Shown here: piece by piece, positions 1 to 24,765 of the stretch
Layout: every line of letters begins with the position of its first letter
Numbering within the stretch: the stretch's first letter is position 1
IMG/VR virus record: IMGVR_UViG_3300033146_002318
Span: 1 to 24,765 of that record
Length of the DNA: 24,765 nucleotides
Strand: one strand, 5' to 3'
From: a virus
The notes under the pieces: model-generated
What the model saw: the letters and a program-made list of their open reading frames with translations, nothing else
What the model was told of the DNA's origin: nothing
The model's database searches: none
Translations under genes and position numbers: made by a program

Positions 1-469
1 CATTACTTAATTGAATTTTAATTGTACCATTACTTGTACATTCATAATATTGTTCACCATTACTATCAGTTTCTACTTTATATTCTCCAGTTCCTTTTAT
101 CCAATTTCTTGGAATAATACTTGTTCCATCTCCTTTTTCGTATTGAGGTTTGTCATAAAAAATAATATCACCTGTTTGTAAAGCAAAATCAGTTCCGCTA
201 CCTAAGAAATTTCTTTTAGGCATAGCAAGTGGTTTTGAATTTAGGAATTTTATGTATTCTTTGTTTCTTGTTTGTTCTATTAAACTACTATTATGAAAAA
301 CGTAATTTAATATAAAACCATAAAACCAATTATCATCACCAGTATCGTTTACACCAATTAAATTTATCCCCCCGTTTACATCACCAGTGATGCTTCCATC
401 ATAGGTTGTTGTAATTACAATCTCATTGTCAATATAAATACTCCAATTACTCCCATCCGCTTCAAACAT
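1..469 (-). CDS. 5'-truncated LamG-type tail tip protein (3' end outside window)
   Basis: An open frame continues off the left edge. From the first ATG it reads MFEADGSNWSIYIDNEIV, then GGINLIGVNDTGDDNWFYGF and a segment ending SSLIEQTRNKEYIKFLNS. This is the second half of a LamG/concanavalin A-like jelly roll (the 'DGs.w.lYiDge..' strand to the 'G.i....iyn..Ls' end). Further coding upstream in the same frame (LKIIGLIKAGKFYNL) also fits LamG but has no ATG and meets an in-frame TAA at about 505. The N-terminal half of the domain is therefore missing and the preceding 97-aa gene sits there instead. Downstream comes a WIKGTGEYKVE segment of a type common in phage LamG proteins. It is probably a receptor-binding or decorative tail protein. 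Whether it is a functional short gene, is reached by frameshift from the gene above, or is a remnant cannot be decided here. Confidence 0.55.
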   Translation of the reverse strand, partial: MFEADGSNWSIYIDNEIVITTTYDGSITGDVNGGINLIGVNDTGDDNWFYGFILNYVFHNSSLIEQTRNKEYIKFLNSKPLAMPKRNFLGSGTDFALQTGDIIFYDKPQYEKGDGTSIIPRNWIKGTGEYKVETDSNGEQYYECTSNGTIKIQLSN

Positions 470-491
470 TAAATTATAAAATTTTCCAGCT

Positions 492-785
492 TTAATCAAT
501 CCAATTATTTTCAGTTATTTTTAATAATAAATTTTCAGCGACATTCACTTCCATTTTTTCACCAACTGACATTTCAATTATTTGATTAGTATCAATGTCA
601 TATATCCAATATTTTTCATCACAATCAGGTAGTGTTTCTTGTTCAAAATAATTATCGCGTTTTGATTGTGGCTTGATTGAATAAAATACAAATTCTAAAT
701 TAGTGATTTTTCCTGTTGGATGTAAATCATTAGGATTACTAATTTCTATTTTGTCTTGTAAATTTGTTTTATTTATTAAATACAT
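492..785 (-). CDS. hypothetical protein in tail fibre cluster
   Basis: A 97-aa acidic protein starting MYLINKTNLQDKIEISNP and ending ITENNWID. I recognise no family. It has no signal peptide or membrane segment; it looks like a small soluble beta-rich protein with two Cys-free halves around a PDCDEKYWIYDID segment. It lies 17 nt after the LamG gene and its last codons overlap the frame that continues as the LamG half at 1-469. Its position in the receptor-binding cluster suggests a tail tip accessory protein, chaperone or attachment domain, by inference only. The A-rich leader before its ATG resembles those of its neighbours, so translation is plausible. Confidence 0.6.
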   Translation of the reverse strand: MYLINKTNLQDKIEISNPNDLHPTGKITNLEFVFYSIKPQSKRDNYFEQETLPDCDEKYWIYDIDTNQIIEMSVGEKMEVNVAENLLLKITENNWID

Positions 786-802
786 TTTAATATTTTTTAT
801 TT

Positions 803-1501
803 TTAACTTATACCAAAATAACCTTTTTCATTATCATAAATATTTAATACTCCTATTGCTGATACCTCTATGTCACTTAATTTCATTTGTGATTGTTTAT
901 TAACATAACTGCTAATAGTAGGCATTCTAAAATAACAATAACCATTGAATGATGCAATACCTGTAAATGTCCCAAATTCTCTTCGTACAACTGACTGAGC
1001 AACACCATTTCTATAAATATTTATACCCTCTTTTGTACCTGAGCCGTCATAAGTTGCAAAAATATGATTCCAGGTGTTTAATTGTAAAAAATTAGCTGTC
1101 GCAAGGATAGAGTTTGAATAACTACCTAAAGTTGAATATAATCTTAATCCCCAACCTCCGTTTGCGTAATCATACCTAAGTTCCCAATGCTTTTGTCCAT
1201 TCTTATCAGCTGATTGTGCTATGTAATGATATATCTTTCCATTATTTGAAACATATACCCAACCGCCTACCGAGAAAGGAATATTTCCTGACATTGCATA
1301 TTTACTACTTGACCCAAATTTCAAATCTGTATTAACTATAACATTCATTGCGTAATAAGTACTGTATTCAATTGCAGTTGTAACACCACTGTTTACAAAG
1401 GTATTTCCTACTAAATCAGTAATAGTTCCGTCTAAATTGTCAATATTAATTAAATAATCCAAACTTACTGTTTTCTTTTTATAATTCCCTCTTCTACTCA
1501 T
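803..1501 (-). CDS. LamG/concanavalin-like tail tip adhesin
   Basis: A 232-aa protein with a short basic N-terminus (MSRRGNYKKKTVSLDYL) followed from about residue 30 to the end by a complete LamG_3/concanavalin A-like jelly roll. Visible landmarks are FSVGGWVYV (front strand), HWELRYDYANGGWGLRL, NTWNHIFATYDGSGT (the typical 'W.hia.tyDgsg' strand), INIYRNGVAQ (the 'lYvNG' strand) and a C-terminal strand MKLSDIEVSAIGVLNIYDNEKG. Such domains bind glycans or cell surface proteins and are common at phage tail tips. The gene follows the 398-aa fibre gene by 2 nt, which suggests co-translation. The role as host-range determinant is inferred. Confidence 0.75.
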   Translation of the reverse strand: MSRRGNYKKKTVSLDYLINIDNLDGTITDLVGNTFVNSGVTTAIEYSTYYAMNVIVNTDLKFGSSSKYAMSGNIPFSVGGWVYVSNNGKIYHYIAQSADKNGQKHWELRYDYANGGWGLRLYSTLGSYSNSILATANFLQLNTWNHIFATYDGSGTKEGINIYRNGVAQSVVRREFGTFTGIASFNGYCYFRMPTISSYVNKQSQMKLSDIEVSAIGVLNIYDNEKGYFGIS

Positions 1502-1503
1502 AA

Positions 1504-2700
1504 TTATTCAATTAAATTTAAAGGTATTGCAAAACTTACTAATATTGCACCTTCAATGTCACCATTACCAGTACTTGTAACATCCAATCGAGTATAACCA
1601 GCATTCATTAAATTATATTTTTGATTAACAGTTACACCCGACCAGTTTTCCACTTTACCAGTAACAAAGGATACGTCAGAACTAAATACATCATTTGTTC
1701 CATCATTAATTACAATTGTACTATCAGTTCCTGTATCAGCAGTATGGCATTTTGCAACCATTGCAACCATCAATCGTTTTGGTTGCAATCTATATGCTTT
1801 TTCTTTATCCAATACATCATTTGTTGCAGCATCAGCAAACGATTCTGATGTTAGATAGAAATCATTAACTAATATTTTATTAAATGGTATATAATATAAC
1901 TCAGTTATATATGCACTTCCAGTTCTTAAAATATTACCACTTATTGTTAATAAATTATCTGTTATAGATTCAACAATTCCATAATCATATCGTGGAATAC
2001 ATTGCCATTCAACACCATCTGTTTCTGTTATAGATGAATTGTATGTTAATGGAAAAATTGGTTCACCTTCTGTATTATTTGATGTGCCAGCAACAGTGCA
2101 AATATATTGATAACCATTTTCAGTTGTAGGTATAATAATTGTATTTAATGTATATGATGTATTTGCTGCCCAATTGTTTCTTATTTGTAGATATTTAATT
2201 GCATCATATTTACTAATATTATTTCTTAAATCACTTGTTAATGTAATTGTTGCCACACTTGCCGGTGTTGTATTAAAATCAGTTATTTCAAATATAGACG
2301 CATCAGCGTTATAATCAACTCCATTTAATTTATCGTTTAGATTATCAGTAAAATTATTATGCGTTTGTACATAAGTTGTACCATTTAAAATATCATCTTG
2401 ATTCAAAACAACTGTTCCTGTTTCACCATTTACTGACAATACATTATCAGTATTATCAATTTTTGTCCAACCTGTGTTTGTTTTAATAGCCCAATCATTT
2501 ACTTCCCAAACTGTAATTCCATCTAAATCAGTATTACCAGCAACACTTACAATCCAGTAATGTCCAGTTGTAGTTGTTGATGTTATATCAGGTGTATTTG
2601 TGTTTGCATTCCAATTACCTTGAGTTAAAGAACCACTCATTAAATCTATTAATGTTAGATTATCAATTACACTAAAATCTGTTATTTGTTTTATTCTCAT
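1504..2700 (-). CDS. tail fibre protein with carbohydrate-binding-like domains
   Basis: A 398-aa protein. Residues about 28-80 (QGNWNANTNTP, HYWIVSVAG, EVNDWAIKTNTGWTKID) match a small domain frequent in tail fibres. Residues 88-100 carry the stalk signature SVNGETGTVVLNQDDI. Residues about 177-235 (NWAANTSYTLNT, GYQYICTVAGTS, TDGVEWQCIP) have the aromatic/Cys pattern of CBM5/12-like modules. The C-terminal 150 residues are a beta-rich region with no recognised family. It is placed directly after the 2714-3676 gene and before two LamG genes, a typical baseplate-distal fibre module. The overall fibre call is well supported; substrate and receptor are unknown. Confidence 0.72.
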   Translation of the reverse strand: MRIKQITDFSVIDNLTLIDLMSGSLTQGNWNANTNTPDITSTTTTGHYWIVSVAGNTDLDGITVWEVNDWAIKTNTGWTKIDNTDNVLSVNGETGTVVLNQDDILNGTTYVQTHNNFTDNLNDKLNGVDYNADASIFEITDFNTTPASVATITLTSDLRNNISKYDAIKYLQIRNNWAANTSYTLNTIIIPTTENGYQYICTVAGTSNNTEGEPIFPLTYNSSITETDGVEWQCIPRYDYGIVESITDNLLTISGNILRTGSAYITELYYIPFNKILVNDFYLTSESFADAATNDVLDKEKAYRLQPKRLMVAMVAKCHTADTGTDSTIVINDGTNDVFSSDVSFVTGKVENWSGVTVNQKYNLMNAGYTRLDVTSTGNGDIEGAILVSFAIPLNLIE

Positions 2701-2713
2701 ATCTTTATTTTAT

Positions 2714-3676
2714 TTAAATTGGTAAACCATTATCACCATTAACTTTTTTGAATACTAATTGTCCAAATATAACATAAGTACCTATTGGTACATTAGCTGC
2801 ACCACTTTGAGCTATTCTAATACTTCTAACTTGTCCTGAAGGATAGTTAGTATGTGAATACCAATTATCTTCAAGTAATGAAAAATCAACTGGGTTACTA
2901 TTTGAATCAAAATTAGCGTCAGTAGTTTTAAATACTTGTCCACGTCCATTACCTCTTGGAAATGTAGTTTCAAAACCAAGAATTATACTATTAAGCATTC
3001 CTGTAACTGTTGTTGGTAACGCAAATTCATAAAAAACTAAATTACCTAAAATATAATATCTACTATAATAACGAGCATCAGATGTATCAATTGTTACTCC
3101 TATTGTTGGTGTTAACGTAACATCATAAGTATCACCATCATTTAGATGATTTGGTAAAAAATCGTGATTATTACCTATTGCTTCGTGTGTGTCTAAATTA
3201 CTTTGTACAATATCAACATTTGTTTGTACATCATCAATAGATTCGTTAATATCATCGTTTAATTGTTCTATTGTTCCAAATAATATATCTACAAAAACAG
3301 TAGGTGATTGAACTAAGTGAGCTTTTCTTATTTTACGTGTATTCTTTATTGAACCATCTAAGAAATCTTTTAAACCATCTGGGTCAAACGATTCTAATAA
3401 ATCAAAATAACGAGTTGTTGCAATTATTTCTGGGTCTAATGTGCCTAAGTTTTGTTCTTCAACTTGATAAATTTCACCATTAATAAAAATAGCACCTTCA
3501 TTTAATGTAGTGTTTCCACCACTTACTGATAATGAGCAACCGTAAATGATATAATTATTATTATTGTTAAATCCATTACCAAAACTTGTTATTGCTTTTG
3601 TTAAAGCATCAACATCAAATCTAAAATGTTCTTGTCTTAAATCTAATTGTCCTTGTTGTATAATTGTTGTATTCAT
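2714..3676 (-). CDS. tail fibre/baseplate-attached protein
   Basis: Translation from the ATG at 3676 gives a 320-aa protein beginning MNTTIIQQGQLDLRQEHFRF. The open frame extends upstream to 3748, but those extra 24 residues (hydrophobic, AT-encoded) overlap the end of the gpI-like gene, so the internal ATG with its A-rich leader is preferred. The N-terminal 90 residues (DLRQEHFRFD, IIYGCSLSVSGG, LNEGAIFINGEIYQV) match a pattern I associate with Bacteroidota phage fibre proteins just after gpI. A short helical segment (about residues 145-175, INESIDDVQTNVDIVQSNLDT) could trimerise. The C-terminal half is beta-rich. Position supports a fibre anchoring to the baseplate. Confidence 0.65.
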   Translation of the reverse strand: MNTTIIQQGQLDLRQEHFRFDVDALTKAITSFGNGFNNNNNYIIYGCSLSVSGGNTTLNEGAIFINGEIYQVEEQNLGTLDPEIIATTRYFDLLESFDPDGLKDFLDGSIKNTRKIRKAHLVQSPTVFVDILFGTIEQLNDDINESIDDVQTNVDIVQSNLDTHEAIGNNHDFLPNHLNDGDTYDVTLTPTIGVTIDTSDARYYSRYYILGNLVFYEFALPTTVTGMLNSIILGFETTFPRGNGRGQVFKTTDANFDSNSNPVDFSLLEDNWYSHTNYPSGQVRSIRIAQSGAANVPIGTYVIFGQLVFKKVNGDNGLPI

Positions 3677-3734
3677 AAATGTTTTTATTATTAAATATTG
3701 AAATTTTATATTTATATACAATAATAGTATATTT

Positions 3735-4292
3735 TTAATAACTTTCAATTGTATATGTAGTTCCTGCTGTTCTGAATTTATTTATATAAAAAATAAGTTT
3801 TTCCATAAATAAAGAATCATTATAATTGTTTAAATCAACCTGTACAATAAAATCAACTTCATCTATATCTAAATATGCGTCTGTACTTAACCAAATTGAA
3901 GTACTTACTGTTGGAGTAATATCATCATTAGCATACCATAATACAGATGGGTCATAATTGTATGTTGTTCCCTCATAATCAAACGTATCTAATAATGTTC
4001 TTAATGCTTCAACATCTGTTGCAATAAAATGTTTAGGTAAGTTAGGAGTATCTATAATCAATATTCGTTTACCTGTTACATTTAATTTTATATTAAGAAA
4101 ATGCTCCAATGAAGCTACTTGACCAGTATGTTGTACATCAAATAAATCTATTTCGTGTCTATCTAATGATTGTTTATATTGTATATCTATATCAGCAATC
4201 AATAATTTAATCCATTCATTTAAAACAACCTGAGTTTGTTTAAATATAGTTGGTAAATAATCTATTGCAAATTTATTAAAATCCCATTTCAT
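3735..4292 (-). CDS. tail protein I-like (baseplate wedge, Mu gp48/P2 gpI position)
   Basis: A 185-aa protein with an amphipathic helical N-terminus (FNKFAIDYLPTIFKQTQVVLNEWIKLLIADID) followed by alpha/beta sequence, and a C-terminal FMEKLIFYINKFRTAGTTYTIES segment of the kind seen at the end of P2 gpI/Mu gp48-like proteins ('l..~i~~~kpagt.y.v'). It sits directly after the gpJ-like gene and before the fibre genes, which is exactly where gpI lies in P2/Mu-type tails. There it connects the baseplate wedge to the fibres. Family assignment is by length, context and the C-terminal pattern; overall similarity is too low to be certain. Confidence 0.6.
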   Translation of the reverse strand: MKWDFNKFAIDYLPTIFKQTQVVLNEWIKLLIADIDIQYKQSLDRHEIDLFDVQHTGQVASLEHFLNIKLNVTGKRILIIDTPNLPKHFIATDVEALRTLLDTFDYEGTTYNYDPSVLWYANDDITPTVSTSIWLSTDAYLDIDEVDFIVQVDLNNYNDSLFMEKLIFYINKFRTAGTTYTIESY

Positions 4293-4324
4293 ATTTTATA
4301 TTTTATTCATTTTAATAAGTGTTA

Positions 4325-5182
4325 CTATTCAATTTCATAAGTTAAAAATGTATCTAATTCAAAGTTATCATCTATTCTAATATACCCAGCTAATGAATTA
4401 TATCTATGTTGTATATTAACAAATGATGAAATTGAGTTAGGTCTTGCCTGTAATGTATCTATCTCTATATCAATTACACCATCAATATTTTGTACTTCAT
4501 CAATTAATTTATTTCTAAGTAATGCAGAGTTAAAGGGTAAATTAAGTAAGTAATTATCAATCGCTGTTGTAACATTATTTTTTAAATCATTAATATTACT
4601 TTCACCATTATATTTAATAGTTGCAATTAATTTTAATTTATCTGATTCAATGTTTTGTATTGCTATTTTAGTACCTACAAATTTTATTTTATTGATATAA
4701 GTAATAAAAGCATTTAATTCAGGTGTTGTTAAAACATCATTATCTCTTCCACGTATTTTTAATATCAATTTACCTGATACTTCTAATGCACTTGCTTGTG
4801 CAACAATTTGTTTTGCTGCATCAATAAGTGAATATTTAGGCACAAAATCAGTTGATGAATCAACTGTTATGTTATCTGGATATTGAAATTTAGTAGCTTG
4901 TAATGAGTACCAATTAAATGTACCAACCAGAGCTGCATTTTTTATCGTTTCAATTTCATTAACTTGTGTCTGTATTATATTTTCTAATACCCATTGTGAA
5001 TACGCTACAATATATAATTCCATAACCCAAATTGATACACTTGAATCTGATTGTAATTTATCAAGTAAATCCTGTACATTAGCTATTGTTGTATTTAATC
5101 CAGTTAATTCAGGTATTGTATCTTTATATGTTAATAAATTTGTAAATATTGTATCAAGTGTTCTCGTTGTAAAATTTGCCAT
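4325..5182 (-). CDS. baseplate protein J-like (gpJ/gp47 family)
   Basis: A 285-aa protein. Residues about 1-100 are mostly helical (NFTTRTLDTIFTNLLTYKDT, WVMELYIVAYSQWVLENIIQTQVNEIETI). From about 135 onward it has the alternating pattern of baseplate J proteins: GKLILKIRGRDNDVLTTPELNAFITYINKIKFVGTKIAI, then KLIATIKYNG, then the LLRNKLIDEVQNIDGVIDIEIDTLQ segment characteristic of the gpJ C-terminal core. It lies between the gp25-like and gpI-like genes (order W-J-I), the conserved baseplate wedge operon of P2/Mu-like myophages. It probably forms the wedge that triggers sheath contraction. Confidence 0.72.
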   Translation of the reverse strand: MANFTTRTLDTIFTNLLTYKDTIPELTGLNTTIANVQDLLDKLQSDSSVSIWVMELYIVAYSQWVLENIIQTQVNEIETIKNAALVGTFNWYSLQATKFQYPDNITVDSSTDFVPKYSLIDAAKQIVAQASALEVSGKLILKIRGRDNDVLTTPELNAFITYINKIKFVGTKIAIQNIESDKLKLIATIKYNGESNINDLKNNVTTAIDNYLLNLPFNSALLRNKLIDEVQNIDGVIDIEIDTLQARPNSISSFVNIQHRYNSLAGYIRIDDNFELDTFLTYEIE

Positions 5183-5194
5183 TTGTTATTTGTT

Positions 5195-5482
5195 TTATGA
5201 AAAGTCTATTTTCAATTTGTTATTATTATCTTTGTAAATTAAGTTTACCTTATAACCATCAGCAATAAGTTGTTTTGATATACGTTGTTTTAAAATAAAA
5301 TCTAATGGTGAATTTAAACTACCTATTATACCAACACCAGCTAAAGGATTATGTCTGATATGCCCTTGATGTATTTGTAATAATAATTCAACATTTTGAC
5401 TATCAGAAAAATCAACTAAGAAATCTCCATTTGAAATTATTTTATCGTAATTGTCATCTAATTTAAAATCTGTTCTTGTCAT
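5195..5482 (-). CDS. gp25/gpW-like baseplate wedge protein
   Basis: A 95-aa protein with the gpW/gp25 lysozyme-like fold pattern: FKLDDNYDKIISNGDFLVDFSDSQ at the N-terminus, an NVELLLQIHQGHIRHNPLAGVG segment, and a basic C-terminal strand. In Bacteroidota phages this family shows the same 'G.w....P..G.g' turn. It is the sheath-initiator protein that seeds polymerisation of the contractile sheath at the baseplate. It lies 3 nt after the preceding gene and 12 nt before gpJ-like, consistent with one operon. Length is typical for the family. Confidence 0.72.
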   Translation of the reverse strand: MTRTDFKLDDNYDKIISNGDFLVDFSDSQNVELLLQIHQGHIRHNPLAGVGIIGSLNSPLDFILKQRISKQLIADGYKVNLIYKDNNNKLKIDFS

Positions 5483-5485
5483 TGT

Positions 5486-7048
5486 TTATAATGTTACATT
5501 GTAATAAATATCACCTTTAAATACATTATCTATATATAAACTTACTTTATGTTTATTTAATATATTAGAATTATTCTCTATTCCAGATATATAAGTTCCA
5601 TTATCAAAATCAATTGAAACTGGTACTAATTTATCCTTATTCCAGAACTCAATCTTTGTAGTTGTATCATAACTATAATCTTGTAATTTTATATTAACAG
5701 TTTGAGGTGATGCACTACTATTAATAATATATACATAAAAATAAATGCTATTTATCTGACGTTTAGTTATTTCTCTACTTGAAAATACCGGTCTTGTTGC
5801 AATTCCACTTGTTTTTTGTGCCCAAAATACATATTTAGAAACACCTGTGGTATTAACTGAAAACATTAATGTATCAATAGCATCACCAGTTAATCTAATT
5901 TGTCTATCACCAACATAAACTTTATATTGTTTTGTAAATGTACGTGTTTGTGATGGGTCTAATAATGTAGGCGTTGTATTCCAACTTTTTTTATTCAAAT
6001 TATCATCTGGATAATATTCTATGTAACCATTAGGATAACCTGATGCAGTACCTGTATTAGTTATACTCCAAGTTACTGTTATTGTATCTTCATCATTTGT
6101 TGGTGTAGGAACAATAGCTAAATCACTATTATATGTCATTATTGGAATTAATACTGCTGGTGAAACTAATGTATTTATACGGTCTTTACAGGAACTTATA
6201 AAAGTATAATTGCCTTCTCTAACTGTTACTTGTTCTGAAAAAGTATGTGTACCTCCAGCAACAATAGTTATATTATACTTTATTATTTCGTGTATATTAT
6301 TCGATATAAATCCACCACCTAATATAGTACCAGTATATTCAAACTGACCTGTATATAAACCTGCAGCATCACCTGTATTAGTTATACTCCAAGTTAATGT
6401 TACTGTTTCATTTGCATTAGGTGTTGTATCATCTATTACAAAATCATCATTACATACCATATTTGCACTTCCTAAAACTTCAACTGAAATTGATTGTACA
6501 CAATCACCAGTTAAAATAACAGCATACGTATTTGCTACTAATGATGTATATATTTCTTGAAAATTATAAGTTTCACCTGGCTCAATTGATTGTGATATAG
6601 TTCTATTAGAATGACCAGTAACAACTAATACACCATTATAAGTAATAGCTTGATTACCATCATTTGTTACACTCCATAATAAATATAAATCCATACCTGA
6701 ATAACCTACAATTAAATCTATTAATCTGGTTGTATCAAAATCATCATTATAATCATTATTATAATCACCTACAACTAATGTTTTAGGTCTTAAATCACCA
6801 TTACAAACTATATTACCAGATAAATTTTGAGGTAATATACTTGATATTACATTGTTATTGATATTGTTATAATCAGATACAATATTATCAGTTATAGTTA
6901 AATCAACATAAGCTGTTTCTGGTATAAAATCATTGTAAGAAGTATAATTTAATTGCCCCATTATATCAAATATATTTTCAATTGAACCAGAACAAGTTAA
7001 AATAAAATCTAAAAAGTTTTGTGTACTATATTTATTGTAATTTGCCAT
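5486..7048 (-). CDS. multi-Ig (CARDB-like) tail/baseplate surface protein
   Basis: A 520-aa protein starting MANYNKYSTQNFLDFILTC. At least three beta-sandwich repeats share the signature TLTWSITNTGDA / TVTWSITNTGTA / YLLWSVTNDGNQ, each followed about 40-50 residues later by a 'pG.t..f...~.v..G.y...ltgdc' strand. This matches CARDB-like or other Ig-like adhesion modules. The repeats are still visible in DNA (compare 6058-6085 with 6378-6405), so internal duplication is fairly recent. The C-terminal 120 residues form a distinct beta domain. There is no signal peptide, as expected for a virion protein. It lies between a fibre-like protein and gp25, an insertion in the usual tail order. It is likely a decoration or adhesin attached to tube or baseplate; function is inferred. 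Confidence 0.65.
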   Translation of the reverse strand: MANYNKYSTQNFLDFILTCSGSIENIFDIMGQLNYTSYNDFIPETAYVDLTITDNIVSDYNNINNNVISSILPQNLSGNIVCNGDLRPKTLVVGDYNNDYNDDFDTTRLIDLIVGYSGMDLYLLWSVTNDGNQAITYNGVLVVTGHSNRTISQSIEPGETYNFQEIYTSLVANTYAVILTGDCVQSISVEVLGSANMVCNDDFVIDDTTPNANETVTLTWSITNTGDAAGLYTGQFEYTGTILGGGFISNNIHEIIKYNITIVAGGTHTFSEQVTVREGNYTFISSCKDRINTLVSPAVLIPIMTYNSDLAIVPTPTNDEDTITVTWSITNTGTASGYPNGYIEYYPDDNLNKKSWNTTPTLLDPSQTRTFTKQYKVYVGDRQIRLTGDAIDTLMFSVNTTGVSKYVFWAQKTSGIATRPVFSSREITKRQINSIYFYVYIINSSASPQTVNIKLQDYSYDTTTKIEFWNKDKLVPVSIDFDNGTYISGIENNSNILNKHKVSLYIDNVFKGDIYYNVTL

Positions 7049-7113
7049 TATAATTAATATTAAATTTGTTTTAAGAATGTTAATACAAAATCTAAAAAGG
7101 TTTGTGTATTATA
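7049..7113 (-). repeat. chimeric duplication scar between two tail genes
   Basis: Read on the minus strand, this short gap encodes NTQTFLDFVLTFLKQI plus stop. The first part matches the start of the downstream gene (YSTQNFLDFILT) and the last part matches the end of the upstream gene (LTFLKQI plus stop). In DNA, 7087-7115 repeats 7004-7032 and 7111-7139 repeats 7057-7085, with only a few differences. It is the footprint of a tandem duplication or unequal recombination at the gene junction. Confidence 0.8.
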
Positions 7114-7551
7114 TTAAATTTGTTTTAAGAATGTTAATATAATTGAATCACTTGTATCAATTGTATATCCTAATGTTGTACTGTTATAATATAATTGGTC
7201 TGCTGCAATTACATCTCCCTTTAATCTAACTAAAGCACCATCTTTAAAATAAAAAGCATCTGATTCAGTTTCACCTTGATAAAAACGCTCACCATTTAAA
7301 TAAATTTCTACTTCATAAACAGGTGTTTCTGGAATAGCTATGTTAGTATTACCACCAGTAGGTGAAACTGAACTAAACTTGTAACTTTTTACTACATAAT
7401 CACCTTCAGTTGTTCCATCATCTACAATAAATGAATCAATGAAATCTTTTAAATGACCATTTAAAACAGCACCAGTAATTTCTTCATTACTATTTGTTGT
7501 AATTAAATTATTGTTTTGAGTTGTTAACTCTGCTTTTGTCTTTTGTGCCAT
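7114..7551 (-). CDS. short tail fibre-like protein
   Basis: A 145-aa protein. The N-terminus (KTKAELTTQNNNLITTNSNEEITGAVLNGHLKDFIDSFI) matches a helical head I associate with Bacteroidota phage fibre proteins ('..n....It...l...i.D.idS'). Residues about 60-145 form a beta domain (VYEVEIYLNGERFYQGE, FKDGALVRLKGDV, SDSIILTFLKQI) resembling small fibre-tip modules. It follows the strong terminator behind the tail tube gene and has a TATTTATA motif 26-34 nt before its ATG, so it probably starts a separate transcription unit for the baseplate genes. Exact role unknown. Confidence 0.55.
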   Translation of the reverse strand: MAQKTKAELTTQNNNLITTNSNEEITGAVLNGHLKDFIDSFIVDDGTTEGDYVVKSYKFSSVSPTGGNTNIAIPETPVYEVEIYLNGERFYQGETESDAFYFKDGALVRLKGDVIAADQLYYNSTTLGYTIDTSDSIILTFLKQI

Positions 7552-7576
7552 ATTTTATTTTTTAGTATATGTTTAA

Positions 7577-7585
7577 TATAAATAG
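7577..7585 (-). promoter_or_regulatory. CTATTTATA promoter-like motif
   Basis: The minus strand reads CTATTTATA starting 34 nt before the ATG at 7551, just after a terminator. The same 9-mer occurs in the gap upstream of the gene at 14944 and twice upstream of the gene at 24247. Recurrence only at starts of transcription units suggests a phage-specific -10-like element. It could equally act on the plus strand (TATAAATAG, similar to the T4 late consensus). Confidence 0.35.
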
Positions 7586-7621
7586 TGTATTCTTTAATAA
7601 ATAACACTAATTATTATAAAT

Positions 7622-7653
7622 AAAAAAAGGCGGGTAATTACGCCCACCCTTTT
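7622..7653 (-). terminator. intrinsic terminator after the tail tube gene
   Basis: A GC-rich hairpin stands out in an AT-rich context. The minus strand has GGGTGGGCG, TAATTA, CCCGCC followed by seven T residues. It lies 28 nt after the tube stop codon, so it likely ends the MCP-sheath-tube unit. The plus strand also has four T after the hairpin, but no plus-strand gene needs it. Confidence 0.8.
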
Positions 7654-7680
7654 ATTGTTTTACACTTATAATTTTTACGA

Positions 7681-8172
7681 TTAATTTTCGCTACCCATAA
7701 GTACATTCCATTCAATCCCAATCGGTGTTAAATCAAATGTAGCTTCTGCTGAAGTATCACCTTCTGAATTTGTTTTTTCATACGAACCAAATGTGCATCC
7801 ATATAACATATCTTTATATAAAGTACCATCATATCTTCGTCTTTCAATTGTTAATGTGAATGGTGCAATATTAAGTGGTGATTTTAAAGTTGGAAATAAT
7901 GCGAAAACATCATCAATTAAATTATCCATTTCAGATAATAGCATTGTTATTTCACCAGTTACCTCTTTTGTTGGATAACCTTTAGCAACTATAGTACCAC
8001 CTGAACCTGCTATTTTCGCTGGAGGTGCTGATTCGCCATAACTAATACCAGAAACACCTGATAATGCAAAAGCAACTCCTTGAATTTGAAAACTAATAGA
8101 ACCCCAATCATTTGCTGTGTGTGATACTGATTGTGTTGTTATATACGGATTTGTTCTTATATTTAAAGCCAT
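7681..8172 (-). CDS. tail tube protein
   Basis: A 163-aa protein matching the length and pattern of myophage tail tube proteins (P2 FII/Mu gp40-like; T6SS Hcp-fold). It begins ALNIRTNPYITTQSVSHTANDWGSISFQIQG; the middle contains EVTGEITMLLSEMDNLI; the C-terminal half has LTIERRRYDGTLYKDMLYGCTFGSYEKTNSEGD followed by a beta hairpin AEATFDLTPIGIEWN. The 'G..f..~~~~~~~gd....e~tf.p~~i.~' pattern is typical of tube monomers. It follows sheath and an Ig-like gene and is closed by a terminator, the expected place and expression context for an abundant protein forming the inner tube. Confidence 0.68.
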   Translation of the reverse strand: MALNIRTNPYITTQSVSHTANDWGSISFQIQGVAFALSGVSGISYGESAPPAKIAGSGGTIVAKGYPTKEVTGEITMLLSEMDNLIDDVFALFPTLKSPLNIAPFTLTIERRRYDGTLYKDMLYGCTFGSYEKTNSEGDTSAEATFDLTPIGIEWNVLMGSEN

Positions 8173-8191
8173 AATTTTGTTTTTTTAATAA

Positions 8192-8210
8192 ACCAGAATT
8201 AATATCTGGT
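8192..8210 (-). terminator. weak hairpin between Ig-like and tube genes
   Basis: Perfect 6-bp stem ACCAGA/TCTGGT with a 7-nt loop, followed on the minus strand by TTATTAAAAAA rather than a pure T run. It may be an attenuator, an mRNA end-stabilising structure or a processing site that sets the tube mRNA level. Weak as an intrinsic terminator. Confidence 0.4.
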
Positions 8211-8216
8211 AATTGT

Positions 8217-8603
8217 TTATATTTGTATATCTTTTGTTAAACCATTCTGAATTAACATAAAATCAGAAAAGTTATATTCGTCTCGTTTGTTTGTTAAAAC
8301 AGCATCAGTTTTATCAACTAATACATTTACATTAAATGCACCTACTGATAAATCTTTTGTATTATCTCTTACTAAAGAAAATTCTAATACATTTGTTGTA
8401 GCTGTTTTAATTGCCATATCTAAAAAACTTGTCTTAGTATTTAAACTATATGATAAGAATTGAGTGTTGTTATTTTCAGTTGTAATTGTTAAAAAAATAT
8501 TAACTACATCTGTTGTTAAATCAACATCTGTTCCATTCTCATCAACTACTGCTATTTCAACAAATCTATCTTCACCCTGTTGTAATGTATAATTATATGC
8601 CAT
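8217..8603 (-). CDS. Ig-like (BppU N-terminal-like) virion protein
   Basis: A 128-aa protein whose pattern resembles the N-terminal domain of BppU and related Ig-like phage proteins: YTLQQGEDRFVEIAVVDENGTDVDLTT at the start ('l..Gd...~~~v.d.~G.~vdlt'), a central strand VLEFSLVRDNTKDLSVGAFNVNVLV ('l.l....t..l..G.y.ydv.') and a C-terminal strand FSDFMLIQNG. It lies between sheath and tube genes, an unusual location. It may decorate the tail or capsid, or aid tail assembly. The fold call is moderate; the role is inferred from position only. Confidence 0.55.
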   Translation of the reverse strand: MAYNYTLQQGEDRFVEIAVVDENGTDVDLTTDVVNIFLTITTENNNTQFLSYSLNTKTSFLDMAIKTATTNVLEFSLVRDNTKDLSVGAFNVNVLVDKTDAVLTNKRDEYNFSDFMLIQNGLTKDIQI

Positions 8604-8615
8604 AATTTTTATATT

Positions 8616-9917
8616 TTATTTTACACTATATCCAAGAGTTATATTAATATTTTTTGCTGATTCAATTGGTACTAATCTAATATCAATTAAAACTTTCCCT
8701 GTTGCAATAACATTTTGTGATAAATCAATATTCAATGTAAATCCAGAAATATTACCTAAAGTTACTAATCTTGATAATACATCTGTTACTGGTACATTAA
8801 ATGCTGATACTGTTGAACTGGTCATAGTTCCATTTGGATTAACTGATAGTGGTGAATTTAATAAACCTACTAATGAAATATAAACCTCTCTATAAACTTT
8901 GTTATATACACGGTTGTTTTCAATTGTATGATAATCAGATGTTGCAGATGCAGCAGTTGAACTTGTTTCACAAAAACCACCAGTTTTACCTTCGTGTGTT
9001 ATGAAATATATATAATGTTTTTCGTTTAAACTTGTTTGTTCTGCATCAGTTAAACGTGAAAATAATTGACCATTAGCTAATGCTGGTGTGTCTAATTCAT
9101 CAGTTGTACTATTTGCACTCATATTAAATGCATCTACCCAAGCGATAGAATGACTTACTTTTGCTAATGATGTTACTCCTAATACAGCACCAACATCACC
9201 TGTGTTTAAGTTCAATGTACTACCATATCCAGCACCGTCAGAACCAATAACGACTGCTACTTCATAAGCATCAGTTGATAATATTGATAAATCTGGAAGT
9301 GTTGAAATGTCAGTAAATGTAATAAAGTTACTTGTATAAATTGCAATAGCTGGTCTATATTTAGTTTTTAAGTAATCTAATTTAGATTGTACAGCAGTTA
9401 ATTCAGTTGATGCAAAAGTAACAGCTTTTGCTAAAATACCAAACTGTCTAACTAAACCATTAGCCTGTGTTTGTAATTCAACTAATTCATTATAATCATA
9501 AGTACCTGTTGGCACAGGAGCTATAAATGTATAAATATCACCAGCTGGATTTAATCTAAAATATTCAGATAATACATAATATTCATCTGTCCAATCAACT
9601 GAATCTTTAGCAATACCTGCACGAATTACATCAGCAATTGATTTAAAACGTTTTACAGTTTGTCTATAAATTGTCCAATCAGCTTCATCTGTTGCCCAAT
9701 CTGTTGATGTGTGTGATGTATTACAAGTATAATAATTCTTTTGAGTTGCTATATAACGAATGTCACCAACAATATATGCTGTTGCAGTTAACCATTCTGT
9801 TAATTCAAGCCAGTTTGGAATAGAGTTATTAAATGAAATAAATCCTGAAATATGGTCTTGATTAGGAGCAATTATTCCTAAACCACCATCTGTTTGTGTT
9901 ATTGTAATGTTTCCCAT
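8616..9917 (-). CDS. contractile tail sheath protein (DUF2586-like) with inserted carbohydrate-binding-like domain
   Basis: A 433-aa protein. N-terminal strand ITITQTDGGLGIIAPNQDHISGFISF, then from about residue 88 VKRFKSIADVIRAGI continuing as a Rossmann-like core (RPAIAIYTSNF, YEVAVVIGSDGAG) and C-terminal domain (SLVGLLNSPLSVNPNGTMT, VTDVLSRLVTLGNISGF, KVLIDIRLVPIESAKNINITLGYSV). This matches DUF2586 sheath proteins of Bacteroidota phages. Residues 42-85 (WLTATAYIVGDIRYIATQ, YYTCNTSHTSTDWATDEADW) do not fit the sheath fold but match the CBM5/12-type pattern, so a small carbohydrate-binding-like module appears inserted near the N-terminus. Its start overlaps the stop of the upstream gene by 1 nt (TAATG), suggesting coupled translation. 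Confidence 0.78.
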   Translation of the reverse strand: MGNITITQTDGGLGIIAPNQDHISGFISFNNSIPNWLELTEWLTATAYIVGDIRYIATQKNYYTCNTSHTSTDWATDEADWTIYRQTVKRFKSIADVIRAGIAKDSVDWTDEYYVLSEYFRLNPAGDIYTFIAPVPTGTYDYNELVELQTQANGLVRQFGILAKAVTFASTELTAVQSKLDYLKTKYRPAIAIYTSNFITFTDISTLPDLSILSTDAYEVAVVIGSDGAGYGSTLNLNTGDVGAVLGVTSLAKVSHSIAWVDAFNMSANSTTDELDTPALANGQLFSRLTDAEQTSLNEKHYIYFITHEGKTGGFCETSSTAASATSDYHTIENNRVYNKVYREVYISLVGLLNSPLSVNPNGTMTSSTVSAFNVPVTDVLSRLVTLGNISGFTLNIDLSQNVIATGKVLIDIRLVPIESAKNINITLGYSVK

Positions 9918-10159
9918 TATTTATTCGTTTTAGTTGTTGTTGTTTTTGTTTTTGATTTAGTTGATTTAGTTGATTTTTTAATTTCAACTTCTCTATCAAA
10001 AGTTATAAGTTCAGTTGAGTTAATTGATGCAAAATATTTTGCACTATTAAAATTTGTATCAACCCAAAAAATTCCTGTATTAACAGCATAAAATCTATTA
10101 ACATCTGGATATTCTTTAAAATAATTAATTGATATTTTTTTTAATTCTGTTTTTGTCAT
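9917..10159 (-). CDS. small hypothetical head/tail protein with Lys/Thr-rich tail
   Basis: An 80-aa protein. The first 60 residues (INYFKEYPDVNRFYAVNTGIFW, AKYFASINSTELITFDR) follow a pattern found in small proteins between capsid and sheath genes of Bacteroidota Mu-like phages ('fyv..dG..f...~~A..ya....~~i..~~r'). The last 20 residues are a repeated K-S-T / K-T-T run (KKSTKSTKSKTKTTTTKTNK). It follows the MCP terminator and overlaps the sheath start by 1 nt. Function unknown. A comparable position in Mu is occupied by gp35, but I cannot show homology. Confidence 0.55.
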   Translation of the reverse strand: MTKTELKKISINYFKEYPDVNRFYAVNTGIFWVDTNFNSAKYFASINSTELITFDREVEIKKSTKSTKSKTKTTTTKTNK

Positions 10160-10174
10160 AATATATTGTTTTAT

Positions 10175-10212
10175 AAAACTCTGTTATATTATAAAAATAC
10201 AACAGAGTTTTT
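10175..10212 (-). terminator. hairpin after major capsid gene
   Basis: Perfect 11-bp stem (AAAACTCTGTT / AACAGAGTTTT) around a 15-nt A/T loop, 9 nt beyond the MCP stop. On the minus strand it ends in TTTT then ATAAAAC. The large loop and short T run suggest a partial terminator or mRNA-stabilising hairpin that keeps MCP message abundant while allowing read-through into sheath. Confidence 0.55.
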
Positions 10213-10219
10213 AATATGA

Positions 10220-11146
10220 TTACACGCCTTCAACTAATGTATAAATACCATTTACACTATTAGAAATAGCTTTATAAGATTGACTTCCACCTATCCACAT
10301 TTTAAATACAAATGTGTTTTCTACTAAATAGTCAATACCATTACCAGTTAACATAATTGGACTTGGTGTTGCTTTACGTACAAAACGTGGGTGAAAAAAT
10401 AATGATTCTTCTCTTGATGTAGAAGTTGTTGCTCCACCAACTGCAATTTTAGTTGTTGCATTTGAAAATGCTGGTGTATAATTTGAAGTATAAATTTCAA
10501 ATCCTCTATACATAGCAATCGCTCCTCGTTTTATTGCATTATCTGTTAGACCAAAAGCATAATTTTGATTACCAATTATCTTTAACAAATCATTTTTATG
10601 GGTTGGTGATAGAATTGCTCTACGTCCATCTGCAGATACTCCTTGTATATCTAAATACAAACTTGCTTTTAAAAAGTCTGCATCTGTAATAGCTTTTGCA
10701 GTTGCTAATCCATAACGATTTGCTCTTGCTGCACCTGTTGTTGCACCAATTGAAGCTGAATCAGTTACACTCCAATTATGTAGTAATATTTGTTGTTTTC
10801 GTTCTATAAACGCATTTGCTACATTTAATGCACCCTCTTGTACAATATCAAAACCAAATTGTGCTGTATCTTCTACATCACCATAAAACTTTTCACTATA
10901 TTCAAGTTGTGAGCTATATGATAAAATATCAGCTGATATTGATTTTGTTGTATTACTAAACGGTGTTGTACCAGTTGGACGTATGTACGTTTGAATTGTA
11001 GGTTTTGTTAATATTTGTGGAATATTTATTGTTCCAAACTCATCAATCAACTTACCATCATCATTTACATTTGAATCAAAGTTTACATCTTGTATAAGAT
11101 TTCGTTGTACTTCATTTATCCAAATTTCTCGGTTTAATATTGCCAT
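10220..11146 (-). CDS. major capsid protein
   Basis: A 308-aa protein placed directly after the protease/scaffold gene and followed by a terminator-like hairpin. The sequence reads like HK97-fold coat proteins: INEVQRNLIQDVNFDSNVNDDGKLIDEFGTINIPQI (N-arm), LEYSEKFYGDVEDTAQFGFDIVQEGALNVANAFIERKQQILL (spine helix region), YGLATAKAITDADFLKASLYLDIQGVSADGRRAILSPTHKNDLLK (P-domain), RGFEIYTSNYTP and FFHPRFVRKATPSP in the C-terminal part. It would self-assemble into the icosahedral head. Absence of any other candidate of suitable length in the head module supports the call. Coat sequences diverge quickly, so the assignment depends partly on context. Confidence 0.78.
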   Translation of the reverse strand: MAILNREIWINEVQRNLIQDVNFDSNVNDDGKLIDEFGTINIPQILTKPTIQTYIRPTGTTPFSNTTKSISADILSYSSQLEYSEKFYGDVEDTAQFGFDIVQEGALNVANAFIERKQQILLHNWSVTDSASIGATTGAARANRYGLATAKAITDADFLKASLYLDIQGVSADGRRAILSPTHKNDLLKIIGNQNYAFGLTDNAIKRGAIAMYRGFEIYTSNYTPAFSNATTKIAVGGATTSTSREESLFFHPRFVRKATPSPIMLTGNGIDYLVENTFVFKMWIGGSQSYKAISNSVNGIYTLVEGV

Positions 11147-11171
11147 AATTTATTTAATTTATATTATTTAT

Positions 11172-12203
11172 TTATTTATTTGTTTTACTGTAACGAGCAT
11201 TATATAATTTATTATACAATTCTTCGTTATTTAATTTAATGTTATCTAATCCTTCTCTGTCTTTTGTTAACCAATCAACAAGTGTCCAATCTTTTTTTGA
11301 ATCTTCTACTTTTTTGTTATCAGTTATTTTCTGATTAAGATTAACAGTTGGAGTTGTTATTGCTCTCGCATTTTCAATCAGATTATCAAGAATATCATTA
11401 GATAATTTTAATAAACTGTCTTTTTGTTTTAATGTAAATTTACCGGCTGTTATAGCCAAGTCAATTTTACGTTCTGTTTTCTCTAATTCATATTTAGAAA
11501 CTTCAGCAGTTAATGCTTCAAGTTCTATGTTTGATTTAGATAATTGGATAGTTAAATTTTCAACTGTTTTGAAAATATCTATTGGCTTTACGCTTAACAA
11601 TATTTCTAATTGTTGTGCCAATTCAACTTTAGTTTCAACAGTTTCAACTGTTTTAGTTTCTTTAGTTGGTTCAACTTTTTTGTCTGTCTTTACTGGTTTA
11701 TCAGTTTTCATTTTCATTTTTTCAATTGTTTTTGAATTATCACTATTATCTGATAGAAATAAAGCTAAATCTTTTCCCGTTTCCAGATTAAAATCTTTAT
11801 TATTATAAGATAATTTAATTGCGTTTTTATTTGATGGTAATGATGTTATACTTGCTTCAAGTAAATTTGAGGTTAATACAGTTACAGTTTTTTTATCTTC
11901 TGAAATTTCAAAATCAGTTATATCAAGACCTACTGATACACCTTTGATTAATTCCTTATCAACTTTATTTTGTATTTTAACTGATTCAGGGTCATCAATA
12001 TCAAATTCTGCCGTTGCTATTAATTTTAAATCAGATGTTTTTGTTAAGTTAATCCAACGTCCTAAAATATTATCTAAATTATGATTAAATGGCATAATAG
12101 GATTAGATAAAAACTGTTCAGTGTTAATACCGTCTGTTTTTACAATTAATCCGTGAGCATTTAAACTCTCATCTGATAATATAAAATCGTATTTGTTTTT
12201 CAT
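11172..12203 (-). CDS. prohead protease fused to scaffold-like domain
   Basis: A 343-aa protein. Residues 1-135 match caudovirus prohead proteases of the S78/Mu gpI type: PFNHN with likely catalytic His41, KGVSVGLDI with Ser90, and LLEASITSLPSNKNA with Glu116 ('E.S.v..pan..A'). Residues about 160-195 are a Lys/Thr/Glu linker (KTDKPVKTDKKVEPTKETK), then a helical coiled-coil-like segment (about 195-255) and a tail. This is the usual protease plus scaffold architecture. An in-frame ATG pair at residues 163/165 (11717) could start a separate scaffold, as with Mu gpI/gpZ, but I cannot show it is used. It processes and shapes the procapsid; MCP follows 25 nt on. Confidence 0.78.
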   Translation of the reverse strand: MKNKYDFILSDESLNAHGLIVKTDGINTEQFLSNPIMPFNHNLDNILGRWINLTKTSDLKLIATAEFDIDDPESVKIQNKVDKELIKGVSVGLDITDFEISEDKKTVTVLTSNLLEASITSLPSNKNAIKLSYNNKDFNLETGKDLALFLSDNSDNSKTIEKMKMKTDKPVKTDKKVEPTKETKTVETVETKVELAQQLEILLSVKPIDIFKTVENLTIQLSKSNIELEALTAEVSKYELEKTERKIDLAITAGKFTLKQKDSLLKLSNDILDNLIENARAITTPTVNLNQKITDNKKVEDSKKDWTLVDWLTKDREGLDNIKLNNEELYNKLYNARYSKTNK

Positions 12204-12270
12204 ATATTTATGTTGTTATATAAGTATATATTATAAAAAAATAAATTATACTGTTTTTTAATAAAAAAAA

Positions 12271-12804
12271 TTAAATTTCAATGTTAGTCTTAATGTTATC
12301 TAAATTGTCAATATTAATTACTGCTGGTATTTCTAATAAACTTATATCTGATGCAAGTAAAGCATAAGAAATTATAGTATCTCGTAATATACCAAATTCA
12401 TTATTGATTGACATACCTATTCGTTTAATACTATCAATTGTTATATCTCTACTAATTGAAAGTTTATCTGGAAAGTTATGTGTACCTATATTATTTATTT
12501 GTGCATAAATTTTATCAACTAAGTTTAAATGTTCTAAACTTTTTATTAAATCTGAATCTGCATTATCAAAACTTGTATATAGTTCTGATATAATATGTAA
12601 ATCTATTTGAACTTCGGCTGCCTCTTTATTATTACTATATTGTTTAATTTCCATTGGTTTTATTTCAATGAAACAAACAGGATAGTTAAAACGTCTGCTA
12701 TTGTTTTCATTTCTATACTGCGATGTATATAATGTAACAATATTTAATTCAGGTACATTTTGTTCTAAATAGTACTGGAATAATCTAAAAATTGTAGTAA
12801 ACAT
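12271..12804 (-). CDS. tail terminator/neck-like protein
   Basis: A 177-aa protein beginning MFTTIFRLFQYYLEQNVPELNIVTLYTSQYRNE, with FNYPVCFIEIKPM and AAEVQIDLHIISEL segments typical of tail terminator or Mu gp37-like proteins ('p.v.ie......~~~~~...~~.v.~hi....'), and a C-terminal segment (SISRDITIDSIKRIGM) like the end of such neck proteins. Its start overlaps the stop of the gpG-like gene by 1 nt (TAATG). Together they form a connector/neck pair between portal and capsid genes. Family call is by pattern and position. Confidence 0.5.
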   Translation of the reverse strand: MFTTIFRLFQYYLEQNVPELNIVTLYTSQYRNENNSRRFNYPVCFIEIKPMEIKQYSNNKEAAEVQIDLHIISELYTSFDNADSDLIKSLEHLNLVDKIYAQINNIGTHNFPDKLSISRDITIDSIKRIGMSINNEFGILRDTIISYALLASDISLLEIPAVINIDNLDNIKTNIEI

Positions 12805-13280
12805 TATTTTCTTTTCTTTATGTGTTTATTTATATCTTCTTTAACTTTATTATTAAACTCAAATGAATTATTAAGAAATGGTCTTGCTGGTATAACTATA
12901 AATTGTTTTTTCATTATTGCCATACGTTTCCATTTTTCATTTTGAGTTTTCTTATACATATACCAAAAGTATGATTTCATTTTATCAGTTACTCTTATCT
13001 TACCACCCTCATTTTGTATTTTAGCATACGATAAATTATTTGTTATATGAGTTGTATTACCTATGGTATATGCTTTCATATTATTAGCTAAACTACCAGA
13101 ACCACTTGACTTCATATAAGTATCAAGCCAATGTTTACCATCAAAACTTTTATTTTCGATATTCTTTTTTATATCATCTAATACAAAGTCTTCAACTGAT
13201 TTATTAACAGTATCAAAGTTTTTTAATATAGTTTTAATACGTTTATCAAATTGTGTGGTATCAACTGTTTTACTTATCAT
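12804..13280 (-). CDS. phage virion morphogenesis protein (Mu gpG/P2 gpS-like)
   Basis: A 158-aa protein with the hallmark C-terminal segment of this family: YAKIQNEGGKIRVTDKMKSYFWYM then WKRMAIMKKQFIVIPARPFLNNS (residues about 84-138; family pattern 'Y...HN.GG...vT.kM..yFw......w..mA..k....iPaRpFl'). The N-terminal half is helical with a DGKHWLDT turn. Members act in head completion/tail joining. The start overlaps the portal end by 11 nt and the end overlaps the next start by 1 nt, so these genes are translationally coupled. Confidence 0.82.
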   Translation of the reverse strand: MISKTVDTTQFDKRIKTILKNFDTVNKSVEDFVLDDIKKNIENKSFDGKHWLDTYMKSSGSGSLANNMKAYTIGNTTHITNNLSYAKIQNEGGKIRVTDKMKSYFWYMYKKTQNEKWKRMAIMKKQFIVIPARPFLNNSFEFNNKVKEDINKHIKKRK

Positions 13281-14517
13281 CTGTTGTTACTTGTTTGTTA
13301 TCTGTTTCATTAAGATTACCATTTAAGTAATTTTCACTTAGTTCAATGTTATATCGGTCTGTTATATACGAATCACTATATAAACCTGACTGAATTATAC
13401 CTATTAATTCTTTATCAATATTTACTTTTTCAGTTGTTGGTAATACTTCTTTATCTTCTAATTTAAAATAAACATCTCCAACAATACCAAGACCTTGTAA
13501 CTTAGGTATTACTATCTCATTAATACAAAAAACTAAGGTTCTTAGTTCTGACATTATTTTATAATTAGTTTGATTGTCGTGTACATTAGCTCTCGCCTGT
13601 GAACCAACAGCTCCACCTGAAGTATTATCAGTTGCACCTAATATTAAACCAGTAATTTCATTATTAATAAAATTAATAAATTCAAGATAAACAGCGTGTG
13701 CATCACTTCTTGTTGTTTCTTTAAATTCTACTTCTTCATTAGGACTTAATATAGCAAATGATTTAGAACCCATATCTTTTAAATAGTTATAAAAACGATT
13801 TTTATCTTCGGTTCGTGTTGCTGTTGTTTTACCTATACGTATAGGTGCTCCAAATACTTCTTGAAATTCAGTCCAGAATATAATTGCATATTTTTTCCAT
13901 AATATAAGTGGTGCTATTTTTTTTAATAAACCTAAATCAAATTTACCACCAATTTCTATTAACCATCTATATAATTGGTTATCATTAACATAAGATTCAC
14001 CTCTATAATCATAATAATTTGGTACATATTCTTGCCATTCTGGTAATACATTTTGTCTTGGAACTAATGTAACAGATGTTATTTGATTATCAATTGAACC
14101 ATCTATTTGTAATAATGAATGACCCCAAAATGCTGTGTTTACAAATTCATTAATAAAAGTATAAAACCATTGTTGTTTAAATTTATCAGTTTCAACTTCA
14201 TTATATTCATCATTGCTTTTATTATATAATTTAAAATCAATAGACTGAATACGGTCTTGTTTTAATTCAATTAAATGAGTTAATTTATTATCAAGCATTA
14301 CATCTTCATATAAACGATATAATTGTGTTCGTGATGGATTTGTATCATACTCTGCTGCTGCTAAAGCATTACGCCAAGTTTTTGTATTCTCTTGAATACG
14401 ATACATTATTTTATTTTCAATACGATGAAGTATATCACGTTTCTTTGCTCGCTCACCTAAATCATCGTCATTCTTTAATCTGGGTCTTGTAATGTTTCTA
14501 AATAGATTTAATTTCAT
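13270..14517 (-). CDS. portal protein (DUF935/Mu gp29-like)
   Basis: A 415-aa protein. It has the DUF935 portal pattern: LYEDVMLDNKLTHLIELKQDRI (residues about 70-90), the segment LGLLKKIAPLILWKKYAIIFWTEFQEVFGAPIRIGK (195-230, with the family's 'W..F.E.fG.P.~iGk'), and ILGATDNTSGGAVGSQA (292-308, the family's 'ilG.t....gg..a...v' motif). Portals form the dodecameric channel through which the terminase packages DNA. It is somewhat shorter than Mu gp29 but complete, with an acidic/Asn-rich C-terminus. Located after the DUF1320-like connector and before gpG-like. Confidence 0.85.
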   Translation of the reverse strand: MKLNLFRNITRPRLKNDDDLGERAKKRDILHRIENKIMYRIQENTKTWRNALAAAEYDTNPSRTQLYRLYEDVMLDNKLTHLIELKQDRIQSIDFKLYNKSNDEYNEVETDKFKQQWFYTFINEFVNTAFWGHSLLQIDGSIDNQITSVTLVPRQNVLPEWQEYVPNYYDYRGESYVNDNQLYRWLIEIGGKFDLGLLKKIAPLILWKKYAIIFWTEFQEVFGAPIRIGKTTATRTEDKNRFYNYLKDMGSKSFAILSPNEEVEFKETTRSDAHAVYLEFINFINNEITGLILGATDNTSGGAVGSQARANVHDNQTNYKIMSELRTLVFCINEIVIPKLQGLGIVGDVYFKLEDKEVLPTTEKVNIDKELIGIIQSGLYSDSYITDRYNIELSENYLNGNLNETDNKQVTTDDK

Positions 14518-14521
14518 ATCT

Positions 14522-14944
14522 TTAAAATTGTGTATTATTTAATTGTTCTGTACTAAATAGATTTGTATAAACGCCTGTATTATCATTATCAATATCTTTT
14601 TGTTTTATATTAATATTCAATATACCTTTGTTTATATCTTGTAATTTTTTAATTGCATCATTATAACGTATTTCTCGTAAATCTGACATTATATCAGTAC
14701 TTAAACGTGTCATTATATCATATAAAAATATATCAGTTGCTATTCGTATTAAAAAATTATTACGATTAAAACCAGTTAAACTATATTCATAATTAGTATC
14801 ATATCTGGTTCCTATATATGAATCTATCATATCTAATACACCTTGTTCTGTATTATCATAAATTAAATCACTATCATTTGTTATATCTGATAATATATTG
14901 GTTTTTGATAGTAATGTTAAATCGTCTTTTGTTAAATATTTCAT
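14522..14944 (-). CDS. head-tail connector (DUF1320/Mu gp36-like)
   Basis: A 140-aa helical protein: KYLTKDDLTLLSKTNILSDI, then VLDMIDSYIGTRYDTNYEY (family pattern 'a...id.ylg.rY'), FLIRIATDIFLYDIMTRLS and IRYNDAIKKLQDINKGILNI ('rYd.Ai..L..i..G'). These are the landmarks of DUF1320 neck proteins. In Mu it lies after the MCP; here it is first in the head block, directly before the portal. A CTATTTATA motif lies 24-32 nt before its ATG, so it may lead its own transcript. Confidence 0.75.
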   Translation of the reverse strand: MKYLTKDDLTLLSKTNILSDITNDSDLIYDNTEQGVLDMIDSYIGTRYDTNYEYSLTGFNRNNFLIRIATDIFLYDIMTRLSTDIMSDLREIRYNDAIKKLQDINKGILNINIKQKDIDNDNTGVYTNLFSTEQLNNTQF

Positions 14945-15078
14945 ATTTTATATTAGTTTTGTTTATATATAAATAGTTATAATTATACTTTTTAATATTG
15001 TTTTTATATTAATTACAGAAAACTGTAATAATCAGTGTGTTACAGAATGTTACCATTGATTACTACATTTTGTTTTTA
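14945..15078 (-). promoter_or_regulatory. regulatory gap between terminase and head genes
   Basis: The gap contains a perfect 7-bp hairpin ATTACAG-AAAA-CTGTAAT (15012-15029), a second TTACAG nearby (15040-15045), and on the minus strand CTATTTATA at 14968-14976 just before the connector ATG. A 15-codon frame (15056-15009, MVTFCNTLIITVFCN) crosses the hairpin but is probably fortuitous. The hairpin lacks a T run on either side, so operator or mRNA processing site is more likely than terminator. Confidence 0.4.
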
Positions 15079-16341
15079 TTACCAGCGATTATTTGTTTCA
15101 TAATCTCTATAACTACCTGTTTGTATATCAATTTCTGTGTTATATATTTTTCTACATTTATTAGCTAATGCCAAACTCATTACCATATCATCGTGTAAAC
15201 CAGAAGGAGCTGAGTATTGTATTTTACGTGTTTTATTTGAGTATGTATATTCAAATGATTGTAATTCGTTATGTAAGTCTTCATTTAGTTCTTGTGATGG
15301 TATTTCTATTTCAACTTCGTTGAATGATAATATTAATGTTTCAATAATATCACTTTTACTATTATTATCAGTTTGGAATGCAATTGTATTTGTATATTGT
15401 TTAGATATATCTTCATATAATGGGTCATTAATAGTACCATTGTTTGCTTCTATATAAACTATTGGTTTATATTTATCTAATAATTCAAGTATATTTTGTT
15501 TTATTATTTTCCATTTTTTTTTATTATCTCTATATATATGTATTATTTGATTTTTATCATTGAATATTGTTAATACAGTATAATCATTTGTTTTACCAAA
15601 GTCTAAACCAGCAAATGTCCTTTCATCAATATAATTTGGATATTCATTAATAACAGCGCATTCGTTATAGTTACTAAAAACAGTTCCATCAGATATAAAT
15701 TCAGCCAAGTATTCAGTTTTGAATACACTTTCTGGTAATACTTTTTTTGCATCTATTACTTCTTGTTTATCATAAAATGGATTATCTGAATATAGCATTT
15801 TATAATATTTGTATTTACTATTATCAGTATCCATACCTAATGAACACATTTGATAAAATACATTTTTACCTTTAGGTGTTGATGTTATTATTACTTTTGC
15901 GTTTTTTCTTGCTGCAGTTGTAGGTCTAATTGCTGATTCCCAAGCATCTTTTCTTAAATATGCAAATTCATCAATAAATAAATAATCAACTGATTCACCA
16001 CGTATGTTATCATATCGTTCTGCTGACCTAAATTTTATTATTGTATTTGTTTTTAATACAATTTCTAAATCTGAGTTATTTTGTGTTTGTATTATATTTA
16101 TATCATTAAGCCCATTTTTTATTTTAACAAACACTTTTTTATTTTGTGCGTGTGTTGGTGATATAAATAATATTACACAACCAGGGTCATTTATTGCAAA
16201 ATTCATTAATACGTAAGTAGATAAAACTGTTTTTCCAGATTGTCTTGAGGCATTTATCATAAAATACTTTGCCTTTTTACTACCAACAATATCATTAAAT
16301 ATTGTATATTGTTTATCTGTCAATTCACTTATTATATTCAT
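15079..16341 (-). CDS. terL: terminase large subunit
   Basis: A 420-aa packaging motor. Residues 31-38 ASRQSGKT are the Walker A motif, 120-125 YLFIDE Walker B with catalytic Glu125, and 153-158 TSTPKG the coupling motif III. The C-terminal RNase H-like nuclease has Asp247 (AGLDFGKTNDYTVL), Glu298 (VYIEANNG) and Asp384/385 (HDDMVMSLALA). All catalytic positions are present and length is typical. It cleaves concatemers and drives DNA into the prohead through the portal. Its ATG directly abuts the stop of the small subunit gene (no gap). Confidence 0.95.
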   Translation of the reverse strand: MNIISELTDKQYTIFNDIVGSKKAKYFMINASRQSGKTVLSTYVLMNFAINDPGCVILFISPTHAQNKKVFVKIKNGLNDINIIQTQNNSDLEIVLKTNTIIKFRSAERYDNIRGESVDYLFIDEFAYLRKDAWESAIRPTTAARKNAKVIITSTPKGKNVFYQMCSLGMDTDNSKYKYYKMLYSDNPFYDKQEVIDAKKVLPESVFKTEYLAEFISDGTVFSNYNECAVINEYPNYIDERTFAGLDFGKTNDYTVLTIFNDKNQIIHIYRDNKKKWKIIKQNILELLDKYKPIVYIEANNGTINDPLYEDISKQYTNTIAFQTDNNSKSDIIETLILSFNEVEIEIPSQELNEDLHNELQSFEYTYSNKTRKIQYSAPSGLHDDMVMSLALANKCRKIYNTEIDIQTGSYRDYETNNRW

Positions 16342-16740
16342 TTATTCAGTATCAGTATCAGTATTAATATCTTCTTGTTTATTTATTTTTTGTACTGAGA
16401 AAGTATAATTATCAAGCTGGATTGAATTACCATCTGTTAATAGTTCTACATTTTCATACGGTGTATTTTTGAATCGTTTTTTATTAAGGTATCTAAATAT
16501 AGCTTGTTTATCACCATCTTCAATTAAATCCCAAAACTTTTTTATTACTCTATCATCTAATGATTTTGTAATTGTTTGTAATTTAGCTTCAAACACAGGG
16601 TCATTTTTTCTCCAATTATAATATGTTTTTTCGTTTAAATGTGTTTTTGCAAGTGTATATTTTGTGTTACCTTGTGATTCTTTAAAATATTTTAAAAATA
16701 GTTTTTTCTTTTCGTCTCTATCTATATGTTCAAATGCCAT
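16342..16740 (-). CDS. terS: terminase small subunit
   Basis: A 132-aa protein placed immediately before terL. Residues about 12-55 form a helix-turn-helix-like region (LFLKYFKESQGNTKYTLAKT followed by NEKTYYNWRKNDPVFEAKL), matching the DNA-binding domain of small terminases. A helical oligomerisation part follows (SLDDRVIKKFWDLIEDGDKQAIFRYLNKKRF). The C-terminus is acidic and repeated in DT (NTDTDTE). It recognises phage DNA and loads TerL. It follows the tail gene 16764-17537, an unusual place for a packaging gene. Confidence 0.85.
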   Translation of the reverse strand: MAFEHIDRDEKKKLFLKYFKESQGNTKYTLAKTHLNEKTYYNWRKNDPVFEAKLQTITKSLDDRVIKKFWDLIEDGDKQAIFRYLNKKRFKNTPYENVELLTDGNSIQLDNYTFSVQKINKQEDINTDTDTE

Positions 16741-16763
16741 AGTTTTGTTTATTTAATTAATTA

Positions 16764-17537
16764 TTATTTAATATATATGTTATCAGTTTGTAAAATTTCA
16801 TAGTTTGGTAATTGAAAATCTGATAAGCTGTTTATTGTAAATTCAGTTATATTACTATAATCTGCTGATTGTGTGAAATCAAATTCTGTTATTGATATAT
16901 CAAAAATATCAAATATTGTATTCAAGTATATACTATCAACTTGTACATTTTGTGATAATGATAACAATGCATTTAATTTCTTTATTTTTTTAGTATCAGT
17001 TTGATATTTATTAGAACCAGCAATTAAACCTGTTAATGATATATTATAATCACCATTATTCCACATTTGTTTTATTGTACCATCAATACCTTGTGCTATA
17101 TCAGTTATGATATGCTTTGACCTTGATACTGTTATAAATACGTGGTCTAATAAAACAGAATAATACGGTGGTGTACCTGCTGCAGGTTTTTTTAATGAAA
17201 ATGCTTGCTTCAAACGCTCAAGTTCAAGTGTTTTTGTATTACCAATATCTATTAGTGTATCATTTACATTATTTAATTTATTATTTTTATATACAGAACT
17301 GCCAGATGCTAACGTTTCAGTTGAATTTACATATAATGTTACGTGGTCTAATACAATAGTACCTAATGGTGATAATTTAAAATCAGTGAACTTTTGTATT
17401 AAATTTTGTACATCTGTATTTGTTGCATTTATCACATCACCAGTTAAATATTTAGTGTTTGAAAATACGTCACCAATAGAATCTATTCCGAATAAATTAC
17501 CTACTTGATTTTCAATTGTATTTATTTTCATTGCCAT
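16764..17537 (-). CDS. DUF6046-like tail/baseplate adaptor protein
   Basis: A 257-aa protein directly after the tape measure gene (8-nt gap). Residues about 155-257 show a pattern I associate with DUF6046-like proteins of Bacteroidota phages: IDGTIKQMWNNGDYNISLTGL, KKIKKLNALLSLSQNVQVDSIYLNTIFDIFDISITEFDF and the ending ITEFTINSLSDFQLPNYEIL ('W..gdy.i.l.G....y...~i..l..l.....~~v.s.ylN..gI..~~i....~...~n...f.i.slSD'). In related phages this gene sits between tape measure and hub. It probably caps the tube end and joins it to the baseplate hub, like Mu gp43 or P2 gpU, by position. Confidence 0.62.
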   Translation of the reverse strand: MAMKINTIENQVGNLFGIDSIGDVFSNTKYLTGDVINATNTDVQNLIQKFTDFKLSPLGTIVLDHVTLYVNSTETLASGSSVYKNNKLNNVNDTLIDIGNTKTLELERLKQAFSLKKPAAGTPPYYSVLLDHVFITVSRSKHIITDIAQGIDGTIKQMWNNGDYNISLTGLIAGSNKYQTDTKKIKKLNALLSLSQNVQVDSIYLNTIFDIFDISITEFDFTQSADYSNITEFTINSLSDFQLPNYEILQTDNIYIK

Positions 17538-17545
17538 AATTGTTT

Positions 17546-19570
17546 TTATTGTTTTAATGTAGCTACATCAACTACTATTTTTTGTAATTCTTTTGCTATT
17601 TGATTACCTACTTCATTTGTAGATTCAGTTATATTTGTTGTACTTAACTCATTAACACCAATTAACTTTGATATGTTTATAGTTAAACTTTTTATTACTC
17701 TTCGTCTTGATAAATAATCTACTGATGATTTATCACTTTTGACTGCGTTTCCGCGTCCTAAACGTGTTTCCTCAGTTGCAATCTTTTTATTCATTATTCT
17801 ACGATTTAAATCAGAAGTTGACCAGTATTTATTTGGTTCATCACCTACAATTTTTCGATAATCTTTTCGTGCTTTTATTAATTCATTTTGTTTTCTATTT
17901 TTTTCAGTAATAATATCTATTTCCTTATTAAGTTCATTAATATCCCATAACAAACCCGGGTTTTTCCCTGTCAATTTAGTATATACAGCACTTTGTTTTT
18001 CAAATGCAATTGTTGTTGGATTACTAACACCTGCGTTTAACCAGGATGATGTTATTGTTTCGGTTCTTCTGATTTCTTTTTCTAATGATTTTATAATTAA
18101 ATCATATCGTACTGCATCGTCAGACCAGTTTTCACTTTTGCGTTTTAACTCTTTATAATAATCAAGTTTACCTTGATTTGACTCAGGTATGTTTGTATCA
18201 GATGACGAGTTCATTGCAAGTCCCCAAATTGAACCATACTTTGTAGCATTATAAAACGCTTTACCAAACAGACTTAAATTATCATACGCTAACTCACCTG
18301 CTTCACCTGTTAATAAAAGTGATGTAAAACCCTGTACGACTGTACGCATACTTTTACTTATTACACTATTACCCTCCCATATAGAATTAACAAAAGCATC
18401 ATAAGCTGAAGTTGCTTTATCTATATCACCAGCTAAGTTATCTTTCATTATATCTGATAACTCTTTTGTAACACCAATGACATTTTCATAATTTTCTGTT
18501 AAATATTCAATTGTATCTGCACTTGCTGATAAAATACTTAATGCAGTTTGTGCTGTTCTACCAACCTCATCATTCGCATCAGCGAGTGTTAATCCATCTC
18601 GTGCCATATCTTCGTATGCAGCGTGAATAGTTTTCCCTGTTTCTTTAGCATTTGTTGCAGCATCAACTATTATACGTCTCAACCCTGTACCAGCACGAGT
18701 ACCCTTTACACCAGCGTTTGCAAGTACTGATAACATTGCAGTTATTTCTTCAATTGAAAACCCAGCTTGTTTTGCTATTGGTGCAATATAAGACATTGCA
18801 TTTGTATATTTATCTATATCCAATGCAGATGATACAAAAGACGAACCCATAACATCAACGACTCTTTGCATTTCAGTTGAATCCATTCCAAAACCTCGTA
18901 AAGTTTCTGCTGCAACACTTGATGCAGCTTCTAATGAAATGCCTGTTGCTTCTGCTAATGTAACAATACTTTGTGTTGAATTTAAAACTTCCTTTGCAGA
19001 AAAACCGAATTTTAATAATACTTTTTCTAATCCAGCCACTTCTTTTACAGTAAAAATGGACATTCGTCCAACATTTAATGCATTTTTCGCAAGTGATTGA
19101 GTTAATTCTTCATTGCCTTTTAATAATGCACGTATATGTGAAATACTTTTTTCATATTCTATGCCACGTTTTACAAAATCTGCAGTTACACGTGAAGAAA
19201 CATAAGCTATTGCTGCTGGTCCCATTGAACTTGCTAACATTCCCATACCGCCACCCATTGCAGCACCTATTCCACTACCAATGCCTGCACCATTACCCTT
19301 ACTACTACGCAAACTTTGTTTACTTGCTTGATTACGTTTATATATCAACGTTATTTCTTTTTTTAGCTCTGTTTGTCGTTTTCGAGAACCAGTAATATAC
19401 AATTTATTTAATTTAATTAATTGCTTTTCTGTTTTATTTATTGCACGAGTATATTTAATCTGGTCTTTAGTCATTTTACCCAATTCGTTGTGAGTAATTC
19501 TACTAACTTTTTTTACTTCTTTTGACGATTCGTCAATAATTCTCAAACGGAAATCTATATTATCTGACAT
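17546..19570 (-). CDS. tail tape measure protein
   Basis: A 674-aa protein. Residues about 30-80 are basic and helical. Residues about 92-125 are Gly/Ala-rich and hydrophobic (GAGIGSGIGAAMGGGMGMLA). Then follows the conserved tape measure core (TIGR01760-type): YEKSISHIRALL, KEVAGLEKVLLKFGFSAKEVL, TLAEATGISLEAASSVAAETLRGFGM, and MLSVLANAGVKGTRAGTGLRRI (residues about 130-300). The rest is helical. It sets tail length and is ejected with DNA; 674 aa suggests a rather short tail (about 0.1 um, by the usual 0.15 nm per residue rule). The chaperone gene and its frameshift extension lie directly upstream. Confidence 0.88.
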   Translation of the reverse strand: MSDNIDFRLRIIDESSKEVKKVSRITHNELGKMTKDQIKYTRAINKTEKQLIKLNKLYITGSRKRQTELKKEITLIYKRNQASKQSLRSSKGNGAGIGSGIGAAMGGGMGMLASSMGPAAIAYVSSRVTADFVKRGIEYEKSISHIRALLKGNEELTQSLAKNALNVGRMSIFTVKEVAGLEKVLLKFGFSAKEVLNSTQSIVTLAEATGISLEAASSVAAETLRGFGMDSTEMQRVVDVMGSSFVSSALDIDKYTNAMSYIAPIAKQAGFSIEEITAMLSVLANAGVKGTRAGTGLRRIIVDAATNAKETGKTIHAAYEDMARDGLTLADANDEVGRTAQTALSILSASADTIEYLTENYENVIGVTKELSDIMKDNLAGDIDKATSAYDAFVNSIWEGNSVISKSMRTVVQGFTSLLLTGEAGELAYDNLSLFGKAFYNATKYGSIWGLAMNSSSDTNIPESNQGKLDYYKELKRKSENWSDDAVRYDLIIKSLEKEIRRTETITSSWLNAGVSNPTTIAFEKQSAVYTKLTGKNPGLLWDINELNKEIDIITEKNRKQNELIKARKDYRKIVGDEPNKYWSTSDLNRRIMNKKIATEETRLGRGNAVKSDKSSVDYLSRRRVIKSLTINISKLIGVNELSTTNITESTNEVGNQIAKELQKIVVDVATLKQ

Positions 19571-19589
19571 ATTTGTTTAATTTGTTTAT

Positions 19590-19766
19590 TTATTTACTAA
19601 CAGAACGACTTAATAACCACTTCGTTGCAGCATACATTTCAATCCACTTATCTTCATTCGCTGTAAATGGTTCAGTTGATGAAAATGTATCAGCAATTAA
19701 TGCTGTCCACTTTCGCATTATATCTTTATCATCGTTCTTACTAATCGTTGAATTTATTATTTTTTT
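19590..19766 (-). CDS. -1 frameshift extension of tail assembly chaperone (gpT-like)
   Basis: This frame is open from the run of ten A residues (minus strand; 19769-19760) to a stop at 19590-19592, 19 nt before the tape measure ATG. It reads KIINSTISKNDDKDIMRKW, then TALIADTFSSTEPFTANEDK, then WIEMYAATKWLLSRSVSK, a protein-like composition. The upstream 180-aa gene ends on that A run (TTA AAA AAA AAA TAA), so a -1 slip on A-AAA-AAA adds 57 residues, giving about 236 aa. This is the lambda gpG/gpGT arrangement, conserved in tailed phages. Independent translation from an internal ATG (MRKWTAL..) is possible but has no special leader. Confidence 0.75.
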   Translation of the reverse strand, partial: KKIINSTISKNDDKDIMRKWTALIADTFSSTEPFTANEDKWIEMYAATKWLLSRSVSK

Positions 19767-20299
19767 TTTAATGTAACAACACCTAATTGCAACATATCTG
19801 ATAAAAATGGCATATAACTTGTAAAATATTCTGGTTTTTTCATAAATTGTATTAACTCCATATCAGATTCGTCTTCTAATATGCATTTTCTTGCCATTAA
19901 TAGCTTTGCTTTAAATAATTCACCATCATCATATAAATCAATTAATCGCTTTGTTGTTTGAAAGTCTGGTTTTTTAAAATATCCTTTGTATTTTTTATCA
20001 CCATCCTCTAATTCAAATGCAACAATTGACTTTTCTATGTTAGGTATTAGTATTACTTTCTTTTCTTTATCTGCTAATAAATTATATAATTCGTTGCGAT
20101 AACTTAAAAATAAATCAATGTGATTTTCAAAATCAATCATTTCTTCATCACCTGATTTAAAACAATCTTTTGCAAATGTTGTATCTGCAACGAATGAATT
20201 TGTTATATTACGATAAAAAGTTTGATATATACCAAATGTAGGATAATCAAAATTCGCTTTGTATTCTTTGCTTTCTGTTTTTACTGTTATTTCTATCAT
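19757..20299 (-). CDS. tail assembly chaperone (gpG-like), with frameshift site at its end
   Basis: A 180-aa protein that ends VVTLKKK within a ten-A slippery run. It appears to be a two-fold repeat: EYKANFDYPTFGIYQTFYRN in the first half and KYKGYFKKPDFQTTKRLIDL in the second half, the latter followed by a helical segment (DGELFKAKLLMARKCIL). The 'y.a.~~.P~~~~~~~~~~~' plus acidic helix pattern is seen in phage tail chaperones. It is first in the tail operon and precedes the tape measure, the standard chaperone position. Such proteins coat the tape measure during tube assembly and are absent from mature virions. Confidence 0.72.
   Translation of the reverse strand: MIEITVKTESKEYKANFDYPTFGIYQTFYRNITNSFVADTTFAKDCFKSGDEEMIDFENHIDLFLSYRNELYNLLADKEKKVILIPNIEKSIVAFELEDGDKKYKGYFKKPDFQTTKRLIDLYDDGELFKAKLLMARKCILEDESDMELIQFMKKPEYFTSYMPFLSDMLQLGVVTLKKK
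19760..19769 (-). promoter_or_regulatory. slippery A10 sequence for -1 programmed frameshift
   Basis: On the minus strand TTA AAA AAA AAA TAA: the zero frame stops immediately, while the -1 frame continues for 57 codons to just before the tape measure gene. A-AAA-AAA is one of the best known bacterial -1 slippery heptamers. I see no strong downstream hairpin. Confidence 0.75.
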
Positions 20300-20398
20300 T
20301 TTTTGGTTTTTTTGTTTTTTTGTTTATTAAATTGTATTTAACTATATATATATATATATATGTAAAGATTATAAAAAAATCAATTTAATACTAAAAAT
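20300..20398. promoter_or_regulatory. divergent intergenic region with (TA)9 tract
   Basis: The gap between the start codons of the minus-strand chaperone and the plus-strand hub gene must contain promoters for both. It includes an alternating TA run (20343-20361), flanked by poly-T (chaperone side) and an A-rich leader AATACTAAAAATATG (hub side). No clear TAnnTTTG Bacteroidota -7 element or Shine-Dalgarno sequence stands out. The TA run may be an easily melted promoter core. Confidence 0.5.
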
Positions 20399-22015
20399 AT
20401 GCACAAAATAACAACTAATGTGTTCATAAAGGCAATAGATAAAAAACCAATTCCACGTGATTATTCACCTAATGATTATATTAAACCTACATACATAAAA
20501 CTTAATAATATCATTAATATTAATACAGAAGATAATGTAGAAACATTAACTAATATATGTACTATTAAAATAGCCCGTAAAGATATAAAATTTTTAGGTG
20601 GAGATTTGATATTTGAAAACACAAACACAAAATCAAAAGCGGTTGTAATGGCACAAAACTATTCAGAAATTAATGTTATTGCTGGATATGATAATAAACT
20701 GATTGAAATATTTAGTGGATATATTGTAAAATTTGATGTTAATAATGAATTTATTATAATACATTGTGAAGATGAAATGAATAAATTAAAACGTTCAAAA
20801 TATGTAAAAAATTCATTCCCAGCAATTATTAAAGCTAATACAATTCGTGGACAATATAAAGACAAAGGTATTACACAAGTCCCTCCGTATGATTCTGAAT
20901 ATCAAATACCACGTTTTAAATTAAATACACAAACTATATTTGATGATTTTAATATGATTGGTCAAGAAACACAAATTGCTCATATTTTATTATGGCTATT
21001 TGAACAATATGGTTTTAATAATGTTAATACAGATGATTTAGGTAGTTATTTTAATTTTGATTTTGGATATGATATTATATGTGCAAATATACAAGCTGGT
21101 AAAATTATCATTGGTGAACCTATGACAATTGCTGAAATATTAGAACAACTAAAAAAAATATTTGGTATTTATATTTATTTTATTAAATCATATCGTGGTC
21201 TTAGTAGAAAACTTGATGATTATGGTGGGTATGTTTTATTGCCACATAAAACTTTAAACGTTGGTTGGAAATATCCTCATTTAAGAAAAGGTATTGAAGT
21301 TTCTAATTATTTACTTAATACTGGTTTTAAACAATTTGATGAATCTAAATTAAATACATATAACAAACAATGTTCTATAACAAACTATTATAAAAAACTT
21401 ACTGATAAAAAAAGACAATATAATGTGTTTAAATCTGATAATTTAGTTTGGCAAGATACAAACAAAAATAAACTTCAAATCATTGGAACCAGCATTATTA
21501 ATAATGAAAGAATAATTGCAAAATATCCTAATAGTGAAAATAAATTAAAGTTTGAAATTATCAAAGGTGATACTGATGATAATGGTGATAAAAATTCAAC
21601 TGCAATCAAATCTCATTTAGATGATAATATTATTATGTTTAATGATAACAAAGAAAATATTATTAGATTGAACCTACATAATTTAAAGGTGGATGAATTA
21701 AAAAAATTAGTTGAAAATAAATATAATAATTATCCCGACATTGGTTATTCAGGTAATATCGAATTGTGGGGTAGTTACCCAATTACTTATTTTATTAATA
21801 TCGGCGATGTTGTTACATTAATTATGCGTAATGATGTTGATGTTTATGATGAAAAAATTGACACAACTGTTAGAAAGATAGAAAAACATTATAGTTATTA
21901 TATAGATAAAGTTGTTAGAACAATAAATAAAGATGTAGGTTATACTCAAACAATAACATTAGGTAATCGGTATTATTCAACTGAACGTAAGAATGAAATT
22001 AACGATAGTTTATAA
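20399..22015 (+). CDS. baseplate hub protein (gpD/gp27-like)
   Basis: A 538-aa protein on the opposite strand to the other tail genes. The N-terminal half has the hub pattern: TLTNICTIKIARKDIKF ('~~~.a.i~iP~~~~'), YSEINVIAGYDNKLIEIFSGYIVKFD ('gd.v.i..Gyd......f.G.I~~~'), FIIIHCEDEMNKLKR ('~~i~ceD.m..Lk'), then MTIAEILEQLKKIFGIYIYF (the 'a~iL~~L~~~yg~~~~f' helix). The C-terminal half has ELKKLVENKYNNYPDIGYSGNIELWGSYPITYFINIGDVVTLI, the 'G.....G.P.~~~Gd.v.l' strand of gp27/gpD. It sits at the tube end and holds the spike gene product encoded 19 nt downstream. Confidence 0.72.
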   Translation: MHKITTNVFIKAIDKKPIPRDYSPNDYIKPTYIKLNNIININTEDNVETLTNICTIKIARKDIKFLGGDLIFENTNTKSKAVVMAQNYSEINVIAGYDNKLIEIFSGYIVKFDVNNEFIIIHCEDEMNKLKRSKYVKNSFPAIIKANTIRGQYKDKGITQVPPYDSEYQIPRFKLNTQTIFDDFNMIGQETQIAHILLWLFEQYGFNNVNTDDLGSYFNFDFGYDIICANIQAGKIIIGEPMTIAEILEQLKKIFGIYIYFIKSYRGLSRKLDDYGGYVLLPHKTLNVGWKYPHLRKGIEVSNYLLNTGFKQFDESKLNTYNKQCSITNYYKKLTDKKRQYNVFKSDNLVWQDTNKNKLQIIGTSIINNERIIAKYPNSENKLKFEIIKGDTDDNGDKNSTAIKSHLDDNIIMFNDNKENIIRLNLHNLKVDELKKLVENKYNNYPDIGYSGNIELWGSYPITYFINIGDVVTLIMRNDVDVYDEKIDTTVRKIEKHYSYYIDKVVRTINKDVGYTQTITLGNRYYSTERKNEINDSL

Positions 22016-22034
22016 TTAAATAAAATAAAATACA

Positions 22035-23600
22035 ATGAATACAACTAATATAATTAAAAAAGCATTAAAGGAAATTGTTAAAGAAAACATACCTTACGCT
22101 AAAAAATGTATTGTGCGTGAAGTTGATGAAACTACAAACACTTGTACAGTTGAACCAATTGATACTGATACGTTTAATGAATCAGAAGGTGATATAAGCA
22201 ATTATATTTACGATGTTAGATATAGTCCAATAAACCCAACAATTAAAACAACTAATAATATAACTACAACTAAATCTAATTTTTATATTAAAGTTGCTAA
22301 ACAAGCATACGTTTATGTAATGTTTTTTAATGAAACTGACGCCTTTATTGTACAAACATCAGAAATTGATACATTAAATATTTTAGCTAATGAAAATGGT
22401 ACTGGTATAAAAGTGTCTACACCAACAGATAATAGTGGTAGTACAATCACTCGTACAACTATTTCTGGTGATGAAATAATTATGGAAGTTTCTGGTAATA
22501 CTATGGTGCAAATAACTCCAGATAAAACATATTTTAATAATGTTATTGATTGGCAAGTATTAACAACTAAAGGTGCTATTATAAAAACGAAAAATTGTAA
22601 CATTGATTTAATAGTTCCAGAGTGTGGTAAAATATTAATTGGAAAAAATGTTAAAACGATTGATGTTAAATTTAAAAGTAAATACGATGATACTGATACA
22701 ACTAATGCAACATATTATAATTTATATAAAAACTATATTTATGTTTATATAAATTCAGCTTTGAAACAAACAACTGAAAGCGGTAGATTATATACTGGTA
22801 TTACTAATATTAAAAATGATTTAGAAGAATTTTATAGTAATGCTTTAGGTGTTTCATTAACCGAATTCGATACATTACATAACAATACAATTACTGTATT
22901 AACCAATATACAAAATAATACATCTGATAAACTATTTTTAGATAATCTTTATACAACAACTAAACAAATATTTGATTTAAAACCAAGTTATCGTCAGTAT
23001 AATACATACGCAAATAAATATAATTATATATTCTATGCTGATTTAAAAGAATCTATTCAAAATGTAGATAGCCTATTTAGTTCAACATATATATTGGATA
23101 CTTATAAAATATTATATAATGCAATTCTTTCTTTTTATAGTGATGAATTAAATATGAGTGAATTATTAACTATTATGTTTTCAAACTATGGTGGTTTGTG
23201 GGACGCAATTCAAACTAAACTTATTAATAAAATTGATAAATTTATTGCAGATAACGAACCATATAAAAATACTGATATTCAATATAACCCTGATTATGAT
23301 ATTGTTGATTTTGATATGGTTGAAACTGATTTAACTGCAAACTCTATTTTAACACAATTAAAGGAATCAATAGAAGATATTCAAAATAGTACAGCTAATG
23401 ATATTCAAGATATACTTATTCATTTAACACAAATACAAGTTAGTTTAGCGGCTGTTAATAGTGCATTAGGAATACCTGCTCCAACAACACCATTTACTAC
23501 ATCTGAATTAGTAAATAATTTATCAAATTATCAAAATAAATTAGATGATATTAAATCAGATATAGATGAATTATTTGCTGATAATGTGCCTGATGAATAA
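22035..23600 (+). CDS. baseplate spike/assembly protein (gpV-like) with long helical C-terminus
   Basis: A 521-aa protein. Residues about 20-115 resemble the gpV/gp5 OB-fold: KKCIVREVDETTNTCTVEPID, DVRYSPI, and AYVYVMFFNETDAFIVQTSEID. Residues about 125-210 are short polar beta strands (ISGDEIIMEVSGNTMVQITPDKTYF, CNIDLIVPECGKILIG) like the beta-helix/spike segment. Residues about 210-521 are long, mostly helical and polar, ending in NNLSNYQNKLDDIKSDIDEL; this extension is unusual for a spike and may bind a partner. It follows the hub by 19 nt, as gpV-like genes do. Confidence 0.65.
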   Translation: MNTTNIIKKALKEIVKENIPYAKKCIVREVDETTNTCTVEPIDTDTFNESEGDISNYIYDVRYSPINPTIKTTNNITTTKSNFYIKVAKQAYVYVMFFNETDAFIVQTSEIDTLNILANENGTGIKVSTPTDNSGSTITRTTISGDEIIMEVSGNTMVQITPDKTYFNNVIDWQVLTTKGAIIKTKNCNIDLIVPECGKILIGKNVKTIDVKFKSKYDDTDTTNATYYNLYKNYIYVYINSALKQTTESGRLYTGITNIKNDLEEFYSNALGVSLTEFDTLHNNTITVLTNIQNNTSDKLFLDNLYTTTKQIFDLKPSYRQYNTYANKYNYIFYADLKESIQNVDSLFSSTYILDTYKILYNAILSFYSDELNMSELLTIMFSNYGGLWDAIQTKLINKIDKFIADNEPYKNTDIQYNPDYDIVDFDMVETDLTANSILTQLKESIEDIQNSTANDIQDILIHLTQIQVSLAAVNSALGIPAPTTPFTTSELVNNLSNYQNKLDDIKSDIDELFADNVPDE

Positions 23601-23634
23601 TGATTAAATCAATGTGAGGGTTGTTTTTAATAGA

Positions 23635-23696
23635 TTTAAGCTACTTTTATATATAAGTTGTGTTTTGATATAACTTTGTTATTAAAGTAGCTTAAA
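23635..23696. repeat. structured element copy 1 (13-bp terminal stem, conserved loop)
   Basis: Arms TTTAAGCTACTTT (23635-23647) and AAAGTAGCTTAAA (23684-23696) pair perfectly over 13 bp around a 36-nt loop. The segment 23659-23696 is shared with copy 2 (24519-24556) with two differences. One, A23689 against T24549, is exactly compensated in the opposite arm (T23642 against A24503). The other, G23678 against A24538, keeps a pair in an inner alternative hairpin (AACTTTR-TTAT-TAAAGT). It lies between the convergent spike gene and tRNA-Thr, and no T run follows, so it is not a standard terminator. It begins GTTGTG at 23657, like Bacteroidota type II CRISPR repeats. Function unknown. Confidence 0.75.
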
Positions 23697-23703
23697 ATAG
23701 ATG

Positions 23704-23776
23704 AGCCTTATATTGGATTCGAACCAATTATCTCGTACTTACAAAATACGTGCATAACCAATTATGCTTATAAGGC
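23704..23776 (-). tRNA. trnT-UGU: tRNA-Thr(UGU)
   Basis: A 73-nt cloverleaf on the minus strand: acceptor GCCTTAT/ATAAGGC (7 bp), D arm GCAT/ATGC with GG in the loop, anticodon stem CGTAT/GTACG, loop TTTGTAA with anticodon TGT (23743-23741), five-nt variable loop AGATA, T arm ATTGG/CCAAT with loop TTCGAAT, discriminator T. CCA is not encoded. Position 8 is A instead of the almost universal U, and position 21 is T, so its fold is slightly unusual. It starts 9 nt after the nuclease-like gene and probably shares its transcript. It would read the ACA codons favoured by this AT-rich phage. Confidence 0.88.
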
Positions 23777-23785
23777 TTGTTTTGT

Positions 23786-24247
23786 TTAGTTTAAATATAT
23801 AGTTTTTAAAATATGCTTATTTTCTATCATATAAATTTCTTTTTGTATGTAATTGTTACAATATGCAGTTGAATCTGGTAAGCTCATTAATCTTTTTTGT
23901 AATAAATTACTCTGTATATCTAAATAAACTTGCTTCAAATCAAATATATGTATTATCTTATCAGTAAATGACATTATATAAATAACCTGAATTTCTTTGT
24001 CTATATATTCTTTGTATTTTAATGATTTTTTCAATAAACTCTCTAACTTATTCTTTTCTAATATATATGTATCATATCTGGTGCTATTATCATTCCTGGT
24101 TTTTATTTCTCCAACTATAAAATTTCTATTAGTCTCAAATACAAAATCATTAATGGAAAACTTATTGTAATTAGATGTTATTATTGAATCTGGAAATAAA
24201 GTTTGTATTATTTTATCGCCTCGCTGCTCATAGTCTTTAAAAGTCAT
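23786..24247 (-). CDS. putative PD-(D/E)XK nuclease
   Basis: A 153-aa protein. N-terminal helix DYEQRGDKIIQTLFPDS, then NKFSINDFVFETNRNFIVGEIKTRN, which fits the PD-(D/E)XK core: Asp34 at the first strand, then Glu47-Ile-Lys49 at the second, followed by a conserved-looking helix (ILEKNKLESLLKKSLKYKEY) and a further beta strand (KEIQVIYIMSFTDKIIHIFDL). These are the order and spacing of small restriction-endonuclease-fold nucleases. The substrate is unknown: it may act in phage DNA processing, recombination or host DNA degradation. It is separated from the tail genes and precedes a tRNA, so it may belong to an early or accessory unit. Confidence 0.55.
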   Translation of the reverse strand: MTFKDYEQRGDKIIQTLFPDSIITSNYNKFSINDFVFETNRNFIVGEIKTRNDNSTRYDTYILEKNKLESLLKKSLKYKEYIDKEIQVIYIMSFTDKIIHIFDLKQVYLDIQSNLLQKRLMSLPDSTAYCNNYIQKEIYMIENKHILKTIYLN

Positions 24248-24289
24248 AATTTTATTATCGTTTTTAACGTAAATTATAACTCTATACTT

Positions 24290-24298
24290 ATAAATAGA
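24290..24298 (-). promoter_or_regulatory. CTATTTATA promoter-like motif
   Basis: The minus strand reads CTATTTATA 43-51 nt before the nuclease-like ATG. A second copy lies at 24369-24377. The two are within a longer direct repeat, ATAACTSTATxCTTATAAATAG on the plus strand (24277-24298 and 24358-24377). It could drive the nuclease/tRNA unit leftward or a short rightward transcript. Confidence 0.35.
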
Positions 24299-24368
24299 TA
24301 CTTTTTATTTTTTAGTTAATGATATAAATCATCAAATTTAATCATTTAAAATATTTTATAACTGTATT

Positions 24369-24463
24369 TATAAATAGCAAATATGTTTTTTGCATTTTTC
24401 ATTAATTTGGAATTTATTATTTTTTTTTGAGAGGATACAATTTAGTTTGTATCCTCTTTTTTT
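24369..24463 (+). ncRNA. candidate short plus-strand transcript ending in strong terminator
   Basis: A TATAAATAG motif (24369-24377) is followed by a small GCAAA/TTTGC hairpin and, 50 nt on, an 11-bp terminator. No annotated plus-strand gene lies between, so a short RNA is the simplest reason for the terminator. A 15-codon frame (24383-24430, MFFAFFINLEFIIFF) ends exactly at the terminator stem; it is strongly hydrophobic but may be chance in AT-rich DNA. Confidence 0.35.
24430..24463 (+). terminator. strong intrinsic terminator (plus strand)
   Basis: Perfect 11-bp stem AGAGGATACAA / TTGTATCCTCT with a 6-nt loop and a run of T after it on the plus strand. On the minus strand the stem is followed by A, so termination is one-directional. 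It would also stop read-through from the spike gene or protect the region with copy 2 of the structured element. Confidence 0.85.
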
Positions 24464-24497
24464 ATTCTTAAATTTTAAAACGTATTTTAAACAGTTG

Positions 24498-24556
24498 TAA
24501 GCAACTTTAATTGTTAAATGTGTTTTGATATAACTTTATTATTAAAGTTGCTTAAA
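24498..24556. repeat. structured element copy 2 (14-bp terminal stem, conserved loop)
   Basis: Arms TAAGCAACTTTAAT (24498-24511) and ATTAAAGTTGCTTA (24541-24554) pair over 14 bp around a 29-nt loop. The segment 24519-24556 matches copy 1 at 36 of 38 positions. A competing inner hairpin AACTTTA-TTAT-TAAAGTT (24532-24549) uses the same 3' arm, so two mutually exclusive folds exist. The unit ends AAACAGC (24554-24560), like the 3' end of Bacteroidota type II CRISPR repeats. It sits 7 nt from the stop codon of the minus-strand gene at the right edge, so both copies lie at the 3' side of minus-strand genes. Confidence 0.75.
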
Positions 24557-24560
24557 CAGC

Positions 24561-24765
24561 TTAATTTGTATCACTACGCTGAATGTAAAAGTATTTTATA
24601 TTATCAATGGTTACTAAACAATATTCTAAATCATATTCTGATAAATTCTTTTTTAATTGTTTTAAATCAAGTTCTGACGTTATTATAAAATGCTTTCGCT
24701 TATCTATTATTTTATATGTTATTGACATATTCAACTCTAACTGGGATTCTATTATTTCTATTATT
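24561..24765 (-). CDS. hypothetical protein (partial; upstream end outside window)
   Basis: An open frame from the right edge to a TAA at 24561-24563. The last 55 residues start at a possible ATG (24728): MSITYKIIDKRKHFIITSEL, then a basic helix DLKQLKKNLSEY, then DLEYCLVTIDNIKYFYIQRS and DTN. The frame is also open upstream (IIEIIESQLELN), so the true start may lie outside. A short alpha/beta protein with no recognised family. Its stop lies 7 nt before the structured element copy 2. Confidence 0.55.
   Translation of the reverse strand, partial: IIEIIESQLELNMSITYKIIDKRKHFIITSELDLKQLKKNLSEYDLEYCLVTIDNIKYFYIQRSDTN

Follow-up and report, generated by a model that had tools for sequence, protein, structure and literature searches.

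A tail assembly chaperone gene with a probable -1 slippage site in a contractile-tailed Bacteroidota phage related to Winoviridae

Introduction

In the IMG/VR virus record IMGVR_UViG_3300033146_002318 a putative tail chaperone gene ends on a run of ten A's, and the 186 bp between its stop and the ATG of the tape measure gene are apparently empty. Does this gap hold the second part of a longer chaperone, which is reached by slippage on the A run? A frameshift of this kind, in tail chaperones of the lambda gpG/gpGT type, was reportedly described by Levin in 1993 and by Xu, Hendrix and Duda in 2004. It is long known and widely conserved, according to Xu et al. 2004 as relayed in PMC5009743 and PMC2628397. 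In lambda the short form coats the tape measure protein and the long form recruits the tube protein (PMC5009743).

Here we analyse the whole stretch of 24,765 nucleotides (hereafter the window). We conclude, with a probability of roughly 90%, that the gene encodes a tail chaperone with -1 slippage, made in a short and a long form, in a contractile-tailed Bacteroidota phage related to Winoviridae.

Results

The chaperone gene, the A run and the -1 frame

The chaperone gene reads GTT ACA TTA AAA AAA AAA TAA TAA at its end, giving the C-terminus ...VVTLKKK. The A10 (Table 1) is the sole A/T run of at least 10 in the window and contains two in-phase A AAA AAA heptamers (19769..19763 and 19766..19760, minus strand). 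From the run, the -1 frame translates as IINSTISKNDDKDIMRKWTALIADTFSSTEPFTANEDKWIEMYAATKWLLSRSVSK (56 residues; 57 codons counting the stop) up to a stop at 19592..19590, with the tape measure ATG (19570) 19 nt further on; the +1 frame is closed after about 5 codons. The predicted long form (0 frame plus extension) has 236 aa.

Table 1. Location of the chaperone gene, its slip site and the adjoining tail genes in the window
Feature	Coordinates	Strand	Details and basis
Tail assembly chaperone, short (0-frame) form	19757..20299	-	180 aa; ORF, stop included
Slippery A10 run	19760..19769	-	directly 5' of TAA TAA; sequence
-1 frame extension	19590..19759	-	56 aa + stop; frame, profile match
Tape measure protein, 674 aa	17546..19570	-	PHROG tape measure families E 4.6e-38; Pfam PhageMin_Tail E 1.4e-28
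DUF6046 tail protein, follows the tape measure in relatives too	16764..17537	-	Pfam DUF6046 E 3.9e-21

A six-frame search of the window was carried out with a profile of the relatives' extensions from which the window was excluded. The -1 ORF (19862..19593, minus strand) was matched at E 4.8e-7 and was the only significant match, the second-best reaching E 0.1. Moreover, with the closest relative removed from the profile as well, the same ORF was still found at E 9.8e-6. Judged by these matches, the -1 frame is homologous sequence rather than a chance open frame.

These results agree with a sequence-only reading of the locus, which had described a 180-aa chaperone that ends on a ten-A run and stops at once, followed by a protein-like -1 frame of 57 codons that closes 19 nt short of the ATG of the tape measure gene. 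On re-checking, the coordinates and counts were right, the 57 codons being correct if the stop is counted. The protein-like character of the extension is borne out by the relatives-only profile, and the gap that the extension was said to explain, put at about 190 bp, measures 186 bp.

Gene neighbourhood and the nearest relative

The tape measure gene, identified by both PHROGs and Pfam, comes next after the chaperone gene on the same strand. In the window the chaperone gene is not beside the tube gene; it is the first of a leftward run that continues with the tape measure, DUF6046 and terminase genes, and 10 kb separate it from the sheath gene. The usual order, with the chaperone directly downstream of the tube gene, is kept in loci L003, L004 and L005. 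Gene order varies among known chaperone families. The block of chaperone, tape measure and DUF6046 genes (16764-20299) stands upstream of the terminase in the window and between the tail tube and baseplate genes in Winoviridae isolates. Compared with the Winoviridae phages lotta8-1 and FPSV-S1, the sheath is 31%, the portal 30% and the DUF6046 protein 27-34% identical, and terminase and gene order differ.

Contig L062 repeats the order of tape measure, DUF6046 and terminase genes, with a chaperone gene upstream on that contig too. The large terminase of the window (15079-16341, minus strand) is 41-43% identical to those of L007, L008, L009 and L018 versus 35% to that of L062, which is much closer elsewhere (portal 50%, sheath 47%), suggesting that the terminase is a mosaic packaging gene. 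Two large plus-strand genes (20399-22015, 538 aa; 22035-23600, 521 aa) are divergent from the chaperone gene. For the first of them no PHROG match fell below E 0.01, and a TA repeat lies between the divergent genes at about 20344-20361.

Relatives were reached with two anchors, the sheath and the DUF6046 protein. The window chaperone as a direct query found no useful relatives among viral contigs, phage records and Pfam, and neither did the whole tape measure among viral contigs; PHROGs gave the chaperone weak matches only, and the terminase led to mosaic relatives that lack it. The nearest contig found was IMGVR_UViG_3300028549_000319, where the gene order is that of the window, running from tape measure, DUF6046 protein, terminase and portal on to the sheath. 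Its chaperone is 36% identical to ours (E 2.6e-30) and its gene ends GAC TTA AAA AAA AAA TAG, an A10 in the same phase. A homologous -1 extension follows, with its stop just 5' of the tape measure ATG. The in-phase A10 is kept though nearly two thirds of the residues differ; this speaks against a sequencing slip and points to selection on the slip site.

Conservation of the layout

The survey of viral sequences comprised 57 distinct loci in which a chaperone precedes the tape measure. An in-phase A-run heptamer near the chaperone stop, together with a -1 extension, was found in all 57. The extension measures 53-83 codons (median 56), compared with a median of 5 for the +1 frame, and the A run is A6 in 11 loci, A7 in two, A8 in five, A9 in 37 and A10 in two. 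An independent set consisted of 45 sheath-bearing loci, nearly all from Bacteroidota genomes, of which 37 gave extension matches. The 0-frame chaperone stands in the -1 relation to the extension in 36 of these 37 and in the +1 relation in none, and mostly ends A AAA AAC or A AAA AAG. Three loci, L032 (about 4300-4770), L160 and L185, keep both frames without a canonical heptamer at the join and may slip on another sequence.

The gene-level control covered 777 distinct, non-overlapping genes of the surveyed loci. An in-phase A-run heptamer close to the stop was combined with 50 or more codons of -1 extension in 54, only 3 of which were not chaperones (among about 720 other genes). A runs of at least 9 were present in 35/52 chaperones versus 11/749 other genes. 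Thus the comparison of relatives proposed in the sequence-only reading came out in its favour, with A run and -1 frame kept in the viral loci throughout and in 36 of the 37 genome loci. On sequence comparison, a whole group of Bacteroidota phages shares the -1 layout, and their database records leave it unmarked. The best tape measure match, Hattifnatt9-1, is outside the surveyed group; ahead of its tape measure gene it shows no -1 extension of this kind.

The nature of the protein

In profile searches the chaperone family matches PDB 3FGX (E 1.6e-5), and the aligned 3FGX chain likewise ends in LKK. An AlphaFold model of the 0-frame 180-aa protein (pLDDT 86) was aligned to 997 PDB chains. The first rank fell to 3fgx (Z 7.8), followed by 2ob9 (HK97 gp13) and 3klu (YqbN) with Z 5.8 each; beyond these three only 5ir0 (Z 5.3) was clearly above background. 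A Foldseek search with the model gave no significant match, and the fold claim therefore draws on the profile match, the structural ranking and the gene position combined. We regard this as moderate evidence for a predicted chaperone fold of the HK97 gp13/YqbN type, the Z values being middling. The identity as a tail chaperone, which had been assumed at the outset, now has the position before the tape measure, the 3FGX match and the HK97 gp13/YqbN ranking in its favour.

The window chaperone gives two matches to the single-domain profile, i.e. tandem copies of about 90 residues each, and the frameshift site comes after the second copy. A doubled domain is present in 11 surveyed chaperones (175-187 aa, that of the window included), versus a single one in 43 shorter chaperones. 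The extension is predicted to be mostly helical (pLDDT 89); nothing significant was found for it among PDB sequences or viral models.

How the two products may arise

Sequence, phase and conservation, the homology of both halves, the chaperone-like fold and the position come from the analysis; the slippage itself, its ribosomal nature, its rate and its role in assembly we infer. The majority of ribosomes would stay in the 0 frame and yield the 180-aa short form. In a minority, two lysine tRNAs on A AAA AAA before the stop would slip back one base, and these ribosomes would add 56 residues to give the 236-aa fusion. By analogy with lambda gpG/gpGT, many short forms would coat the tape measure protein, the rare long form would use its helical extension to bring in subunits of the tail tube, and both forms would depart afterwards.

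The two in-phase heptamers lie directly before the stop and the site is thus suited to tandem slippage of two lysine tRNAs. Slippage in the window is probably ribosomal. This is favoured by the group as a whole, because homologous sites with 6-8 A's exist in 18/57 loci and because RNA folding is stabler in the 60 nt past the stop (mean z -1.10, background -0.31, p 0.0014). A Shine-Dalgarno-like stimulator is not enriched in the group (7/57 versus 15% in the control); Shine-Dalgarno use is weak in Bacteroidota. In the window itself no clear stimulator was seen, the downstream fold having a z of only about -1 to -1.5. A hairpin, CAGCATTAATTGCTG (19705..19691), was considered and rejected as a stimulator: some 50 nt lie between it and the slip site, too many for a usual one. 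In E. coli, moreover, A AAA AAG is a stronger ribosomal slip site than A AAA AAA (PMC5009743).

Instead of the ribosome, RNA polymerase might slip on the A10; transcripts with 11 A's would then carry the fusion as a single reading frame. Runs of nine A's or T's are enough for bacterial polymerases to slip (PMC5009743). Moreover, runs of at least 9 are common in the chaperones of the group (39/57) and rare in other genes (11/749), a pattern that speaks for the polymerase, as does the want of a clear RNA stimulator in the window. However, the sites with 6-8 A's are short for polymerase slippage and fit the ribosomal heptamers A AAA AAG/C, and a slipping polymerase would not need structure after the stop, yet such structure is enriched in the long-run class too. 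We therefore consider it unlikely that polymerase slippage replaces ribosomal slippage, and possible that it acts on the A10 alone or in addition. The more specific proposal, that RNA-polymerase slippage determines the chaperone ratio in whole or in part in the long-A-run branch to which this phage belongs, we judge improbable.

The two other explanations were rejected on the comparative data. The first takes the extension for a small protein in its own right, made from its own ATG. An in-frame ATG is present in the window (DIMRKW), and in the lotta8-1 record part of the extension is listed under a name of its own, the hypothetical protein gp39. Across the survey, however, the first 18 extension codons hold an ATG in only 10/57 loci and any start codon in 23/57, whereas every one of them keeps the A run in phase at the join. 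Independent initiation is therefore not the conserved feature, and a separate protein is very improbable. An unconserved -1 frame and expression from its own ATG only had been named beforehand as results that would speak against a frameshift; the frame proved conserved and the early ATG infrequent. The second explanation, a homopolymer error masking a single frame with 11 (or 8) A's, has in its favour that ten-A runs are error-prone and that the window is a metagenome contig, and is scarcely credible given that an unrelated contig has exactly ten A's and the same two frames and that the layout recurs in isolate phages and many independent genomes, where the run may be short (A AAA AAG or A AAA AAC, for instance).

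Discussion

The window resembles lambda gpG/gpGT in having a short chaperone gene immediately 5' of the tape measure gene, a slippery site near the 3' end and a -1 frame extension with two products expected. It is unlike lambda in its slip site, an A10, and in the doubled chaperone domain. With the library models used, no sequence similarity to lambda gpG/gpGT-type chaperones was detectable. The predicted fold of one window domain aligns with HK97 gp13 (2ob9) and B. subtilis YqbN (3klu), which in contrast are single-domain proteins with 11% and 8% identity to the window protein. PDB 3fgx (RBSTP2171, Pfam DUF6848) shares the profile match, the best structure alignment and the LKK end; unlike the window protein it is a single domain, and it was deposited as uncharacterised.

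Among Winoviridae, lotta8-1, FPSV-S1 and Peternella_1 likewise carry an unmarked -1 extension in the space from the chaperone to the tape measure gene, and the chaperones of lotta8-1 and FPSV-S1 are tandem as in the window. They differ in having A AAA AAG (A6G) rather than A10 as putative slip site, and they have the canonical order of tube, chaperone and tape measure, whereas the module of the window is upstream of the terminase genes. In the records of these three phages, parts of the region are called hypothetical or a gap is left. The hypothetical protein gp39 of lotta8-1 (L003:12251-12379) is annotated as a gene of its own in the gap that the -1 extension fills.

Taken together, the slip site, the conserved -1 extension, the position before the tape measure and the chaperone-like fold support the gpG/gpGT-type reading that was first made from the sequence. 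This is an unannotated member of that class and not a new kind, the doubled domain and the A9-A10 sites being variations. The paper proposing Winoviridae makes no mention of a frameshift or a tail chaperone (PMC8776804), and no frameshift report for this phage group was found in the open-access literature, most subscription papers lying outside the search.

The profile, together with the motif of a lysine-rich end on an A run followed by an extension of the form ALIR..F..DP..L.D.., may aid annotation by filling the gap before the tape measure. Moreover, since natural variants of one homologous site range from A AAA AAG to A10, they offer a usable set on which ribosomal and transcriptional slippage in Bacteroidota can be tested against each other. 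If polymerase slippage did set the chaperone ratio in the long-A-run branch, one homologous gene would have switched between two modes of recoding, ribosomal at A AAA AAG and transcriptional at A9-A10, inside a single phage group. The finding extends the conserved frameshift of tail chaperones to a branch of Bacteroidota phages and prophages for which it was apparently unreported.

What the first reader, a model, noticed from the sequence alone, without database searches (positions are those of the whole stretch)
23635..24556. Two copies of a covarying RNA-like element around a tRNA/nuclease unit
Copies at 23635-23696 and 24498-24556 share 36 of 38 bases in their 3' part, while the 5' arms differ in flanking sequence but keep perfect 13- and 14-bp stems. 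The change A/T at 23689/24549 is matched by T/A at 23642/24503, a true compensatory pair. The only other change in the shared part (G to A) keeps pairing in a competing inner hairpin (G-U to A-U). So both an outer long stem and an inner short stem seem under selection, suggesting a switching RNA, a protein-binding hairpin or a mobile palindromic unit. No T run follows, so it is not an ordinary terminator. It does not match a riboswitch or RNA class that I know.
Basis: seen in the sequence. Interest (0 to 1): 0.75.

Follow-up and report, generated by a model that had tools for sequence, protein, structure and literature searches.

The report
Widespread phage intergenic hairpin element
The two look-alike hairpins in this phage fragment belong to a previously uncatalogued family of about 58-base mirror-symmetric DNA/RNA elements that many unrelated phages carry in the gap just after a gene ends, probably marking or processing the ends of gene units.

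Summary
E1 (23635-23696) and E2 (24498-24556) are real, far above chance, share 36 of 38 bases in the right half, and show one true compensatory pair. They are not a private duplication. Arms of the same kind at almost the same spacing occur in over 50 non-redundant copies in unrelated phage contigs, including the isolates Aeromonas phage 65 and Tenacibaculum phage pT24. Consensus: TTYTAAGMSACTTT, a centre of about 36 nt with an inner weak dyad, then the mirror arm; outer span 57-60 bp. A model built without the window still finds E1 and E2 (E about 1e-7 and 2e-6). The arms covary (0/500 shuffles reach the score), yet about 40% of copies mispair at the two variable positions and there is no G-U bias on the coding strand, so RNA hairpin versus double-stranded DNA dyad is undecided. 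Copies hug the upstream stop codon (28 of 36, p=0.001), have no T run, recur as gene-element-gene arrays, and were not found in 395 Bacteroidota genomes. No Rfam family matches; no tyrosine integrase was found in 40 carriers. Best reading: a transcript-boundary or processing element that also serves as a junction for gene shuffling. The 'competing inner hairpin switch' is not supported.

The parts
23635..23696 (.). E1: dyad/hairpin element copy 1; arms 23635-23647 and 23684-23696; between convergent units: 34 nt after the stop of the + strand gene and 6 nt past the 3' end of the - strand tRNA
   Evidence: hold-out model E=9.5e-8
24498..24556 (.). E2: dyad/hairpin element copy 2; arms 24498-24511 and 24541-24554; 4 nt after the stop codon of the - strand ORF 24764-24561
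   Evidence: hold-out model E=2.2e-6
23659..23696 (+). right half of E1, 36/38 identical to 24519-24556 in E2; carries the centre GTGTTTTGATATAAC, found only in this phage
23703..23776 (-). tRNA-Thr (TGT) between the copies; no CCA encoded
   Evidence: ARAGORN; Rfam RF00005
23786..24247 (-). ORF of 153 aa between the copies; only a sub-threshold match to Pfam PDDEXK_14 (E=0.024, 15 bits against a cut-off of 25)
24561..24764 (-). C-terminal part of an ORF cut by the contig end; E2 follows its stop codon
22035..23600 (+). last gene of the + strand unit that converges on E1

Best explanation
E1 and E2 are members of a phage-specific intergenic element: two inverted copies of a ~20-bp arm (AARGCG-TTYTAAGMSACTTT), outer span 57-60 bp, around a centre that contains a second, weaker dyad (GRTA..TAYC). 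Shown: family, spacing, arm consensus, covariation, place after stop codons, repeated gene-element arrays, near absence from bacterial genomes. Inferred: it works at the boundary of transcription units. When transcribed from either strand it folds into a long hairpin with an inner hairpin. A factor that reads the arm sequence, either a phage protein or a host double-strand RNase of the RNase III type, uses it to end, cut or protect the transcript of the upstream gene. Because the same sequence lies between many genes, it also serves as a homologous junction at which gene units are gained and exchanged, as described for PeSL modules of T4-like phages. In this window E1 would separate two convergent units and E2 would separate the cut ORF from the nuclease-like ORF/tRNA unit.
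For: Family and spacing: (53 non-redundant copies; 110 of 114 raw matches span 57-60 bp) against scattered spans of 38-64 in bacterial genomes. Hold-out detection of E1/E2. Covariation beats all 500 shuffles and all slid controls. The central segment folds better than shuffles (mean z -0.88 over 53 copies). Variants keep a hairpin by other means: L145 with a 115-nt structured form, L249 with a bulged arm, CC2/Asswx_1 with both arms changed but complementary and the centre conserved. Position: closer to the upstream stop than to the next start in 28 of 36 copies, p=0.001; 12 nt after a stop in pT24 and 19 nt in phage 65; three copies 65-74 nt after three successive stops in L140.
Against: No excess of G-U over A-C in the coding-strand hairpin (57 against 52; 4 against 2 within clusters). 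The coding strand does not fold significantly better than the opposite strand (p=0.12). About 40% of copies are mispaired at the two variable arm positions. No T run follows, so it is not an intrinsic terminator. No expression data.
Confidence: 0.42

Rival explanations
1. Double-stranded DNA dyad: two inverted half-sites TTYTAAGMSACTTT bound by a symmetric protein (regulator, recombinase or replication/partition protein); hairpin potential is a by-product.
For: Half-site preferences hold in each arm separately: Y at -1 is independent in the two arms, position 4 is never T; fixed spacing with unconserved loop; no strand bias; lone half-sites that keep the half-site plus core.
Against: Variable arm positions still covary. 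The L145 copy enlarges the spacing by about 36 bp with a structured insert. Few divergent, promoter-like contexts: 2-3 against 6 convergent and 64 codirectional. No cognate protein family shared by the carriers near the element.
Confidence: 0.3
2. Mobile palindromic element or cassette recombination site (MITE-, REP- or attC-like) that spreads among phages and carries or flanks gene cassettes.
For: Presence in unrelated phages; gene-element arrays in L140 and in the 67.6-kb contig; halves shared between copies in E1/E2 and in G023; L086 has it where relatives have overlapping genes; weak flanking direct repeats AATAGAT and TTAAACAG.
Against: The direct repeats are weak (p about 0.05 and 0.02). 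No PF00589 integrase in 40 carrier contigs. In Aeromonas phages the element stays at the same place across two genera. The integron attC R boxes (RYYYAAC/GTTRRRY) are not matched.
Confidence: 0.2
3. A recent duplication in one phage with drift, without function.
For: E1 and E2 share their right half and loop centre; the loop core is found nowhere else.
Against: The same arms and span in more than 50 unrelated copies; hold-out model.
Confidence: 0.03

Closest known systems
PeSL modules (promoter early-stem-loop) of T4-like phages (Comeau, Arbiol, Krisch 2014, doi 10.1093/gbe/evu129; cited in PMC5931544, text not held)
   Same: Intergenic stem-loops repeated between genes, proposed to mediate modular shuffling; one carrier here is the T4-like Aeromonas phage 65
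   Different: PeSLs combine an early promoter with a terminator hairpin; here no U tract, no strand-consistent promoter, a conserved arm sequence, and presence far outside T4-like phages
RNase III processing sites of phage T7 (R0.3-R18.5)
   Same: Irregular ~50-60-nt hairpins with lower stem, internal loop and upper stem just after stop codons
   Different: In T7 the upper stem (CAAGGTCRCT..GTGGCCTT) is the conserved part; here the outer arms are; no T7 site matches the arms
Integron attC sites
   Same: 57-60-bp imperfect palindrome 3' of a gene, in arrays
   Different: R-box consensus not met; no integrase in carriers
Protelomerase targets (e.g. N15 telRL, 56 bp; from memory)
   Same: About 56-bp dyad with outer arms and a core
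   Different: The centre here is not a perfect palindrome; several copies in some genomes
REP/MITE-type palindromic repeats
   Same: Short dispersed palindromes in intergenic DNA
   Different: Mostly 1-4 copies per phage, no convincing target duplication, conserved position in Aeromonas phages

Membership tests
Any Rfam 15 RNA family | Score above the curated threshold | tested here: not met
   Only the tRNA scores in the window; sub-threshold hits are chance-like; no hit at the element in 11 carrier loci
Intrinsic (rho-independent) terminator | Stem followed by a T run | tested here: not met
   No T run after E1 or E2 on either strand; terminator scan does not list them; longest T run in the 14 nt after the element is 4 or less in all oriented copies
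Integron attC | R''/R' boxes RYYYAAC and GTTRRRY | tested here: not met
   Arms read TAAGMSACTTT/AAAGTSKCTTA
Integron attC | Integron/tyrosine integrase in the element's genome | tested here: not met
   0 of 10 and 0 of 30 carrier contigs; controls ring in 14 of 14 genomes; many contigs are incomplete
T7-type RNase III site | Conserved upper stem AAGGTCRCT/AGTGGCCTT | tested here: not met
   T7 sites read directly and scanned
T7-type RNase III site | Cleavage by RNase III in vivo or in vitro | not testable with these tools
   Needs RNA
PeSL | Early promoter joined to a terminator stem-loop | tested here: not met
   No T run; no -10-like preference for the coding strand
MITE / insertion element | Target-site duplication | tested here: inconclusive
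   7-bp and 8-bp flanking repeats for E1 and E2, p about 0.05 and 0.02; flanks of the other copies looked at by eye only
The phage dyad element family described here | Arms TTYTAAGMSACTTT inverted at 57-60 bp with inner dyad | tested here: met
   E1 and E2 found by a model built without them, E 9.5e-8 and 2.2e-6; best chance hit in 40 shuffled windows E 0.81

The most novel reading that the evidence does not exclude
A class of cis-element shared by lytic phages of several bacterial phyla, read by a dedicated and still unknown factor that recognises the TAAGMSACTTT arms, marking the ends of gene units and acting as the exchange point for gene cassettes.
Probability: 0.35. Interest if true: 0.8.

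Novelty: new variant of a known kind. Interest (0 to 1): 0.62.

Why it matters
Sequence-conserved cis-elements shared by unrelated phages of different hosts are rare. This one is common, easy to scan for, and sits at gene-unit boundaries, so it could reveal a shared mechanism of transcript end formation or of modular gene exchange. Two culturable carriers (Aeromonas phage 65, Tenacibaculum phage pT24) make it testable at once.

Tried and rejected
Loop core GTGTTTTGATATAAC as the signature: no homologues (one search gave 50 chance matches, checked). Closest phages by terminase and by tail sheath: no copy found; the weak L004 hit (28 bits) lies inside a gene. Search by the nuclease ORF and the hub-like protein: nothing. 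Cas/CRISPR repeat, promoter (-10 orientation equal on both strands), tyrosine-recombinase site (no PF00589), protelomerase site, T7 RNase III site considered and not met. Bacterial genomes: pattern hits have random spans; none in 395 Bacteroidota genomes; one 53-bit hit in a 1.3-Mb gammaproteobacterial MAG left open. About 25 pattern hits, mostly inside long genes, were set aside as chance. BLAST of an idealised palindrome in phage records and of its letters in papers found nothing.

Full report
Observation. The window is a 24,765-base virus record, 26% G+C, with a T4-type terminase and a tail sheath whose only relatives in phage records are Bacteroidota myophages, mainly Flavobacterium. On the minus strand the order is: cut ORF, E2, nuclease-like ORF, tRNA-Thr, E1. 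E2 begins 4 nt after a stop codon and E1 6 nt after the tRNA; on the plus strand E1 also lies 34 nt after the stop of the last tail gene.

Finding the family. The loop core had no homologue in viral or bacterial contigs. Searching the arms alone, with any loop of 18-46 nt, gave 12 viral stretches with nearly constant span (55-60 bp). The same pattern in 257 billion bases of bacterial genomes gave 23 stretches with spans scattered over 40-66 bp and full hairpins of other kinds. Relaxing two arm positions gave 112 viral stretches, with 110 of 114 copies spanning 57-60 bp where 54-60 was allowed. After removal of about 25 doubtful loci, most of them hits inside long genes, and of near duplicates, 53 copies remain. 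Carriers include Aeromonas phage 65 (GU459069, 174560-174616) and Tenacibaculum phage pT24 (NC_049383, 182660-182719), a PhuZ-encoding 215-kb phage (its copy, L082, is mispaired at one arm position and may be chance) and a relative of gut Firmicutes phages. A sequence model built from 43 copies without the window finds E1 and E2 at E 9.5e-8 and 2.2e-6; the best hit in 40 shuffled windows has E 0.81.

Anatomy. Each arm reads AARGCG-TTYTAAGMSACTTT from outside in. TAAG and ACTTT were fixed by the search; T at -2 (91%), Y at -1 (91%), M at 4 (never T) and S at 5 were not. The centre has its own dyad, often GRTA..TAYC, and folds better than shuffles (mean z -0.88). Lone half-sites that keep the half-site and the core without the second arm also exist, as do copies with larger or bulged hairpins.

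RNA or DNA. For RNA or cruciform pairing: covariation beats all 500 shuffles and all slid controls; in Aeromonas phages CC2 and Asswx_1 both arms differ from those of phage 65 yet stay complementary while the centre CCTATAAYTTTGTATRGG is kept. For a DNA dyad: each arm keeps its own letter preferences whether or not it pairs, about 40% of copies mispair at the variable positions, and G-U pairs are not favoured over A-C on the coding strand (57 against 52). I treat this as open.

Position. Codirectional gaps 64, convergent 6, divergent 2-3. The element is nearer to the upstream stop than to the downstream start in 28 of 36 copies (p=0.001); the gap after the stop is 22 nt or less in 20 of 45 copies. 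Successive genes can each be followed by a copy (L140; four copies in a 67.6-kb contig). In three related contigs it lies between the same pair of genes, 13-20 nt after the first (the major-tail-protein name is inferred from gene order). In L086 it sits in a gap where two annotated relatives have overlapping genes.

Function. Shown: a conserved, phage-associated, dyad-symmetric element at gene-unit boundaries. Inferred: a transcript-boundary or processing hairpin read by a sequence-specific factor, with gene shuffling as a consequence. Main rivals are a double-stranded DNA operator and a mobile or recombination element; for the latter no integrase was found in 40 carriers and target duplications are weak.

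Known systems. No Rfam family, not an intrinsic terminator, not attC, not a T7 RNase III site. PeSLs of T4-like phages are the nearest concept; the paper on them is not held, so that comparison rests on its title as cited in PMC5931544 and on memory. The genome review that lists phage 65 (PMC2993671) does not mention such an element in a term search.

Limits. Arms were selected by sequence, which inflates their apparent invariance. Most carriers are fragments with unknown hosts, and gene calls around the copies are mechanical ORFs. The 'phage-specific' claim rests on one pattern scan of bacterial genomes and 395 Bacteroidota genomes.

Noticed in passing
L079 (IMGVR_UViG_3300012983_000004) 1607-1735 and 4117-4373: A 101.7-kb phage contig carries a Hatchet ribozyme and a group I intron with an HNH ORF; the dyad element lies 65 nt upstream of the intron.
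   Followed up: no
window 24429-24468 (+): A canonical intrinsic terminator (GAGGATACAA..TTGTATCCTCTTTTTTT) on the + strand, 30 nt left of E2, although the adjoining genes are on the - strand: a + strand transcript antisense to the nuclease ORF may end there.
   Followed up: no
L083/L087/L088 (67.6-kb contig), e.g. 17805-17880, 18625, 20735, 22505, 23110 of the contig: A second repeated intergenic unit (AAATCCCTAAATTAAGG..CCCTATGGGAAATTTTATATAATAAATATATAC) between small genes of the same phage.
   Followed up: no
Aeromonas phage 65, about 174476-174543: A separate 68-bp intergenic repeat beside the element; the surrounding region matches up to eight places per genome in related Aeromonas phages.
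   Followed up: no
L145 496-610: A 115-nt form of the element in which the loop holds two extra perfect hairpins while arms and core are kept.
   Followed up: partly
window 23703-23776 (-): Phage tRNA-Thr(TGT) without encoded CCA, next to a small nuclease-like ORF.
   Followed up: no
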